The notes under the pieces are model-generated. The model was given only the letters and a program-made list of their open reading frames with translations. It ran no database searches and had not been told where the DNA came from. A DNA stretch of 64,000 nucleotides, taken from positions 186,001 to 250,000 of the forward strand of contig NZ_RCWJ01000003.1 of NCBI RefSeq assembly GCF_003668565.1, written 5' to 3'. The stretch comes from Mycetocola zhadangensis (GTDB lineage: Bacteria > Actinomycetota > Actinomycetes > Actinomycetales > Microbacteriaceae). The position numbers and the translations under genes were made by a program. Shown in pieces: positions 1 to 64,000 of the stretch. Every line of letters starts with the position of its first letter. Positions within the stretch are counted from its first letter, which is position 1.

Positions 1-290
1 TCAGACCAATGGATGTCGTACGCGCGGCGAGCGCGGAAAGCGTGGAGATCGGCTCAAAATAGCCGTTCGTCTTGATGTCCCCCCGGAGGGTCGGATTCGC
101 GTTGGCGATGTCACCGAAGAAGACGGCATCAATTTTGGCAGCCTCGGCCATGAGCGTCAGTTCAGCGACATACTCAAGGCCAGGCACCTCCTCGATTCGA
201 CTGCCTTCCTTGCGCCACGAGTCCTTGTGGTGACCTGCAGGGATAACAAAGGTGGTGAGCGCCATGCGGCGCGTGGGCTTCGTTGCCATG
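1..290 (-). CDS. LLM-class flavin-dependent monooxygenase, N-terminal part (runs off window)
   Basis: The first 96 residues are visible; the gene continues beyond the left edge. The N-terminus reads MATKPTRRMALTTF, followed by a GHH-x-SW segment, then 'AEAAKIDAVFFGD' and 'EPISTLSALAART'. This is the typical start of NtaA/SnaA/DszA-type luciferase-like monooxygenases, which use reduced FMN supplied by a separate reductase. The ATG at 290 has an AAAGG ribosome binding site about 9 nt upstream. It is divergent from the flavin reductase gene starting at 532, which could feed it FMNH2; that pairing is an inference. Substrate unknown. Confidence 0.8.
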
Positions 291-450
291 TCGGATGCCT
301 TTCAGTTGCGGCGGTCGTCCTCATCGAGAGGGCGCGTGCGCGAGGGTGCACACCATTCTGTAACACCGAGTTCCTTCACGCTAGGCGAAAGAACTGCGGT
401 GGCTCGTCAAGAAAACTGACGTAGCACCTCACGGAACAATAATATATTCT

Positions 451-480
451 TTGGCAATAAGTGCATAGTTGGCTTATTAT
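451..480 (+). promoter_or_regulatory. Predicted sigma-A-type promoter of the flavin reductase gene
   Basis: TTGGCA (451-456) and TATTAT (475-480) are separated by 18 bp in a locally A/T-rich patch. Placing the promoter here makes an ATG at 469 unlikely as a start and supports the ATG at 532, leaving a leader of roughly 45 nt. Confidence 0.5.
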
Positions 481-531
481 GGAAACCAGAGACACCTACC
501 AGAGGCAACGATGCCCCATCCAGGAGGAATC

Positions 532-1779
532 ATGACCGAGAGCTCAGCAGCAGCGCTGCAAGCCATCGACCCGCGCGCTTTCCGAGACGTAATGGGCCAC
601 TACCCCACCGGAGTTGTCATGGTCACTGCCATGATCAACGCTGAGCCCGTCGGCATGGTCGTCGGCACATTCAGTTCAGTGTCGCTCGAGCCGCCGCTCG
701 TGTCGTTCATGCCGATGACCACCTCGGCAACCTACGCGAAACTGCGCGACTCAGAGTCGGTCTGCATCAGCGTCTTCGCACACGACCAAATTCAGGATTG
801 CCGCACTCTCGCCTCCAAGGACCCGGAGAAGTTCAACAAGGTCGGCTGGACGCCGTCGCCATCCGGCGTGCCCCAGATCGACGGAGCCGTCGCGTACATT
901 CACGGCCGGATCACTCAGGAGGTCGAAGCTGGCGACCACTTCATCACTCTGGTGTCTGTTGACGACCTCGCTGTCGCCAGACCGATCACTCCGCTCCTGT
1001 TCTTCCAGGGCGGCTATGGCGGGTTCTCAACCACAGGCATGAGCGCCCATGTTGACGAGTCACTCATCTCGGCAGTGCGGATCGCTGAAGCCGCTCGCCC
1101 TCAGCTCGACAGGCTCGCGTCACGGTTCGGCGGGTCGGCCGCAGCACTCGTGCAGGTGAGCGGAATCGACCAGACGATCGGGGCGACGTCATACGGAGCG
1201 AACACCGAGGTTGATGAGCGCATCGGCGTGCGCATCCCGCTGATCCCCCCGCTCGGCGAAGCGGCGGTGGCGTGGAGCGAAGATCAGATCGACCAGTGGG
1301 TCACCCGGATCTACCCTCGCGACGAGGAGATCATCACAAGTTACCGCGACGGCGCCGCCCGAGTGCGCGAACAGGGTTACGCTATCTCGCGTCTCGACAC
1401 CGATGCTCCGGCATACGCGGCGCTGAGCGATGCACTCTCCGAGTACGCACTGGCAGAGCTGACACCCGCCCGCGACCGGGAGGTGCGTAAAACCATCGCT
1501 GCGAGCCGTCGGTGCTTTGGCGGATCGATCGAAGCCGACGAAAGTTCAATCGACCTCGCGAGCGTCGTTGTTCCGGTCTTTGACCCGGACGCCTCGGAGC
1601 TCACGAACTCCGGGCTCGTCCTGCGGCTGGGCAACCTTCCGGCGGGGGTGACCGCAGCTACGGCTCACGAGTGGGTCGGTGCGCTGCAGGCAGCCGCCGC
1701 AGAAGTCACCGAGACTCTTCGCACCACGGCGCACAGGGACTACGCGCGCTACACGGCCGCCGGCCTGCGGAACGCTTAG
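532..1779 (+). CDS. Flavin reductase with C-terminal IclR-type effector-binding domain
   Basis: 415 aa. Residues about 14-175 form a RutF/HpaC-type flavin reductase domain (FMN-binding split barrel; 'HYPTGVVMVTA', 'SLEPPLVSF') that makes reduced flavin for a partner monooxygenase. Residues about 190-410 resemble the effector-binding half of IclR regulators: 'ARPQLDRLASRFG', 'IGVRIPLIPPLG', 'REQGYAISRLD', 'VVVPVFD' and a final helix. There is no helix-turn-helix. The start is the ATG at 532, preceded by AGGAGG at 522-527; an in-frame ATG at 469 lies inside the likely promoter. Likely partners are the HpaB-type hydroxylase at 3249 or the luciferase-like enzyme to the left. By analogy with the reductase C1 of Acinetobacter p-hydroxyphenylacetate hydroxylase, whose MarR-like tail senses substrate, the tail may make the reductase substrate-controlled (inference). 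Confidence 0.85.
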   Translation: MTESSAAALQAIDPRAFRDVMGHYPTGVVMVTAMINAEPVGMVVGTFSSVSLEPPLVSFMPMTTSATYAKLRDSESVCISVFAHDQIQDCRTLASKDPEKFNKVGWTPSPSGVPQIDGAVAYIHGRITQEVEAGDHFITLVSVDDLAVARPITPLLFFQGGYGGFSTTGMSAHVDESLISAVRIAEAARPQLDRLASRFGGSAAALVQVSGIDQTIGATSYGANTEVDERIGVRIPLIPPLGEAAVAWSEDQIDQWVTRIYPRDEEIITSYRDGAARVREQGYAISRLDTDAPAYAALSDALSEYALAELTPARDREVRKTIAASRRCFGGSIEADESSIDLASVVVPVFDPDASELTNSGLVLRLGNLPAGVTAATAHEWVGALQAAAAEVTETLRTTAHRDYARYTAAGLRNA

Positions 1780-1798
1780 GCGATACAACACCGCCGCC

Positions 1799-1848
1799 TA
1801 TAAGCACTGTGCGGGACGCCAAGTTGGCATCCCGCACAGTGCTTTATA
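1799..1848. terminator. Bidirectional hairpin terminator between convergent genes
   Basis: Long inverted repeat: arm 1799-1816 (TATAAGCACTGTGCGGGA) pairs with 1830-1848, with one bulged T and an extra inner GCCAA/TTGGC pair. It lies between the stop codons of the flavin reductase and the MmgE/PrpD gene, so it can serve both strands. Confidence 0.85.
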
Positions 1849-1861
1849 GCTTGTCGCTGGT

Positions 1862-3256
1862 CTACGCGGCCCTGCCCGCAAGAACGGCGGGCAGCGCGCC
1901 GAGATCGTCGACGCTGTCAATACCCAGCACAAGCTCACGCAGCCCAGCAGCCTGCGCCTCAGTGATGGTGCCGTTCCACGCAATGTTGCTGAGAAACTTC
2001 GCCCGAATGCGTTCCTCGGTGAGCGGCGCGAAGTGGATGTCGCCGAGAACCTGCTCGACCCGCACACGGTGGCGCGCTCCAGATCGCAACCAGACTTCCA
2101 CCTCAGCAGTGCGAACCTCGTCGGCGGGGAGAGACGCCTCGAGCTCGACTCGCTCAAGCATGCTGGCCAGCCGCGGGTCGTTCATGTGCGGTTCACCCAT
2201 GTGTTGCAGCTGCACCGTGCCGTGAAGCAGGGCGGTCGCCACAGCGAACACGATGCTGAAGGCACCTGACACCTCCGGCGACGACCCGACAGCGAACGGC
2301 TGCCCCACAAATCCCGCTTTAGTCTTTGGGGTCACGTGAACGACGCAACGCTCGACATCGTCAGGTCGAATGCCATACTGCTCGACCAGCTGGACAGCCG
2401 CGTCGAGTGAGGCGTGACTCGCGCGACACGTCGGCCAGGGCTTGATCACGGCATCCGCAAAGAAATCAGAGCCGAGTCCGTCGGTGATGGCCGAGCGGTC
2501 CGAGCGATCAGAACCCCACTGCGCGAGAAAACCGAAGCGACCGCCGATCGGATCATCCGGACCGCCGAAGCCCGTTGCCGCAAGTTCAGAGGAGAAGACA
2601 GCGTTGCGCGATGACAGGGCAATCGGCAGCTTGAACGCGAGTGTCTTGTCGTTGATGTTGTCGATCGTTCCGCCGAGCTGGTTGATGGCGATACCGAGCG
2701 CACGGCGCAGTCCCTCGCCATCGAGGCCCATGAGGATCCCGGCCGTCGCGGTGCCACCGAGCACATTGATCGTTCCAGTGTTGTCGCCGCCGCCGTAGAC
2801 GTCGAACCCGGTGGCGTGCCCGAGACGCGCCGCGAGGTCATCGCCATACACCATCGCCGTGAGCAGTTCACGACCGCTCGCTCCGACCGCTTCACCGACT
2901 GCGAGCGCGACAGAGGCCGTTGTTCCCGTGATGTGCGAGGGAATCTGCGCGCCGTCGGCTCGGTCTGCCCCCACCGGCTCAAAGTCGTAGGAACGCATGA
3001 GAACCGCGTTCGCGAACGCGGCATTCATCGCCGGCACACGCTGGTTGGTTGTGAGCACCGTCGCATCCGGTCGCCCACCCCACCCGGCGACGAGGCTCAG
3101 GATTTCCTGGCTTCCCTGCGCCCGCACGCCGGCAGCGATCAGTCCGACCGCATCGAGAAGACGGGTCTTCGCTCGGGAAACCGCCGCTGGCGGCAGCGAC
3201 TCGAAAGTCGCTGCCGCCAGGTGGTCTGCAATAACGCCGGAGAGGTTGTTACTCAC
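1862..3256 (-). CDS. MmgE/PrpD family protein
   Basis: 464 aa, the usual length for the MmgE/PrpD fold, which includes 2-methylcitrate dehydratase, cis-aconitate decarboxylase and relatives. Seen: N-terminal helical part with 'ARLGHATGFDVYGGGDNTGTIN', then 'KPWPTCRASHASLDAAVQL' and 'VHVTPKTKAGFVGQPFA', typical of the second domain. The GTG start at 3256 overlaps the stop of the HpaB-type gene by 8 nt, so the two are translationally coupled and probably act in the same pathway, on an organic acid derived from ring metabolism (inference). The exact reaction cannot be named from sequence. Confidence 0.8.
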   Translation of the reverse strand: MSNNLSGVIADHLAAATFESLPPAAVSRAKTRLLDAVGLIAAGVRAQGSQEILSLVAGWGGRPDATVLTTNQRVPAMNAAFANAVLMRSYDFEPVGADRADGAQIPSHITGTTASVALAVGEAVGASGRELLTAMVYGDDLAARLGHATGFDVYGGGDNTGTINVLGGTATAGILMGLDGEGLRRALGIAINQLGGTIDNINDKTLAFKLPIALSSRNAVFSSELAATGFGGPDDPIGGRFGFLAQWGSDRSDRSAITDGLGSDFFADAVIKPWPTCRASHASLDAAVQLVEQYGIRPDDVERCVVHVTPKTKAGFVGQPFAVGSSPEVSGAFSIVFAVATALLHGTVQLQHMGEPHMNDPRLASMLERVELEASLPADEVRTAEVEVWLRSGARHRVRVEQVLGDIHFAPLTEERIRAKFLSNIAWNGTITEAQAAGLRELVLGIDSVDDLGALPAVLAGRAA

Positions 3257-4721
3257 TCGATACCCCGGAAAACTCGCCGGCGCTCACGCGCGCCTGCTCG
3301 AGGAAGGCACGAACCGCCCCGGAATCACCGTTGCGCTGCGCCTTCTGGTGCTCAAGGATTCTCGCGCGACCGATGCTGCCCAGATAGAAGCGCTCGTAGA
3401 GCTCGATTCGAGAACCGAGGGCCGAACCGGCGAAATCCCATGCTGTGCGGAAGACCTGAGCGCGCTCCCGCGCAGAGACGTTATTGGCGCCTGGCAAATA
3501 CTTCTCCAGCAGAGGGCCGAGACGGGGCTCATCGAATGCAGCCTGCGTCGGGGTCGCCAACAGGTTGTGTGACCCGATGGTTTTAATAACGTCATTGACC
3601 CGCACCATCCACTCGGACATGATCGTGCGCAGAACACCGATGTCATCGTGAAGGAAGAACGCTCCCCCACCCCAATCATGAGCGCGGGTCTCAGCGGAAT
3701 GGATGATGGCACGCGTCATGGTGAGGTATCCGTGGACCTCACCGAGCATGGTCGCAATGTCTGGACGTGACTCAGAGCCCGTTGTCTTCGCAATCTCGGC
3801 GAGGAGGTCGTAGGCGAACTCAAGCTTCACGGCGGCGCGAATCGCGGTCTGCTGCTGCGTGCAGCCCGTCGCCGTGCCCTGGTTCACTGAGTTGTAGAGG
3901 TCCAGTTCGCCGTCGATGAAGACGCGGTCGTGTGGAATCAGCACGTCCTCGAAAATCACGACGCCGTCCTGCTCATCGAAACGAGACGAGAACGGACGGT
4001 CTTCGACCGACTGGTCGACACCGTAGTGATCGCGACAAACGACGACGACGCCGGGAGTGTTCATCGGCACCGCAAACGAGATCGCGTACTTCTCGTAGCC
4101 GGGACGAATGGGGGTCGCCGGGTACACGTAGCATTCGTCGGCGATCGGGCCGAGGGTCGCGAGCATCTTTGCTCCACGCACAATCACGCCTTCGTCGGTG
4201 CGATCGACAACCTGAAGTGTCAGCTCAGCATTCGCGCCGTCGAGCTCGCCGATCGACTTGTCGATGTTGGCGTGCACGATGGTGTGCGTCAGCGCGAGGT
4301 CATTCTCGGCGACGTACTTCTGGTAGTTCGAGATTCGTTCGTAATAAATGGGATCGGATGCCTTCTCCCAGATGTCAGTACGCGACACGTGACCGGCGAG
4401 CACCACGTTCACGTAGTCGGGCGTGCGGCCGAGCATGCCCATCGAGTAGCGAGCGAAACGATCGAAGGCCCGGTGACGGCGAGCAATGTCGTCGGCGCTC
4501 CTCGGTCGAATGTGGGCAACGCTGATCTGGTCACCCGTTTCAGGACTCGGGAAGAGGCAGTCGTCCTGGTTCTCCCACTGGTAGTCGAAGTATGCGGCCA
4601 TTCCGGCGACGGAACCGGCGAATGTCGGGTCCTCCGCGACATTGACACGTTCTGCTCCGTACCAAACTTCACGTCCGTCATTGAGACCGGCCAGGTACTC
4701 GTACCCTCGTCGTGCGCCCAT
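3249..4721 (-). CDS. hpaB: HpaB-type FADH2-dependent phenol/4-hydroxyphenylacetate 3-hydroxylase, oxygenase subunit
   Basis: 490 aa, close to the 480-520 aa usual for the HpaB/TftD/PvcC family. Seen: N-terminal 'GYEYLAGLNDGREVWYGAERV', 'RYSMGMLGRTPDYVNVVLAG', 'THTIVHANIDKS', 'RGAKMLATLGPIADE', the loop 'SSRFDEQDGVVIFEDVLIP' and the C-terminal acyl-CoA-dehydrogenase-like helices ending 'YERFYLGSIGR'. The family ortho-hydroxylates phenols to catechols with free reduced flavin. Here the likely substrate is 4-hydroxyphenylacetate, because a homoprotocatechuate pathway lies 9-18 kb away, but other phenols are possible. The start at 4721 follows GGGAGAG; a longer reading from 4763 lacks such a site. 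It has its own promoter at 4782-4809 and is coupled to the MmgE/PrpD gene. Confidence 0.85.
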   Translation of the reverse strand: MGARRGYEYLAGLNDGREVWYGAERVNVAEDPTFAGSVAGMAAYFDYQWENQDDCLFPSPETGDQISVAHIRPRSADDIARRHRAFDRFARYSMGMLGRTPDYVNVVLAGHVSRTDIWEKASDPIYYERISNYQKYVAENDLALTHTIVHANIDKSIGELDGANAELTLQVVDRTDEGVIVRGAKMLATLGPIADECYVYPATPIRPGYEKYAISFAVPMNTPGVVVVCRDHYGVDQSVEDRPFSSRFDEQDGVVIFEDVLIPHDRVFIDGELDLYNSVNQGTATGCTQQQTAIRAAVKLEFAYDLLAEIAKTTGSESRPDIATMLGEVHGYLTMTRAIIHSAETRAHDWGGGAFFLHDDIGVLRTIMSEWMVRVNDVIKTIGSHNLLATPTQAAFDEPRLGPLLEKYLPGANNVSARERAQVFRTAWDFAGSALGSRIELYERFYLGSIGRARILEHQKAQRNGDSGAVRAFLEQARVSAGEFSGVSSE

Positions 4722-4781
4722 TGCACTCTCCCTTTGTCCACAAAAGCCTGTGATGGATGCCACGAGGACACCTTTGTACTT

Positions 4782-4809
4782 ATATTACATTCACGTACAG
4801 ATAATGCAA
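4782..4809 (-). promoter_or_regulatory. Predicted promoter of the hpaB-mmgE operon
   Basis: On the minus strand TTGCAT (4809-4804), a 16-bp spacer and TAATAT (4787-4782) lie about 60 nt upstream of the ATG at 4721. The A/T-rich patch stands out from its surroundings. A TGTAC...GTACA inverted repeat brackets the -10 region and could be an operator. Confidence 0.55.
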
Positions 4810-4824
4810 TATCTCGACGGAATA

Positions 4825-5754
4825 CTATTTGCTTTCGCTTGTCTTCCGCCAGGACGCGAGCTGGCCACCCCACAGGTTGACGCTGTTCGGTGTGGGGGTC
4901 CATCGACGAGCCTGATAGGTCACGGTGTCGTCATAGAACTTTTCCATCTCTGCGGAGAGTTCGATGTGGTTTCCGGCCGGGTCATCGAAAAAGACAAACA
5001 GGTTGTTTCCTGGACCGTGCCGCCCCGGCCCCCACGTGACGTCAACGTCGAGTTCTGTAAGTCGATCGCACCAGGTCTTGAAATCCTCCCACTCCGCCAG
5101 GTCGTAAGAGTAGTGGTCGATGTCTCCGGCGGATCCGACGTTCACGATCGCCAGCGTGTGGTGATCCTTGTCGCTGCGCAGCCAGCAGAACCGGCCATCG
5201 CTCAGCTGGTCGCTGATGCGGAAGCCAACGGTGTTGGAGAAGAAGTCGACCAATCGCTGCACGTCGGTGGTGCCGAGGGTCGTGTGCTGGAACTTGACCG
5301 GACGGCGTCCGGTATCGGCGGCGTTCTCGCCGTCCCTCTCGACTGCGGAATGGAAGTGCACGGGCGTGCCGTCCGGGTCGTGTACGAGCAGCCCTTCCGG
5401 TGTGCCGACGGCTGCGTCCAGGTAACTGGCGTCGAGCGTTTCCACAGCGTGGCCAGCGGCTTCCAGCCGTTCCCTAATCCCCGCGATCCCCGCGTCGTCT
5501 CGCACCTCGAAGCCGTAATGCGCCAGGCCCTTCGCGCCCGGCAGCAACTCCATCACGTGGTGGCCACTGCCCCAGCCGAGGCGAACTCCGCCGTCGGGCA
5601 GATCCGCGTGCTTCCGAAGCCCGAGAACCCGGTTGTAGAAGGCGGCCGCTTGAGCGACGTCTGGCACCCGGAATCCGATGTGCGATACGGCGGTCTTGCG
5701 AAGAGTTCCAGCCGTGTCATTCTCCTGGAGCACCATGCGTGTGGGGAGGTCCAT
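4825..5754 (-). CDS. Type I extradiol (catechol 2,3-) dioxygenase, VOC superfamily
   Basis: 309 aa with two vicinal-oxygen-chelate halves. The N-terminal half begins 'AVSHIGFRVPDVAQAAAFYNRVLGL'; the C-terminal half begins 'FQHTTLGTTDVQRLVDFF'. Expected iron ligands are visible in the second half: His in 'QHTTLG', His in 'DHYSYDL' and Glu in 'NHIELSAEMEKF'. It cleaves a catechol next to the ring hydroxyls. AAAGGA precedes the ATG. It lies 75 bp downstream of the MhpA-like hydroxylase, which could produce its catechol. It differs clearly from the hpaD product at 20837, so the island encodes two ring-cleavage enzymes. Confidence 0.85.
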   Translation of the reverse strand: MDLPTRMVLQENDTAGTLRKTAVSHIGFRVPDVAQAAAFYNRVLGLRKHADLPDGGVRLGWGSGHHVMELLPGAKGLAHYGFEVRDDAGIAGIRERLEAAGHAVETLDASYLDAAVGTPEGLLVHDPDGTPVHFHSAVERDGENAADTGRRPVKFQHTTLGTTDVQRLVDFFSNTVGFRISDQLSDGRFCWLRSDKDHHTLAIVNVGSAGDIDHYSYDLAEWEDFKTWCDRLTELDVDVTWGPGRHGPGNNLFVFFDDPAGNHIELSAEMEKFYDDTVTYQARRWTPTPNSVNLWGGQLASWRKTSESK

Positions 5755-5829
5755 GTTCTGTCCTTTATCTTGTGGGTTGCGTGTGCGTTGGGTGGTGAGA
5801 GCTGCTTGCGAAGGCTCGCCGAGCGCCGG

Positions 5830-7449
5830 TCAGGCGTTGGTCAGCTCGCGCGGTGCCGGCGTTGGCGAGGTCACCCACCACTCGCGAATGATCGCGAAAA
5901 CGACGTCGAGTTCGATCGGTAGCCACGCGGCCGCAACCACGTGGTCGGGGCGAACGAGCACGTACCGCCCGCGATAGGGCTCGAACTCGGCGAAGAGACG
6001 ACCATCGACATCGACAAGCGCGCCGTCTGCCGAGCTGGCGCGCGGGAAGATTTCAGTGAGCGGAACGTCGAATGTGCGGATGCCGACGGCCGCTACGAAA
6101 TCCATGAGCTCGGTTGGCCACGCCTCGTCGAACTGCTCCACACGGAAGAGTGCCCAGCCAGAACCGGTCAGGTCGTCGAGAAGTGATACAGCTGCGCTGG
6201 ACGTGTCAAAGCACCGCGGCTGACCGATCTGACGCCCGGTCGGCGCATCAGCGGTTGCCGCAAGCAGGCCTTCGGTGAACCGCGGATCGGGCCGGTACCG
6301 CATGTGCTCGAAGAAGTCCCGCCCCTCCTCAGTGGTTAGCGCGCGCTCGATGGCCTCGTCACGGAAGGCCGCGAGCCGCGGTGAGGTGGTCATCACCACC
6401 CGGCCCAGGCGTTCCGAGAGGCGAATCGTGGCGCGGGCGTGCGCGAAGCGTTCTGACTGGTACGAGGCCAGCGTGTGCTCCGGCGCGTGACCGGCCGCGA
6501 CCGCGAGCAGTTTCCAGCACAGGTTGGCAGCGTCACGGATTCCGGAGTTGAGTCCCTGGCCAGCGAAGGGCGGCATCATGTGGGCGGCATCGCCGAGAAG
6601 GAATGAGGAGCCTCGCTGCCAGCTGTCGGCGATCAGTCCGTTGAACCGGTAAATCACCGCACGGTCGATCTCAGCAGCGGTAAGAGTACGGTACGGGGCA
6701 AGCACGCTCTGGAGTAAAGCGAGCGAGGGTTCGTCGCCGGCGTTGCCCTCACCTTCGAAGAGTCGAAACTCGTACCGGCACCGACCGTTCAGGCCGGGAA
6801 CGATGACGTGCGGCCTGGCGGGGTTGCCGTGGTGCATGCCGAACCGCTCACCGTGACTGTCACCGAGAGTGTCGACGACAAGCCAGTTTTCGTCGTGCGC
6901 GCGTCCTGACATCGTGATGCCGAGGAGCGATCGCACGGTCGACCGACCACCGTCGGCGCCGAGCAGGAATCGAGCGCTTACGGTCTCGGTTCCGTGTTCC
7001 GAGGTGAAGCTGGCACGGATACCGTCCTTTGATGAGTCCAGTTCGGTGAGACGCGCGTTGAATCTCACCGTCACAGCAGGGCGGCGTCCGAGCTCATTCA
7101 CGAGCAGCCGTTCCAGGTCGGGCTGGGCAAAGGGGTTCTTAAAGGGATAACCCAGCCGATAGGGAATCTCCGCTCCGGCACGGAAAAGCAGGTTTCCGTC
7201 TGCGCCGTAATAGGCGGTTCCTGTACCGGGAACAACGAGGGAAAGGATTTTCTCAGCCAACCCAGCCTGCGCATAGGTTCGAAGCGACTCATCGTCGAGA
7301 GAAATCGCCTTCGGCTCGTTGCTCGTGGTCGCGGACTTCTCGAGAACAAGCACCGAAAAACCCGATTCGCTGAGCAGAGCAGCTGCCGTCATTCCCACGG
7401 GCCCGGCCCCCACGACAACAAAGTCGACTTCCGTGTGCGGCATGTGCAT
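5830..7449 (-). CDS. FAD-dependent aromatic hydroxylase, MhpA/PheA type
   Basis: 539 aa class A flavoprotein monooxygenase. Seen: N-terminal Rossmann motif 'VVVGAGPVGMTAAALL', the 'GADGGRSTVRSLL' segment and 'GDAAHMMPPFAGQGLNSGIRDAANLCWKL', plus a C-terminal thioredoxin-like domain. The family hydroxylates 3-(3-hydroxyphenyl)propionate, phenols or resorcinols with NAD(P)H. It is transcribed toward the extradiol dioxygenase and is divergent from the IclR regulator. Two in-frame ATGs (7449 and 7443) follow a GAGGGGG site; the second has the better spacing. No hydrolase for the ring-fission product is adjacent. Confidence 0.85.
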   Translation of the reverse strand: MHMPHTEVDFVVVGAGPVGMTAAALLSESGFSVLVLEKSATTSNEPKAISLDDESLRTYAQAGLAEKILSLVVPGTGTAYYGADGNLLFRAGAEIPYRLGYPFKNPFAQPDLERLLVNELGRRPAVTVRFNARLTELDSSKDGIRASFTSEHGTETVSARFLLGADGGRSTVRSLLGITMSGRAHDENWLVVDTLGDSHGERFGMHHGNPARPHVIVPGLNGRCRYEFRLFEGEGNAGDEPSLALLQSVLAPYRTLTAAEIDRAVIYRFNGLIADSWQRGSSFLLGDAAHMMPPFAGQGLNSGIRDAANLCWKLLAVAAGHAPEHTLASYQSERFAHARATIRLSERLGRVVMTTSPRLAAFRDEAIERALTTEEGRDFFEHMRYRPDPRFTEGLLAATADAPTGRQIGQPRCFDTSSAAVSLLDDLTGSGWALFRVEQFDEAWPTELMDFVAAVGIRTFDVPLTEIFPRASSADGALVDVDGRLFAEFEPYRGRYVLVRPDHVVAAAWLPIELDVVFAIIREWWVTSPTPAPRELTNA

Positions 7450-7556
7450 TCCCCCTCGAGATCCGGCGCTGACACCTCAAACGTATGGGCACTCGGAGCA
7501 AGTGCGTAGAGGCGCAATCCCGCATTGTGAGACAGTCCACTTGCTAGTCTCGGCGC

Positions 7557-8336
7557 ATGACACCTGCGCCGAAAGCGCGTTCCGCCCGCAACACCACAAC
7601 GGACCGTACGCTCGAGATCCTCTCGCTGTTCTCCGACACCCGGCTCAGCATTTCTGTCGCGGACCTCGTCGCCGAACTGGGTGTGTCCCGTTCGTCGGCG
7701 TACCGCTATCTGCAGTCACTCATCCGCCACCAGTTTCTCGAGTCGGCGCCCGACGGTTCGCTCCGGCTCGGCATGCGCGTGCTCGATCTGGCCCGGCTGG
7801 CGCGCGTCGGCTACGGCATCTCCGAACTCGCCGTTCCCGAGATGAGATCACTCGCCGCCGAACACCGCGCAACCGTCATCCTGACCTCACTCATTGGACG
7901 ATCCGTCGTCTGCCTGGAGCGTGAGGAGTGGCCTGGGCAGTTCGTGCGCCTGTCGTATGCCCCTGGCCTCGAGCTTCCGGTGAACGCCGGAGCGTCGGCG
8001 CTCGTTCTCCTCGCATGGAAATCCCGGGCCGACGTGGAAAAGTTGCTCGATCGTCCACTCACGAAATTCACGACAAACACCCTCACCGACGTTCCCGAGA
8101 TCTTCGAACGGCTCGCCACCATTCGCGACGAGGGACATGCCATTTCGTTTGCCGAGGTCGACACGGCCGCGCTCGGCATCGCCGTTCCGGTTCGAGGACC
8201 GGACGACAGCGTGGCCGCTGCGCTCAGCATTGTGTCCCTGAAAACACCGGTACCAGACACACAACTCACCCGGGCCCTCGAGGACCTGCACCGGGCCGCC
8301 GGCAGAATTTCGGAGCGCCTTCGGCGGGCCGCCTGA
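7557..8336 (+). CDS. IclR family transcriptional regulator
   Basis: 259 aa. N-terminal winged helix (about residues 14-75: 'RTLEILSLFSDTRLSISVADLVAEL', 'SRSSAYRYLQSL') and a C-terminal effector domain (about 90-255: 'PEMRSLAAEHRATVIL', 'YAPGLELPVNAGASALVLLAW', 'AISFAEVD', 'ALGIAVPVRGPDDSVAAALSI'). It is divergent from the MhpA-like hydroxylase over a 107-bp region, the usual arrangement for control of a flanking aromatic catabolic gene. The regulated gene and effector are inferred from context only. Confidence 0.9.
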   Translation: MTPAPKARSARNTTTDRTLEILSLFSDTRLSISVADLVAELGVSRSSAYRYLQSLIRHQFLESAPDGSLRLGMRVLDLARLARVGYGISELAVPEMRSLAAEHRATVILTSLIGRSVVCLEREEWPGQFVRLSYAPGLELPVNAGASALVLLAWKSRADVEKLLDRPLTKFTTNTLTDVPEIFERLATIRDEGHAISFAEVDTAALGIAVPVRGPDDSVAAALSIVSLKTPVPDTQLTRALEDLHRAAGRISERLRRAA

Positions 8337-8460
8337 ATGCGTTTCCGCTGTTCATAGCGCGCGAGCACTACTCGGGATAGACTTCCCGGTGTCAACGGCA
8401 CGTCGCCGCGGCGCTCGGAAAAGGGGCGTTGAACGATCCGCAACCCCGGGTCGCGAGACA

Positions 8461-8492
8461 TATACGGAACTCGCACACCGCTATATGAACTC
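8461..8492 (+). promoter_or_regulatory. Direct repeat upstream of the ThDP enzyme gene
   Basis: Two near-copies, TATACGGAACTC (8461-8472) and TATATGAACTC (8482-8492), start 21 bp apart, about two helical turns, and end just before the AAGGA ribosome binding site. CATATA (8459-8464) and TATATG (8482-8487) also form an inverted repeat with a 17-bp gap. Likely a regulator site; which protein binds is unknown. Confidence 0.35.
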
Positions 8493-8503
8493 GAAGGATC
8501 GCC

Positions 8504-10150
8504 ATGACCACCGTTGTCGCCCGCATTTCTGATGCCCTCGCCCCATCCATTTCCCACGCGTTCGGCATTATGGGCAACGGAAACGCCCACTTCATCGAGG
8601 CGCTCAGCCGGACGGCAATCTCCTACACCGCCGTGCGCCACGAGGTTGCCACGGTCGCGGCCGCCGACGCGTTCTATCGCACGAGCGGCAGACTGGCCGT
8701 CGCCACGACGACCTACGGAGCGGGGTTCACCAACACGCTCACCGCACTCGCCGAAGCCGTTCAGGCGCACACTCCCCTCGTGCTGCTGGTCGGCGACGCG
8801 CCCACCACCGGTCCGCGTCCGTGGGACGTCGACCAGCGGGGCCTCGCGGCATCCGTCGGCGTTCCGACCTTCACCGTCGGCACAGCGGATGCAGGCCAGG
8901 TCACGATCGCGGCCGTCAGCCACGCACTCACCCACCGCACCCCCGTCGTGCTCGCGCTGCCGTACGACCTCGCCACCGCCGAGTCCGACGAACTCGCCGC
9001 CCTGCCGGTGGTTCGGCGACCGACACCCCTCGTGCCAGGGCAGGCAGACATCACCGCCGCGGCTCGCGCGCTGTCTGGAGCCCGCCGCCCGGTGATCATT
9101 GCCGGCCGTGGCGCGTGGCTCGCCGGGGCCGCCACACCGCTCAGCGATCTCGCCGACGCGCTCGGCGCCCTCACGGCCACCACGGCGCTCGGCCGGTCTC
9201 TGTTCGAACGCGCCGAATTCGACCTCGGCATCATCGGTGGGTTCGGGCAGGACGCCGCCATGCAACTTATCGGTACCGCCGACGTTGTGCTCGTGGCCGG
9301 CGCAGGCCTCAACCAGTTCAGCACCCGATTCGGCTCGCTCTTCGGCGCCGAAGCCACGGTGATTCGCATCGACGACAGCAACCCGGCCGCCCACCCCGCC
9401 GTGACCCTCACCATCAACGGCGACGCGGCACTCGCGGCGAGCGCCATCGTCGCCGCCATCGACCCGGAGCCGGGACGCACCGCGGGCTGGCGTGAACAGT
9501 TGACAGCGGATGCCACCCGGTTGCGCATTCGGGACGCCGGCGTCGGCACCTGTGACGACGGCAGGCTCGATCCGCGCAGCGTAGCGATCCGGCTGGCCGG
9601 CTCGCTCCCCGAGAATCGCGTCACTGTGACAGACGGCGGACACTTTCTCGGCTGGTCCAACACCTACTGGGCAGCATCCTCACCGAATCGCTCCATCATG
9701 GTCGGCACGGCGTTCCAGTCGATCGGTCTCGGCTTCGGCAGTGCCGTTGGCGCGGCGGCAGCCCTCCCCGACGCCACTCTTGTCGTCTCGACCGGGGACG
9801 GCGGCGGACTGATGGCCCTCGCCGACCTTGATTCGGTCATCCGCACCACCAAACGCGGAGTCATCGTGGTCTGGAACGACGCGGCATACGGAGCCGAGGT
9901 CCACGTGTATGGCCGGATGGGACTCGGCACGAGCCCGATGCTCATCGACGAAGCCGACTTCGCTGGGATCGCGCGATCCCTCGGCGGCCGGGGTGACATC
10001 ATCCGTTCACTGGACGACTTCGCCGCCTTCGAACAGTGGGCAGAATCGGGCGCCGACGGCGTCTACCTGCTCGACTGCCGCATCTCGGCGAGCGTCGTTG
10101 CGCCGTTCCAGGACGAAATTTTCGAGCACGCTGTGGCGGTTCCGGTCTAG
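8504..10150 (+). CDS. Thiamine diphosphate-dependent enzyme (acetolactate synthase/benzoylformate decarboxylase-like)
   Basis: 548 aa with the three-domain layout of ThDP enzymes. The N-terminal Pyr domain has the expected catalytic Glu in 'VRHEVATVAAADAFYRTSGR'; a central domain (about 190-330) follows; the C-terminal PP domain has 'GDGGGLMALADLDSVI' and 'NDAAYGAE', the metal-diphosphate motif. It may decarboxylate or carboligate a 2-oxo acid; the substrate is not evident. AAGGA lies 5 nt before the ATG. It follows iclR, and its C-terminal 23 codons resemble a relic at 13030-13098, so a paralogue once existed nearby. Confidence 0.8.
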   Translation: MTTVVARISDALAPSISHAFGIMGNGNAHFIEALSRTAISYTAVRHEVATVAAADAFYRTSGRLAVATTTYGAGFTNTLTALAEAVQAHTPLVLLVGDAPTTGPRPWDVDQRGLAASVGVPTFTVGTADAGQVTIAAVSHALTHRTPVVLALPYDLATAESDELAALPVVRRPTPLVPGQADITAAARALSGARRPVIIAGRGAWLAGAATPLSDLADALGALTATTALGRSLFERAEFDLGIIGGFGQDAAMQLIGTADVVLVAGAGLNQFSTRFGSLFGAEATVIRIDDSNPAAHPAVTLTINGDAALAASAIVAAIDPEPGRTAGWREQLTADATRLRIRDAGVGTCDDGRLDPRSVAIRLAGSLPENRVTVTDGGHFLGWSNTYWAASSPNRSIMVGTAFQSIGLGFGSAVGAAAALPDATLVVSTGDGGGLMALADLDSVIRTTKRGVIVVWNDAAYGAEVHVYGRMGLGTSPMLIDEADFAGIARSLGGRGDIIRSLDDFAAFEQWAESGADGVYLLDCRISASVVAPFQDEIFEHAVAVPV

Positions 10151-10195
10151 CCCGAGAGGGTCGACCCGCGCGCGACCGCGGAGTAGCTTGGGTGC

Positions 10196-11575
10196 GTGTT
10201 CGTTACCGCGACCGACGCACGGGCCGCTCACGCCACGGGCGTCGGGCGCCTTCTCTCGAGCTATCGGGCCGTTCCTGCCGGCTCTCCGGTGCGGCTCGCC
10301 AAACCCAGTTCCAACCTGTTTCGCACCCGGGCGCGCACGTCAGCGCCCGGGCTCGACACGTCGGGGCTGACGAACGTTATCGCGGTCGACCCGCACGAAC
10401 GAACGGCCGACGTGTCCGGCATGTGCACGTACGAAGACCTCGTCGCCGCGACCCTGCGCTTCGGACTGGCCCCACTGGTCGTGCCGCAGCTGAAGACCAT
10501 CACGCTCGGCGGTGCGGTCACCGGCCTGGGCATCGAGTCGACGTCGTTCCGCAACGGGCTGCCGCACGAATCGGTGCTCGAGATGGACATTCTCACCGGT
10601 GCAGGAGAGGTGCTCACGGCAACGCCCGATCAGCATTCCGACCTGTATCGCGCGTTCCCCAACTCTTACGGAACGCTCGGTTATGCGGTGCGGCTGCGCA
10701 TCGGGCTTGAGCCGGTTCGACCGTTCGTCGCGCTCCGGCACCTGCGGTTCCACTCACTCCCGAACCTCGTCGACGCATTGGATGGCATCATCGAGACCGG
10801 AACACTGGGCGGCACCCACGTCGATTACCTCGATGGGGTGGTGTTCGGTCGCGACGAGAGCTACCTGTGCGTTGGGTTCCAGACCGCTGCTCCCGGACCG
10901 GTCAGCGACTACACCGGCCAGCAGATCTACTACCGGTCGATCCGGCATGAGAACGGTGCCGTCGACGACCGGCTGACTCTGTCGGACTACCTGTGGCGGT
11001 GGGACACCGACTGGTTTTGGTGCTCCGAAGCGTTCGGCGCACAGCATCCGTTCGTCCGTCGAATCTGGCCGCAGCGATTTCGTCGAAGCAGCGTCTACTC
11101 GAAGCTCATGGTGTACGAACAGCGGTTCTCCATCGGCGATCGTCTGGAGCGGCTTAAGGGCCGCCCGCCGCGCGAGCGTGTGGTGCAAGACATTGAGGTG
11201 CCGATCGAGCGGTGCGCCGACTTCATCGACTGGTTTCTCGCCACCGTGCCGATCACCCCGATCTGGCTCTGCCCGCTGCGGCTGCGCGACGACGCAGGCT
11301 GGCCGCTCTATCCGATTCCGCCGCAGCGCAGCTACGTCAACGTCGGCTTCTGGTCCACAGTGCCGGTCGGTTCGAGCGAGGGCGAGATGAACCGCCGGAT
11401 CGAACGCACGGTCAGCGAGCTCGACGGGCACAAATCGCTGTACTCGGATTCGTACTACTCCCCCGACGAATTCGACACGCTCTACGGCGGCGAGACGTAT
11501 CGCTCTGTGAAAGAACGGTACGACCCGAACTCGCGACTTCTCGACCTCTATGCGAAGGCGGTGCAACGACGATGA
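10196..11575 (+). CDS. tmsA: FAD-binding oxidoreductase, TmsA/BfaA-like (10-methylene fatty acyl reductase)
   Basis: 459 aa. Residues about 40-170 form a PCMH-type FAD domain ('TNVIAVDPHERTADVSGMCTYEDLV', 'PLVVPQLKTITLGGAVTGLGIES', 'FPNSYGTLGYAVRLRIGLEPV'), then a DHCR24-like C-terminal part. It overlaps the next gene (a methyltransferase) by ATGA. This pair matches the actinobacterial tms/bfa genes, in which the methyltransferase makes a 10-methylene acyl chain and the flavoprotein reduces it to 10-methyl (tuberculostearic-type) acid. Assigned by family and pairing; the start is GTG. Confidence 0.75.
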   Translation: MFVTATDARAAHATGVGRLLSSYRAVPAGSPVRLAKPSSNLFRTRARTSAPGLDTSGLTNVIAVDPHERTADVSGMCTYEDLVAATLRFGLAPLVVPQLKTITLGGAVTGLGIESTSFRNGLPHESVLEMDILTGAGEVLTATPDQHSDLYRAFPNSYGTLGYAVRLRIGLEPVRPFVALRHLRFHSLPNLVDALDGIIETGTLGGTHVDYLDGVVFGRDESYLCVGFQTAAPGPVSDYTGQQIYYRSIRHENGAVDDRLTLSDYLWRWDTDWFWCSEAFGAQHPFVRRIWPQRFRRSSVYSKLMVYEQRFSIGDRLERLKGRPPRERVVQDIEVPIERCADFIDWFLATVPITPIWLCPLRLRDDAGWPLYPIPPQRSYVNVGFWSTVPVGSSEGEMNRRIERTVSELDGHKSLYSDSYYSPDEFDTLYGGETYRSVKERYDPNSRLLDLYAKAVQRR

Positions 11576-12891
11576 CGACGTTCAGGGAACGAACCGAGCG
11601 CACTCGAGACAAGACGGCGAAGCTCACGATTGCGGAAGTCCTCGAGATCTTCGCGGGTGGCCAGCTCCCACTACGGTTCTCGGCGTACGACGGCAGTTCG
11701 GCCGGGCCGCCGGACGCCGCGTTTGGGTTGGAGCTGAAGACGCCGCGCGGGCTGACCTATCTCGCCACGAGTCGAGGAGACCTCGGCCTCGCCAGAGCAT
11801 ATGTCGCCGGCGACCTCGACACGCACGGGGTCCACCCCGGTGATCCCTACGAACTCCTCAAGACCCTCTCCGATGCACTGGTGTTTGAGATGCCGCCACC
11901 GCCGGTGCTCGCAAAGGTGATCCGTTCCATCGGCGTCGAGCACTTGCGGCCGGTCGCTCCGCCGCCCGAAGAGATGCCCGCCCGCTGGCGCCGCATCACC
12001 GATGGGCTCCGGCATAGCAAGAGCAGGGACGCCGAAGCGATCCACCACCACTACGACGTCTCAAACCGTTTCTACGAATGGGTACTCGGCCCGTCGATGA
12101 CATACACCTGCGCGTGCTACCCGCACGAAGGCGCATCGCTCGACGAGGCGCAGGAGAACAAATACCGGCTTGTGTTCGAGAAGCTGCGGCTCAAGCCAGG
12201 CGACCGTTTGCTCGACGTCGGATGCGGCTGGGGCGGCATGGTGCGCTACGCCGCCCGTCGCGGCGTGTACACGACCGGTGTGACCCTGTCCACGGAGCAA
12301 AGCTCCTGGGCGCAGCGGGCGATCGCCGCCGAAGGTCTCGGTGATCTCGCCGAAGTTCGCTACGGCGACTACCGCGATATCACCGAGGCCGGTTTCGACG
12401 CGGTGTCGTCGATCGGCCTGCTCGAACACATCGGGGTGCGCAACTATCCGGTCTACTTCGAATTCTTACAGTCCCGGCTGCGCCCCGGCGGGTTGTTGCT
12501 CAACCACTCGATCACGCGGCCGGACAACCGGTCCGAACCGCTCGCCCGTGGGTTCATTGACCGCTATGTCTTCCCCGACGGCGAGCTCACCGGTTCGGGA
12601 CGCATTCTCAGCGAGGCCCAGAATGTGGGTCTCGAGGTGCTGCACGAGGAGAACCTGCGGCCGCACTACGCGAGAACACTTCGGGACTGGTGCGCCAACC
12701 TCGTCGACAACTGGGACGACGCTGTCGAGGAGGTGGGACTCGCCACCGCAAAAGTGTGGGGCCTGTACATGGCCGGTTCGCGTCTCGCATTCGAGACCGG
12801 CGGCATCCAACTCCATCAAATCCTGGCGGTGAGGCCGGGCGATCATGACGACACTGGCAACCTGCCGCTGCGGCCCTGGTGGAGACCGTAA
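11572..12891 (+). CDS. tmsB: SAM-dependent fatty acyl methyltransferase, TmsB/UfaA1/Cfa-like
   Basis: 439 aa. Cyclopropane-fatty-acyl-phospholipid synthase family: an N-terminal accessory domain (about 1-140: 'GPPDAAFGLELKTPRGLTYLATSRGDLGLARAYVAGDLD') and a class I methyltransferase core with 'AIHHHYDVSNRFYEWVLGPSMTYTCACY', 'LLDVGCGWGGMVRYAA' and 'EHIGVRNYPVYF'. The start is the ATG at 11572 overlapping the tmsA stop; the reading frame is open upstream but lies within tmsA. With tmsA it should convert oleoyl chains in phospholipids to 10-methylstearoyl chains (known for tms/bfa homologues; inferred here). Confidence 0.8.
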   Translation: MTTFRERTERTRDKTAKLTIAEVLEIFAGGQLPLRFSAYDGSSAGPPDAAFGLELKTPRGLTYLATSRGDLGLARAYVAGDLDTHGVHPGDPYELLKTLSDALVFEMPPPPVLAKVIRSIGVEHLRPVAPPPEEMPARWRRITDGLRHSKSRDAEAIHHHYDVSNRFYEWVLGPSMTYTCACYPHEGASLDEAQENKYRLVFEKLRLKPGDRLLDVGCGWGGMVRYAARRGVYTTGVTLSTEQSSWAQRAIAAEGLGDLAEVRYGDYRDITEAGFDAVSSIGLLEHIGVRNYPVYFEFLQSRLRPGGLLLNHSITRPDNRSEPLARGFIDRYVFPDGELTGSGRILSEAQNVGLEVLHEENLRPHYARTLRDWCANLVDNWDDAVEEVGLATAKVWGLYMAGSRLAFETGGIQLHQILAVRPGDHDDTGNLPLRPWWRP

Positions 12892-12943
12892 CCGCGGCGG
12901 ATCGTGCCACGGGGTGTGGCGTCGGTTATCGGGACGTCGGATC

Positions 12944-13011
12944 GGTCCGATACGGTTCTATACGATCCTTGGCGATCGAACAGGGGTTCACCCGGCGGGA
13001 TCCTCACCCGA
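12944..13011 (+). repeat. Duplicated promoter/leader segment, copy A
   Basis: About 68 bp that align with 15283-15351 upstream of hpaH, including a 21-bp identical stretch (12991-13011) and the TATACGATC element (12959-12967). In hpaH the segment carries the promoter/leader; here it leads into a broken gene. See the relic at 13011-13098. Confidence 0.75.
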
Positions 13012-13098
13012 TGGATCGAATCCTTGAAAAATGGTGTCTATCTCCTTGATTGCCGCGTTTCCTTAAGTGTTGTGGCGTCATATCAAGAGGAGATTTAC
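13011..13098 (+). pseudogene. Relic of a second ThDP enzyme gene (3' end only)
   Basis: Read in the frame starting at 13030, the DNA encodes NGVYLLDCRVSLSVVA, then SYQEEIY. This matches DGVYLLDCRISASVVA and PFQDEIF at the C-terminus of the ThDP enzyme at 8504-10150. Codon use is more A/T-rich than in that gene. No start, no upstream coding part and no matching stop remain; the fragment is fused to promoter copy A. I infer a large internal deletion of a paralogue. An ATG at 13011 opens only a 12-codon frame in another phase. Confidence 0.7.
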
Positions 13099-13167
13099 AG
13101 CGCGCCGCCGCGGTGCGTGCCCAGAAGTACTCGGCCCTGACGCTAACGACCGTCCGGCGAAGAGCGA

Positions 13168-13929
13168 TCAGCCGAGCGCGGACATGCGGTCGGCGAGCCA
13201 CTTTGATCCGCCGTGTGCGGTCAATCCGCCGTCGATCGGGATCTCCGCGCCGGTAATAAAGGAAGAGGCGTCGCTGAGAAGGAATGCAACGAGCTGCGCG
13301 ACCTCATCCACCGTACCGCCGCGTCCCAACAAGGAACCAGCGACATTGGCTTCGACGAACCCAGCAGGCGCAGCCCTCGTCATCTCGGTCTCGATGTGCC
13401 CGGGTGCAACGAGATTCACCCGGATGCCCCGCGAGCCGTATTCGAGTGCCGCGGCTTTCGTGAGACCCCGCAGTGCCCACTTGCTCGCGTTGTAAGCGAC
13501 GCCCCAGTGCCCGGTGAAGCCAGCGACCGACCCAATGTTGACAATGGACCCGCCCGCCTGCATCAGCGGTGCAAGGTGCTTCGCTCCCAGGGTCGGGCCG
13601 ATCGCGTTAATCGAGAAGATGCGCTGCATCTCTTCAGGATCGGCGCTGGGTACGCGGCTGCGGCCCGAGACGCCGGCGTTGTTGACGAGACCGTCAACGC
13701 GGTTGTAACGTTCCGCGAGCCAGCTGGCCAATGCCACCCAGTCGTCCTCGCTGGAAACGTCACCCGCACGCCCCTCGACACCGTCGATATCGGGCGCGCG
13801 TAAATCGATCGCCACAACACTGGCACCAAGGCGCGCAAACAGCTGCGCTTCAGTGAGCCCTTGGCCCCTGCCCGCCCCTGTCACGACAATGACGCGGCCG
13901 GCCAGGTTCACAACTGGAACGCTCATCAT
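13168..13929 (-). CDS. Short-chain dehydrogenase/reductase
   Basis: 253 aa classical SDR. Seen: 'VTGAGRGQG' (NAD(P)-binding), 'NNAG', the Ser in 'IVNIGSVAG', Tyr-x-x-x-Lys in 'YNASK', and 'APGHIETEMT'. The Asp after the second strand ('AIDLRAP') suggests NAD(H). It lies only 5 bp downstream of the ABC binding-protein gene, so it is probably co-transcribed with it and may oxidise the imported compound or an alcohol derived from it (inference). Two adjacent ATGs (13929, 13926) follow an AGGGGGG site. Confidence 0.85.
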   Translation of the reverse strand: MMSVPVVNLAGRVIVVTGAGRGQGLTEAQLFARLGASVVAIDLRAPDIDGVEGRAGDVSSEDDWVALASWLAERYNRVDGLVNNAGVSGRSRVPSADPEEMQRIFSINAIGPTLGAKHLAPLMQAGGSIVNIGSVAGFTGHWGVAYNASKWALRGLTKAAALEYGSRGIRVNLVAPGHIETEMTRAAPAGFVEANVAGSLLGRGGTVDEVAQLVAFLLSDASSFITGAEIPIDGGLTAHGGSKWLADRMSALG

Positions 13930-13934
13930 CCCCC

Positions 13935-14960
13935 CTAGAGAACCGGCGCCGCGGACCAGAGAATTTCGTCGACAGGCAACGGCTCGCTGACCGTCCCGAA
14001 CTTGGCGAGCTGATCGGTTGCCTTCACGGCGGCGTCCGTGTCGACCGCGAGCCGCATGGGCGGGAGAGAGCGAGAAACCTCGTCGACCGGCACCTGAGTC
14101 ACTTCGGCCCGGATCTTCGCGACCTCCTCGAGGTTCGCAGGGTCGTCGTAGAAATCGATTCCCTTTTGCAGCGCCTCTACGAATGCTTCTGCGGCGTCGG
14201 CGTTTTCCTCAAGCCACGCGTCGGTCGCCGCCCACAGGGTGATGGGAGCACCCGCGCGAGTCTCTCGCACGGGATTGGCGATCACTTCGTTCGCGTCGTC
14301 GCCGATCAACTGCGAGTAGAAAGGCTCGGTCGGAATGACCGCATCGACCTGACCATTCTCCAGCGACGCCGCCATGCCCGCATATGGCACGGCCACCGTG
14401 TTCACCTCATCCGCTCTCACGCCGGCCGCGTCGAGAGCGGCGTAGAACTCAGAGGAGCCGCCCGCACCAAGGGAATCAAATGCGACGGTGGCGCCCTTCA
14501 GATCGGAGAGGTCTTTGAGCCCGCTGTCGTCGCGCACCACGACACCCGAGGTGTCGATCTCGTCGCTGACGATACTGTTGCCGGCGACTACGCGGACGGC
14601 CATCCCCTCGGCGGTCGAAGCGACCATAGTGTCCCAAGCCGCAGTAATAATATCGGCTGACCCTCCTACCGCTTGGGCGAGGTTGTCCTGCGGCGGCCCA
14701 CCACGCTTGATTTCGACATTGAGTCCGGCATCCGCGAAGTAACCTTGCTGTTCTGCTATGAGGAGCGGTTCGTACGCGATTGCGGCGTAAAGCACGGTTA
14801 TCTCTTCCGCGCCGTCTCCGCTGGCCTCGGTCGAGGCGGGCGCAGAGGACGCGCAGCCGGAAGCCAAAAGAGCGAATGCTGCGACCGCGGGCACAAGCGC
14901 GAAGCGCCGCCGGACGGATCGTGGACTCAGCGGCGAACGAAGTAGGTTGCTGCGGGTCAT
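13935..14960 (-). CDS. ABC transporter substrate-binding lipoprotein, SsuA/TauA (NMT1/THI5-like) family
   Basis: 341 aa. A signal peptide ends in the lipobox 'LLASGCASS'. The mature part shows 'ITVLYAAIAYEPLLIAEQQGYFADAGLNVEIKRGG', 'GATVAFDSLGAGGSSEFYAALDAAGV' and 'VDAVIPTEPF', typical of binding proteins for sulfonates, nitrate, pyrimidine precursors or aromatic acids. The start at 14960 has AGAGGAG upstream. No permease or ATPase gene is adjacent. It is divergent from hpaH, so the ligand may be a phenylacetate-type compound (inference). Confidence 0.85.
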   Translation of the reverse strand: MTRSNLLRSPLSPRSVRRRFALVPAVAAFALLASGCASSAPASTEASGDGAEEITVLYAAIAYEPLLIAEQQGYFADAGLNVEIKRGGPPQDNLAQAVGGSADIITAAWDTMVASTAEGMAVRVVAGNSIVSDEIDTSGVVVRDDSGLKDLSDLKGATVAFDSLGAGGSSEFYAALDAAGVRADEVNTVAVPYAGMAASLENGQVDAVIPTEPFYSQLIGDDANEVIANPVRETRAGAPITLWAATDAWLEENADAAEAFVEALQKGIDFYDDPANLEEVAKIRAEVTQVPVDEVSRSLPPMRLAVDTDAAVKATDQLAKFGTVSEPLPVDEILWSAAPVL

Positions 14961-15050
14961 GTGTGTGTACTCCTCTTTGAGACGAACTTCATGCCCGCCG
15001 GCGACGCGGGGCGGGGATGCCCCTCCGAACCAGAGATGCATTTTCCGACG

Positions 15051-15077
15051 ATAATACATGTTTTCCGAATCTTACAA
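15051..15077 (-). promoter_or_regulatory. Candidate promoter of the binding protein-SDR operon
   Basis: On the minus strand TTGTAA (15077-15072), a short 15-bp spacer and TATTAT (15056-15051), about 90 nt upstream of the ATG at 14960. The spacing is not ideal. Confidence 0.4.
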
Positions 15078-15282
15078 AATCAGCGATGAAGCGCTCGAAC
15101 CACACGACCAGGTGAGCCTCCTCGCGCAGACGCCTCCGGGTTCACCGGCGCAGCGCAGGACGCCGGAGCCGCACAATCGCCGGATCCCCAACGGTCGTCA
15201 TTCCCCATATGGAGCAGATTTATCAGAACCCGGTACGAGTAAAAAAGCGGGTCGCTACCGCCGGTTAGCAGGGAAAGCCGGA

Positions 15283-15351
15283 GGTCGGATATGGTTCGTA
15301 TACGATCACCGGCGATCTCACGGGTCTCAGCCCCGGCGGGATCCTCACCCG
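15283..15351 (+). promoter_or_regulatory. hpaH promoter/leader, copy B of the duplicated segment
   Basis: Contains TATGGT (15290-15295, possible -10) followed by the 10-bp palindrome TCGTATACGA (15296-15305). Similar layouts occur at 12949-12967 and 17043-17066, suggesting one regulator, most simply the GntR protein at 18552. GAAAGG before the hpaH ATG is the ribosome binding site. Confidence 0.55.
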
Positions 15352-15364
15352 AAAGGCCTGGCGC

Positions 15365-16150
15365 ATGCTCGAAAAATCCGTCATCGACGGTATCGCCAAC
15401 GAACTCTACGAGGCTGAGCAGTCGCGAACCACAGTTCCGCGCCTCACTGCCCGTTATCCCGACATGACGGTTGAGGATTCCTACGCCGTTCAGAACGTGT
15501 GGAAGGAACGCGGCCTCGCCTCAGGACGACGGCTCGTCGGCCGCAAGATCGGCCTCACCTCCAAAGTGATGCAGGTCGCCACAGGCATCACCGAACCCGA
15601 CTACGGCATCATCTTCGACGATATGGTCTACGAGAATGGTTCGGTCATTCCCCACGACACGTTCTCGAACGTGCGAATCGAGGTTGAGCTCGCGTTTGTG
15701 CTCGGCAAGCAGCTCGAGGGCCCGAACTGCACTCTTTTCGACGTGCTTGACGCCACCGAGTACGTGATCCCTGCCCTTGAAATTCTCGACTCCCGCATCG
15801 AGATGCAGGGCCGCACGATCGTCGACACGATCTCGGACAACGCTGCCATGGGCGCAATGGTCATGGGCGGCACCCCCGTTCGCATTGGCGACGTCGACCT
15901 GCGCTGGATCTCCGCCCTGCTCTACCGCAACGAAACCATCGAAGAGTCCGGTGTGGCCGCGGCGGTACTCAACCACCCCGCGGCCGGTGTGTACTGGCTC
16001 GCCAACAAACTCGCCAAGCACGGCACCCGCCTCGAAGCCGGCGAAATCATCCTGGCCGGCTCCTTCACCCGCCCCATGTGGGTCGAAAAGGGCGACACAG
16101 TTCACGCAGACTACGGACAGTTGGGATCCATCACATGCCGCTTCAGCTAG
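15365..16150 (+). CDS. hpaH: 2-oxohepta-3-ene-1,7-dioate hydratase
   Basis: 261 aa, the usual size of HpaH/MhpD hydratases of the FAH superfamily. Seen: 'RRLVGRKIGLTSKVMQ', 'GIIFDDM', the metal-binding 'RIEVELAFVLGKQL', 'ALEILDSRI' and 'GMVWVEKGD'-like end 'PMWVEKGDTVHADYG'. In the homoprotocatechuate pathway it hydrates 2-oxohept-3-enedioate to 4-hydroxy-2-oxoheptanedioate, the substrate of HpaI, whose gene overlaps it by 16 nt. It is the first gene of the plus-strand hpa operon. Confidence 0.88.
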   Translation: MLEKSVIDGIANELYEAEQSRTTVPRLTARYPDMTVEDSYAVQNVWKERGLASGRRLVGRKIGLTSKVMQVATGITEPDYGIIFDDMVYENGSVIPHDTFSNVRIEVELAFVLGKQLEGPNCTLFDVLDATEYVIPALEILDSRIEMQGRTIVDTISDNAAMGAMVMGGTPVRIGDVDLRWISALLYRNETIEESGVAAAVLNHPAAGVYWLANKLAKHGTRLEAGEIILAGSFTRPMWVEKGDTVHADYGQLGSITCRFS

Positions 16151-16944
16151 CTTCAACCTTCCGCGACAACCTCGCCGAGGCCGACCGGCCGCTCATCGGC
16201 ATGTGGGTGTGCTCTGGCAGCCCGCTGGTCGCCGAGATCTGCGCCGGCTCCGGCCTCGACTGGCTGCTCATCGATGGCGAGCACGGGCCGCTCGGGCTTG
16301 AGTCGATCGTGGCCCAACTGCAGGCGATTGCGGGGTATCCGATCACGCCGCTGGTCCGCGCCCCCTCCGGTGACACCGTCATCATCAAGCAGTACCTCGA
16401 CCTTGGCGTGCAGAACCTCCTTGTGCCGATGGTCAACACCGGCGACGAGGCCCGTGCCGTCGTCTCCGCCGTTCGCTATCCGCCGCACGGCGTCCGCGGG
16501 GTCGGCAGCGCCCTGGCGCGCGGCGCTCGCTGGAACCGTGTCGACAACTACCTCACGCGAGCCGACGAATTCACCTCGCTTTTTGTTCAAATCGAAACAG
16601 CGGATGCTGTCGCGAACGCAGCCGAGATCGCGAGCGTCGATGGCGTGGACGGCGCATTCGTCGGACCCTCAGATCTCGCTGCATCGATGGGCCTGCTCGG
16701 GCAGCAGGAACACCCGGACGTTGTCGCCTCGGTCGAACAGACCATCCGCACCATCGCGGGACTGGGCAAGCCGGTCGGCGTGAACGCGTTCGACCCGAGT
16801 GTGGCGCATCGTTACCTGGAGGCTGGCGCGCACTTCGTCCTCGTCGGCGCCGATGTTGCCCTGTTGGCCCGCGGCTCCGAAGCGCTGACGGCCAAGTACA
16901 TTCCGTCCAGCGACCCCGCAGAGACAACGCGAGCCAGCTACTAG
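16135..16944 (+). CDS. hpaI: 4-hydroxy-2-oxoheptane-1,7-dioate aldolase
   Basis: 269 aa class II pyruvate aldolase. Seen: the catalytic His in 'IDGEHGPLG', Arg in 'LVRAPS', Gln and Glu in 'FVQIETADAV' and the metal-site segment 'GAFVGPSDLAASMG'. It splits the hydrated dioate to pyruvate and succinate semialdehyde, the last carbon-carbon cleavage of the pathway. The ATG at 16135 overlaps the end of hpaH. A strong hairpin follows. Confidence 0.9.
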   Translation: MPLQLASTFRDNLAEADRPLIGMWVCSGSPLVAEICAGSGLDWLLIDGEHGPLGLESIVAQLQAIAGYPITPLVRAPSGDTVIIKQYLDLGVQNLLVPMVNTGDEARAVVSAVRYPPHGVRGVGSALARGARWNRVDNYLTRADEFTSLFVQIETADAVANAAEIASVDGVDGAFVGPSDLAASMGLLGQQEHPDVVASVEQTIRTIAGLGKPVGVNAFDPSVAHRYLEAGAHFVLVGADVALLARGSEALTAKYIPSSDPAETTRASY

Positions 16945-16955
16945 CTGCATACGCC

Positions 16956-16987
16956 CCGGCGCAGGGCGAGGAACAGCCCTGCGCCGG
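16956..16987 (+). terminator. G/C-rich hairpin after hpaI
   Basis: Perfect 12-bp stem: CCGGCGCAGGGC (16956-16967), 8-nt loop, GCCCTGCGCCGG (16976-16987). There is no T-run. It may terminate or attenuate transcription before the next promoter at 17028. Confidence 0.65.
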
Positions 16988-17027
16988 AGCGACATCTCGT
17001 CAATTCCCACGCGCTCGGGTCACGCAG

Positions 17028-17065
17028 TTGCGAAGAACCAAAGATCGTATATGATTTGTTATACG
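17028..17065 (+). promoter_or_regulatory. Promoter with overlapping operator before the hpaG-like gene
   Basis: TTGCGA (17028-17033), a 16-bp spacer and TATGAT (17050-17055) form a good promoter. The perfect dyad CGTATA-N8-TATACG (17046-17065) covers the -10 and start region, a repressor-type position. The TATACG half is shared with 12959 and 15300. Confidence 0.65.
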
Positions 17066-17094
17066 TCGCTCGATTCCCTCAGACAAGGATGTCT

Positions 17095-18555
17095 ATGACT
17101 GATCCAGGCACCTCCCGCCCAGGCAAGATCATTGCCGTGCACCTCAACTATCGGTCACGTGCTGACCAGCGCGGTCGAGTCCCGGCGACACCGTCCTACT
17201 TCTTCAAGCCCTCATCATCGATTACTCGTTCGGGCGGTTCCCTCGAGCGCCCATCGGGCGCTGAGCTCCTCGCCTTTGAGGGTGAGATTGCGCTCATTCT
17301 CGGCCGCACCGTTCGTCGGGTCGCACCCGAGGATGGCTGGGCCGCCGTCGGTGCGGTGACCGCAGCGAACGACTTCGGTATCTACGACCTGCGTACGGCA
17401 GACAAAGGCTCTAACGTTCGTTCGAAGGGCGGCGACGGGTTCACTCCGCTCGGCCCGGCGGTTATTCCTGCGGAGTCCGTTGACCCGGCAGCGCTGCGAG
17501 TCCGTACCTGGCTGAACGGCACCCTGGTGCAGGACGACACGACCGCCGGACTGTTGTTCCCCTTTGGGCAGCTTGTCGCCGACCTCTCGCAGCTCATGAC
17601 GCTCGAGGAAGGGGACGTGATTCTCACGGGTACACCCGCCGGCTCCTCTGTTGCCCAGCCAGGAGACACCGTCGAAGTCGAGGTGGACTGCCCGACCGCG
17701 GCTGGTTCCCCGACAACCGGCCGCCTGGTGACGACCATCACCGAGGGCACTGTGCCGTTCGGCGACTTCGGTAATAAGCCCAGTGTCGATGACACCCAGC
17801 GTGAGGAAGCGTGGGGCAACCGCGACCTGGCCGGGCTCCCGATTGAGCCCGTCTTCGAACTGACAGACGAACTCAAGGAACGAATCAACTCCGTCGGGAC
17901 CGCGACTCTCAGTTCTCAGTTGCGCAAACGCGGACTCAACAATGTCTCCATCGACGGACTCCGCTCTACCCGGCCAACTGCCCGGCTTGTCGGGCGCGCG
18001 CGGACGCTCCGCTACATCCCCAACCGTGAGGATCTGTTCGCTTCACACGGTGGCGGATACAACGCACAGAAACGCGCGTTCGACGCGCTCGGCCCCGACG
18101 ATGTCCTCGTCATGGAAGCACGGGGTGAGCGTGGCACCGGCACCGTCGGTGACATCCTCGCACTCCGCGCTCAGGTTCGGGGCGCGGCCGGCATCGTCAC
18201 TGACGGTGGCGTCCGCGACTACGACGTCGTGGCGGCGCTCGACATGCCCACCTACTCGGCTGGCGCGCACCCGGCCGTCCTCGGCCGACGCCACGTACCG
18301 TGGGACGCTGACATCACTATTGCCTGCGGCGGCACATCGGTTCAGCCGGGAGACATCATCGTTGGCGACGCAGATGGGCTTCTCGTCATTCCGCCGTCGC
18401 TGATCGAGGAAGTCGTGAATGACGCGATCGTTCAGGAACAGGAAGAGATTTTCATCGCCGAGCAGGTCGCTCAAGGCGAAGGAGTCGACGGCCTGTACCC
18501 GATGAACGCTGAGTGGAAGTCCCGCTACGCGACGTGGAAGGAATCACTGGCATGA
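17095..18555 (+). CDS. Fumarylacetoacetate hydrolase-like domain fused to an RraA-like domain (HpaG role)
   Basis: 486 aa, two enzymes in one chain. Residues about 11-225 are an FAH-fold domain ('FEGEIALILGR', 'AANDFGIYDLR', 'DVILTGTPAGSS'), as in HpaG, the isomerase/decarboxylase acting on 5-carboxymethyl-2-hydroxymuconate and its product. Residues about 255-445 are RraA-like, a fold that includes HMG aldolases and oxaloacetate decarboxylases, with the typical 'GIVTDGGVRDYD' containing Arg374-Asp375. Classical HpaG is two FAH halves; here the second half appears replaced by RraA, which may carry the decarboxylation (inference). The start at 17095 is chosen for AAGGA at good spacing; an ATG at 17089 is possible. 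It overlaps gntR by ATGA. Confidence 0.82.
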   Translation: MTDPGTSRPGKIIAVHLNYRSRADQRGRVPATPSYFFKPSSSITRSGGSLERPSGAELLAFEGEIALILGRTVRRVAPEDGWAAVGAVTAANDFGIYDLRTADKGSNVRSKGGDGFTPLGPAVIPAESVDPAALRVRTWLNGTLVQDDTTAGLLFPFGQLVADLSQLMTLEEGDVILTGTPAGSSVAQPGDTVEVEVDCPTAAGSPTTGRLVTTITEGTVPFGDFGNKPSVDDTQREEAWGNRDLAGLPIEPVFELTDELKERINSVGTATLSSQLRKRGLNNVSIDGLRSTRPTARLVGRARTLRYIPNREDLFASHGGGYNAQKRAFDALGPDDVLVMEARGERGTGTVGDILALRAQVRGAAGIVTDGGVRDYDVVAALDMPTYSAGAHPAVLGRRHVPWDADITIACGGTSVQPGDIIVGDADGLLVIPPSLIEEVVNDAIVQEQEEIFIAEQVAQGEGVDGLYPMNAEWKSRYATWKESLA

Positions 18556-19244
18556 GCGACCTCGTCGGCACGGCGACGCGAAGTAAGTCCGAACTCGCGT
18601 ACTCCTGGATCCGCTCGCGGATCGAAGAGGGAATCTTTGTCCCCGGCTACCGCCTGGTACTCGGCGCCATCGCGAAGGAACTTCACGTCAGCGTGGTCCC
18701 GGTGCGCGAAGCAATTCGCCGACTTGAGGCCGAGGGACTCGTCACCTTCGAACGCAACGTTGGCGCACAAGTCGCGATGTTGAACGAAACCGGCTACGTC
18801 ACCACCATGCAAACGCTGAGCATCCTTGAGGGAGCAGCAACCATGCTGTCGGCTCCGTTTATCGACGCGAATGCCATTGCTGCTGCGCGTGCGGTGAACG
18901 CCGAAATGGCGGACTGCCTTGATCATTTCGACCCGCACCGTTTCACCGAACTCAACCGGGAGTTTCACTCGATTCTGTTCGAGCAGTGCCCCAATGACAA
19001 CCTGCTCGATCTCGTGCACCGCGGGTGGAACTCGCTCAACATGCTGCGCGACTCCACCTTCAGTTTCGTTCCAGGCCGCGCCCACCAGTCGGTCGTTGAA
19101 CACGACGGCATCCTCGCCCTGATCGAGAGTGGGGCACCGAGTCTCGAGATTGAGCTCGCCGCTCGCGCGCACCGCACCCGCACCCTCGACGCTTTTCACG
19201 AATACCAGGCCAGCCACAAACGGCCGTCCCCTGTCCAGCCATAA
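18552..19244 (+). CDS. GntR family regulator, FCD (FadR) type
   Basis: 230 aa. N-terminal winged helix (about 10-75: 'ELAYSWIRSRIEEGIFVPGYRLVLGAIAKELHVSVVPVREAIRRLEAEGLV') and an all-helical FCD-type ligand domain (about 85-220; 'ELNREFHSILFEQCPN' and 'HDGILALIESG' hold the usual metal-site residues). It lies inside the hpa operon, ATGA-coupled to the upstream gene, so it is probably autoregulated. It is the best candidate for binding the TATACG-type sites upstream (inference). A likely effector is a pathway acid. Confidence 0.88.
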   Translation: MSDLVGTATRSKSELAYSWIRSRIEEGIFVPGYRLVLGAIAKELHVSVVPVREAIRRLEAEGLVTFERNVGAQVAMLNETGYVTTMQTLSILEGAATMLSAPFIDANAIAAARAVNAEMADCLDHFDPHRFTELNREFHSILFEQCPNDNLLDLVHRGWNSLNMLRDSTFSFVPGRAHQSVVEHDGILALIESGAPSLEIELAARAHRTRTLDAFHEYQASHKRPSPVQP

Positions 19245-19263
19245 CTGCATCGGAGCACACACC

Positions 19264-20796
19264 ATGGCCCATTACATTCCGGAGAACCTTCCGACCCGCA
19301 TCCTGCACTACATCGACGGCGAGTTCGTCGAGAGTGTCTCTGGCGAGACGTTTGACGTCCTCGACCCCGTATCGAACGAGAATTACGCCACCGCAGCATC
19401 GGGACAGAGCGAAGACATCGACCTCGCCGTCGCCGCAGCGAAACGCGCATTCGACTCCGGCCCCTGGCCGACGATGCTTCCCCGAGCTCGGGCTCGCATC
19501 CTGCACAGAATCGCGGATGCTGTCGAAGCGCAGGACGCGCGGCTCGCGGAACTCGAAACCTTCGACACGGGCCTGCCGATCACCCAGGCGCTCGGCCAGG
19601 CACAGCGCGCAGCCGAGAACTTCCGGTTCTTCGCTGACCTGATCGTCGCCCAGTCGGACGACCTGTACAAGGTCCCGGGGCGCCAGGTCAATTACGTCAA
19701 CCGCAAGCCGAAGGGTGTCGCCGGACTGATCACCCCGTGGAACACGCCATTCATGCTCGAGAGCTGGAAGCTCGCTCCCGCTCTGGCATCCGGCTGCACC
19801 GTTGTGCTCAAGCCCGCCGAGTTCACGCCACTCTCCGCGAGTCTCTGGGCCACCATCTTTGAGGAAGCCGGACTTCCGAAGGGTGTCTTCAACCTCGTCA
19901 ACGGCCTGGGTGAATCCGCCGGGGACGCGCTCGTGAAGCACCCAGACGTTCCGCTCATCTCCTTCACTGGCGAGAGCAGCACCGGCCAGACGATCTTCGC
20001 CAACTGTGCCGTGAACCTCAAGGGCATGTCGATGGAGCTGGGCGGCAAGTCCCCCGCCGTCGTTTTCGCCGACGCAGACCTCGACGGCGCCATCGACTCG
20101 ACACTGTTCGGCGTCTTCTCACTCAACGGCGAGCGCTGCACGGCCGGAAGCCGCATCCTGGTTGAGCGACCCATCTACGAGGAGTTCCTTGAGCGTTACG
20201 CCGCTCGGGCGAAGAACATCGTCGTCGGGGACCCGCACGACCCGAAGACCGAGGTGGGCGCACTCGTGCACCCCGAGCACTACGACAAGGTGATGAGCTA
20301 CGTCGAGATCGGCAAGACCGAGGGTCGCCTCCTCGCAGGCGGAGGACGTCCAGACAACCTGCCCGACGGCAACTACGTCTCCCCAACGGTCTTTGCTGAC
20401 GTGGCACCGGACGCCCGCATCTTCCAGGAGGAGATCTTCGGCCCGGTTGTGGCGATCACGCCATTCGACACAGATGAGGAAGCGCTCGAGCTGGCCAATG
20501 GCATCCGTTATGGACTTGCCGCATACATCTGGACAACCGATTTGACTCGCGCTCACAACTTCGCGCAGTCGGTTGACGCAGGAATGGTGTGGCTGAACTC
20601 GCACAACGTGCGTGACCTGCGCACACCGTTCGGTGGGGTGAAGGCCTCGGGGCTCGGCCACGAGGGCGGCTACCGCTCGATCGACTTCTACACCGATCAG
20701 CAGGCTGTTCACATCACCATCGGCGAGGTGCACACCGCCCGATTCGGGGCGAACGCACCGGACCACGGTGCGCCGGTCGTAACACCCAACCCGTAA
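19264..20796 (+). CDS. hpaE: 5-carboxymethyl-2-hydroxymuconate semialdehyde dehydrogenase
   Basis: 510 aa aldehyde dehydrogenase. Seen: 'GLITPWNTPFMLESWKLAPAL', 'LKPAEFTPL', catalytic Glu in 'MELGGKSPAVVF', catalytic Cys in 'NGERCTAGSR', 'EEIFGPVVAI', and the C-terminal 'GGVKASGLGHEGG'. The length and position beside hpaD match HpaE, which oxidises the ring-fission semialdehyde with NAD+. It starts 19 bp after gntR with a GGAG site. Confidence 0.88.
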   Translation: MAHYIPENLPTRILHYIDGEFVESVSGETFDVLDPVSNENYATAASGQSEDIDLAVAAAKRAFDSGPWPTMLPRARARILHRIADAVEAQDARLAELETFDTGLPITQALGQAQRAAENFRFFADLIVAQSDDLYKVPGRQVNYVNRKPKGVAGLITPWNTPFMLESWKLAPALASGCTVVLKPAEFTPLSASLWATIFEEAGLPKGVFNLVNGLGESAGDALVKHPDVPLISFTGESSTGQTIFANCAVNLKGMSMELGGKSPAVVFADADLDGAIDSTLFGVFSLNGERCTAGSRILVERPIYEEFLERYAARAKNIVVGDPHDPKTEVGALVHPEHYDKVMSYVEIGKTEGRLLAGGGRPDNLPDGNYVSPTVFADVAPDARIFQEEIFGPVVAITPFDTDEEALELANGIRYGLAAYIWTTDLTRAHNFAQSVDAGMVWLNSHNVRDLRTPFGGVKASGLGHEGGYRSIDFYTDQQAVHITIGEVHTARFGANAPDHGAPVVTPNP

Positions 20797-20836
20797 CCGC
20801 ACCCCTTTTCTGTTTATCTCACGCAAGGAAGCTGAC

Positions 20837-21961
20837 ATGGACCACAACCCAAGCCCCATCCCGGAACCGCGACACAAGCCGAACCCCAACCCGAACCCGA
20901 TCGCAACGCCGGCTGCGACACCGCCGGACATTCTGCGCTGCGCGTACATGGACATCGTCGTCACCGATCTCGCGAAGTCGCGCGAGTTCTACGTCGACAT
21001 CCTCGGTCTCGTTGTGACCGAGGAGAACGACAACGAGATTTACCTGCGCTCGTTCGAGGAGTTCATTCACCACAACCTGGTGCTGCGGAAGGGGCCGGTC
21101 GCCGCTGTGGCCGCGTTCTCATACCGGGTACGCGCCCCAGAAGACCTCGACCGTGCCGTCGAGTTCTACACCGAGCTCGGCTGCCGGGTGGAGCGACGCG
21201 CTGATGGGTTCACCAAGGGCATCGGCGACTCGGTGCGGGTGGAGGACCCGCTCGGTTTCCCCTACGAGTTCTTCCACGACGTCGAGCACGTCGAGCGGCT
21301 CGCCTGGCGCTACGACCTGTACGGACCGGGCGCGCTGGTTCGGCTCGACCACTTCAACCAGGTCACACCCGATGTGCCACGCGCACGCGGCTACATGGAG
21401 GACCTGGGCTTCCGCGTCACCGAAGACATTCAGGACGATGACGGCGTGACCTACGCCGCGTGGATGCGCCGCAAGTCCACCGTGCACGACACGGCGATGA
21501 CCGGCGGAAACGGACCGCGGATGCACCACGTCGCGTTCTCGACACACGAGAAGCACAACATTCTCTACATCTGCGACAAGCTCGGTGCACTGCGCAAGTC
21601 CGACCTGATCGAACGTGGCCCTGGCCGTCACGGTGTGTCGAACGCGTTCTACCTGTACCTGCTCGACCCAGACGGCCACCGTGTCGAGATCTACACGCAG
21701 GACTACTACACGGGCGACCCAGACAACCCGGTGGTCACGTGGGATGTGCACGACAACCAGCGACGCGACTGGTGGGGCAATCCTGTGGTGCCGAGCTGGT
21801 ACACCGAGGCCTCGCTCGTGCTTGACCTCGACGGTAACCCGCAGCCTGTCATCGAACGGCAGGAGCCGAGCGAGATGGCGGTCACCGTTGGTGCCGACGG
21901 CTTCTCCTACACCCGTGAGGGCGACACCACCAAAGGATTCAAGCTCGGCGACACGCTCTAG
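20837..21961 (+). CDS. hpaD: Homoprotocatechuate (3,4-dihydroxyphenylacetate) 2,3-dioxygenase
   Basis: 374 aa, the size of the Fe/Mn-dependent type I extradiol enzymes of Brevibacterium (HPCD) and Arthrobacter (MndD). Seen: 'DILRCAYMDIVVTDLAKSREFYVDILGLVVTE', His in 'VRLDHFNQV', His in 'MHHVAFST' and Glu in 'GHRVEIYTQDYY', the expected metal triad, plus the C-terminal lid 'RRDWWGNPVVPSWY'. It opens the homoprotocatechuate ring, giving the HpaE substrate. The first 30 residues are an odd Pro/Asn-rich extension with PNPNPNP. Confidence 0.92.
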   Translation: MDHNPSPIPEPRHKPNPNPNPIATPAATPPDILRCAYMDIVVTDLAKSREFYVDILGLVVTEENDNEIYLRSFEEFIHHNLVLRKGPVAAVAAFSYRVRAPEDLDRAVEFYTELGCRVERRADGFTKGIGDSVRVEDPLGFPYEFFHDVEHVERLAWRYDLYGPGALVRLDHFNQVTPDVPRARGYMEDLGFRVTEDIQDDDGVTYAAWMRRKSTVHDTAMTGGNGPRMHHVAFSTHEKHNILYICDKLGALRKSDLIERGPGRHGVSNAFYLYLLDPDGHRVEIYTQDYYTGDPDNPVVTWDVHDNQRRDWWGNPVVPSWYTEASLVLDLDGNPQPVIERQEPSEMAVTVGADGFSYTREGDTTKGFKLGDTL

Positions 21962-22095
21962 CCGCGCCGCAGCATCCGCTCGCCTGACGCCTCGAGGCGT
22001 CGAAATGCCGCGACGTGTCGTTCTCCCTGTCGGTGAGGCGGCACGTCGTGGCATCTCAGTGTCGGCCAGCCCTTCGATCGGGCGCCGCGTGGATC

Positions 22096-22160
22096 GATCG
22101 GGCCCAAAGGGCGATTCCGGTTGCCGGGAATGACCCTTTGGGCCGACTCGATGCCCGATC
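22096..22160. terminator. Complex dyad between convergent hpaD and pncA
   Basis: Nested inverted repeats: GATCGGGC (22096-22103) with GCCCGATC (22153-22160), and GGCCCAAAGGG (22101-22111) with CCCTTTGGGCC (22134-22144), plus a near-palindromic core. Probably a bidirectional terminator without a T-run. Confidence 0.6.
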
Positions 22161-22225
22161 ACCATCGCGCGGCAATTGCGCCCCTGCACGCAAGCAAATC
22201 GGGCGAGCGGATGCTCTCGGTTCCG

Positions 22226-22828
22226 TCAGTCGGAGTCGCTCGCTCCCAACACCGCCCCGGCGTGTCCCATCTCGAGCAGCGCCGCATCGCTCGACTCTCG
22301 TGCCACTCCGGCGATCAGGTCGGTGAACACGCGAACGTGGCGGCCGTGCTCGATCGCGTCGAGCACCGAGGCACGAACGCAGTAGTCGGTAGCAATACCG
22401 ACGACATCCACCTCGGTGACCCCGTGTTCCTCCAGCACCGCGGAGATCGTCGCACCATCCGACGCGCCGCCCTCAACCTCACCGTCATAGATCGAGTACG
22501 CCGGCTCGCCCTGCCCCTTCTTCACGTGCATGCTGACGTGTGAGAGGTCGAGGCCGGGGTGGTACTCGGCGCCGGCTGTACCTGCGACGCAGTGCGACGG
22601 CCAGGTCGCCACGTAGTCGGGGTCCGTTCCCGGCGCGGCGAAATGCCCTCCGTTGTCACCCTCGGGGTCGTGCCAGTCGCGGCTCGCGATGACGAGCGCG
22701 TAGTCGCCGTGCGCGTGTGCGAGGTACCGCGTGGTGTCAGCGGCGACGGCGGCCCCTCCGTCCACGCCGAGGGCACCTCCCTCGGTGAAGTCGTTCTGGA
22801 CATCGATGATGAACAAGGCCTTGGTCAT
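22226..22828 (-). CDS. pncA: Nicotinamidase/pyrazinamidase
   Basis: 200 aa isochorismatase-fold hydrolase. Seen: catalytic Asp in 'ALFIIDVQNDFTEGGAL', the metal site 'SRDWHDPEGDNGGHF', 'TWPSHCVAGTAGAEYHP', the Lys in 'VKKGQGE', and the catalytic Cys in 'GIATDYCVRASVLDA'. It deamidates nicotinamide to nicotinate for NAD salvage. The ATG at 22828 follows GGAG and lies 19 bp after the carboxypeptidase gene, so both are probably co-transcribed. Confidence 0.93.
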   Translation of the reverse strand: MTKALFIIDVQNDFTEGGALGVDGGAAVAADTTRYLAHAHGDYALVIASRDWHDPEGDNGGHFAAPGTDPDYVATWPSHCVAGTAGAEYHPGLDLSHVSMHVKKGQGEPAYSIYDGEVEGGASDGATISAVLEEHGVTEVDVVGIATDYCVRASVLDAIEHGRHVRVFTDLIAGVARESSDAALLEMGHAGAVLGASDSD

Positions 22829-22847
22829 AGTGTCTCCGTTCCTGGGG

Positions 22848-24656
22848 CTAGGTGTTCGACAGGTTGACGCCGCACTTGTAGAAGCCTGTCGCCAGGGTAT
22901 CGATCGCCGTCCGCGCCCCTGAACCGACATTACCCGTCGCATAGATGGCGAAGATCAGCGACGAGCCATCCGCCGCGTCGATGATCCCGGTGAGCGTATA
23001 TGCCGACGAGATCGAACCGGACTTGGCGCGGATGTGACCGCGCGCGACGGCGTTGGCGCCGAAGAACCGGTTCGAATAGTTCAGGGTTCCCGACTGGCCG
23101 GCAACAGGAAGCCCGTCGCGAATGATGCCGAGGTTACCCTCCCCCGCGTGAATCTTGAGGAACAACCGGGTGAAATACGACGGAGGAACCGCATTGTTGC
23201 GGCTCATCCCCGACGCGTCGGCCGTGCGCAGCGCCGACGTATCGATTCCGTACGCCTGCAACCCCTGCGGAATCGCGGCGGCGAGAGCGTCGATGGAGTT
23301 GCCCAGCCCGAGCTTGATCGCCACGTGCCTGCCGATCATCTCGGCGAGCGAGTTGTCCGACGGGATCAGTGCCTGCGGAATCAGAGTCGAGAGCGGTTGT
23401 GAGAAGACGGATGCCAGTTCGGCGGCTCCCTGAGGCGCGGTGCCTTGCTCGGTTGGCACGTTGCCGAAGTACGAAGCAAACGCGGTTCCGGCCCGGCCGA
23501 TGGGATCTTCGCCCCGTGGGGAGAGGAACACCTGCGGGTTCGCCCGGTCGGCGTCGACCTGCAACGCGGTGATGTGTGACAGCCACCCGGTTCCGCGTTC
23601 GGTGGCCGGCCAGGTGTCGCCCCAGGTCTTGCCGCTGAAGTAGCTCGAGTCGAGCACAATCCTGGTGATCGGGGTGCCTGGGTTCGCCGCCTCGTATGCG
23701 GCCTTGGCCTTCGTCGCCAAATCGTCGAGGTGGGCAGCACCCGTGTACACCGGCTCCTGCCCGCTCGGCAGCCGGGTCAGGGTGAGGTCTCCCCCGCCGA
23801 CGAGAACGATAGTTCCGGGTTCGGTCCCCGCAACAACCTTCGTCGTCGCTCGGAAATCCGGCCCGAGCACGTTCAACGCCGCAGCAGCAGTGAGCACCTT
23901 CATCGAGCTGGCCGTTTGCGACGCCGTCGACGGGTCGCGCTCGAACAACAACTCTCCCGTTTTCGCATTGAGCACCTGCGCCTGCAGAGTGCCGAACCTC
24001 GAGTCGTTGAGGAGACCGGCGACCGAGCAGGTTCGAAGAGCGGATGCCGGCAGCTCGGCTGACGGGACCGGTCGCGGTGGTGGTGTGGTTGCGGTTGCCG
24101 TCGGAGTTGCCGTCTCGCCGAGGGCTGCGACCGCGACAGGAACTCCCGGTTCCGGAGCGGCGACGGCGGCGCCGAGAGCGACAGCTCCGGATCCGAACAC
24201 GGCAAACACCGCGACAGATGCGGCGACCAGCCAGGCTCGGGGATGCCGCGCGAACATCGCGCCGATACCGCCCGAGCCGTGCGCGGTCGGGTGTAACGGC
24301 TCTTCGCTCCCGACACCGGCGGCCATCGCTGGCGCCGTTGCATCGTGTGTCGGAAATCCGGAGCCAACCGACGCCGACGCCGCAACCGGCGGAATCGAGA
24401 CCACCGTGGCCGTTTCCGCGGTCAGCGGCGGCTCGTCCATGAGCGAGCCATCGGGATGGGGCCCGGCGTCGAGAGCTTCGACGTCCTCCGGCGCGGACTC
24501 GCTGAGGGTCCACCCGGCGTCGTCGCCCGATTCGCTCAGGGTCCAGCCGGTGTCGCTTCCATCGTCGGAGCCCGCGGACGTTGCTGCCGCGCTCGTCGAC
24601 TCAGTCAGGCCCTCATCGTCGGGGGCAGGGGTATCCTCGGGTGAATTTTCACGCAC
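22848..24656 (-). CDS. dacB: D-alanyl-D-alanine carboxypeptidase/endopeptidase (PBP4 type)
   Basis: 602 aa. An acidic, disordered N-terminal cytoplasmic region of about 140 residues contains the tandem motif GWTLSESxDDAGWTLSES; one membrane anchor follows ('AWLVAASVAVFAVFGSGAVAL'-type, about 145-170). The peptidase part has S-x-x-K in 'TASSMKVLTAAAAL', S-x-N in 'PSDNSLAEMIG' and 'KSGSISSAY' for the third motif: a class C PBP trimming peptidoglycan peptides outside the membrane. The long N-terminus with a repeated motif is unusual. GTG start. Confidence 0.88.
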   Translation of the reverse strand: MRENSPEDTPAPDDEGLTESTSAAATSAGSDDGSDTGWTLSESGDDAGWTLSESAPEDVEALDAGPHPDGSLMDEPPLTAETATVVSIPPVAASASVGSGFPTHDATAPAMAAGVGSEEPLHPTAHGSGGIGAMFARHPRAWLVAASVAVFAVFGSGAVALGAAVAAPEPGVPVAVAALGETATPTATATTPPPRPVPSAELPASALRTCSVAGLLNDSRFGTLQAQVLNAKTGELLFERDPSTASQTASSMKVLTAAAALNVLGPDFRATTKVVAGTEPGTIVLVGGGDLTLTRLPSGQEPVYTGAAHLDDLATKAKAAYEAANPGTPITRIVLDSSYFSGKTWGDTWPATERGTGWLSHITALQVDADRANPQVFLSPRGEDPIGRAGTAFASYFGNVPTEQGTAPQGAAELASVFSQPLSTLIPQALIPSDNSLAEMIGRHVAIKLGLGNSIDALAAAIPQGLQAYGIDTSALRTADASGMSRNNAVPPSYFTRLFLKIHAGEGNLGIIRDGLPVAGQSGTLNYSNRFFGANAVARGHIRAKSGSISSAYTLTGIIDAADGSSLIFAIYATGNVGSGARTAIDTLATGFYKCGVNLSNT

Positions 24657-24705
24657 CCGGGCATTTTAGCGGTCAAGCCTGCCGTCTCGCTGAACGAGAA
24701 TCGGC

Positions 24706-25692
24706 CTACTCGCCGGGATAAACGAGCCCGATCTGTCTGCGCACCTCGTCGAGGGTTCCCATGATCGAGATCGTCTCGGCGTGCGGGAGCACCGGGCTCT
24801 CAGCCTGCCCTTCGGCAACCAGTCGTTCGAGTTCAGCGGTCTGGAACTGCATGCCACGCCCGGTGACCTCCGACTCGTAGGTTTCGCTCACCTCGCCGGC
24901 CGCGTCGAACACGGTGAACGAGGTCGGGGTGTACCAGACGGCGTCGATTTCGATGCGGCCAGCGGTGCCGAGGATGGTGGCCCGGTTCGGTCCGCGGGTG
25001 TCACTGGCGGATAGTGTGGTGGCCAGTCGCCCGTCGCCGTAACTGAAGAGCGTGGCAACGCTGGCGTCGGCGCCGGTGTCCTTGAAAGTGGCGGATGCCT
25101 GTACCGTTTCGGGCGTCCCAAACACGGCACTCGCGAACGACACGGGGTAGATACCGAGGTCGAGCAGCGCGCCGCCGCCAAGCGCAAGGTCGTTGATGCG
25201 GTGCGACGGGTCGTCTGGCAGGTCCTGGGTGTGGTCGGCGATCAGCGAACGCACCTCACCGAGAACGCCAGACGCGAGAATCTCGCGAATGCGAGCCATG
25301 TGCGGCAGGAAGCGTGTCCACATCGCTTCGAGCACGACGAGCCCCAGCTCGTTCGCGCGAGCAACGACAGCCTCCGCCTCACGCTGGTTCAGCGTGAACG
25401 GCTTCTCAACGAGCACGTGCTTGCCGGCGTTCAGGGCGAGCAGCGCCTGTTCCGCGTGGAACGGGTGCGGTGTTGCGATGTAGACGGCGTCAACCTCGGG
25501 GTCTGCCACCAGGTCTTCGTAGCTGCCGTGCACGTTCGGAATGCCAAACTTCTCCGCGAAAGATGCCGCGGCATCCGTTCGACGAGAGCCAACAGCCTGC
25601 ACGGTGAAATTGTGCAGGACGAGGTCGGAAGCGAACGCCTGAGCAATGCCGCCCGGCCCGAGAATGCCCCAGCGGAGCGCAGTGGTAGTCAC
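24706..25692 (-). CDS. Gfo/Idh/MocA family NAD(P)-dependent oxidoreductase
   Basis: 328 aa. N-terminal Rossmann domain ('WGILGPGGIAQAFASDL', 'VDAVYIATPHPFHAEQALLALNAGKHVLVEKPFTLN') with the conserved EKP motif, and a C-terminal GFO-type domain with 'GGGALLDLGIYPVSF'. The family oxidises or reduces sugars, inositols and dihydrodiols (trans-1,2-dihydrobenzenediol dehydrogenase relatives). Substrate unknown. It lies 49 bp upstream of dacB, co-directional. Confidence 0.88.
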   Translation of the reverse strand: MTTTALRWGILGPGGIAQAFASDLVLHNFTVQAVGSRRTDAAASFAEKFGIPNVHGSYEDLVADPEVDAVYIATPHPFHAEQALLALNAGKHVLVEKPFTLNQREAEAVVARANELGLVVLEAMWTRFLPHMARIREILASGVLGEVRSLIADHTQDLPDDPSHRINDLALGGGALLDLGIYPVSFASAVFGTPETVQASATFKDTGADASVATLFSYGDGRLATTLSASDTRGPNRATILGTAGRIEIDAVWYTPTSFTVFDAAGEVSETYESEVTGRGMQFQTAELERLVAEGQAESPVLPHAETISIMGTLDEVRRQIGLVYPGE

Positions 25693-25741
25693 CGGTCTAG
25701 ACTACTGGCGACGACCGGCGAGGCAAGGAGCACAACACAGA

Positions 25742-26251
25742 ATGTCGGATGCTCTCACCTTCGTTCCCCTGAAAGCTGCCGGTCTGCACGCACTCACCGC
25801 GGGCAACCTCGCTGAGGCGAGTCGGATCACCGGCTTCGACCTTCCCGAGGAGTACCTCGAACACGCCTGGCTGTGGGAGATGCGCAGCCTCCAGCTCGAG
25901 GACGAGCCAGCCGATGAGGAATGGGTCGCCTGGATTGTGGCGCGCGCCGACGACCGCACGGTGATCGGCAGGTCAGGGTTTCATGCCCGGCCGAACGAGG
26001 TCGGCATGGTCGAGCTCAGCTACACGGTTCTCCCGCAGTACCGGCGCCGGGGCTACGCCGGCCAGATCCTTCGCCAGCTCGTCTCCTTCGCGCGCGAGCA
26101 CCCCGCCGTTCGGATCCTTCGCGCGACGGTCAGCCCTGACAATGCGGCGTCCCTTGCGACCCTGTCGAAGTTCCCGTTTGTTCACGTTGGCGACCAGATG
26201 GATGAAATCGACGGGCTCGAGCTGGTGTTCGAACTCGAAGTCGAGTCCTGA
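25742..26251 (+). CDS. GNAT family N-acetyltransferase
   Basis: 169 aa. Seen: 'VGMVELSYTVLPQYRRRGYAGQILRQLVSFA', with the acetyl-CoA-binding R-R-x-G-Y-A motif, and 'ATVSPDNAASLATLSKFPFVHVGDQMDE', typical of RimJ/RimL-like enzymes. Target unknown. The ATG at 25742 lies 49 bp from the divergent oxidoreductase gene. A strong terminator lies about 100 bp downstream. Confidence 0.85.
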   Translation: MSDALTFVPLKAAGLHALTAGNLAEASRITGFDLPEEYLEHAWLWEMRSLQLEDEPADEEWVAWIVARADDRTVIGRSGFHARPNEVGMVELSYTVLPQYRRRGYAGQILRQLVSFAREHPAVRILRATVSPDNAASLATLSKFPFVHVGDQMDEIDGLELVFELEVES

Positions 26252-26323
26252 AGCCTGGGGACACGGTCGGTCCCCTGCATAGAGGACTGGGCAGACCGCG
26301 CGGGCGCGCTTAGGCTGACAATC

Positions 26324-26343
26324 TGAACAAGGGGCATTGTTCA
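26324..26343 (+). other. Small hairpin before the terminator (possible sRNA part)
   Basis: Perfect inverted repeat TGAACAA (26324-26330) GGGGCA TTGTTCA (26337-26343) just upstream of a T-run terminator. Could be the body of a small RNA or simply a double terminator. Confidence 0.4.
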
Positions 26344-26351
26344 GTCGGCAT

Positions 26352-26400
26352 AAAAAGGTCCCCTCCCGCCACCCGAAATGGCGACCGGAGGGGACTTTTT
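26352..26400. terminator. Strong intrinsic terminator, both strands
   Basis: AAAAAGGTCCCCTCC (26352-26366) pairs with GGAGGGGACTTTTT (26387-26400), with an added inner CGCC/GGCG stem. A T-run follows on each strand. It serves the GNAT gene and possibly the acyltransferase gene. Confidence 0.9.
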
Positions 26401-26845
26401 CCCGACTGGGGGCACAGCCGGGAGTCGCGCCTGCCCGAAGGGACGAGCGCGCGTGATCTGAAGTTATCAGTGGCGCGAACGGACCGGATAGACCACAGTT
26501 CGGGGGGGCTTTGGCACCTCCGCCACACTCATCGGCGATAGGCGAGCTCGGATGATCAATGACGGCCACTCCTAGGAAATCGAAGCGCCGACGAACGCGG
26601 GTGCTGGTGGAAATGGACGAAGCGTAGGCCGAACAGCTCGAGCTCGCCGTAGGGAAGTCCGCCTGGGCATGATCCATCAGGCAGCGCGACGTCCGAGCGT
26701 GCGACAGCACTGCAAACAAACTCATTCCGTCACCCTCATCGGCAAGGAACACCGTCAAGCGATATGCGCAGGCTTGATGATCACCCCCCGGAACGACGGA
26801 TGTTGCTGCCCTGCCAATCTCATATGGGACGGATCGGACCGGGAG

Positions 26846-28093
26846 CTATCGTGAAATTTCAGCCCGAAATATTGTGGTGCTCCTTTTGGAGTAACCGGTA
26901 CTGATCAAACGTGTGAAAGACCATAGGGACAGTGCTTCGTAGACGGCTGCACAGGAAATAAACGTCGCGACACAAGCGATTAGGAAGCCGAGGGCAGGCG
27001 CGACACCAGTTTCGAAAAGAAGCGACGAGAACAACATGATGAGCGGGTGATGGAATATGTAGATAGTGAGGGATGCAGATACCAGCCAGTTAACGATGCG
27101 GTTCGGGTTTGTGACTAATGATCCTGCCACCCCTATGAGGATGCGTGCGGCGTACAGTCCTCCGCCGGTAATAAGTACAACATGCGCCAGACTCGCGATC
27201 GGTAAATCCCACTCGTCCAGCAACTTCGAAAACGCCACGATCGCGACGACTAAGACGATCCCAACGATGTACGTGACGACACGAGGTCGCGAGGCGATTC
27301 GCTCGATGAACTCCCTTCGGAGTCCAACCAGTGCACCGATAAAGAAGAACGGCATACTCAGAACGAAGTTATCCGCCAGCACCGTGAGTGTTCTGTTCGA
27401 CATTTCGAATGTGTGCCAAGCGCCGGCCATGACTGCGGTGACGCTCGCAGCCGAAGCCACGGCGACAAACGTGATCGCACTTCGGCTCCAAATGGATTCG
27501 GTGAATCGTGTTACCCAATTTAGGCGACGAGGGGACCCAACTTTCGTGATCAACGCGGCAAGCGCAATGCAATAAATGATCAGGTTCACCAGGAACCACA
27601 AGTGCCCTATCCACATGCCAGGGGATGAAGCGAGCTCATCGAAGCTCTCACTGCTTTTCCCGAAGCCGTTGGCGTTAACGCGTGAGAGCAGCAGCAGCTG
27701 GACCGGGCTGATAACGAGCAGGCCGAAAATCAATGGAATCCCGAGTCGGGTAAGTCTGCCTCTTATCCAATGACGCACACCAGCACGCTGCGCAATGAGT
27801 GTCGCGAAGACGCCCGCGATAATGAAGAAGGTTGGCATCCGCCAGACGTGAATGAAGTCAGCCAGAATACCGAGCGCCGATACACTCTCCGGCGAGGTAA
27901 CGCCCCAGCTTCGACCTGAGAAAGCGAGAGCCGCGTGATAGGGGATTCCCGCGAGCATTAGCGTTGCGCGAAGAAAATCAAGATGATGCATCCGCTGACG
28001 CTGAGTTGCGGTTGCCGCCGATTGCGACCGAACTACTTCCTCGTCAGGTTGGCCGTTCGCTGGTACTTCAGGCGCTCTTGATTCCATTGTCAT
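26846..28093 (-). CDS. Acyltransferase family 3 (OafA/YrhL-like) membrane protein
   Basis: 415 aa with about 10 membrane helices. Seen: N-terminal 'HHLDFLRATLMLAGIPYHAALAFSG', 'RMPTFFIIAGVFATL' and 'SPGMWIGHLWFLVNLIIYCIAL', the usual H-x-x-FLR start of acyltransferase 3 proteins that O-acylate sugars or lipids at the membrane. The gene is visibly richer in A/T than its neighbours and has loose codon choice, suggesting acquisition from elsewhere. No sugar biosynthesis genes are adjacent, so the acceptor is unknown. Confidence 0.85.
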   Translation of the reverse strand: MTMESRAPEVPANGQPDEEVVRSQSAATATQRQRMHHLDFLRATLMLAGIPYHAALAFSGRSWGVTSPESVSALGILADFIHVWRMPTFFIIAGVFATLIAQRAGVRHWIRGRLTRLGIPLIFGLLVISPVQLLLLSRVNANGFGKSSESFDELASSPGMWIGHLWFLVNLIIYCIALAALITKVGSPRRLNWVTRFTESIWSRSAITFVAVASAASVTAVMAGAWHTFEMSNRTLTVLADNFVLSMPFFFIGALVGLRREFIERIASRPRVVTYIVGIVLVVAIVAFSKLLDEWDLPIASLAHVVLITGGGLYAARILIGVAGSLVTNPNRIVNWLVSASLTIYIFHHPLIMLFSSLLFETGVAPALGFLIACVATFISCAAVYEALSLWSFTRLISTGYSKRSTTIFRAEISR

Positions 28094-28363
28094 CCCCCCG
28101 GTGCACTGCGATCACAATAGCTGGTAAGCAGCCATCCGAGGTAACCGCATCTCGCTCGTTGCAGATGGATCCGAGGTGCGGTCAAGTAGGTCGCTTGTGT
28201 TCTGCGATTTGACCAGTCCGGCGAGCCAGTACACGCAGACGCGGTTGCGGCACCTAGCAAGAATTTTCGACTAGGACGTACCCTTCGCCTGACGCCGATG
28301 CAGCAACGCCCCTCATCATCTTCGGAAGTGGTAAGGGACGTCTCTTGCCATAGTCGGTAGGGA

Positions 28364-28693
28364 TCAGTCAGCTATATGGGCAGCCTCCGCGGTGTCCTCC
28401 TCGACCTCAGCGGTGACGAGCACACCGATCAATGTCATCGCCAGCGCGGTCACTGAAACGACCGTAAGGATCCAGGCCCATATGGCGAGTATGGGATTGC
28501 CCAAACCCCCCATTTGCACACCGGCGAGCACCAGCCACAAGCCCACGAAGGAGCAGATGATCGACGCAACCGACAGATCGCGGAACCAGCCCAGCCGACG
28601 GATTTTCATGGCAATTGAACGGCGTTCGACGGCCACGGTCAGCATCACGATTGGGAAGACGGCGGTCAGGGCCGAGCACGTTTCTGCATTCAC
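28364..28693 (-). CDS. Small membrane protein of unknown function
   Basis: 109 aa from the GTG at 28693, which follows an AAGG site. An N-terminal hydrophobic segment ('ALTAVFPIVMLTVAV') is followed by a basic stretch and two more strong membrane segments ('VASIICSFVGLWLVLAGVQM' and 'LAIWAWILTVVSVTALAMTLIGVLV'), ending in an acidic tail. The frame is open further upstream into tRNA-Thr, which is not coding. No family recognised. Confidence 0.55.
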   Translation of the reverse strand: MNAETCSALTAVFPIVMLTVAVERRSIAMKIRRLGWFRDLSVASIICSFVGLWLVLAGVQMGGLGNPILAIWAWILTVVSVTALAMTLIGVLVTAEVEEDTAEAAHIAD

Positions 28694-28780
28694 GACGTTG
28701 ACCTTAGCGGACGGACGTTGCCGCCTCACGCTGTGGGCAAAGTGACGCAAGCCGGTTAGGTTGGATCCCCTTGCTTTGCA

Positions 28781-28856
28781 TGGAGCCGCCTGTGGGAATC
28801 GAACCCACGACCTTTTCATTACGAGTGAAACGCTCTGCCGACTGAGCTAAGGCGGC
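28781..28856 (-). tRNA. tRNA-Thr (anticodon CGT), CCA encoded
   Basis: Minus strand reads GCCGCCT at the 5' end, a D-arm GCTC..GAGC, anticodon stem TTTCA/TGAAA around loop CTCGTAA (anticodon CGT, codon ACG), T-arm GTGGG-TTCGATT-CCCAC, acceptor AGGCGGC, discriminator T and CCA (28783-28781). Confidence 0.95.
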
Positions 28857-28938
28857 GTGTTTCGTTCCGACCGAAATCGGCCGATACGACGCACACAGCT
28901 ATCGATCTTACAGGGTTCGGTGGGTGGTTACGACCACC

Positions 28939-30516
28939 TCAGGAGCACTGCGGATCCTCGGAGGGAACCGTGCCGGAGATGAGGTAATCGTCGACGGCTG
29001 AGTTCACGCACTCGCTGCCCTTGTTATACCCCGTGTGCCCCTCACCCTCGTAGGTGACCAGGACGCCACTCTCCAACTGCTCGGCAAGTGCTTCGGCCCA
29101 TACGTACGGTGTCGCCGGATCGTTCGTCGTTCCGACCACGAGAATCGGCGGTGCGCCGGCAGCCGCAATCTTCTCGCGTTCGGCGCCGTCCGGGTGTGGC
29201 CAGTTTGCGCAGCCAATGTCTCCGTAACCAAAGAACGGTCCGATCGTCGGTGCGGCGGCAGCGAGCTCGGCTGCTTCGGCTGCCATTCGGGCCGGGTCAT
29301 CGTCGTAGGTGTAGTCGCGGCAGTTGTACGCGCTGAAAGCCTCGGTCGAGTTGTCGCTGTAGGAGCCGTCCTCGTTGCGGCCGTTATAGGCATCCGCAAA
29401 GGAGAATGCGTAAGCGGCGCTCCCGCTCATCACGTCGACGAACATCTCGCTGAGCAACGGCCACCCGGACTCGGGCGAGTACAACGGGTAGATGATCGCG
29501 GTGAGCAGGCTGCTCGCCCCAAGCTGGCGGCCGTCAGAGTTCTTGATTGGAGAGGAGTCAACCGACGTCATCAGGTCACCGATCGTCGTCATCGCATTGT
29601 CGACGGATCCCTTGAACGGACACTCCGGTGTTCCGATGCAGTCGTCGAGGTAGGCGCGCAACGCGCTCTCGAAGCCTTTCGCCTGTGTGAGGTTCACCTC
29701 GAAGTTGCTCGTTGACGGGTCGATCGCACCATCGAGCACGAGCCGGCCGGCTTTCTCCGGGTACAGCTCCGCATAGGTGGCGCCGAGGAATGTGCCGTAC
29801 GAGTAACCCAGGTAGTACAGCTCAGCGTCACCGAGGACGGCCCGCATCAGGTCGAGGTCCCGTGCGGCGCTGACCGTGTTGATGTACTCGAGCGACGCAC
29901 CGGTGTTCTCGGCGCAGGCGTTCCCGTACTCCTTGGCGCTCGAGGCGAGCTCAGCCATCCATTCCTCGCTACCCCGCTCTGCGGTGGACAGCCCGTAGAG
30001 GTAGTCGTCCATGTCGTTCTCGTCGAGGCAAGTGACAGGAGTTGAACGCCCGACGCCGCGCGGATCGAACCCGACGATGTCGAAGTTCTCCTGCAGTCTG
30101 CTGTCCGTGGCGAAGTCCACGGAGTCCCGCACGAACTCGTACCCGGACGCGCCCGGACCTCCCGGGTTCACGAGCAGCGATCCGATCGCGTCGCCGGATG
30201 CGCGCTGGCGAATCAGCGACAGTTCGACGTCACCACTCTCCGGGGAGTCCCAGTTCATCGGCGCCACAACTGTGGCGCACTGGAACTGACCCTCGCAGTT
30301 CGACCAGGAGAGGTTCTGACTGTAGAAGTCCTTCAGGTTCGCGGCGACATCCTCGTCGTTCGGCGTGGATGTTGCGACGACTGCCGGTTCCGTCTCTGGA
30401 AAGAATGCCGTCACGCATCCGCTCATCGTCATCACGAGAGCAATCGTGAGGGCCAGGATTCCGGTGACCTTCTTGCCGGTGTGTGTGCTGCTGCTCGGTC
30501 GCTGTCGAACTGTCAC
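28939..30516 (-). CDS. Secreted alpha/beta-hydrolase lipoprotein, tripeptidyl aminopeptidase (Tap/SlpD) type
   Basis: 525 aa. A signal peptide with lipobox ('MTMSGCVTA') anchors it to the membrane. Alpha/beta-hydrolase fold: oxyanion motif 'NPGGPGASGYEF', 'FDIVGFDPRGVGRSTPVTC', nucleophile Ser in 'LGYSYGTFLGATYAELYPEK', and a C-terminal TAP-like lid/core with Asp in 'TTNDPATPYVWA' and His in 'EGEGHTGYNKG'. It probably releases peptides or acyl groups outside the cell. Confidence 0.88.
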   Translation of the reverse strand: MTVRQRPSSSTHTGKKVTGILALTIALVMTMSGCVTAFFPETEPAVVATSTPNDEDVAANLKDFYSQNLSWSNCEGQFQCATVVAPMNWDSPESGDVELSLIRQRASGDAIGSLLVNPGGPGASGYEFVRDSVDFATDSRLQENFDIVGFDPRGVGRSTPVTCLDENDMDDYLYGLSTAERGSEEWMAELASSAKEYGNACAENTGASLEYINTVSAARDLDLMRAVLGDAELYYLGYSYGTFLGATYAELYPEKAGRLVLDGAIDPSTSNFEVNLTQAKGFESALRAYLDDCIGTPECPFKGSVDNAMTTIGDLMTSVDSSPIKNSDGRQLGASSLLTAIIYPLYSPESGWPLLSEMFVDVMSGSAAYAFSFADAYNGRNEDGSYSDNSTEAFSAYNCRDYTYDDDPARMAAEAAELAAAAPTIGPFFGYGDIGCANWPHPDGAEREKIAAAGAPPILVVGTTNDPATPYVWAEALAEQLESGVLVTYEGEGHTGYNKGSECVNSAVDDYLISGTVPSEDPQCS

Positions 30517-30574
30517 TCGGGACGTCTCCGCTTGCTCGGTGTCGCTGCCAAAAGGGTCAAAGTTGTTGCGATAG

Positions 30575-31717
30575 TCATCGGATTGCCGTCACCAGCAGGG
30601 CTTCGAGCGCGAGCGCCGGCGCTACGTTGCCCTCGATGCGTCGACGGGTCTGCTGGATCGCGTCCATCGTCGCCATCGTTTCGGCCGGACTGCCCGCCTC
30701 CCCCGCCTGCTCAAGCTGGTCGAGGAGCTCCTTGTTGATCACGGTCTCGCTTCGGCCGAGCTGAAGCATGATGATGTCACGGTAGAGCGAGAGCAGGTCG
30801 ACGAGGATCCGATCCAAACCGTCACGCAGGCTTCGGGTCGCGCGGCGTTTTTGGTCGTCTTCGAGCGACCGGATCTGCGATCGGAGCCCAGGCGGCAAGT
30901 TCTCCCCCGGCTCAACGCCCAGCGACCTCAGAGCATGCTCCCGCTCCTCGGCGTCGCGAGCCTCGGTATAGGCCTTGGCGTCATCGCCAGCGATCTCCAT
31001 CATGCGGGCAGCCGCTCGCACCGCATCAGAAACACTGCGGATGCCAAGGGCTGCCTTCAGCGTTTCGTCTCGCCTGTCGCGGGCACCAGCGTCTGTCGCC
31101 AGCCGGTGCGCCATGCCGACGTGGCTCTGGGCCAGCCGGGCGGCACGTTCCGCGGTTTCGGCGTCGACCTTGTCTCGGCGTTGGATGAGTCCGGCGACCT
31201 CGTCAACGGACGGCACCCGCAACCGGATCGCTCGCACTCGGGACCGGATGGTGGGGATGAGGTCGGCTTCACTTGGCGCGCAGAGCACCCAGACCGTTCG
31301 TTCTGGTGGTTCTTCGAGGGCCTTGAGCAACACGTTCGAGGTGCGTTCGGCCATGCGGTCGGCGTCTTCGATGACCATCACGCGGTAACGGCCGACGGCG
31401 GGCGAGAACTGCGAACTCCGCACGAGTTCGCGCACCTCGTCGATCTTGATGATTACGTTCGAGGTGGAGAGCACCGTCAGGTCGGGGTGGGTGCGGGCGT
31501 CGACCTGCTTACTGGTCACCGGGTCACCGTCGGAGTCATTGCTTAAGAGGGCTGACGCGAACGCATATGCCAGGTTCGACCGACCCGACCCTGGCGGACC
31601 GGTGATCAGCCACGCGTGCGTCATTGCGCCGTGGGCATCGTCTCCGCGGTCGGAGGCGGCGTCGCGCAGCAGCGACACAGCATCGCTCTGTCCAATGACG
31701 TCATCCCAGGTGGCCAT
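30575..31717 (-). CDS. holB: DNA polymerase III subunit delta'
   Basis: 380 aa clamp-loader subunit. Seen: 'WDDVIGQSDAVSLLRDA', a P-loop-like 'ITGPPGSGRSNLAYAFA' with Arg where the Walker Lys is usual (common in delta'), 'VMVIEDADRMAERTSNVLLKALEEPPERTVWVL' and the sensor-1 'IRSRVRAIRL'. It works in the cytoplasm with DnaX and HolA to load the sliding clamp. It lies downstream of tmk and topA in the same direction, as in other actinobacteria. Confidence 0.92.
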   Translation of the reverse strand: MATWDDVIGQSDAVSLLRDAASDRGDDAHGAMTHAWLITGPPGSGRSNLAYAFASALLSNDSDGDPVTSKQVDARTHPDLTVLSTSNVIIKIDEVRELVRSSQFSPAVGRYRVMVIEDADRMAERTSNVLLKALEEPPERTVWVLCAPSEADLIPTIRSRVRAIRLRVPSVDEVAGLIQRRDKVDAETAERAARLAQSHVGMAHRLATDAGARDRRDETLKAALGIRSVSDAVRAAARMMEIAGDDAKAYTEARDAEEREHALRSLGVEPGENLPPGLRSQIRSLEDDQKRRATRSLRDGLDRILVDLLSLYRDIIMLQLGRSETVINKELLDQLEQAGEAGSPAETMATMDAIQQTRRRIEGNVAPALALEALLVTAIR

Positions 31718-31851
31718 ATTCCAACCCTACCTGTGGCCCCTGACCTTCTCTTCAGCTCGCTCGTCTGCGATCCGAACGACACAGTGCGTCCACTCACCGT
31801 GCTAACGACGAAGCGTGGCAACTCAACGACTCGCGCTGGCGCCGATTCCGG

Positions 31852-32487
31852 CTAGAGCAGTGAGGACACTCTCGAGCGGATGCTGTCCGCGAGGGCTGAA
31901 ACGGATGCCGTGGCATCCAGCACCAAAAATCGCTCGGGTTCCGCTGCGGCAAGTTCCAGGTACACCTCGCGCACTCGCCGGTGGAACGCCGACTTCTCCG
32001 CCTCGAGGCGATCGTACCGGGTACGGGACGCGTCGAGCCGAAGCCGCGCTGCATCCTCGTTGAGGTCGAGCAGCACGGTGAGGTCGGGCAGCAGTCCCCC
32101 GGTTGCCCAGGTCGACAGCTGCCGCACCTCGTCGATGCCGAGGTCACGACCGGCACCCTGGTAGGCCAGCGACGAGTCGATGTAGCGGTCTTGAAGAACC
32201 ACCTCCCCGCGCTCGAGCGCAGGGCGAACCTTGGTCATGATGTGGTGCGCGCGATCGGCCGCGTACAGCAGGGCCTCGGCGCGTGGGGTGATGTCGCCGC
32301 GGTGGTGCAGAACGATCTCGCGCACCTCAACACCGAAGTCGGTGCCGCCCGGTTCGCGGGTGCGCACAACGACACGACCCGAGTCGACCAACCACTTCTC
32401 GAGCTCGGCGGCCTGGGTGGACTTGCCCGAGCCGTCACCACCCTCGAGGGTGATGAACAGCCCGGGATACCCGTCGGATGCCGCCAT
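31852..32487 (-). CDS. tmk: Thymidylate kinase
   Basis: 211 aa. P-loop 'LEGGDGSGKSTQAAEL', the DR motif in 'VVLQDRYIDSSLAYQGAGRDLG' and Arg-rich LID 'RTRYDRLEAEKSAFH'. Phosphorylates dTMP to dTDP with ATP. Its ATG overlaps the topA stop (TAATG). Confidence 0.95.
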   Translation of the reverse strand: MAASDGYPGLFITLEGGDGSGKSTQAAELEKWLVDSGRVVVRTREPGGTDFGVEVREIVLHHRGDITPRAEALLYAADRAHHIMTKVRPALERGEVVLQDRYIDSSLAYQGAGRDLGIDEVRQLSTWATGGLLPDLTVLLDLNEDAARLRLDASRTRYDRLEAEKSAFHRRVREVYLELAAAEPERFLVLDATASVSALADSIRSRVSSLL

Positions 32488-35384
32488 TACTCAGCCGTCG
32501 CCGGAGCGGCGGTCGTCTTCGCGGCGGGTTTCTTCGCCGTCGCCGTCTTGGTGGAAACGCCGGTCTTCGCTGCGGCAGCGGCCTTGGCTGCAGCGGCAGC
32601 CGTCGGCTTCTTCACTGTGGTCGTCGCCTTCTTGGCAGCAGGTTTCTTCGCGGCAGGTTTCTTCGCGGCAGGCTTCTTCGCGGCGGCCTTCTTACGCGGA
32701 GCCGCAGGACCCTTGGCGCGTTTGTCGGCGAGCAGCTGAACGGCACGGTCGAAGTCGATGTCCTCAACGGACTCGGCCTTCGGGATCGTCGCGTTGGTTA
32801 CACCATCGGTGACGTACGGCCCAAATCGGCCGTCCTTCACCTTGATCGGCTTGCCACTCTCCGGGTCAGCGTCGAATTCCTTGAGCGCACTCGACGCACG
32901 GCGGTTGCCGTACTTCGGCTGCGCGAAGATCTCGAGGGCTGCTGGCAGTTCGATCTCGAAGATCTGGTCTTCATTCTCGAGCGAACGCGAGTCGGTACCC
33001 TTCTTCAGGTACGGACCGAACCGGCCGTTCTGCGCCGTGATCTCCGCATCCGATTCGGGGTCAACACCGACGACACGGGGCAGGTCGAGCAGCTTCAGCG
33101 CCGTCTCGAGGTCGATCGAGTCGAGCGACATCGACTTGAAGAGCGACGCTGTGCGTGGCTTCACGGCAGCGACCTTCTTCTTCGCTGGCGCCTTCTTCTT
33201 CGGTGCATCGGTGACTTCGCCCGTGGTGAGGTCGACCTTCTCCTCAGCGACCTCGGGCTCGGGTTCAGCCTCGGTCACGTACGGACCGAACCGTCCGTCC
33301 TTCGCGAGGATCTCCTTACCGTTCTCCGGGTTCACGCCGATCACACGGTCGGTGAGCACCGGCGCGTCGATGAGTTCCTGCGCCTTGGTGAGGGTGAGCT
33401 CGTCAGGGGCAAGCTCCTCAGGAATGTTGATCCGTCGCGGCACGGCCGGTGAGCCGTCCTCTTGGGCCGGTGCAGTGGCATCCGTCACTTCAAGATAGGG
33501 GCCGTACTTACCGATCCGAATGGTGACGGTGTCGCTGAGGCGCATCGAGTTGATCTCACGCGCGTCGATCTCACCGAGGTTGTCGACGACCGTGCGCAGG
33601 CCGCGGTGGTCGTCGCCGCCGTAATAGAAGGACTTGAGCCACTCGGTGCGGTCCTGCTCGCCACCGGCGATGCGGTCGAGGTCCTCTTCCATCTCGGCCG
33701 TGAAGTCGTACTGCACGAGGTCGTTGAAGTGCTCCTCGAGCAGCCGGACGACGCTGAACGCGATCCACGACGGGATCAGCGCCTGCCCACGCGCGGTGAC
33801 GTACCCGCGGTCGGTGATCGTCGCAATGGTCTGGGCGTAGGTCGACGGGCGACCGATACCCAACTCTTCGAGCGTCTTGACGAGGCTCGCCTCCGTGTAG
33901 CGCGGGGGCGGCGAGGTCTCGTGGCCCTTGGCCTCGACGTCGCTCAGCTGTAGCGACTGGCCCTGGGTCAGCGGCGGCAGTTTCGCTTCACGTGCGGCGT
34001 TGTCGCTCGCGTTGCGTTCTTCGTCCTGGCCCTCTTCGTACGCGTGGAGGAATCCGCGGAAAGTGATGACGGTTCCGGATGCTGTCAGCTCAGCGGTCTT
34101 ACCGTCCGCCTGCGCCTCGATGGTCACCGTTGCGGTCTGGCCCTTGGCGTCGGCCATCTGGCTTGCGACGGTGCGCTTCCAGATCAGCTCGTACAGCTTG
34201 AAGTCCTGGCCGCGGAGGCTCGACGACAGAGAGGACGGAGTGCGGAAGGTGTCACCGGACGGCCGGATGGCCTCGTGGGCCTCCTGCGCGCTCTTGTTCT
34301 TGCCTGCGTACACCCGCGGCTTGTCAGGAATCGTGTCTGCGCCGTATAGAGCGGTGGCCTGGTCACGGGCCGCCTTGATCGCCTGGCTCGAGAGCGAGGG
34401 CGAGTCGGTTCGCATGTAGGTGATATACCCGTTCTCGTACAGAGACTGGGCAACGCTCATCGTCTGGCGGGCGGAGAAGCGCAGCTTGCGGGCCGCTTCC
34501 TGCTGCAGCGTCGACGTCGTGAACGGCGCGGCGGGGCGACGCGAGTACGGCTTCGATTCCACTTTGGAAACGACAGCGGATGCCGCCGGGCTGGCCAGCG
34601 CTGCGGCAATCGCCTGCGCGGCCCGCTCGTCGAGCGGAACGGCCTTGGTTGTCAGCTTTCCGTTGTCATCAAAGTCGCGACCCGTCGCAACGCGCTGCCC
34701 GTCGAGACGAACGAGTCGCGCCTCAAAGTGGGTGGCATCGGCGTCGGGAGCTGCCTGCGCGGTGAGGTCCCAGTACTGGGCGGCGGTGAACGCGAGGCGC
34801 TCACGTTCGCGGTCGACGATCAGACGGGTAGCAGCGGACTGCACGCGGCCGGCGGACAGGCTTGGGCCGACCTTGCGCCACAGAACAGGTGAAATTTCAT
34901 ACCCATATATACGGTCGAGGATTCGTCGGGTTTCCTGCGCGTCGACAAGGGCGACGTCGAGGTCGCGCGTGTTGTCCTTCGCGGCGAGGATCGCGTCTTT
35001 GGTGATCTCGTGGAACACCATGCGCTTCACGGGAACCTTGGGCTGCAGAACCTGGAGCAGGTGCCACGCGATGGCTTCGCCTTCGCGGTCCTCATCAGTT
35101 GCGAGCAGGAGTTCGTCGGCGTTCTTCAGCGCTCGCTTGAGCTCTGCCACCGTCTTCTTCTTGTTGTCGGAGACCACGTAATAGGGCTCGAAGTCATTGT
35201 CGACATCGACGGCAAACTTGCCGAACGCGCCCTTTTTGAGTTCAGCCGGGAGGTTCTTCGGCTCCGCGAGGTCACGAATGTGACCCACCGAGCTCAGAAC
35301 CTCGTAGCCCTCGCCGAGGTACCCGGCGATGGACTTCATTTTGGTCGGTGACTCAACAATGACCAGCTTCTTTGTGCCTGGCAC
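32487..35384 (-). CDS. topA: DNA topoisomerase I
   Basis: 965 aa type IA topoisomerase. Toprim domain with 'LVIVESPTKMKSIAGYLGEGYEV' and 'DEDREGEAIAWHL'; catalytic Tyr in 'NGYITYMRTDSPSLS'; four to five C-terminal topo-C repeats, each with 'GRFGPYV' or a close variant; and a Lys/Ala tail with repeated AAKKP units that binds DNA. The actinobacterial type, with no zinc ribbons. GTG start at 35384 preceded by AAAGGAG; a longer upstream frame has no such site. Confidence 0.95.
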   Translation of the reverse strand: MPGTKKLVIVESPTKMKSIAGYLGEGYEVLSSVGHIRDLAEPKNLPAELKKGAFGKFAVDVDNDFEPYYVVSDNKKKTVAELKRALKNADELLLATDEDREGEAIAWHLLQVLQPKVPVKRMVFHEITKDAILAAKDNTRDLDVALVDAQETRRILDRIYGYEISPVLWRKVGPSLSAGRVQSAATRLIVDRERERLAFTAAQYWDLTAQAAPDADATHFEARLVRLDGQRVATGRDFDDNGKLTTKAVPLDERAAQAIAAALASPAASAVVSKVESKPYSRRPAAPFTTSTLQQEAARKLRFSARQTMSVAQSLYENGYITYMRTDSPSLSSQAIKAARDQATALYGADTIPDKPRVYAGKNKSAQEAHEAIRPSGDTFRTPSSLSSSLRGQDFKLYELIWKRTVASQMADAKGQTATVTIEAQADGKTAELTASGTVITFRGFLHAYEEGQDEERNASDNAAREAKLPPLTQGQSLQLSDVEAKGHETSPPPRYTEASLVKTLEELGIGRPSTYAQTIATITDRGYVTARGQALIPSWIAFSVVRLLEEHFNDLVQYDFTAEMEEDLDRIAGGEQDRTEWLKSFYYGGDDHRGLRTVVDNLGEIDAREINSMRLSDTVTIRIGKYGPYLEVTDATAPAQEDGSPAVPRRINIPEELAPDELTLTKAQELIDAPVLTDRVIGVNPENGKEILAKDGRFGPYVTEAEPEPEVAEEKVDLTTGEVTDAPKKKAPAKKKVAAVKPRTASLFKSMSLDSIDLETALKLLDLPRVVGVDPESDAEITAQNGRFGPYLKKGTDSRSLENEDQIFEIELPAALEIFAQPKYGNRRASSALKEFDADPESGKPIKVKDGRFGPYVTDGVTNATIPKAESVEDIDFDRAVQLLADKRAKGPAAPRKKAAAKKPAAKKPAAKKPAAKKATTTVKKPTAAAAAKAAAAAKTGVSTKTATAKKPAAKTTAAPATAE

Positions 35385-35526
35385 CCGACTCCTTTCGTCG
35401 TGCACACCATACACACCCTTTACTGGGCAGCACCTAATCCCGGGGTTGCTGACGCGCACGCCCGGCGCGTCGCGTTCCAAGCGACCGAGCTCTTGAAAAG
35501 GCGGCCGGAAAGAGCAGAATGGGGCT

Positions 35527-35769
35527 ATGAGCGCATCAATGACGACGAGCTACACAGCCAAACTGACCGACGGCCCGCTTGAGGGAAGGACCCTGTCAGC
35601 GGATTTCCTCGCATCGGGAGATCCGCGTCCGACGGTCGACATCCTGGCGCAGGGCGGCAAGACCTATGTATATGCACGCACTGCGGGTCAGGAGTTCGAG
35701 TCGGAGGACTCGGACCGCCCGAGTGCCGTCAACTATCGGTATCTCACCACCAACTTCGACGACGAATAG
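35527..35769 (+). CDS. Small hypothetical protein
   Basis: 80 aa, soluble, acidic. Sequence features 'YTAKLTDGPLEGRTLSADFLASGDPRPTVDI' and 'KTYVYARTAGQEFESEDSDRPSAVNYRYL', suggestive of a small beta-rich domain. It is divergent from topA. GTG/ATG choice near 35527 is uncertain; an internal ATG 4 codons later is possible. No family recognised. Confidence 0.65.
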   Translation: MSASMTTSYTAKLTDGPLEGRTLSADFLASGDPRPTVDILAQGGKTYVYARTAGQEFESEDSDRPSAVNYRYLTTNFDDE

Positions 35770-35787
35770 AGCGGTCGCCCCTGCCGG

Positions 35788-36174
35788 TCACGGCACAGCG
35801 GCGATTGCGTCAATTTCAACGAGCGCTCCGCTGCGGGCGGGTGCGACGGCAAGCACGGTGACCGCTGTGCGGCGATCGCCCCAGACGGTGCCCGTCGCGG
35901 CATACGCGTCGTGCGGATCAACGCTCGGGTCGAGGTAGATCGTCAGCTTGACGACGTTCTCGGGTGCGGTCCCGGCTTCGGCGAGCACCGCCAAAACATT
36001 CCGGAGCGCTTGTTCCGTTTGCGCGCCGAGACCGGTGAGAAGGTTGCCTGACCTGTCGGTGCCGTTCTGGCCGCCGACGTAGAGCATGGCACCGGCGGGC
36101 GCGATCATCCCTTCAGCGAATGCCGGGCTGGAGGATAGGCCAGGCGGGTCCACCTGGGTCACGAGATCGGTCAT
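35788..36174 (-). CDS. RidA family protein
   Basis: 128 aa YjgF/YER057c/UK114 fold. Seen: 'MLYVGGQNGTDRSGNLL', 'GAQTEQALRNVLAVLAEAG', 'VVKLTIYLDP' and 'ALVEIDAIAAVP'. The 'RxE'-type C-terminal motif of imine-hydrolysing RidA is not obvious ('LVEIDA'), so this may be a non-RidA subfamily member. Start at 36174 after AAAGGGGA. Confidence 0.85.
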   Translation of the reverse strand: MTDLVTQVDPPGLSSSPAFAEGMIAPAGAMLYVGGQNGTDRSGNLLTGLGAQTEQALRNVLAVLAEAGTAPENVVKLTIYLDPSVDPHDAYAATGTVWGDRRTAVTVLAVAPARSGALVEIDAIAAVP

Positions 36175-36313
36175 CGTCGATCCCCTTTCGTTGGGTGTGG
36201 GTAATTCCCCGAGTATCACTCCGCCGTCGGACCGGCGCCAGCCCCTGTCGCGTCGAAATTCAGCCGCTCAGTCGCTGCCAGTCAGTGTCGCCGCGATCCA
36301 CCAGAATGAGGCC

Positions 36314-37360
36314 ATGGCCTTATACCGTTACTCCGACACGGATCTCGAACCGATCCGTCGAACGACGCTCGTCGCCGAACAGATTCGTGAACGTGAAGAT
36401 ATTCAACGACTCCTTCTTAAACGGATCGGCATCATCAACGAGGACTTCCTGGCCGTGGCCGAGGAATATAGCCTCTTCGAAGACTCACGGCGCAGAGTAG
36501 ATCTTCTTGCGCTGGATCGCCGCGGTAGCCTCGTCGTCATCGAGCTGAAACGCACTGACGACGGCGGTCACATGGAACTTCAGGCGCTCCGATACGCGGC
36601 CATGGTTTCCACCATGACGCTCGATCATTTGGTACAGACTTTCGCTGATTTTCACGCCGTGACCCCGCTTCAGGCTCGCGAAACGATTCTCGATTGGGTG
36701 GATGAGCCCATGGACGAGTTGCCAAATCATGTTCGAATCGTTCTGGTTTCTGGCGACTTCAGCACCGAGGTTACGAGCACGGTCTTGTGGCTGAACGAAA
36801 ACTACAACACCGATATCTCCTGCTATCGCATCGTGCCGTACCGGTTGGAGAGCGAGACCCTCCTGGATCTGCAACAGATCATTCCTCTGCCAGAAGCCAA
36901 ACAATTCCAGATTCAGCAGCGAAAGAAGGTCGCCGCATCGACAGCGGTTCAGACGAGCGGCCGAGACTTCACTCGCTATGACATTCAGATCGCTGGCGGT
37001 GAGTTCACTGATCTGAGCAAGCAAGCGGCAGTGAAGAAGGTCCTTCAACTCCTTCACCTTGCCGGTGTTTCCATCGCCACGCTCATGGAAGCGTGTAAGG
37101 GCAGCCGCTGGGTGGCTGTGCACCCGTCGGCTGATGAAACCGTCGCGGAAGCGTTCGCACGGGAATACCCGGGACGGAGCTCCAACCACCTCTGGTTTGA
37201 CTTGGACATCCGTGGTGAAGGCACGACCTGGGTCACACCGAGGTTTGGCGGGGCCGACACCGAGTCGATACTCGACGCGCTTGCACTAGCAGCCAGCCCA
37301 GCTGTGTCGGTGAAATGGGCTCGGAGAGATCGCGAAGCATCGGGCGATTCCAGCGCCTGA
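36314..37360 (+). CDS. PD-(D/E)XK nuclease-like protein (NucS/DUF91-type domain)
   Basis: 348 aa. Residues about 55-85 carry 'RRRVDLLALDRRGSLVVIELKRT', the D...E-x-K core of PD-(D/E)XK nucleases, followed by 'LQALRYAAMVSTMTLDHLV'. A second strand-rich region ('HVRIVLVSGDFSTEVTSTVLWLNENYNTDISCYRI') matches the rest of such domains. The C-terminal 120 residues (about 225-348) are of unknown fold. It is longer than NucS mismatch endonucleases and lacks a partner gene. Possible DNA repair or defence role. Base composition is slightly more A/T-rich than neighbours. Confidence 0.7.
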   Translation: MALYRYSDTDLEPIRRTTLVAEQIREREDIQRLLLKRIGIINEDFLAVAEEYSLFEDSRRRVDLLALDRRGSLVVIELKRTDDGGHMELQALRYAAMVSTMTLDHLVQTFADFHAVTPLQARETILDWVDEPMDELPNHVRIVLVSGDFSTEVTSTVLWLNENYNTDISCYRIVPYRLESETLLDLQQIIPLPEAKQFQIQQRKKVAASTAVQTSGRDFTRYDIQIAGGEFTDLSKQAAVKKVLQLLHLAGVSIATLMEACKGSRWVAVHPSADETVAEAFAREYPGRSSNHLWFDLDIRGEGTTWVTPRFGGADTESILDALALAASPAVSVKWARRDREASGDSSA

Positions 37361-37432
37361 TCCAGCTGCCGGAAACGTTGCGCCGTCGGTCGTTCCGTCG
37401 TCAGTCGTTCCGTCGCACCAAGCTGCAACCCG

Positions 37433-37624
37433 GCACGCGAGCACACGGGCACACGGGCACACGGGCACACGGGCACACGAGCACACGAGCACACGAGCAC
37501 ACGAGCACACGAGCACACGAGCACACGAGCACACGAGCACACGAGCACACGAGCACACGAGCACACGAGCACACGAGCACACGAGCACACGAGCACACGG
37601 GCACACGGGCACACGGGCACACGA
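37433..37624 (+). repeat. 8-bp tandem repeat (GCACACGR), about 24 units
   Basis: One degenerate unit GCACGCGA (37433-37440), then 23 exact units from 37441: four GCACACGG, fifteen GCACACGA, three GCACACGG, one GCACACGA. It lies between the nuclease-like gene and the last Tad gene (stops at 37360 and 37627). All frames on both strands stay open across it, giving artificial Cys/Val-rich or His/Thr-rich translations. Confidence 0.97.
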
Positions 37625-37626
37625 CG

Positions 37627-37995
37627 CTAGGGCGATGAGGGCGGACCGGCGCGGGCGACAACGGTAACCGCCACACCAAGCACGAGCCGAACCGCGGTCA
37701 CCCGCGCCTCCAGCCCGTCGATGACGCACTCCCCCAGCGCGGCACCGTTGAGACGTGCCGCCTCGGCTGCATTCGCACACGGGTACCCTGCGACCAAACC
37801 CGACGCGGTGTCCGCTGCGGCGAGCGCGGCCGCATCCGCGGCGTTCGCCACCAGTTGACGCGAGATGAGTGCCTGGTTGAGCGGGAGCGCCATTCCCGTC
37901 AGCACCAGCACCGATGCGGCGAGCGCGACGGCGATCACCGACCCGGACCCTTCCTCCCCTCGAGTGCCCAACCAGCCGCGAATCACCCCTCCCAT
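37627..37995 (-). CDS. Rv3654c-like TadE-like protein (helicase/secretion neighbourhood)
   Basis: 122 aa. After an 'EEGSGSVIAVALAASVLVLTGMALPLNQALISRQLVANAADAAALAAADT' stretch it resembles the TadE/TadG-like secreted component encoded last in actinobacterial Tad loci. A GTG at 38010 overlapping the previous stop is an alternative start; the ATG at 37995 has AAGGG upstream. It probably enters the membrane or surface with the pilus. Confidence 0.75.
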   Translation of the reverse strand: MGGVIRGWLGTRGEEGSGSVIAVALAASVLVLTGMALPLNQALISRQLVANAADAAALAAADTASGLVAGYPCANAAEAARLNGAALGECVIDGLEARVTAVRLVLGVAVTVVARAGPPSSP

Positions 37996-38006
37996 GGTCG
38001 CGCCCT

Positions 38007-38432
38007 TCACAGCCCACCGGCGAGCGCGCACCCTGACGCGCGGATCCGAATTCCGGCCGCGAGCGCCGGGCCGAGCCCAGCGGATGCGCTCAGCTCGACG
38101 CAGATGAAATCGCCTGATGTCGACGTGCTGATATCCGCTTCTCCCGCAACCCGTTGCACGCGGGATGCTGCGACGGAAAGGGAATCGCCACGGGCAAGAG
38201 TTCGCGCCGCATCGGCGGCGGCGTCCGATAGTCGCACCTGCTGCGAGGCGACCTGGACGGCACCGAGGCAGCACGCCAGCACAACGACGACAGCGGGCAA
38301 CGCCACAGCAAACTCCGCCGTGACGCTGCCCGCCGAGTCGCTCCAACGCCGGCTCGCCCGATTCGAGCCGGCGCCGAAACGCTGAACCGCGGTGTACCCG
38401 TACACCGCGCGCGCCCGCAGAGCGCCCAACAT
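38007..38432 (-). CDS. TadE-family pseudopilin
   Basis: 141 aa. 'GSVTAEFAVALPAVVVVLACCLGAVQVA' fits the prepilin-like G/xxxxEF processing motif followed by a hydrophobic helix. The rest is a small extracellular domain. Minor pilin of the Flp/Tad system. It ends within the GTGA at the start of the next gene. Confidence 0.8.
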   Translation of the reverse strand: MLGALRARAVYGYTAVQRFGAGSNRASRRWSDSAGSVTAEFAVALPAVVVVLACCLGAVQVASQQVRLSDAAADAARTLARGDSLSVAASRVQRVAGEADISTSTSGDFICVELSASAGLGPALAAGIRIRASGCALAGGL

Positions 38433-38442
38433 GACGTCTTCT

Positions 38443-38682
38443 CTACCCGGTGAACGTGAGTGCGCGACGCACGAGGTCCGTGAGTATTGTGCGAACCTCG
38501 TCGCTCCTCATGATGACAACGAGCAACCCCGCGAACCCAACTGCGGCCATCGTTGCGATCGCGTACTCCGCCGTCGCCGCGCCCTCATCGTCGCGAAGCC
38601 GCTCCGCGACGGCTCTCCCCTGCCGCCGTACCCAACCGGCCGGCCTCCCGCCCACCTCCTCTGATGCGCCCCTCGTGCTCAT
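38443..38682 (-). CDS. DUF4244 Flp-type pilin
   Basis: 79 aa. 'DDEGAATAEYAIATMAAVGFAGLLVVI' matches the Flp prepilin motif G/xxxxEY plus helix; the leader is long and basic. Likely major pilin of the actinobacterial Tad system. No prepilin peptidase gene is in the window. Confidence 0.85.
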   Translation of the reverse strand: MSTRGASEEVGGRPAGWVRRQGRAVAERLRDDEGAATAEYAIATMAAVGFAGLLVVIMRSDEVRTILTDLVRRALTFTG

Positions 38683-38786
38683 TCTGTTCTCCCTTCACCT
38701 TTCGCGATGACACTTCGTTGCACGAGGAACTCCAGTGTCCTGCGGGCAACGCACCCCGCACGCCGCAGAACAAAAAGTGGGATGGT

Positions 38787-39791
38787 TCATCCGAACCCGG
38801 CCACTGTGGAGGACAAGATGCTGAGCATGAGCGGGGCGACACCCACGAGCATGAACGCCGGGAGTATGCAGATCCCGAGCGGCAGCATGAGCCGAGTGCC
38901 GAGCGCGGCTGCGGCTCGTTGAGCCTGCGATCGCGCATCCCACCGAACGCTCTCGGCCTCGCTGGCCAAGAGTTCGGCAGCGGGAACGCCCGCAGCTCGA
39001 GACAGCGCCAGGACCCCTTCGACCGCCGCAGCGCTGTCGTCATGCTCCGCCGTCCTGGTGCGCCGAGGCGCGCGTCCGCGACGGGGTCGATGTTCCGGGT
39101 TATCGGCCAGCCCGCAGCGATCCAGTGCGTCGTCGACGGCCGCCCGTGCCCGGACATACGATGCTCCGGACGAGAGAGCGATGGCGAGAAGGTCGATCTC
39201 AAGTCCGGGGGCGCTCGTAGTCGGTACCGCACGATTCACCATTCGGTTCGACCAGCGCCAAGCCGCGACGGAAAGGACGACCCCGAGCGCCAGACACACG
39301 AGGCCCGGGCCCGTAGTGAACAGAGTTCCGAGCGTGTCAAACCCCAGGACCGAGCCGAAAAGCAGGCTGACAGCTGGCAGCACCATCACCAACCGGGAGG
39401 TGGACCGAGGCCCGGCAAGGGCGGCGGCGATGTCGCGTTGAGTCTGGCCGAGCGCACGCTGGGACCTTGCGAGCTGCGACAGGCATGGCCCAAGCCGGGC
39501 TCCGGTGCCGATGGCGACGGACCACGCGGCGGCGACAGAACGCCAGGCGTGACCAGCCGGGCCGTCTGGCGCAGCTGACACAATCGCCGCTGGTACATCG
39601 ACACCGTCGCGCGCGGCCAGGGCGGCCGCAGCAACAACCTCGGCTGTGGGATCGCGACGGCTGCGCCCGAGCCCGTCGGCGAGGTACTGCCACGCCGCCG
39701 GTGATGGGACGCCAGCCCGCAGAAGCACGGCGAGCCGCTGGGTGATCGCCGCTACCCGTTCGACGGCGGGTGTGTCGTCGGTTCCTCTCAC
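38787..39791 (-). CDS. Type II/IV secretion F-family membrane protein (TadB/TadC combined)
   Basis: 334 aa. The first half (about 1-180) resembles TadB-like proteins ('ITQRLAVLLRAGVPSPAAWQYLA' ... two membrane helices), the second (about 195-334) resembles TadC ('LEIDLLAIALSSGASYVRARAAVDDAL' ... 'LGTRLMLPLGICILPAFMLVGVAPLML'). In M. tuberculosis these are two genes (Rv3658c, Rv3657c); here one. It forms the inner-membrane platform of the pilus machine. Overlaps tadA by ATGA. Confidence 0.82.
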   Translation of the reverse strand: MRGTDDTPAVERVAAITQRLAVLLRAGVPSPAAWQYLADGLGRSRRDPTAEVVAAAALAARDGVDVPAAIVSAAPDGPAGHAWRSVAAAWSVAIGTGARLGPCLSQLARSQRALGQTQRDIAAALAGPRSTSRLVMVLPAVSLLFGSVLGFDTLGTLFTTGPGLVCLALGVVLSVAAWRWSNRMVNRAVPTTSAPGLEIDLLAIALSSGASYVRARAAVDDALDRCGLADNPEHRPRRGRAPRRTRTAEHDDSAAAVEGVLALSRAAGVPAAELLASEAESVRWDARSQAQRAAAALGTRLMLPLGICILPAFMLVGVAPLMLSILSSTVAGFG

Positions 39792-40930
39792 GGTGCGGTC
39801 TCACGAATCGCGAGCCGGCCCTGGGCATCGAGCCCGAACTGACCCACTCGTGCCAGCCGGCGAACCCCGTCGAGGCGTTCGAGGTGAAGGACCAGCCCGA
39901 TGGCGCTTACCGTCTGTCTGGCGACAGCGTCCTGTGTCATTCCGGCGAGCGCACCCAGCGCCTCCACTCGGGCCGGAACATCGACGAGCGAGTTAGCGTG
40001 CAGTGTGCCAGCTCCGCCGTCGTGACCTGTGTTGAGCGCGGCAAGCATCTCCCGCACTTCGGCTCCTCGACACTCACCGACCACCAGCCGGTCGGGCCGC
40101 ATGCGGAGCGCCTCCCGCACCAGCCGGTCCATCCCGATGGCGCCCGCACCCTCGAGGTTCGCTTGCCGGGACTCAAGTGACACGAAGTGCGGATGCTCAA
40201 CACCCAGTTCCGCCACGTCCTCGATGGCAACGATACGTTCGGTGGCCGGCGCCGAGGCGAGGAGCGCGCCGAGCAGTGTGGTCTTCCCTGTGCCAGCCGC
40301 TCCTGTGATCAGGAGGTTGGTTCGGTCGCTGACCGCTCGCGCCAGGTCCTCGGCGCGAGAAGCATCGAACATTCCCGCCTTCCCGAGTTCGGCGAGGCTG
40401 CGGCGCCGAACCTGCGGCACACGAATGCTGAGGAGAGTGCCGCTCACGGACACCGGCGGCAGCACGGCGTGCACCCGGACTCCTCCGGTAAGCCTGACGT
40501 CGACACACGGTGTCGCCTCGTCGATGTGCCGGCCGCCAAGCGCGATCAGTCGCACAGCGAGCTCGCGAACCTCTTTCTCTGTGAGCCGCAGTGCGTCATC
40601 TCTCCGGAGCCCGTCGCCCCGGTCGACCCAGCACCCTCCTTTCTCGCCGTTGATGAAGAGGTCGGTGACGTCAGGTGCGACGAGAAAGTCGCTGAGCGGG
40701 CCGAACTCCGCGGCCAGCCCGAGCCGAAGCCGAGCGGCGTCGGACGAAGGAGGTGGGCCAGCCGGGCCGCCGACGTCGGGGGACGCGTCGACCGACCCGG
40801 CTGGGGTCAGGCTTGGTGCAGCCTCCTGCCCCGCGCCCCGCGAGCGGGCGTTGCGGAGCGGTGTCTGCGCACCAGGCTGAGCTCGTGCCGTCGGTGCCCT
40901 GGTCGGGGCGGCAACAAATCGAGGGCCCAT
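39788..40930 (-). CDS. tadA: TadA family secretion/pilus ATPase
   Basis: 380 aa. After a Pro/Ala-rich N-terminal 55 residues: 'VTDLFINGEKGGCWVDRGDGL', Walker A 'LLITGAAGTGKTTLLGALL', Asp box 'RIVAIEDVAELGVEHPHFVSLESRQ', Walker B-like 'LRMRPDRLVVGECRGAEVREMLAALNTGHDGGAGTLHAN'. Powers pilus assembly from the cytoplasm. First gene of the minus-strand tad operon. Confidence 0.9.
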   Translation of the reverse strand: MGPRFVAAPTRAPTARAQPGAQTPLRNARSRGAGQEAAPSLTPAGSVDASPDVGGPAGPPPSSDAARLRLGLAAEFGPLSDFLVAPDVTDLFINGEKGGCWVDRGDGLRRDDALRLTEKEVRELAVRLIALGGRHIDEATPCVDVRLTGGVRVHAVLPPVSVSGTLLSIRVPQVRRRSLAELGKAGMFDASRAEDLARAVSDRTNLLITGAAGTGKTTLLGALLASAPATERIVAIEDVAELGVEHPHFVSLESRQANLEGAGAIGMDRLVREALRMRPDRLVVGECRGAEVREMLAALNTGHDGGAGTLHANSLVDVPARVEALGALAGMTQDAVARQTVSAIGLVLHLERLDGVRRLARVGQFGLDAQGRLAIRETAP

Positions 40931-41354
40931 AACCGGAACGCTATCGAGGTGACAATTCCGATCGTGCCAGCCGACGGCATCCGTGGATAAAGGATCAGCG
41001 TTCGGATCGTGGGGAGGAGTTCAACGCTCCCCGATCAGCGGCTTGTAAAAAGGGTGCCCGGACGTGGAATGGCGACATCCATTGGGGGAAATGGATGCCG
41101 CCACAGGCGGCGATTGATTGGGGGGAATCATCACGCCGCATGCTCGAATATAAGAATTCGGCCGCTGCCAAGTGTACGCGGATTGCATGCTTTTGCAAGC
41201 GAAAATGGCGTCCTTAGTCCCCCAAAAAGCGGACTAGCGCAGATGGCGCTGTGTGGCGCCCCAATCGGGCCCTCGACCTCTTTCCGGTACAGTCTGTATG
41301 GGTCACACAGAAGTGACCGGAACAAAGCGGCGCGAAGGAGCGAGAACCCACAAT
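40931..41354. other. Divergent intergenic region between tadA and acs
   Basis: 424 bp. It contains hairpins CATCCATT-GGGGGA-AATGGATG (41076-41097) and CCGCC-ACA-GGCGG (41098-41110), an A/T-rich patch near 41145-41160, and the GGTCAC/GTGACC dyad close to acs. No gene seen. Confidence 0.6.
41301..41318 (+). promoter_or_regulatory. Operator-like dyad upstream of acs
   Basis: GGTCAC-ACAGAA-GTGACC, a perfect 6-bp inverted repeat with 6-bp spacer, 37 bp before the acs ATG and just downstream of a TATGGG sequence (41298) that could be part of a -10. Fits a dimeric regulator of acetate metabolism; which one is unknown. Confidence 0.45.
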
Positions 41355-43322
<1,968 letters not shown>

Positions 43323-43344
43323 CTTCACGCCGCCACAAGGATCT

Positions 43345-43397
43345 CGGCCCCAGATAAGGATGAAAATTCGAACTTCGTCCTTATCTCGGGCCGTTTT
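43345..43397. terminator. AGATAAGGA-type hairpin, copy 1
   Basis: CGGCCCCAGATAAGGA (43345-43360) pairs with TCCTTATCTCGGGCCG (43378-43393) with one mismatch, then TTTT. It sits between convergent acs and the DUF559 gene. A related hairpin occurs at 52117-52159. Confidence 0.8.
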
Positions 43398-43421
43398 CCT
43401 TGTCCGGACGCGCAACCGGCC

Positions 43422-44270
43422 TCACCGGCCGATGGTAGCCGTGAGCAAGTGGAGCCCCTCGGCCATCGCGGTGAGGATGGTCGCTTCGACGAACTTCCAG
43501 TCGTACATGACCTGGTAATAGTCGAACCGCAGCACCGTGTATCCGAGCAGGGTGAGGCGTGCATCCTGGGCGAGGTCGCGGCGTCGCGTCGCAGGGTCGG
43601 AGTGGGGCCCGTGGCCGTCGATCTGGACAATTAGTCTGTCGCCGATCAGCCCGTCCACCAGGTGACCATCAATTTTCACCTGTTGCTGCATGTGAATCCC
43701 GAGCCGACGCAACCGAACGACAGGGAGCGTCTCGATGCCGGAATCACTGAACTGACTGGTTGCCTCCGCCAGCCGGCGAAATGCTTTGGAACGCCGTTGC
43801 CACCGGCTCAGTTCGCCGAACGACACCGCACCGCTGCGCACTGCCGAGTCGAAGACGACTATGGCTTTCTCGAACGGTTGGCAGTCAGCGATACTCACGA
43901 GCAGGTTCTGAACCGGGTCGATGAGCTCGAACGCACCAACTGGAACCAGCGGTTGACCCCAGTGCAACCGGAGGTGTGCGGCAGGGCGGACCACCGCGTT
44001 TCGCGAGACGGCCAGGTGGATACGTTCGTCGGTGATGGTCCACAGCCCCCGTTCCTGTGCCGCGGACACACAGGTCAACCGGCCGCCAAGAGCCGCAGCC
44101 GCCCGGAGAGCCTGCGACGAACGGCGCGTATACAACCACTGCCGTCGGGCAGTCCGAACCCGCTGTGCCGCCATCGCTTTCTCAATGGCATGCGCTGTGA
44201 ACCCTGCATCCAGAGCATCGCTGCGGTGCGCGATGCCGTTGTGCGTGTTGAGCCAGACTTCGAGATCCAT
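43422..44270 (-). CDS. DUF559-type nuclease-like protein with AbiEi-like N-terminus
   Basis: 282 aa. N-terminal winged-helix-like segment ('THNGIAHRSDALDAGFTAHAIEKAMAAQRVRTARRQWLY'), as in AbiEi-type antitoxin-like proteins; C-terminal DUF559/Vsr-like fold with 'IVQIDGHGPHSDPATRRRDLAQDARLTLLGYTVLRFDYYQV'. Common as a single gene in Microbacteriaceae and relatives; function not established. Start at 44270 (an upstream ATG at 44297 is possible). Confidence 0.75.
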   Translation of the reverse strand: MDLEVWLNTHNGIAHRSDALDAGFTAHAIEKAMAAQRVRTARRQWLYTRRSSQALRAAAALGGRLTCVSAAQERGLWTITDERIHLAVSRNAVVRPAAHLRLHWGQPLVPVGAFELIDPVQNLLVSIADCQPFEKAIVVFDSAVRSGAVSFGELSRWQRRSKAFRRLAEATSQFSDSGIETLPVVRLRRLGIHMQQQVKIDGHLVDGLIGDRLIVQIDGHGPHSDPATRRRDLAQDARLTLLGYTVLRFDYYQVMYDWKFVEATILTAMAEGLHLLTATIGR

Positions 44271-44469
44271 CCGTTTATGGTGCCGAGCGGGTGCCACGCC
44301 CGCGGCCGTCGGACGAATTCTGTGGGCAATTGCCTACCGATGCTCGATTGTGAGGGTGGTCGCAGGACGGCGTGCACTTGCTGCCTTGAACGGAAAGCGC
44401 CGAGAAAAGGTTCCCCAGCTACGTGAGTTTCCTATCCCCGGCGCTATTTCCTTGAGCGGGTCGGTCCGG

Positions 44470-44931
44470 TTAGGCGAACGCGAGAACCAGCTCCACTTCA
44501 ACCGGCGCGTCCATCGGCAGCACCGCGACTCCCACGGCTGAGCGGGCGTGAATGCCGGCGTCCCCGAAAATCTCTCCGAGCACGGTCGACGCACCGTTGA
44601 TGACAGCGGGCTGACCGATGAATGCGGGGTCGGATGCCACGAAGCCGGTTACCTTCACAACCTGGGTGACCCGATCAAGCGAGCCGATCACACTCTCGGC
44701 CGCGGCCAGCGCGTTGAGCGCACAGATTTTCGCGTACTTCTGGGCGTCCTCTGCAGTAACGTCGGCACCGACTTTGCCCGTTGCCGGGAGAGACCCCTCG
44801 ACGAACGGCAGCTGGCCCGAGGTGTAGACGAGGTTTCCCTGCACGACTGCTGGCACGTATGCCGCAACGGGCGCGGCGACGCCGGGAAGCTCAAGTCCCA
44901 GCTCGGCGAGCCGGTCGGCGATCCGCGCCAC
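44470..44931 (-). CDS. RidA family protein (Rv3678c-like)
   Basis: 153 aa. 'LVYTSGQLPFVEGSLPATGKVGADVTAEDAQKYAKICALNALAAAESV', 'VKVTGFVASDPAFIGQPAVINGAS' and 'HARSAVGVAVLPMDAPVEVELVLAFA'. The C-terminal 'P-x-x-x-x-VEVELV' is the usual RidA-fold end. GTG start shares one base with the DUF4177 stop (TAGTG). Synteny with Rv3678c/Rv3678A near ponA supports the call. Confidence 0.88.
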   Translation of the reverse strand: MARIADRLAELGLELPGVAAPVAAYVPAVVQGNLVYTSGQLPFVEGSLPATGKVGADVTAEDAQKYAKICALNALAAAESVIGSLDRVTQVVKVTGFVASDPAFIGQPAVINGASTVLGEIFGDAGIHARSAVGVAVLPMDAPVEVELVLAFA

Positions 44932-45092
44932 TAGTTGGCCTCGGCGATCGGGCGCTTGAGGTAAGCAACGAGTCCGCCCTCTGGTCCATTGACGACCTGG
45001 ACGAGCTCCCAGCCGTCCGCACCCCAGTTGTTGAGGATTGCGGCGGTGTTGTGGATCATGAGGGGGGTCGTGAGGTACTCCCAGCGAGGCAT
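44931..45092 (-). CDS. Small DUF4177-like protein
   Basis: 53 aa: begins MPRWEYLTTPLM and contains 'NNWGADGWELVQVVNGPEGGLVAYLKRP', the W-x-G-W-E-L core of DUF4177 proteins. It is divergent from the PBP gene and coupled to RidA. Function unknown; the pair is conserved in actinobacteria. Confidence 0.85.
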   Translation of the reverse strand: MPRWEYLTTPLMIHNTAAILNNWGADGWELVQVVNGPEGGLVAYLKRPIAEAN

Positions 45093-45220
45093 TTTGGTCC
45101 TTTTGTATCGGTGACGAGAGCGACTCAGAGGGCTGCACAGCCCGGCGACACGGCGCGGGAACTGACCTTCTGCTACGCCCATTAAGGCGCTTTTACAGAT
45201 TTGTCGCTTAAAGTGATCCT

Positions 45221-47779
45221 ATGCCTGAACAAAAACGCACGGCTAGAGGTGTGCTCGGGGGCTTCCTCGGGTTCGTCAGCCTGAGTGTCGCAGCCGGGAT
45301 CCTCGTGACCGCTGCCGTCACACCCGCACTCGCCGTAACCGGCATGACCGCGAACAACACCATTGGTGTGTTCGACGGGCTCCCTGACTACCTCAAGGTG
45401 GGTCAGTCGATGGAGAAGACCAACATCTACGCGACGGCGTCCGACGGCAGCACTCCGCTGCTCGCGTCGTTCTACGACCAGAACCGCGAAGAAGTGACGA
45501 GCGACCAGGTGTCGCAGTTCGCGAAGGACGCAGCGGTCGCCGCTGAGGACCCGCGCTTCTTCGAGCACGGCGGCATCGACATCATCGGTACCGCCCGAGC
45601 CATCTTCAAGACCTACGTGGTCGGTGGCCAGACCCAGGGTGGATCGTCGATCACGCAGCAATACGTGAAGAACGTGCTCATCCAGCAGTGTGAGATGGAG
45701 TCGGCGACAAACGAGGACCTGGCCGCCTGCGCCGAAGAAGCCACGACGGCGAGCGGAGCCGAAGGCGCCGCACGCAAGCTCAAGGAAATGCGTCTCGCGA
45801 TCGGCGTCGAGAAGGACTACTCGAAGGACGACATCCTCCTCGGCTACCTCAACATCGCCAACTTCGGCGCACGTACCTACGGCATTCAGGCAGCAGCCAA
45901 GTACTACTTCAGCGTCAACGCCATCGACCTCAACCCCGAGCAGGCCGCGACCCTGATCGCAATGGTGAACAACCCGAACAACCTGCGCATCGACAAGCCG
46001 GCGAACGAGGTCAACGGTGCAGCCGATGGCTACTCGAAGACCAAGATTCGCCGTGACTATGTGCTCAACGACATGCTCGAGCACGGCAAAATCACCGCCG
46101 AGCAGCACGCGGCCGCCATCGCGGCCCCGATTACGCCGACGATTACCCAGCCAAGTACCGGATGCCAGTCGGCAGGAAACGCTGCATTCTTCTGTGACTA
46201 CGTCACTTGGATTGTCAAGCAGGACGCGGCGTTCGGCGCGACACCGGAAGAACGAGCTGGCGCGCTCCGTCGCGGTGGCCTCCAGATTTACACGACGCTT
46301 GACCTCGACCTCCAGGCTGCGAGCCAGGCGTCAATTGACGCTTCGATTCCGCACACGATGGCGCGGACCAACATCGGTGCAGCGGCAGCAACCGTGCAGC
46401 CAGGCACCGGTCGCGTCCTCGCCATGGCGCAGAACAAAACCTTCAGCAACGACTCGGCCGTCACGGCAACCAGCAACGCATACACCTCGGTGAACTACAA
46501 CACCGACAAGGCGTACGGTGGCTCATCCGGCTTCCAGGTCGGGTCGACGTTCAAGGCGTTCATCCTGCTCGACTGGCTGAAAGAGGGCCACTCCCTCAAT
46601 GAGTCGGTGAACGGTGGAAAGCGCACATTCACCCGTTGGACGGACAGCTGCGCCGGCAACTACACCAAGTCATACACTCCGAAGAACTACGACGGCACGA
46701 GCCCGGGATCGATCACACCGATCGACGCAACCCGCCGCTCGGTGAACACCGCGTTCGTGGCCATGGCCCAGAAGCTCGACATGTGCTCGATCTTCCAGGG
46801 CGCTGAGGCCATGGGTGTTCACCGTGCAGACGGCCAGCCGCTCGAGCGCTTCCCGGCAACCCTTCTCGGTGCGAACGAAGTGTCGCCGCTGTCGCTCGCC
46901 ACGGGCATCGCTGGTATCGCGGCGTCCGGCCTCACCTGCACCCCGATCGCCATCGACAAGGTCATCGGACCTGACGGGGCGGAGATTGCAGCGCCGAAGA
47001 GCACCTGCACCCAGGCGGTAACCCCCGAGGTTGCCAACGCAGCGACCTTCGCCATGGAGACCGTCTTCAAGGGCGGCGGAACGGCTGCACGCGCCGCTGT
47101 TCCCGGAGCTCCTCTGATGGGCAAGACCGGAACGGCCGATGACGCCGTGCACTCCTGGATCACCGGTGGCACGAGCAAGGCCATCACCTCGCTCTGGATC
47201 GGAAACGTTTCAGGAAAGTCGAGCATGTACGACGTGCGGGTGAACAAGGGCCTGACCGGCTTCAGCGCGAAGTTCAACGTGTTCTCCGGCATCCTGAAGA
47301 CGTCGATCGCCAAGTACGGTGGAGACGCTTTCCCCAACCCGAGCGACGCCCTGATCAAGGCGAAGCGCATCGCGGTTCCCGAGGTCGCTGGCCAGTCCGT
47401 TGAGGCGGCAACAGGCATCCTGGAGAAATCAGGATTCAGCGTTCAGGTCGGCGCGCCCGTCGACTCGAGCATCGGCGCAGGGCTTGTAGCCTCCACCGAC
47501 CCAGCGGCCGGCGCTGATGTCGCTACCGGGTCCACGATCACGCTGCACCCGTCGACCGGAGTCGCTCCGCTCGCGGTGCCGAACGTGGTTGGCGCGGATC
47601 CCGAAGCAGCGAAGAAGACTCTTGAGGGAGTCGGTTACGGCGTCGCGGGCACCTGTGAAGTCGACCCGGCCGCCGGCCCGGGCAAGGGCGTTGTCTCCGC
47701 GCAGACCCCTGCCGCTGACACTCCGCTGGCCGCTGGCCAAACCGTGAACATCACGTTCAAGAGACAAAGCTGCGGGTGA
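45221..47779 (+). CDS. ponA: Bifunctional penicillin-binding protein with two PASTA domains (PonA2-like)
   Basis: 852 aa class A PBP. N-terminal membrane anchor ('LGGFLGFVSLSVAAGILVTAAVTPALA'-type); GT51 glycosyltransferase with 'AAEDPRFFEHGGIDIIGTARA' and 'GGSSITQQYVKNVL'; transpeptidase with S-x-x-K in 'VGSTFKAF', S-x-N in 'RRSVNTAF' and 'MGKTGTADD'; two C-terminal PASTA domains (about 715-850). It polymerises and cross-links peptidoglycan. An extra Cys pair and a large Ser/Thr-rich insert precede the transpeptidase. Synteny with Rv3682 (ponA2). Confidence 0.92.
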   Translation: MPEQKRTARGVLGGFLGFVSLSVAAGILVTAAVTPALAVTGMTANNTIGVFDGLPDYLKVGQSMEKTNIYATASDGSTPLLASFYDQNREEVTSDQVSQFAKDAAVAAEDPRFFEHGGIDIIGTARAIFKTYVVGGQTQGGSSITQQYVKNVLIQQCEMESATNEDLAACAEEATTASGAEGAARKLKEMRLAIGVEKDYSKDDILLGYLNIANFGARTYGIQAAAKYYFSVNAIDLNPEQAATLIAMVNNPNNLRIDKPANEVNGAADGYSKTKIRRDYVLNDMLEHGKITAEQHAAAIAAPITPTITQPSTGCQSAGNAAFFCDYVTWIVKQDAAFGATPEERAGALRRGGLQIYTTLDLDLQAASQASIDASIPHTMARTNIGAAAATVQPGTGRVLAMAQNKTFSNDSAVTATSNAYTSVNYNTDKAYGGSSGFQVGSTFKAFILLDWLKEGHSLNESVNGGKRTFTRWTDSCAGNYTKSYTPKNYDGTSPGSITPIDATRRSVNTAFVAMAQKLDMCSIFQGAEAMGVHRADGQPLERFPATLLGANEVSPLSLATGIAGIAASGLTCTPIAIDKVIGPDGAEIAAPKSTCTQAVTPEVANAATFAMETVFKGGGTAARAAVPGAPLMGKTGTADDAVHSWITGGTSKAITSLWIGNVSGKSSMYDVRVNKGLTGFSAKFNVFSGILKTSIAKYGGDAFPNPSDALIKAKRIAVPEVAGQSVEAATGILEKSGFSVQVGAPVDSSIGAGLVASTDPAAGADVATGSTITLHPSTGVAPLAVPNVVGADPEAAKKTLEGVGYGVAGTCEVDPAAGPGKGVVSAQTPAADTPLAAGQTVNITFKRQSCG

Positions 47780-48756
47780 GCGGCTCCGCTTCGCGCGCGA
47801 CCGGCAGGGTCGGGGTAGCCTTCGGCGCCCTGGCCCTCGCCGGAACCGCCGCATTCGCGTGGGGCTCGCTGGTCGAACGTAAACAGTTCACCCTGCGGGA
47901 AGAGACCGTTCCTGTGTTGCCCAAGGGCGCAGCATCCGTCACCATTCTTCACCTGTCCGACCTGCACATGGCTCCATGGCAGCGCGACAAGCAGGCGTGG
48001 GTGCGGGAGCTGGCGCAGCTGAAACCTGACCTCATCGTCGACACCGGCGACAACCTGGGGCACGAAGACGGCATCCCCGGCATTGAGCGCGCCTTCGCCG
48101 AGTTCGGCGGAGTTCCTGGCCTCTACGTGAACGGCTCGAACGACTACTACGGCCCGATGCACAAGAACTGGCTGCGCTACTTCACCGGTCCGTCTTCGAA
48201 CGGGTCTGCACCGAAAAAGCGCATGCGCAACCTTGACACGGCGCGGCTCGAGTCGTTCTTCCGAGACGCCCTCGGCTGGCAGTCGCTCAACAACGCCGTC
48301 GGCACCGTGACCCTGAACGGCACAACGTTCAACGTGTTTGGCGTCGACGACCCGCACATCGGCGCCGACCGGCTCGACCTGCTGACCGGCCTGCTCGATG
48401 CCCAGCAGGATGACGACAGCCTCGCATCGACGGCCTCCGGGCTCAAAAACGTTGTGCACATCGGTGTGGCGCATGCGCCATACCAGCGTGTGTTGAACTC
48501 GTTCGTGAACCACGGCGCCGACCTCATCCTGGCCGGACACACCCACGGCGGGCAGGTGTGCGTGCCCGGTTTCGGCGCCCTCGTCACAAACTGTGACATC
48601 CCGCGCAAGCAGGTCAAGGGACTGAGCCTGTGGCGCCACGCCCTCCGCTCCGCATTCCTGCACGTGAGCGCCGGGCTTGGCACATCGATCTACGCTCCCG
48701 TTCGGTTCGCCTGCCGTCCCGAGGCCACGCTGCTCACCCTGGTGGCACGCGCGTAG
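47776..48756 (+). CDS. Metallophosphoesterase (Rv3683-like)
   Basis: 326 aa. GTG start overlaps the PBP stop (GTGA). A membrane anchor, then calcineurin-like motifs 'ILHLSDLHMAPWQ', 'DLIVDTGDNLGHEDG', 'YVNGSNDYYGP' (where N-H-[DE] is usual, here N-D) and 'LILAGHTHGGQVCVPGFGAL'. Probably extracytoplasmic; the gene is conserved next to ponA-type genes in actinobacteria. Confidence 0.88.
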   Translation: MSGSASRATGRVGVAFGALALAGTAAFAWGSLVERKQFTLREETVPVLPKGAASVTILHLSDLHMAPWQRDKQAWVRELAQLKPDLIVDTGDNLGHEDGIPGIERAFAEFGGVPGLYVNGSNDYYGPMHKNWLRYFTGPSSNGSAPKKRMRNLDTARLESFFRDALGWQSLNNAVGTVTLNGTTFNVFGVDDPHIGADRLDLLTGLLDAQQDDDSLASTASGLKNVVHIGVAHAPYQRVLNSFVNHGADLILAGHTHGGQVCVPGFGALVTNCDIPRKQVKGLSLWRHALRSAFLHVSAGLGTSIYAPVRFACRPEATLLTLVARA

Positions 48757-48822
48757 TCTGCCGGACGGCCCGCGAAAGAGTCTCGCGGCGGACGGACGTC
48801 AGTCCGCAGGCAAATCAGGACG

Positions 48823-48873
48823 TCGCACGTTTATCAGGCGGAAGATGCTGATCGCAGCCTGATAATCGTGCGA
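48823..48873 (+). terminator. Long hairpin after the phosphoesterase gene
   Basis: TCGCACGTTTATCAGGC (48823-48839) pairs with GCCTGATAATCGTGCGA (48857-48873), 17 bp with one mismatch. No T-run. Confidence 0.6.
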
Positions 48874-48902
48874 TTACCTGTTATCCCTGCGAGGCGTGGA
48901 AC

Positions 48903-48937
48903 AAAAAAGCCGCCCGGTTCAAAGAACCGAACGGCTT
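48903..48937 (-). terminator. Intrinsic terminator of tRNA-Pro
   Basis: On the minus strand GCCGTTCGGTTC, loop TTT, GAACCGGGCGGC, then TTTTTT (48908-48903), immediately downstream of the tRNA. Confidence 0.9.
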
Positions 48938-48942
48938 ATCTG

Positions 48943-49016
<74 letters not shown>

Positions 49017-49131
49017 ATGGCCCAAGGGCCTCACTAAGAATAGCCGATAAATCTGGGTGTCAAGACCGCGAACGGATGCTCCGGCGAGCGAGCCCGGAAT
49101 TGCCCGGTTGTCGAGATGGCCGCCGGCACGC

Positions 49132-49653
49132 TCACACACGCTTCCTGCGGACGAGCCAGGCACCGCCGAGGGCGAGGCCGCCGACGACGAGCATGCCGCC
49201 GCCGAGCCAGATCGGGGTCAGGTCGGCACCGGTGCGTGGGAGTGCCGTGCTGTCGGCCGGGTTGCAGCTCGGAGCGGGACTGAACACGATCGGGCCGCGG
49301 GTCGGGCTCTCCGTTCCCGATGTGGTGAGCCGGTACTGGCCGCTCGTGCGTGCGGTCGAACTGATGTCGACAACGAGGCTGCCATCGGCCGCAGCGGTGA
49401 AACCGGGGAACGTCGCGGCACGTAGCGCGGCGGTCGTCACGGTGATCGACTCGTCATTCGCTCCGGTGATCTCGAAGGTCACGGTCTCGCCCGGCTCGAA
49501 GTAGCCCGGTTCGGCGACGAACTGGGCGTTGCAGCCGGCAACCGCGACGGCGGCCGATCCGCCTGGAGGGTACTGATCTGCGGCTGCCATTGTCGGCAGT
49601 GACAGTGTTGCGGCGACGGCCAGGCCGGCCACGGCGATTGCTCGAGAGAACAC
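49132..49653 (-). CDS. LPXTG-anchored surface protein
   Basis: 173 aa. Signal peptide ('AVAGLAVAATLSLPTMAAAD'), a single small beta-sandwich-like domain, then the sorting signal LPRTG, a hydrophobic stretch and the RRKRV tail, so it should be anchored by a sortase (none in window). GTG start at 49653 with AAAGGAG. The only recognisable domain trait is the 'GETVTFEITG' type found in surface repeats. Followed upstream by DUF4012. Confidence 0.85.
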   Translation of the reverse strand: MFSRAIAVAGLAVAATLSLPTMAAADQYPPGGSAAVAVAGCNAQFVAEPGYFEPGETVTFEITGANDESITVTTAALRAATFPGFTAAADGSLVVDISSTARTSGQYRLTTSGTESPTRGPIVFSPAPSCNPADSTALPRTGADLTPIWLGGGMLVVGGLALGGAWLVRRKRV

Positions 49654-49740
49654 CTCACACACTCCTTTGATCGTGTCCTCACACGGGTGAGGCGGGCAGC
49701 TCGGGACAGTCCGCCTCACCGTATGTGAGTGATCCTCAGG

Positions 49741-51498
49741 TTAATCCCGACGGCCACATTGCACATCACCCCATTTGGGGTGCGTGATGCTCACACCAGG
49801 GGTGGCAGCGACCGTGTCGACGGCGGCCGCCGCGAAGTCGACGGTGACAGTGATCGACTCCCCCGGCGACACCTGGGTGAAGATCGTCGCAACGGTGCGG
49901 TCGGCGTCGTCGGTGCCGATGGTGGCGAGCTTGTCATCTCCGCGCGTCGCAGAGAGCACCGAGGCGCCGACGGGAAGCACAACAACCACCTGGGTGCGAG
50001 TGTCGCCTGCGACCACACCGAAGATTCCGTATCCGGTGACGTACGCAGGGAGGCTTGTCCCGGCATCCGTCGGCGCAGCGCTCGTCAGCGTAACCGTCGC
50101 ACGGTGCGTCGCCCCTGTTGACGCTGGCGCGCAGTCGACCGTCGCGTCGGCCGACAGGTAGTAGCCCATCTTGGCCCCGGTGGCGTCGTTGAGGTAGACG
50201 CCGACGAAGTCCTTCTCGTCGTCGGGAAGAGAACCGGCGAGCGTGGTCTCGGCGAGCACCGCCTGCTCGGCATCGTCGGCGCTCCAGAGCAGGATCCGGC
50301 CCTGCGATGCCCCATCCACCAGCGCGGAGACGAGGGCACGCGGGTCGACGCTGTCTGAGGTCACCGCCGCGAACACCGCCTCGGTGGCCGCCGCAAAGAA
50401 TGCGTCCTGGGCCACCGGATCAGGGAAGTCGCGGTACACATCGCTGAGGAGCACCTGCACGGCGTTCGACTCATCGAGCACACGCTCGGGTGTCACAGAC
50501 ACCGGTCCCGTCGCAGTGAGCACCCGCTGGAGAACGTACGGGTCGATCGCGAATACCCCGTCGAAGGTCCGTCCGTAGACTGGCTCAGCCATCGCCAACG
50601 CGAGTTCGGCCGAGCGGGCAAAGTCGGGCGTGAGGTTGACGTCCATGAGGTACCGCCCGAGCTTGTCGCCGTAGAGATTCGCCTCCGCCGGCGTCACCGG
50701 CAGCACCGGTTCGGCGAGCACCGGAAAGTCGGTTGTCGACTTCTGATCTGTGACGCTGATGTGCCCAGCGGATGCCGTCAGTACGGCGGTCGCACCAACC
50801 AGACCTCCCGAGGCGCGCAGTTCAGCACTGTTCTGCACGAGCAGCAGGTAGTTTCGGGGCTCTCCCCCGCCGAGCATGGCCGGGAGGAGGGTTGCGGCGC
50901 GGTCGAGCGACTCGACAGTGTCAGCCGTGGACTCGACGAGTCCGGTGAGCTCCGTCACAGCGTCACGAATGAACGGCAGCGTCGCTGCGGAGTCGATAGC
51001 CCTCACCCGCTCGCGCGCCGGAATCGCGGCATCGCGGGCCTTAGAGAGAACGGGAGCAGCCGCGGCGAGGGGCGCCAGGTCAACCGAGGCCCCGGCCATC
51101 GCCGAGAGATCGAGGCTCTGCACGATCGGTATCAGCGGCGCGGCCACATCGACGGCCAGAATGTCCACCGCTGCAGCACTGTGCCCGACGGCCACGAGGT
51201 TCGGCCCGACGAACGGCACGAGTTCGGCCGCGCGCCAGACCGGGTCAGAGGTGAGCTCGACGGCACGGTTCGTGTGACCGGTCAGTGTGGCGCTCGACGC
51301 CGTGGCGGCATCCGTTTCTCCCGTCATCAACTGGTCTCTGAGCGTGTACGCCACCGTCTTCGCCGACCGGAGCTCGCCGGCGGCTGCGGCGCCACGCAAA
51401 CCGACCCAGAGTGCAGCGGCGAGCACAAGGATCCCTAAGGCGAGGGCAATCCAGAGCAGGGTGGTGCGCACGGGGGCGCGGGATGTGCGATCGGTCAT
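49741..51498 (-). CDS. DUF4012 domain membrane protein
   Basis: 585 aa. N-terminal membrane helix ('LLWIALALGILVLAAALWVGL'-type), then a large extracytoplasmic DUF4012 region with 'NYLLLVQNSAELRASGGLVGATAVL' and 'YLMDVNLTPDFARSAELALAMAEPVYG'. The family is often found near capsule or wall polysaccharide genes in actinobacteria; a LytR-CpsA-Psr-like relation is known for parts of it. Start ATG 51498 after GAGGAATC. Confidence 0.82.
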   Translation of the reverse strand: MTDRTSRAPVRTTLLWIALALGILVLAAALWVGLRGAAAAGELRSAKTVAYTLRDQLMTGETDAATASSATLTGHTNRAVELTSDPVWRAAELVPFVGPNLVAVGHSAAAVDILAVDVAAPLIPIVQSLDLSAMAGASVDLAPLAAAAPVLSKARDAAIPARERVRAIDSAATLPFIRDAVTELTGLVESTADTVESLDRAATLLPAMLGGGEPRNYLLLVQNSAELRASGGLVGATAVLTASAGHISVTDQKSTTDFPVLAEPVLPVTPAEANLYGDKLGRYLMDVNLTPDFARSAELALAMAEPVYGRTFDGVFAIDPYVLQRVLTATGPVSVTPERVLDESNAVQVLLSDVYRDFPDPVAQDAFFAAATEAVFAAVTSDSVDPRALVSALVDGASQGRILLWSADDAEQAVLAETTLAGSLPDDEKDFVGVYLNDATGAKMGYYLSADATVDCAPASTGATHRATVTLTSAAPTDAGTSLPAYVTGYGIFGVVAGDTRTQVVVVLPVGASVLSATRGDDKLATIGTDDADRTVATIFTQVSPGESITVTVDFAAAAVDTVAATPGVSITHPKWGDVQCGRRD

Positions 51499-51630
51499 GA
51501 TTCCTCGTCGGCTGGGCAAAACCACCCCATTTTGGTGATTCCCGAGCTAACATGACGAAAGCTCATGTAAAGCTTAGGTCGCCGTTTCGGAGTGCGCCTG
51601 CGCCTAAACGGGGGTCACTGGGAGGACGCC

Positions 51631-52107
51631 ATGGTCACATCACGCCACCGTCGCATCGCGGCGTGGGCCCTCGTGCTCGGCGGCATTGCCGTGTTCGCGG
51701 TCGCCTTCTGGCCCACCCCCATCGACGCCGGGTTCGCGGATGCGCTGCGCGGCTGGCTGACGGAATTGCAGACCTCTGGCGGGCCGGAGCTTCTCCGCTA
51801 TGGCGTCGTCGAGTTCGCCGCGAACATCGCCCTGTTCGTGCCGGTGGGCTTCGTGCTGGCCGTGTTGCTCCCACCGAGGCGACGGTGGCTGTCACCCCTG
51901 CTCTGCTTCCTGCTCTCGCTGGGAATCGAGTTCGGGCAGGTCGTGCTGGCCTCGAGTCGGCTCGGCGACGTGACCGACCTGATCGGCAATACCCTCGGAG
52001 GGCTGATCGGCACAGTGCTGCTCACTCTGCTCCTGGCCATCTCGCGGAGACGGGCCGCTCGGCGGGCCCGCACAGCGCCCGCAGTGTCGGCTCTCGGCGC
52101 GAGATAA
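51631..52107 (+). CDS. VanZ-like family membrane protein
   Basis: 158 aa, four membrane helices with 'VEFAANIALFVPVGFVLAVLLP' and 'LLSLGIEFGQVVLASSRLGDVTDLIGNTLGGLIG', the VanZ hallmark segments. Start at 51631 after GGAGG. Divergent from DUF4012. Function of such proteins is not settled; some affect glycopeptide resistance. Confidence 0.85.
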   Translation: MVTSRHRRIAAWALVLGGIAVFAVAFWPTPIDAGFADALRGWLTELQTSGGPELLRYGVVEFAANIALFVPVGFVLAVLLPPRRRWLSPLLCFLLSLGIEFGQVVLASSRLGDVTDLIGNTLGGLIGTVLLTLLLAISRRRAARRARTAPAVSALGAR

Positions 52108-52116
52108 GGAAGACCG

Positions 52117-52159
52117 GCCGAGATAAGGACAAACCCGCCTCGGGCGTCCTTATCTCAGC
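52117..52159. terminator. AGATAAGGA-type hairpin, copy 2
   Basis: GGCCGAGATAAGGAC (52116-52130) pairs with GTCCTTATCTCAGCC (52146-52160) with one mismatch. It lies between convergent VanZ and the HNH gene and reaches into the end of the latter. A third half-copy, GCGAGATAAGGA, is at 52099-52110. Related to 43345-43393. Confidence 0.78.
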
Positions 52160-52979
52160 CTGTTGTCCTTGAGCGCGGCGCCAGCGTCGACCCATACGCT
52201 GGCTGCGCGGGGCACGACGCCAGAACGCGCTCCATGGCCGACCGCTCCGGCGCCGTCACCCACAGCCCGTACGCCGCTTTGACCGAAATCTGGCGCGCCA
52301 GATACTCGCAGCGGTAACCGGTCGCCTGCGGCAGCCAGGTGGCGGCGTCGCCCGCCTGCTTGCGTGCGTTGGAGGAGGCATCCGTCGCCTGAAGATTGAG
52401 CGGATCGTTCGCGAGCGACTCCCGCTGCGCCTGGGAAAGCTGCTGCGCTCCGGTCTCCCACGCGTTCATGAGGGCGACGACGTGGTCGACCTGCACCTGG
52501 GTCGAGGTGTCCTGCCCGCGGGTGAACGCCACGTCGACGCCGCCGTAAACGTTGTCGAGCCACCCGGTCATCACCTTGCACTTGCCCTCAAGGGTCTCGT
52601 CGGTGAGGTCACGGGCGAGGATGTCGTTTCGGGTGTCGCAGCCGTTGTGGTCAACGTCGAGCCAGGCCCGCCCGAAATGCCCGGTGCGGTCATACCCGGT
52701 CTTCGGCGCGCGTCCCTTCGTCGGCAGCGCGGCGAGCGCGTCGGTCGCTGTTCCAACTATCGGGGCGGATGCCACGGGGCTGGGTGCACCGCCCTCACCC
52801 GCGCTCGGCTCGGAAAGCGGCGTGCTGGCCGGTGTTGCGGACGGTACCGGCGAGGCGGCCGGCGGAGTGCCGCCGTCGTCCTGGGGCCACAGCATCGAGA
52901 CGGCCAGTGTGACCAGGGCGACGAGCGCGAGCAGCGCTCCGCCCAGAGTGGACGCTCGGGGCGTCGTGCGTTGCCCCAT
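52155..52979 (-). CDS. Secreted HNH (GmrSD/DUF1524-type) endonuclease
   Basis: 274 aa. Membrane-anchored or secreted: an N-terminal hydrophobic segment ('ALLALVALVTLAVSMLW'), then a low-complexity Pro/Ser/Ala linker (about 35-75), then the nuclease domain with 'VDHVVALMNAWETGAQQLSQAQRESLANDPLNLQATDASSNARKQ' (D-H...N...N of HNH fold) and conserved Cys residues. Probably degrades external DNA or RNA for nutrition, or in competition. Confidence 0.85.
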   Translation of the reverse strand: MGQRTTPRASTLGGALLALVALVTLAVSMLWPQDDGGTPPAASPVPSATPASTPLSEPSAGEGGAPSPVASAPIVGTATDALAALPTKGRAPKTGYDRTGHFGRAWLDVDHNGCDTRNDILARDLTDETLEGKCKVMTGWLDNVYGGVDVAFTRGQDTSTQVQVDHVVALMNAWETGAQQLSQAQRESLANDPLNLQATDASSNARKQAGDAATWLPQATGYRCEYLARQISVKAAYGLWVTAPERSAMERVLASCPAQPAYGSTLAPRSRTTG

Positions 52980-53035
52980 GTGGCGACTCCAGTTCGTAGT
53001 GCTTCGAGCCTAACCGGAGCACCAGACACCGGGCG

Positions 53036-53887
53036 TCACCCGTGCGTTCGAATAAAGTCGAGCGCGAGCTCAGCCACTCCACGCCAACCGTGGTCGATGG
53101 TCAGCGAATGCCCGCGGTTCGGCACCTCGACGATCTCTGTGAGGCCTGGATTGTGCTCCTGCTGCTTGAACGCGGCCTGCGAGATTGCCCAAGGGACGAC
53201 GTGGTCGCGCTGCCCGGAGATGATGAGCAGCGGCCCGCGGTCGGGATTTCGTGTGTCGACGGTGACCTGGCTGAACGGGTTGAGGTTGGCGGCGGCCGCC
53301 TCGAAGATCGGTACCCCCGCTGCGGCAACGTGGAACTCGTCGAACAGGGCTCTGCCCTCGGCCTCGTCGAGCGCGTTGGCCCAGCCGTACCGGTACTGCT
53401 CGTAGGTGAGCGACACGGCTCGCCCGCGGTTCGCCGGGTTGCCGAGCACGGGGAAAGCCGCCTTGAGCGACGACAGTGGCAACGGGAGCACCCCGCGGAA
53501 CGGGGCTGGAGCGACCGCAACGGTGACGGCGGACTCTCCGGTCCCCGCGAGCGACTGCGCGATCAGCCCGCCGAAGGAGTGGCCGATGACCGCTGGCCGT
53601 TTGGTCAGGTGGCCGAGCACGTCCAGGAAGTGGTCGGTGACCTGGTGCACCATCTTGCGCGCGAACACGGCGGGGTCCTGGCGGGCGGCTTCAACGGTGT
53701 CGGGGTCGTCAGGCCACACCGGCGCGAGGGTCGAGTAGCCCGCCTCCTCGAACAGGGTCCGCCAGCGCTCCCAGCTCGACGACAGCAGCCACAGCCCGTG
53801 CACGAACACCACGGGGGTACGGCCTGACTCGTTGGCGCGCGTGATGTCCGAGAGTTCGGTGTCGGTGAGAAAACTCCGGGTGACCAT
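53036..53887 (-). CDS. Alpha/beta-hydrolase
   Basis: 283 aa. 'VVFVHGLWLLSSSWERW', nucleophile Ser in 'AVIGHSFGGLIAQSLAG', Asp in 'GQRDHVVPWA' and His in 'NRGHSLTIDHGWR'. Serine hydrolase; substrate unknown. ATG with GGAG upstream. Confidence 0.88.
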   Translation of the reverse strand: MVTRSFLTDTELSDITRANESGRTPVVFVHGLWLLSSSWERWRTLFEEAGYSTLAPVWPDDPDTVEAARQDPAVFARKMVHQVTDHFLDVLGHLTKRPAVIGHSFGGLIAQSLAGTGESAVTVAVAPAPFRGVLPLPLSSLKAAFPVLGNPANRGRAVSLTYEQYRYGWANALDEAEGRALFDEFHVAAAGVPIFEAAAANLNPFSQVTVDTRNPDRGPLLIISGQRDHVVPWAISQAAFKQQEHNPGLTEIVEVPNRGHSLTIDHGWRGVAELALDFIRTHG

Positions 53888-53956
53888 GGCGTGCTCCGTT
53901 CCTGAACAGCGGCGCTGAGTGCGACGATATTCCTTACAGACGGATGTCGTCTAGTG

Positions 53957-54090
53957 CGAAATCACGCAGGTCGCGTGATCACGCGGCCCGGAGCATCCGC
54001 TGGCCTTCGTCCGTTTCACGAAACAGCACGTCGCGTTACCGCGCGACCGACAGCATCCGCTCGCTCTCGACCGATTCACGAAACACCCCG
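53957..54090 (+). repeat. Imperfect 60-bp tandem repeat, 2.2 copies
   Basis: The DNA repeats at a 60-bp period: blocks ending at 54021 and 54081 share GCATCCGCT and TTCACGAAACA; a third partial block follows. The first copy contains the perfect 14-bp palindrome CGCGTGATCACGCG (53972-53985), degenerate in the second. It lies upstream of the EamA gene. A frame is open through it, but the EamA start after it has better support. Confidence 0.7.
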
Positions 54091-54112
54091 CGTGCGCCCT
54101 ACGCTCGATCTC

Positions 54113-55015
54113 ATGACAGCGATCGCGCCGAGCCCAGCATCGCGCGCGCCTGTGACCGCGGTCGGCCTGGTGCTGGTCGGCCTGCTGTGCCAGGAGTTCG
54201 GGGCGTCGTTCGCTGTGCTGTTGTTTCCCACTGTCGGGCCGCTCGGCATGGTGGCGCTGCGGCTGGCGTTCTCGGCGATTCTGCTGATGGCCATTGCCCG
54301 GCCGCGGCTGCGCGGATACTCCCGGGGTGACTGGCTCACCCTGTGTGGCTTCGCGATTGCACTCGCCGGCATGAACGCGCTGTTCTACGAGGCGCTCGCG
54401 CGCCTGCCGCTCGGGCCGACGGTGACGATCGAGGTGCTCGGGCCGCTCATCCTCTCGGTGGTGGTGAGCCGGCGCGCCTCGAGCTGGTTGTGGGCGCTGC
54501 TCGCGTTCGTCGGTGTTGTGCTGCTCGGCTGGGGTGGAGTGGACACGCTCGACCCGGTCGGTGTGTTGTTCGCGGCCGGCGCGGGTGCGGGATGGGTGGC
54601 GTACATTTTGCTCTCAGCACGAACGGGAGCGCGGTTTCCGAAGCTCGACGGCCTCGCGATCGCCATGACGATCGGCGCGGCGATCACTCTGCCGTTCGGA
54701 ATCGCCGATGCAGGTGCAGCCCTGTTCTCCCCCGGTATTCTGGCGCTTGGCGCGGCCGTTGCCGTGCTGTCATCGGCGATCCCGTACGCGCTCGAACTGT
54801 TCGCGCTCCGGCGGCTGCCTGCGTCCGCCTTCTCGATCCTCATGAGCCTCGCGCCAGCCATGGCTGCGATCGTCGGTGCGATCGTGCTGCACCAGCAGCT
54901 GACACTGCTCGGCTGGGTTGCCATCGCGCTCGTTGTGGTGGCGAGCGCTGGCGCTGTGCACTCGGCGAGCGCTCGCGCTCGGCGGCGGGTCGGAGTAGGC
55001 GAACCTCTCGCCTGA
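54113..55015 (+). CDS. EamA/RhaT family transporter
   Basis: 300 aa with ten predicted membrane helices in two EamA repeats ('GLVLVGLLCQEFGASFAVLLFPTVGPLGMVALRLAFSAILLM' and 'AAVAVLSSAIPYALELFALRRLPASAFSILMSLAPAMAAIVGAIVLHQQL'). RhtA-like exporters of amino acids or metabolites belong here. Substrate unknown. No good ribosome binding site is visible for the ATG at 54113. Confidence 0.85.
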   Translation: MTAIAPSPASRAPVTAVGLVLVGLLCQEFGASFAVLLFPTVGPLGMVALRLAFSAILLMAIARPRLRGYSRGDWLTLCGFAIALAGMNALFYEALARLPLGPTVTIEVLGPLILSVVVSRRASSWLWALLAFVGVVLLGWGGVDTLDPVGVLFAAGAGAGWVAYILLSARTGARFPKLDGLAIAMTIGAAITLPFGIADAGAALFSPGILALGAAVAVLSSAIPYALELFALRRLPASAFSILMSLAPAMAAIVGAIVLHQQLTLLGWVAIALVVVASAGAVHSASARARRRVGVGEPLA

Positions 55016-55036
55016 GGGGTCGATGCCCGTACTCCG

Positions 55037-55600
55037 CTACCGCTTCACTTTGTAGTGGAGGTAGACCACCCCGGAGTCGAAGGTACGCGTCTCCACCAGT
55101 TCGAGGTTTGACCGGCGCTCATCGTGAGCAAAGTACGGCACCCCACCTCCGACCAGGACGGGCAGCACCCGGATGAGGTACTCATCGATGAGGCCCAACC
55201 CCGCGGCTTCGGCGGCGAGCGTTGCACCACCGATTCCGATGTTGCCTTCCCCCGGCTCCGCGCGCAGGCGTTCGATTTCCTCGGCGAGCCCTCCAGAGGC
55301 GAGACGCGCATTGCCGCGCACCTCCGACAGCGTGGTGGAGAAGACGACCTTGGGGAGCCGATTCCAAATCGTCGCAAACTCACGCTCCAACGCGGTGACG
55401 GACGCATCCTCCTCGGCGCCGTCCCAATAGAGCATCGATTCATACAGTCGCCGGCCGAGCAGGTGGATTCCGAGCGCGCGCACCTCGTCGGTGGCGAGTT
55501 GGAACACCTCTTCGTCCGGCGCAGCCCAATCGAACTGTCCGTCCGGCCCGATCACGTAGCCATCGAGTGACATGGTCAGGGAATAGGTCACGTTTCGCAT
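55037..55600 (-). CDS. Dihydrofolate reductase-like (RibD C-terminal) family protein
   Basis: 187 aa. 'NVTYSLTMSLDGYVIGPDGQFDW', 'LLGRRLYESMLYWDG', 'KVVFSTTLSEV', 'NIGIGGATLAAEAAGLGLIDEYLIRVLPVLVGGGVPYF'. YyaP/YwjB-like reductases; probably NADPH-dependent, true substrate unknown. ATG at 55600 after GGAGG. Confidence 0.88.
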   Translation of the reverse strand: MRNVTYSLTMSLDGYVIGPDGQFDWAAPDEEVFQLATDEVRALGIHLLGRRLYESMLYWDGAEEDASVTALEREFATIWNRLPKVVFSTTLSEVRGNARLASGGLAEEIERLRAEPGEGNIGIGGATLAAEAAGLGLIDEYLIRVLPVLVGGGVPYFAHDERRSNLELVETRTFDSGVVYLHYKVKR

Positions 55601-55730
55601 CTGGAACCTCCACGTTTGTGGCTGCCATCGTATGACTTCCCGTTCACCGCCTTCCAGCGATTCTCGTATCTCGGCTGGCAACTCGCCCGGCGAGATCGCC
55701 GCCCCGTGCTGGCGATGACAGAATGACAGA

Positions 55731-56096
55731 GTGACGTCCAACTACCCCGAGCTCGATGGCTACGAGCCCAGCGACGGTCGCCCACTTCCTTCGCAACGCC
55801 TGCTCAAGCCGATGCGGTTCCTGGTCATCATCGGGGTGATCGCCCTCGTCCTTCCGGGCATCCTCGTCACCATCTCAACCGCGACCCACACCGCGGACGT
55901 AAGTTGCTCGCTCGTTGTCGAGCGGGACGCGCCGTACGCCATCGGTTCGAGCGCTCGGTTCGAGCTAGTCGGGCCCGAGGGCCCTTCCTGGTATTGCTAC
56001 GCCGAGATCCGCGACGAGCCGGACCTCCTGCTCGCGGCACTTGGCCCCATTCCGGGCGCTCCGCCACCACCTCAGCCCGGACTCGTGCGCAGCTAA
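55731..56096 (+). CDS. Small membrane-anchored hypothetical protein
   Basis: 121 aa from the GTG at 55731. A short polar N-terminus, one membrane helix ('MRFLVIIGVIALVLPGILVTI'-type, about 28-48), and an extracytoplasmic part with two Cys and a Pro-rich end 'IPGAPPPPQPG'. No family recognised. Confidence 0.5.
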   Translation: MTSNYPELDGYEPSDGRPLPSQRLLKPMRFLVIIGVIALVLPGILVTISTATHTADVSCSLVVERDAPYAIGSSARFELVGPEGPSWYCYAEIRDEPDLLLAALGPIPGAPPPPQPGLVRS

Positions 56097-56231
56097 GCGA
56101 CAGCGAACCGATACCGCCAGATCGAAAAACCGCAAGCCCTCCCCGGATGTCGGGGACTTGAACCCGCAGCCGCTAACGTTGGAGACGATGCGAAGGCTGT
56201 CGCCTCGCCACGCACAGACAGGGATTACTAA

Positions 56232-56510
56232 GTGATTGTTCACAGGCTGACCGTTGACGGACGCGACTACTTCCTCCCAGACCCGGTGACCGAACTGCGG
56301 GGACAGATCCTCGAAGCGATCAAAGCCGGCGGAGGGTATGTAACGATCCCACCGCTGCGCGGCGGACCGGGTCTCGACATTCTCTTCTCGCCGGGTATGC
56401 CGGTTTCCTGGAGCCAGATCGACGTTGGTGGAGACAGCACCGAGGCTGGCGCTGCTGACGCGGGAGACCACGCTGTCGCCATGGAAGACGACTCCTTCAG
56501 CGGACTCTAA
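56232..56510 (+). CDS. Small hypothetical protein
   Basis: 92 aa from the GTG at 56232. 'VHRLTVDGRDYFLPDPVTELRGQILEAIKAGGGYVTIPPLRGG' and 'LDILFSPGMPVSWSQIDV', then an acidic Ala/Glu tail. The core looks like a small beta-alpha-beta domain. It resembles short uncharacterised proteins I associate with Microbacteriaceae, but I cannot name a family. Confidence 0.6.
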   Translation: MIVHRLTVDGRDYFLPDPVTELRGQILEAIKAGGGYVTIPPLRGGPGLDILFSPGMPVSWSQIDVGGDSTEAGAADAGDHAVAMEDDSFSGL

Positions 56511-56540
56511 GAACCTCGCCCGTTCCTGACGGGAACGTAC

Positions 56541-57293
56541 TCAGTACATTTCCGTCAGGAACCCATCCAGTTCGTCTACGGGCAGCGGCTTGCCAAACAG
56601 GTAGCCCTGCGCGCGATCGCAGTGGATCCGTTGCACCAGATCGAGTTGCTCGGCCGTCTCTACGCCTTCGGCGACCACACGCACGCCTCGCTCCTGCAGC
56701 AGTGCGACGGCCACGGCGATTAACGCGCCGTTGCTCTTGGTCTCCTGAATGAGCGACTTGTCGATTTTGAGCTCGGTGATCGGCAGGTCTCGGAGTTGCG
56801 CCAGCGACGAATGACCGGTGCCGAAGTCGTCGAGGGAGACGCCGAGGCCGATGGCGCGAAGCCGCTCCAGGCGCTGGGCCACCCCGGCAACGTCAGAGAT
56901 AACCTCAGACTCGGTGATCTCAATGGTCAGTGTGCCGGCCGGGAGGTTATATTCCCCGAGAAGGTTGTAGAGCCGGTCGAACACCTCCGGCGTCGCCAAC
57001 TGCAGGGCCGATACGTTCACCGAAACGTGGATCGCAAGACCGTCGCGGCGCCACCGAGCCGCGTGACGGCATCCCTCCTCAAGCATGTACGCACCGATTT
57101 CATGAATCAGGCCCGTTCGTTCAGCGACGGGGATGAAGTCGGCGGGTGGAATCAGGCCTTTCGTCGGGTGGCGCCACCGAGCGAGAGCCTCCACCGCTGT
57201 GATCTTGCCGGTCGTCACGTCGATCTGAGGCTGGAAGTACGCCTCAATCTCTTTTCGTTCGACCGCGCCGACCAGGTCTTCCTCGACACTCAT
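56541..57293 (-). CDS. EAL-domain cyclic-di-GMP phosphodiesterase
   Basis: 250 aa, a stand-alone EAL domain. Seen: 'EAYFQPQIDVTTGKITAVEALARWRHPTKGLIPPADFIPVAE' (EAL motif), 'HVSVNVSALQL', 'LTIEITESEV', 'SLDDFGTGHSSLAQLRDLPITELKIDKSLI' and 'VAEGVETAEQLD': all metal- and base-catalysis residues appear intact, so it should hydrolyse c-di-GMP. The start at 57293 follows GGGAG; upstream in-frame starts exist. It is divergent from the RsbQ/GGDEF operon. Confidence 0.9.
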   Translation of the reverse strand: MSVEEDLVGAVERKEIEAYFQPQIDVTTGKITAVEALARWRHPTKGLIPPADFIPVAERTGLIHEIGAYMLEEGCRHAARWRRDGLAIHVSVNVSALQLATPEVFDRLYNLLGEYNLPAGTLTIEITESEVISDVAGVAQRLERLRAIGLGVSLDDFGTGHSSLAQLRDLPITELKIDKSLIQETKSNGALIAVAVALLQERGVRVVAEGVETAEQLDLVQRIHCDRAQGYLFGKPLPVDELDGFLTEMY

Positions 57294-57423
57294 TTCGCGC
57301 TCCCGCAGCTGACCGACCACATCGTTCGGACAGCAATCGAGGTTGAACGCGAAATAAGCATGATTCATCGTGCATGCTGCATACACGAAAAATCTACGCT
57401 CCCACCCGGGGGGTGAGTGTGCG

Positions 57424-57429
57424 TATAAT
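57424..57429 (+). promoter_or_regulatory. Possible -10 element in the EAL/RsbQ divergent region
   Basis: TATAAT stands out in this G/C-rich DNA about 155 nt before the hydrolase GTG. No clear -35 is visible, and a CACCC/GGGTG hairpin lies just upstream. The leader would be long, so the assignment is weak. Confidence 0.3.
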
Positions 57430-57584
57430 TTCCGCCCGCCGTTCGGCGCCTGCGAATTTCCGTCGGATTACTCCTCTTGCTTTGCTCCGAAACGCGCGCT
57501 CCACTACGATTTTCTGAGCCGACATCGCGCGGCACCGACGAGTGGTTTCTCGGATTTTCGTCAGGGTTATCAGCAGGAGCCGCA

Positions 57585-58397
57585 GTGAGTACAGATCAGT
57601 TGAGTCATGTCCGCGCCAGGAACAATGTGACGGTGTCAGGCAACCCCTCTGGACGGCCAATTGTTTTCGCGCACGGATTCGGGTGCAGTTCGGAGATGTG
57701 GCACGCTGTCGCCCCTCGATTCGAGGACGAGCATTGTGTTGTGCGATTCGATCACGTCGGGGCTGGCCGAAGCGACCTGAGTGCCTACGACAAGGGTAAA
57801 TACGACTCTCTCCACGGCTACGCGGACGATGTGCTCGAGATCCTCGATGACCTCGACCTTACCGATGCGGTTTTCGTCGGGCACTCGGTGAGCGCGATGA
57901 TCGGGGTGCTCGCGGCAACGAAGAATCCGGCCAGGTTCGGGGCGCTCATCCTCGTTGGCCCATCGCCCCGTTACATCAACGCCGACGGGTACGTTGGCGG
58001 CTTCGAACGGGCCGACATTGACGCGCTCCTGGACTCGCTCGACGCGAACTACCTCGGCTGGTCCGCCTCAATGGCACCACTCATCATGGGGAACAGCTCC
58101 CAGCCCGAACTCGGCGAGATGTTGACCGAGAGCTTCTGCAGTATCGACCCCACCATTGCTCGGCACTTCGCCCGCGTTACTTTCCTCTCGGACAACCGTC
58201 ACGACCTCCCCCTGGTCACGACTCCGACGCTCGTGTTGCAGTCCCAGCAAGACATCATCGCTCCCCTCGAAGTTGGACAGTTCGTGCACGAGTCGATCCC
58301 GGGCAGCGTCCTGGTTGTGCTCGACGCCACAGGGCATTGTCCGAACCTCTCGGCGCCTGACGAGCTCACCGCCGAGATCCAGGCGTTCCTCCGGTGA
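57585..58397 (+). CDS. RsbQ/KAI2-like alpha/beta-hydrolase
   Basis: 270 aa, essentially the length of Bacillus RsbQ (269). Seen: 'FAHGFGCSSEMWHAVAPRF', 'VVRFDHVGAGRSDLSAYDKGKYDSLHGYADDVLEILDDL', Ser101 in 'VGHSVSAMIG', 'LILVGPSPRYIN', Asp223 in 'LQSQQDIIAP' and His251 in 'DATGHCPNL'. RsbQ binds or hydrolyses a small hydrophobic ligand and activates the PAS-domain phosphatase RsbP. Here the GTGA-coupled partner is a PAS-GAF-GGDEF protein instead. GTG start with GGAG. Confidence 0.88.
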   Translation: MSTDQLSHVRARNNVTVSGNPSGRPIVFAHGFGCSSEMWHAVAPRFEDEHCVVRFDHVGAGRSDLSAYDKGKYDSLHGYADDVLEILDDLDLTDAVFVGHSVSAMIGVLAATKNPARFGALILVGPSPRYINADGYVGGFERADIDALLDSLDANYLGWSASMAPLIMGNSSQPELGEMLTESFCSIDPTIARHFARVTFLSDNRHDLPLVTTPTLVLQSQQDIIAPLEVGQFVHESIPGSVLVVLDATGHCPNLSAPDELTAEIQAFLR

Positions 58398-59830
58398 CCG
58401 ACCCGGCCGGTGTCGGTCCTGCAGAGCCCTCCCCTGCGCAACCAGGCAGCGACTTCGAGGACCTTTACGAGAATGCTCCGTGTGGCTATCTGGTGACGTC
58501 GGCCGACGGCAGGATCACGTCGGTGAACACCACCTTCACCCGAATGATCGGCCACCCGCCTCACGAACTGCTCGGGCGCAATTTCCAGGCGTTGCTCACC
58601 GTTGGAAGCCAGCTGTTCCACGAAACCCGGTACGTGCCGACGCTCCGGCTGCGAGGACGAGTCGACGAGATCGTGCTGTCCTTGCAGTGCGCAGACGGAA
58701 CCAACCTGCACACCATGATCAACGCCATCCAGAACGGCGTGTCAGGTGAGGTGCGTCTCGCCGTCTTCGACTCCACTGCACGTCGCGACTACGAACGCGA
58801 GCTTCTTGAGGCTCGGCGCGCGGCCGAAACGTCAGAGGCGCAGGTCCGGATCCTGCAGCAGGCGTCGACCGCATTCACCCTCGCAGACACGGAGAGTGCC
58901 CTCACGGCGGCTCTCGCGGAAAACGTACGCGAGGCATTCTCGTCCAGTTTCACGGCAATCCTGCTCTTCGACGAAGCCGGGGTGCTTCAGCTCGCAACCG
59001 GGTCGCATCCGCTTCTCGAATATATTCACGCCGGGTGGGACACTCCGTCCACTGACGCCGTTCGCCTCAACCAGGTTGTCATCGTCCCCAACCTCGACGA
59101 AGCCCAGAAGATGTACCCGCACCTGGTCCCGGTCTATCACGCCAACCAGCTGCAGACCGCGATCGCCTCACCGCTCACCGACAAGGGCAAACCGGTCGGA
59201 GTAATCTCGTCGTTCTTTCGGCGGGAGCGCAACTTTGACCCGGAACTTCTCGAACTGCTCGGCACCCTGACCCAGCAGGCGTCGCACGTGCTCGCGCGCA
59301 TCCGGCTGCAGGGGCAGCTCGCTCGCATGGCACTGCACGACCAGCTCACCGGGCTGGCGAACCGCCAGTTGCTTCAGGTGCGACTGAACCAGGCGATCGC
59401 CGCGGCCGAACGCAGCGGGCGGCCACTCGCCGTTGTGTTTCTCGACCTCGACGGCTTCAAAGTTGTCAACGACAACTGCGGGCACGCCATCGGCGATTCG
59501 GTGCTGAGCCAGGTGGCCGACCGTCTGCGCACATCGGTGCGCGCGGCCGACACCATCGGGCGATACGGCGGTGACGAGTTCGTTGTCATTTGTGAAGACA
59601 CCGACGCGGATGCCGTCAGTCACGTCACCGACCGGATCCTCGCGTCGGTCCGAGAACCGCTTGAGGGCGTGCCGGACGAGTACCCGGTCTCAGCGTCGAT
59701 CGGAGTCGCGTTGCTGGTGCCGGACGCCGGGTCCGCTGTCACGACAGACGGCATCCTCGGGCTCGCCGACGCTGCGATGTACCAGTCGAAGAATGCCGGC
59801 AAGGACCGGGTCACCGTCGTCGTCGTTTAG
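58394..59830 (+). CDS. PAS-GAF-GGDEF diguanylate cyclase coupled to RsbQ-like hydrolase
   Basis: 478 aa. PAS domain (about 21-115: 'LYENAPCGYLVTSADGRITSVNTTFTRMIG', 'SQLFHETRYVPTLRLRGRVDEIVLSL'), the type found in RsbP-like proteins; a short helical linker (about 125-150); GAF domain (about 150-305); GGDEF domain (about 313-478) with intact GGDEF at 392-396 and an RxxD inhibitory site (383-386) five residues before it. It should make c-di-GMP under product inhibition. No membrane segment. The GTG start overlaps the hydrolase stop by 4 nt. Confidence 0.9.
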   Translation: MTDPAGVGPAEPSPAQPGSDFEDLYENAPCGYLVTSADGRITSVNTTFTRMIGHPPHELLGRNFQALLTVGSQLFHETRYVPTLRLRGRVDEIVLSLQCADGTNLHTMINAIQNGVSGEVRLAVFDSTARRDYERELLEARRAAETSEAQVRILQQASTAFTLADTESALTAALAENVREAFSSSFTAILLFDEAGVLQLATGSHPLLEYIHAGWDTPSTDAVRLNQVVIVPNLDEAQKMYPHLVPVYHANQLQTAIASPLTDKGKPVGVISSFFRRERNFDPELLELLGTLTQQASHVLARIRLQGQLARMALHDQLTGLANRQLLQVRLNQAIAAAERSGRPLAVVFLDLDGFKVVNDNCGHAIGDSVLSQVADRLRTSVRAADTIGRYGGDEFVVICEDTDADAVSHVTDRILASVREPLEGVPDEYPVSASIGVALLVPDAGSAVTTDGILGLADAAMYQSKNAGKDRVTVVVV

Positions 59831-59959
59831 GCCTTGCCTGACAAGTCACCGGCGAACCGTATTGTGGTGCGGAAAACGGGTGAGCGCTCCCATAGAATCA
59901 AGAAGTCCGTTCGGCCATCTGCCGAGGGGGCTTTTCAATGCATGACGGAGGTTTGCCCG

Positions 59960-60289
59960 GTGGGAACGCTCACTTACGACTCAAAAGTGACAGCATCGAT
60001 CGACGATCGGATTCTTGCTCACCTCCAGATCGTGATGATGGCGAAGCTGCGGCGCGGCGAATCGTTCGCGTTCACCTGGAGTGAGAAGGCAAACGGCCTC
60101 GGTCGAACCACCATCTGGATTCACTCGGCGATCTCGTTGACCTTCCAGTACTACGGCGGCAAGAGCCCGCTCATCAACTCGGCCTGGGTGCAGGCCCTCG
60201 TGCGATCGTCGAACTCCGTGTCCGGGCTCGAGATTGTGCCTGAGCCGCCGGCCAGTTCCGCGCGGCCAGCGCCCGATCCCGCAGTCTAG
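59960..60289 (+). CDS. DUF7882-type small protein
   Basis: 109 aa. 'GTLTYDSKVTASIDDRILAHLQIVMMAKLRRGESFAFTW' and 'RTTIWIHSAISLTFQYYGGKSPLINSAWVQALVRSSNSVSGLEIVPEP' match a protein family widespread in Microbacteriaceae, sometimes mislabelled as DNA ligase. Function unknown. GTG at 59960 after GGAGG. Useful as a lineage marker. Confidence 0.8.
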   Translation: MGTLTYDSKVTASIDDRILAHLQIVMMAKLRRGESFAFTWSEKANGLGRTTIWIHSAISLTFQYYGGKSPLINSAWVQALVRSSNSVSGLEIVPEPPASSARPAPDPAV

Positions 60290-60364
60290 CTTCGGTCGTT
60301 TCTCGCGCTGCCTGGGTCGTTCGCGTCGGCCGGGCGGAGTTCCGCATCGCGCCCCAGCGTTCGT

Positions 60365-60413
60365 GTGACACTTTTGGTGGGTGCCAGCGCCGGCGACCCA
60401 CAACAACTGTCAC
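60365..60413. repeat. GTGACA...GTGGGT palindrome, copy 1
   Basis: GTGACA (60365-60370) and GTGGGT (60377-60382) are mirrored by ACCCAC (60396-60401) and TGTCAC (60408-60413). A second copy lies 83 bp on, both between convergent genes. Confidence 0.75.
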
Positions 60414-60447
60414 CTGAGCCGAAGTGCCCGTTTGGGCCGCCGGATTC

Positions 60448-60500
60448 GAGTGACACTTGTGGTGGGTTGGCGTGCCTGCAACCCACAACTACTGTCACTC
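60448..60500. repeat. GTGACA...GTGGGT palindrome, copy 2
   Basis: GAGTGACA (60448-60455) and GTGGGT (60462-60467) are mirrored by ACCCAC (60481-60486) and TGTCACTC (60493-60500). Arms longer and better paired than copy 1. Possible REP-like element or terminator. Confidence 0.8.
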
Positions 60501-60582
60501 GAAGCGCTGCCAGCCTGCAAACACAACGGACACGACGCCCGACGAGCGCAATGCGAATGCGATGAGCCATCGGGGTAGACGC

Positions 60583-61569
60583 TCAGCGGTGGGAGGACAC
60601 CCTTGGGTCGCGAACGACGTCGGGCAGCTCTGGCACCGGGACGATCACGATATCCTGCACCTTCCAGTCCAGGTCGACGCACGCCTCCCGAGCCTCATCG
60701 AGCTGGGTGACGGTGATTTCCCGCGGATGACGGGGCACCACAAAAGCCTCGATGTGAAAAACGTGACCCTGATCGCGTACGCGGGAACCGGCATCCGCTA
60801 TCCAATCCAGTGAGCGCAGGTAGTCATCGACCTGGTCGACGATCGGGTGCGGTTTCGCGTCGTCGAAGGTCATGGCGCGCATGTCCATGAGGTCTTCGAT
60901 CGCCGCCCGGATGTTCTTCACTCCGTCCCAGAGGATGCTTCCGGCGATGAACAGCGCCGCAGCGGAGTCAGCCCACCACAGCCCGAGGCCGATCCCGCCG
61001 ACTCCGACGATGGAGCCGACGGCGGTCATCCAGTCGGCCTTGTTCATGTCGGCGTCGGCATAGAGCACCTTGTCGTGCAGTTCGCGGGCGAGCTTCATCT
61101 TGGCGCGACCGATGAACACCGGCGGCAGCGCGATGAGTGCCATCACACCCATCATCAGCCAACCGAGCCAGAACACCTGGCCGAACAGTTCGACCGAACC
61201 GATGCTCGGGTGCTCGGCGGCGAGCAGCCCGGACGCCGAGTCGACGATGAGGAAACTGCCCATCGTCACGAGCGCGACCGCAGCGACGAGGTGCCCGACG
61301 CCGACCGAGCGGTGATAACCGTACGGATGCTTCACCGTTGGTTTGCGCCGGGCAACACGAACCGCAACCAGGAACACGATCGGCGGGATGAACGACAGCA
61401 GGTCCTCGATCCAGGCAGCCTTCATGGCCTGCGAGTTGCCGAGCACGAGAAACACCAGCGTGACGCTGACGGCCAGGAAGGCGATGGTGATCCACTCGAG
61501 CCGGATCGCTTTTTTGAGGATCTCCGCCTGCTTCGCGGGAAGCGCGGTGTGACCGAAGCTGATCGTCAT
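60583..61569 (-). CDS. Cation diffusion facilitator family transporter
   Basis: 328 aa, six membrane helices and a C-terminal cytoplasmic domain. Seen: 'AWIEDLLSFIPPIVFLVAVRVARRKP' (TM2 with acidic metal-site residues), 'HPYGYHRSVGVGHLVAAVALV', 'ADADMNKADWMTAVGSIVGV' (TM5). Exports divalent metal ions with proton exchange. It is ATGA-coupled downstream of a binding-protein-like lipoprotein. Confidence 0.88.
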   Translation of the reverse strand: MTISFGHTALPAKQAEILKKAIRLEWITIAFLAVSVTLVFLVLGNSQAMKAAWIEDLLSFIPPIVFLVAVRVARRKPTVKHPYGYHRSVGVGHLVAAVALVTMGSFLIVDSASGLLAAEHPSIGSVELFGQVFWLGWLMMGVMALIALPPVFIGRAKMKLARELHDKVLYADADMNKADWMTAVGSIVGVGGIGLGLWWADSAAALFIAGSILWDGVKNIRAAIEDLMDMRAMTFDDAKPHPIVDQVDDYLRSLDWIADAGSRVRDQGHVFHIEAFVVPRHPREITVTQLDEAREACVDLDWKVQDIVIVPVPELPDVVRDPRVSSHR

Positions 61570-62048
61570 GGTGCGCTCTCCTGGCTTCCAAGGAACCTCT
61601 CCAACTCGACGAGGAACGCGTTCTCCCCCATCGCCGCGGCCATCACGTGCTTTCGAGTCGCGCCATCGTCGGTGGTCACCTGGTCGAACGGCTTGGTGAT
61701 CGCCGCCTTCTCCGACCAGGGCGTGGTGTCGGTGAGGCCGCCGATGACCATGTCGAGCCGCCCGGCCGCGAGGTCGGTGAAGAGCTTCTCCTCACCGCCC
61801 TCTGTCCACACCACTTCAGCGTCGATGGTGTCGGCGAACTCTTCCACGAGTGTGACTTCGATTCCGGATGCTTCGCCACCGTCGGTCATATCGGCCCAGT
61901 TTCCGTTTGGCGACAGTCCAACCCGCAGTGTTCCACCCGTGACTCGCTCGAGGGTGCCATCGGGGTCGGCGGGAAACTGCGACGCGCAGCCGGTGAGACT
62001 CAGCACCAGGCCGGCGGCGGCGAGCGCTCGGATCGCGGGAGTGTTCAT
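61566..62048 (-). CDS. Short periplasmic-binding-protein-like lipoprotein (one lobe)
   Basis: 160 aa. Lipobox 'LSLTGCASQ'. 'GGTLRVGLSPNGNWADMTDGGEASGIEVTLVEEFADTI', 'VWTEGGEEKLFTDLAAGRLDMVIGGLTDTTPWSEKAAITKPF' are lobe 1 of family 3 solute-binding proteins. The chain then jumps to 'KHVMAAAMGENAFLVELERFL', the usual C-terminal end, so lobe 2 is missing. Coupled to a CDF exporter. Perhaps an extracytoplasmic metal or metabolite sensor (inference). Confidence 0.8.
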   Translation of the reverse strand: MNTPAIRALAAAGLVLSLTGCASQFPADPDGTLERVTGGTLRVGLSPNGNWADMTDGGEASGIEVTLVEEFADTIDAEVVWTEGGEEKLFTDLAAGRLDMVIGGLTDTTPWSEKAAITKPFDQVTTDDGATRKHVMAAAMGENAFLVELERFLGSQESAP

Positions 62049-62230
62049 GCCCACACCATAACGAGAAGCACAGCCGCCGATCTGGAGCTTGACAGGCCGC
62101 GACAACTGTGGGGCGAACGGGCGATCATCCGCCCTGCGCTAGTGTCGAACGAGCACTGCCCCGAGCGTCTTTTCGGGACGCCCGAATCCGGGAAACCGCA
62201 ATGACCGAACGACTGAATGAGGACAAACCT

Positions 62231-62632
62231 GTGAAGATCCGCAAGCTGAGTGCCGTTGTTCTTGCCGGCCTGGTCGCGACGGTCCTTGTGGCATGCGGCG
62301 GAGGATCCGCGGTGGCATCCAAGACGGAGTCATCACTGAATGAGGTGCCGGGTGTGGTGTCCGCGAAAACCGAGTTCCGGAACAGCGCAGGCATGAGCTC
62401 GCGCATCAATGTGCGCATCATCGCGTCACCCGATGCCGACCTGTACACCGTGCTTGACGATTCGCTTCGCGCGTTTGCTGACGCGTCAGGAGACACAAAG
62501 GGCTCCATCTCCGTGTCATATTACGTGCACACCGAGGGAGCCGAAGAGACCGGCATCCGTCCCGATGCTGCCGGCCTGAAAACGACGCCGTCGGTGGACG
62601 ACATCCGCAACTACGCCGGTTACGGCGGCTAA
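62231..62632 (+). CDS. Small lipoprotein of unknown function
   Basis: 133 aa from the GTG at 62231 (GAGGA upstream; an ATG at 62201 is possible). Signal peptide 'KIRKLSAVVLAGLVATVLVACG', lipidated Cys, then about 110 residues with 'LNEVPGVVSAKTEFRNSAGMSSRINVRIIASPDADLYTVLDDSLRAFA', suggesting a small ferredoxin-like fold. No family recognised. Divergent from the binding-protein-like gene. Confidence 0.65.
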   Translation: MKIRKLSAVVLAGLVATVLVACGGGSAVASKTESSLNEVPGVVSAKTEFRNSAGMSSRINVRIIASPDADLYTVLDDSLRAFADASGDTKGSISVSYYVHTEGAEETGIRPDAAGLKTTPSVDDIRNYAGYGG

Positions 62633-62697
62633 ACCTCACGTGAGCGTCGCGCGAGTATGCCGCACTCGAGCGGCGTCTCGCCAAATATGACGAAACA

Positions 62698-62720
62698 AAT
62701 TCGGTGCCGAGAGCCGAATT
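62698..62720 (+). promoter_or_regulatory. Inverted repeat upstream of the oligopeptide-binding gene
   Basis: AATTCGG (62698-62704), 9-bp spacer, CCGAATT (62714-62720), about 140 bp before the ATG. Could be an operator or part of a terminator for the upstream lipoprotein gene. Confidence 0.35.
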
Positions 62721-62858
62721 CGTAACAGGCCACAACAGAACGTAACGCAAGCCAACATCACGTAACCGTGAGTTTGACGTCGCCTCGACCTTCGCCAGTC
62801 TTGGGCTACTCGATCGGAATTCATTTCGACCGCCGCCACCCATCCTGGAGAAGAACTC

Positions 62859-64000
62859 ATGCCTGTTACCCGCGGACGATCCACGCTCGGTCTCGCGCTC
62901 CTGATGAGCGCAACACTTCTCTCCGGATGCGCGTCCGGAAGTGCGGCCGAAAAGTCGAGCACCGGCGACCCCGTCGACGGCGGCACGCTCGCCCTCTCCA
63001 TCTCGACCGAGCCGGGGTGCCTCGACTCGCACTCGATCTCGGCCACGCAGCACCAGTTGCTCGGCCGCATCATCTACGACAACCTCGTCACGCTCGACGA
63101 GGACGGCAACATTGCGCCATACCTGGCGAAGAGCTGGGACATCTCGGAGGACGGCAAAACCTACACGTTCACGCTTGAGGAGGGGGTGACGTTCAGCGAT
63201 GGGTCGCCGTGGAACGCCGAGGTGCTCGGGCAGAACTTCGAGCACATGAGGGACCCGGCCACGAAGTCGCCGCTGGCCGCCGCCTACATCGCGCCGTACG
63301 TCGACGGCACAGTGATCGACGAGTACACCTTTGAGGCGCACCTCTCATACGCATACACTCCCTTCCTCTACAACCTCGCCCAGTCGTGGCTCGCCATGAC
63401 CTCGGGCAAGGCGATCACCGAATCACCAGAGACGCTGTGCCAGGCGCCGGTCGGATCCGGGCCGTTCGTCGTCGAGGACTACAAGGTCGGCCAGAGCATC
63501 AGCTACGTCAAGCGGGAGGGTTACAACTGGGGGCCGGATTGGCTCGGCTACGACGGCGAAGCGCACCTCGACGGCATTGAGATCACTGTTGTTCCTGAGG
63601 CCGTCATCCGGTACGAGACACTCGTCTCGGGCCAGTACGACATCACCGAGAATCTCCCGCCGCAGAACGCCGCAGCCATTGAAGCGAACGACGCGTTCGT
63701 TTACGAGAACCTCATTCGAGCTGGCAGCCCGTACGCGCTGAGCTTCAACCTGTCACGGGCACCGTTCGACGACATCCGGGTGCGTGAGGCCTTTGTCGCG
63801 GCCGTCGACCGGGACGCGGTGACAGACAGCGTCGGTTTCGGTACATACACGCCCAAGGACAACTTCCTCTCCTCCAAGACGCCGTACTACGACGAGACCA
63901 CAGAGGGCAAGCTCGACTACGATCCCGATCAGGCGAACGACCTGCTTGACGAGGCCGGCTGGACCGTAAAAGACAGTGACGGTTACCGCACGAAGGACGG
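62859..64000 (+). CDS. ABC transporter substrate-binding lipoprotein, family 5 (oligopeptide/nickel type), partial
   Basis: First 380 codons; runs off the right edge. Lipobox 'LLSGCASG', then 'PVDGGTLALSISTEPGCLDSHSISATQHQLLGRIIYDNLVTLDEDGNIAPYLAKSWDI' and 'TYTFTLEEGVTFSDGSPWNAEVLGQNF', 'CQAPVGSGPFVVEDYKVGQSISYVKREGYNWGP', typical of DppA/OppA-like proteins. ATG at 62859 follows GGAG. Permease genes would be expected just beyond the window. Confidence 0.9.
   Translation, partial: MPVTRGRSTLGLALLMSATLLSGCASGSAAEKSSTGDPVDGGTLALSISTEPGCLDSHSISATQHQLLGRIIYDNLVTLDEDGNIAPYLAKSWDISEDGKTYTFTLEEGVTFSDGSPWNAEVLGQNFEHMRDPATKSPLAAAYIAPYVDGTVIDEYTFEAHLSYAYTPFLYNLAQSWLAMTSGKAITESPETLCQAPVGSGPFVVEDYKVGQSISYVKREGYNWGPDWLGYDGEAHLDGIEITVVPEAVIRYETLVSGQYDITENLPPQNAAAIEANDAFVYENLIRAGSPYALSFNLSRAPFDDIRVREAFVAAVDRDAVTDSVGFGTYTPKDNFLSSKTPYYDETTEGKLDYDPDQANDLLDEAGWTVKDSDGYRTKD

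Follow-up and report, generated by a model that had tools for sequence, protein, structure and literature searches.

The locus studied here lies in a window of 64,000 nt from Mycetocola zhadangensis (GCF_003668565.1, NZ_RCWJ01000003.1, 186,001-250,000), and all positions below follow the numbering of that window. On the forward strand, 57585..58397 (GTG 57585 to TGA 58397) encodes a 270-aa RsbQ-like alpha/beta hydrolase (Abhydrolase_6, E=2.8e-21) with a complete triad, S101/D223/H251. RsbQ 1wom is its top sequence match in the PDB (E=5.4e-82, rank 1 of 251), identical at 124 of 259 aligned residues (48%), and KAI2/D14 proteins rank after 1wom and 3qvm; judged by sequence, the hydrolase is a bacterial protein related to the karrikin receptor of plants. 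Its stop codon overlaps, within a GTGA, the start of a second forward-strand gene (58394..59830), whose 478-aa product combines, along the same strand, an RsbP-type PAS domain (approximately residues 20-125, 58451..58768; Pfam PAS E=4.3e-08), a GAF domain (residues 166-300, 58889..59293; GAF_2 E=2.2e-11), and a GGDEF domain (residues 313-472, 59330..59809; Pfam E=4.3e-44). Divergent from this pair, the reverse strand at 56541..57386 encodes a stand-alone, predicted EAL c-di-GMP phosphodiesterase (Pfam EAL E=3.6e-72), starting at GTG 57386 or ATG 57368. The original prediction had these three core genes, the exact triad residues and the GTGA coupling right, but missed two flanking genes that track with the EAL: hyp92 (56232..56510, forward strand, convergent with the EAL gene), encoding 92 aa of no named family, and a gene for a 109-aa DUF7882 protein (PF25355; 59960..60289, forward strand; Pfam E=4.2e-35, 120 bits against a cut-off of 27).

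The predicted cyclase retains the GG[DE]EF site, with the GGDEF motif at residue 392 and, upstream of it across five intervening residues, the R-A-A-D of an RxxD I-site; it also keeps the metal Asp and the substrate Asn/Asp. A complete cyclase site plus RxxD is found in 34 of 38 GGDEF-class partners, and a GAF_2 match in 10 of 11 aligned Microbacteriaceae members. The PAS is the most N-terminal domain of the protein, and a charged conserved segment, RRDYERELLEARRAAE, follows it, the GAF domain intervening before the GGDEF. With numbering transferred by motif, the window PAS keeps C10, L13, L48, Q53, F55, P62, and E72 of the RsbP class, six of nine class residues (C10, L13, L48, Q53, F55, and E72) carrying the Bacillus subtilis letter, and shows H for C56, R for Y59, and H for P86. 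By eye, the DIT motif is absent from the end of the domain, where DST stands instead. Among solved structures it matches 13 PAS-type chains (best E=3.9e-05), RsbP not being one of them. RsbQ of B. subtilis binds the PAS domain of RsbP; there, F55A abolishes both contact and signalling, and of the other alanine changes Y59 is null, P86 weak, and C56A of little effect (PMC3183031). The domains, the GGDEF site, and the RxxD site proposed originally are thus confirmed, yet since the window PAS deviates at 59 and 86, both important in B. subtilis RsbP, contact with the hydrolase is not to be presumed. R at position 59 is shared by 34 of 38 GGDEF-class PAS domains.

The EAL protein keeps the whole set of catalytic residues (E, N, E, D, D, K, E, and Q). 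A stand-alone divergent EAL had been predicted correctly, but its importance was underrated: no other EAL domain was found in the M. zhadangensis genome. The 198-bp divergent region between the EAL and hydrolase genes (57387..57584) holds few conserved blocks; aligned with four relatives, little is kept except a TGTGCGTATAAT-like block and the stretch preceding the start codon. No sigma-70-type promoter was matched in this gap, nor any Rfam riboswitch or RNA across 50000-64000 at gathering cut-offs.

The hydrolase and PAS-GGDEF pair, on whose conservation in relatives the original prediction had staked itself beforehand, is kept across genera. Among the 80 nearest hydrolase loci (80 kept of 83 found, closest by peptide patterns) a PAS protein lies directly downstream in 78, and a GGDEF protein does so at 31 of 33 Microbacteriaceae places; the pairing is therefore not due to chance. 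As to GGDEF against PP2C outputs, the comparison originally proposed, the 80 loci comprise 46 PP2C, 17 kinase, 10 GGDEF, 5 short or other, and 2 without PAS, which is no unbiased census given that loci were chosen as closest relatives by peptide patterns. All 10 GGDEF-output loci are from Microbacteriaceae, and an EAL flanks nine of them against none of the 70 others (Fisher p=4e-11 with kinship ignored, a value not to be taken literally as the loci are related). Of 30 hydrolase-bearing Microbacteriaceae genomes, 16 have a separate EAL no farther than about 3.4 kb from the hydrolase (midpoint distance), and in 14 of these the genome has no other EAL; exactly one EAL occurs in 18 of the 30. In four of the 30 (G021, G039, G103, and G076) the sole GGDEF and the sole EAL detected both lie at the hydrolase locus, single-copy counts being weaker in G039 (83% complete) and G113 (77%). 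A PAS partner was not detected in L109, L074, and L076; L087 ends at a contig end after the PAS region, and L104 ends inside the EAL. Duplicates (L083=L002, L089=L005, and L095=L012) were left out of the counts over 38 and 40 loci and of the mean identities.

Both small neighbours accompany the EAL closely: of the 23 nonredundant hydrolase loci that have a separate EAL, 22 encode hyp92 and 22 encode DUF7882. In the Microbacteriaceae stretches taken around hydrolases or EALs, the only ones searched for the two families, the 195 kb lying within 3 kb of an EAL contain hyp92 28 times, the other 443 kb only once. Across 20 loci its mean pairwise identity is 81% in the N-terminal 59-62 residues and 68% over the whole protein, about equal to the hydrolase (70%); that hyp92 is the best conserved protein overall was accordingly rejected, as this holds for the N-terminal part only. 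The window hyp92 has no Pfam match at E<=10, no NCBIfam match at E<=1, and none among solved structures; homology with DUF7882 gained no support from hhalign (probability 1.1). No hyp92 was found on plasmids and no DUF7882 in phages. Most likely, the two proteins would be partners of the EAL or serve as the c-di-GMP read-out.

How does this locus compare with known systems? Nadezhdin, Brody and Price already described, in 2011, an RsbQ whose RsbP-type PAS partner has a diguanylate cyclase as its output (PMC3183031), so that the hydrolase-cyclase pair is a further case of a known module, its RsbQ-type input plausible; the wider cluster with hyp92 and DUF7882 may be new. As in the published module, the hydrolase lies immediately upstream, an N-terminal RsbP-type PAS is joined to a GGDEF output, and most class residues are kept; unlike it, the window carries R59 and H for P86, a stand-alone EAL, hyp92, and DUF7882, as well as a GAF between PAS and GGDEF, a domain that goes unmentioned in the paper's text (PMC3183031). 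The literature search found no biochemistry of a GGDEF-output RsbQ-PAS member. With B. subtilis RsbQ-RsbP the locus shares a 48% identical hydrolase with its triad and the seven PAS residues listed above, but the output there is a PP2C phosphatase. Plant KAI2 and D14 butenolide receptors belong to the same hydrolase family, with an F-box partner and a repressor that are plant specific, whereas the window hydrolase is paired with a PAS-cyclase.

Overall, we consider it probable that these genes form a compact Microbacteriaceae c-di-GMP control locus, in which the hydrolase acts on the PAS-GAF-GGDEF cyclase and the divergent EAL opposes it. The RsbQ-like hydrolase would bind, and probably turn over, a small hydrophobic molecule and touch the cyclase at its N-terminal PAS domain; the change in the PAS could then be relayed via a helical linker and the GAF to a dimeric GGDEF, which would make c-di-GMP under limitation by its RxxD site, while the EAL enzyme would degrade it. 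The sequence itself shows the genes, the catalytic motifs they encode, the overlap of the pair, and the repeated linkage of hydrolase, cyclase, EAL, hyp92, and DUF7882; the contact, the ligand, and the sign of control are inferred.

A possible, if tentatively held, alternative is that the PAS, the GAF, or both are the true sensors (e.g. through heme or another PAS cofactor), with the hydrolase only preparing or delivering a ligand, as in Model 1 of Nadezhdin et al., and c-di-GMP then following redox, gas, or a metabolite; it is compatible with the control locus favoured above and overlaps it. PAS position 56 matches the heme-binding His of EcDos/FixL (PMC3183031), and a His is found there in the window, in 7 of 38 GGDEF-class domains (window included), and in 36 of 46 PP2C-class domains, the GAF offering an additional sensor candidate; yet in 28 of the 38 GGDEF-class domains position 56 is Y or F, and C56A has little effect in B. 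subtilis (PMC3183031). A rather unlikely reading takes EAL, hyp92, and DUF7882 as a unit of their own, functionally uncoupled from an RsbQ-cyclase pair that would be one of several neighbouring inputs. In its favour, the trio stands beside a phytochrome-GGDEF, away from any hydrolase, in L117, L121, and L122, and with no GGDEF detected in the stretch in L118-L120 and L123. Moreover, an EAL partner, whether separate or fused, is missing from 14 of 40 nonredundant Microbacteriaceae hydrolase loci (among these, L112 carries a GGDEF-EAL gene at a distance of 5.5 kb), and the linked EALs do not form a single clade but are interleaved with unlinked stand-alone EALs, which implies repeated gain or loss of the linkage. 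Conversely, the four genomes whose only GGDEF and only EAL are here would have one shared c-di-GMP pool. That the hydrolase is a metabolic esterase, merely co-transcribed with a cyclase regulated otherwise, is very improbable. In its favour, alpha/beta hydrolases are numerous and diverse, two positions that matter for function are changed in the window PAS, and L116, a Microbacteriaceae EAL locus, encodes a GAF-GGDEF protein that is homologous to the window cyclase over residues 145-475 of the latter, while its 11-kb stretch showed no hydrolase. Against it, L116 also lacks a recognisable PAS, which fits joint loss of PAS and hydrolase, an ATGA or GTGA overlap is permitted in 8 of 10 named Microbacteriaceae loci plus the window, and an RsbP-type PAS in 78 of 80 loci, across phyla and three output types, is hard to square with metabolism.

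Beyond the locus, the M. zhadangensis genome also encodes a phytochrome-GGDEF, and the RsbQ locus is thus not the sole likely source of c-di-GMP. An HD-GYP family (PF13487, the one tested) occurs in none of the 30 hydrolase-bearing genomes, PilZ in one of the 30 and not in M. zhadangensis, and no SpoIIE-type phosphatase was matched in that genome or in three genomes of its genus. MshEN is found in 25 of the 30, yet 59 of 120 Microbacteriaceae genomes without the hydrolase have it too. The first motif of c-di-GMP-binding MshEN starts with RLG (PMC5013675), a start missing, by eye, in seven PilB-type MshEN proteins (one each from M. zhadangensis and six other genomes), and we therefore do not claim PilB as a receptor. 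An unlikely and more speculative extension would be a compact Microbacteriaceae c-di-GMP cassette whose cyclase input can be exchanged (RsbQ-PAS-GAF-GGDEF or phytochrome-GGDEF) and which combines it with a single EAL, with hyp92, strikingly conserved over its N-terminal 60 residues, as a new type of c-di-GMP receptor or effector, and with DUF7882 as the adaptor of hyp92, in place of PilZ. In 2011 the cue for RsbQ was described as mysterious (PMC3183031), and for plants the natural ligand of KAI2 still counts as undiscovered (PMC10504578). Genomes with a single RsbQ-controlled cyclase and a single EAL would offer a clean read-out, the c-di-GMP level reporting the state of the hydrolase. The locus also ties two uncharacterised protein families, hyp92 and DUF7882, to c-di-GMP enzymes, in a bacterial family for which literature searches on c-di-GMP found hardly any papers. 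DUF7882 proteins of the same Pfam family (PF25355), with members in Microbacteriaceae, have been described as putative transducers of CryoRhodopsins (PMC12227055); the window copy, unlike these, stands beside c-di-GMP enzymes, and no rhodopsin was noticed at its locus; the term c-di-GMP does not occur in that paper's text. Against solved structures, DUF7882 gave three weak matches to streptavidin (E 0.36 or worse), and 3 of 26 hyp92 relatives weakly matched PilY2 (best E=0.024).

At this locus an RsbQ-like hydrolase gene (57585-58397) overlaps, at a GTGA shared by its end and the next start, a gene for a PAS-GAF-GGDEF protein (58394-59830), while a stand-alone EAL gene (56541-57386), predicted to encode a c-di-GMP phosphodiesterase, diverges from the hydrolase gene across 198 bp. 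Sequence reading and Pfam bear out these three genes and the overlap as originally predicted, together with the hydrolase triad (S101, D223, and H251) and the cyclase sites, GGDEF and RAAD at the I-site position. The closest solved relative of the hydrolase is RsbQ (48% identity). Two small genes flank this set: one for a 92-aa protein without a named family, hyp92 (56232-56510), and one for a DUF7882 protein (59960-60289). The pair is a further representative of the RsbQ-PAS module described in 2011, where each of 45 RsbQ-like genes precedes a gene for an RsbP-type PAS protein whose output is a phosphatase, a histidine kinase or a diguanylate cyclase, the cyclases occurring in Gram-positive and Gram-negative bacteria alike and three of them bearing a C-terminal phosphodiesterase domain (PMC3183031). 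Since the module is already found there, the window pair is a new member of it, distinguished by a GAF domain inserted in the cyclase; the text of that paper does not mention GAF and, its Figure 2 species list aside, does not name Leifsonia, Clavibacter, or Mycetocola. Beyond the 2011 proposal, RsbQ-type control of c-di-GMP was not found in the literature searched, and terms combining Microbacteriaceae and c-di-GMP yielded little. The best supported model is one where the bipartite RsbQ-PAS input would set the activity of the cyclase, by analogy with the Bacillus subtilis experiments in PMC3183031 and given conservation; the EAL enzyme would remove the cyclase product, and hyp92 and DUF7882, we infer, would act together with the EAL enzyme or read c-di-GMP.

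How often the PAS partner carries GGDEF rather than PP2C, a count proposed with the original prediction, was assessed in the 80 nearest hydrolase loci of named genomes. A PAS protein lies directly 3' of the hydrolase in 78, with 46 PP2C, 17 kinase, 10 GGDEF, and 5 short partners. SpoIIE/PP2C was present in 46/46 of the first group, HATPase_c in 17/17 of the second, and GGDEF in the 10 (11/11 with the window counted), all 10 being Microbacteriaceae by record title. Of the PP2C partners, 9/46 additionally contain GAF; these presumably correspond to the long Geodermatophilaceae proteins, also nine in number. Four Sphingobacteriaceae loci (L063, L064, L069, and L072) have short PAS-type partners (205-221 aa), two with a weak HisKA match. 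At L074 (4914-6404), where no PAS partner was detected, the hydrolase relative is extended at its C-terminus by ~200 aa that lack a Pfam match, and an AAA ATPase comes next. Output classes form clusters in a hydrolase tree (107 rows, quick method, 45/104 inner branches open): a branch with 99% SH-aLRT parts PP2C and kinase rows, plus three GGDEF-EAL fusions, from the main Microbacteriaceae cyclase rows, and four divergent cyclase rows (L105-L107 and L112) branch off separately.

With RsbP numbering carried over by motif rather than from the RsbP sequence itself, the window PAS keeps the class residues of PMC3183031 at C10, L13, L48, Q53, F55, P62, and E72, and departs from them at H56, R59, and H86. 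Arg59 is found in 34/38 GGDEF-class members, against His in 46/46 PP2C-class and 15/17 kinase-class members (together 61/63); position 59 is thus a possible signature of output class, confounded by descent. Among GGDEF-class rows, 27/38 retain Pro86; that the window lacks it speaks against a smooth reading. The entire cyclase site and RxxD are kept in 34/38 GGDEF-class partners, the exceptions being L012 and the fusions L108, L110, and L111. In these fusions the hydrolase precedes a PAS-GGDEF-EAL protein with degenerate GGDEF and conserved EAL positions, so the module may there drive a phosphodiesterase. L012 (Salinibacterium sedimenticola) has a degenerate GGDEF in the hydrolase-linked partner; EAL, hyp92, and DUF7882 were not found adjoining its hydrolase, and the same genome (G143) holds a second hydrolase copy with intact GGDEF. 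Catalytic positions are kept in all complete EAL rows adjoining a separate-gene pair; the DDFG loop becomes DDVR, DDLG or DDVW in L003, L004, L084, and L089, and DDYG in L098 and both copies of L103.

The hydrolase occurs in 30 of 150 Microbacteriaceae genomes, at 33 places, with GGDEF directly downstream at 31 and a separate EAL within ~3.4 kb at 16. EAL is present in 27/30 genomes with the hydrolase versus 41/120 without. Exactly one EAL occurs in 18 of the 30, and the locus EAL is the sole one in 14 of the 16 genomes with a separate EAL nearby. In G021, G039, G103, and G076 a single GGDEF and a single EAL were found, both at the hydrolase locus, and the locus GGDEF is likewise the sole one in G068, G107, and G040; HD-GYP (PF13487) was found in 0/30. 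In an EAL tree (39 rows, quick method) the window's EAL clusters with those of its genus, yet pair-linked separate EALs are not one clade. Because they interleave with unlinked stand-alone EALs, with at least three linkage changes forced by starred branches, linkage arose or vanished more than once, which is evidence against a simple story of linkage.

When eight flanking genes were each looked for at the 33 family loci, hyp92 recurred in 16 and DUF7882 in 18, the other six in at most five each. The 40 nonredundant hydrolase loci comprise 23 with a separate EAL and 17 without: hyp92 is found in 22/23 versus 1/17, the sole miss (L104) being a contig end, and DUF7882 in 22/23 versus 3/17. Ten EAL stretches had no hydrolase inside, some of their genomes having one elsewhere; seven hold hyp92 (L117-L123) and eight DUF7882 (L116-L123), both being absent from L124 and L125. 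Within 3 kb of EAL (195 kb total) there are 28 hyp92 and 32 DUF7882 genes, versus 1 and 10 farther away (443 kb total), five of these 10 DUF7882 genes following the cyclase slightly beyond 3 kb from the EAL. As DUF7882 is also found apart from c-di-GMP genes, its link to EAL is one of density, not exclusivity. The family was put into Pfam as putative CryoRhodopsin transducers by the authors of PMC12227055, and is labelled "ATP-dependent DNA ligase" at 9 of the 17 best places, in Microbacteriaceae plasmid records. Over 20 loci, mean pairwise identity of hyp92 is 81% in the N-terminal 59-62 residues (68% full length), compared with 70% for hydrolase, 53% for GGDEF, 50-52% for DUF7882, 48-49% for EAL and, calculated separately, 53% for PAS. 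EAL, hyp92, and DUF7882 together adjoin PAS_2-GAF-PHY-GGDEF proteins in L117, L121, and L122; in L116, EAL adjoins a GAF-GGDEF protein whose homology to the window's cyclase covers residues 145-475 of the latter, and two DUF7882 genes lie ~5 kb away.

Besides the pair cyclase, the window's genome encodes a phytochrome-GGDEF, two degenerate GGDEF-like proteins in tandem, and one EAL; SpoIIE had no match there or in three genomes of its genus. The phytochrome-GGDEF (PAS_2-GAF-PHY-GGDEF; L114, 3884-6280, contig C2), this genome's second cyclase with a GGDEF motif, adjoins a flavoprotein that, judged by eye, is carotenoid-desaturase-like. The tandem (L113, 7331-9659) consists of two overlapping genes for membrane proteins, as judged by eye, with weak similar pairs in G002 and G149. 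Type IV pilus genes, also recognized by eye, lie on contig C1 (L115, 5308-9919), the MshEN domain of their PilB lacking the RLG motif. In the window, 60365-60503 holds an inverted repeat in two copies 85 bp apart (GTGACACTTKTGGTGGGT ... ACCCACAACWACTGTCAC), whose half-site has 20 genome matches at up to two mismatches versus 0 for a reversed control, and which looks like a small dispersed palindromic element.
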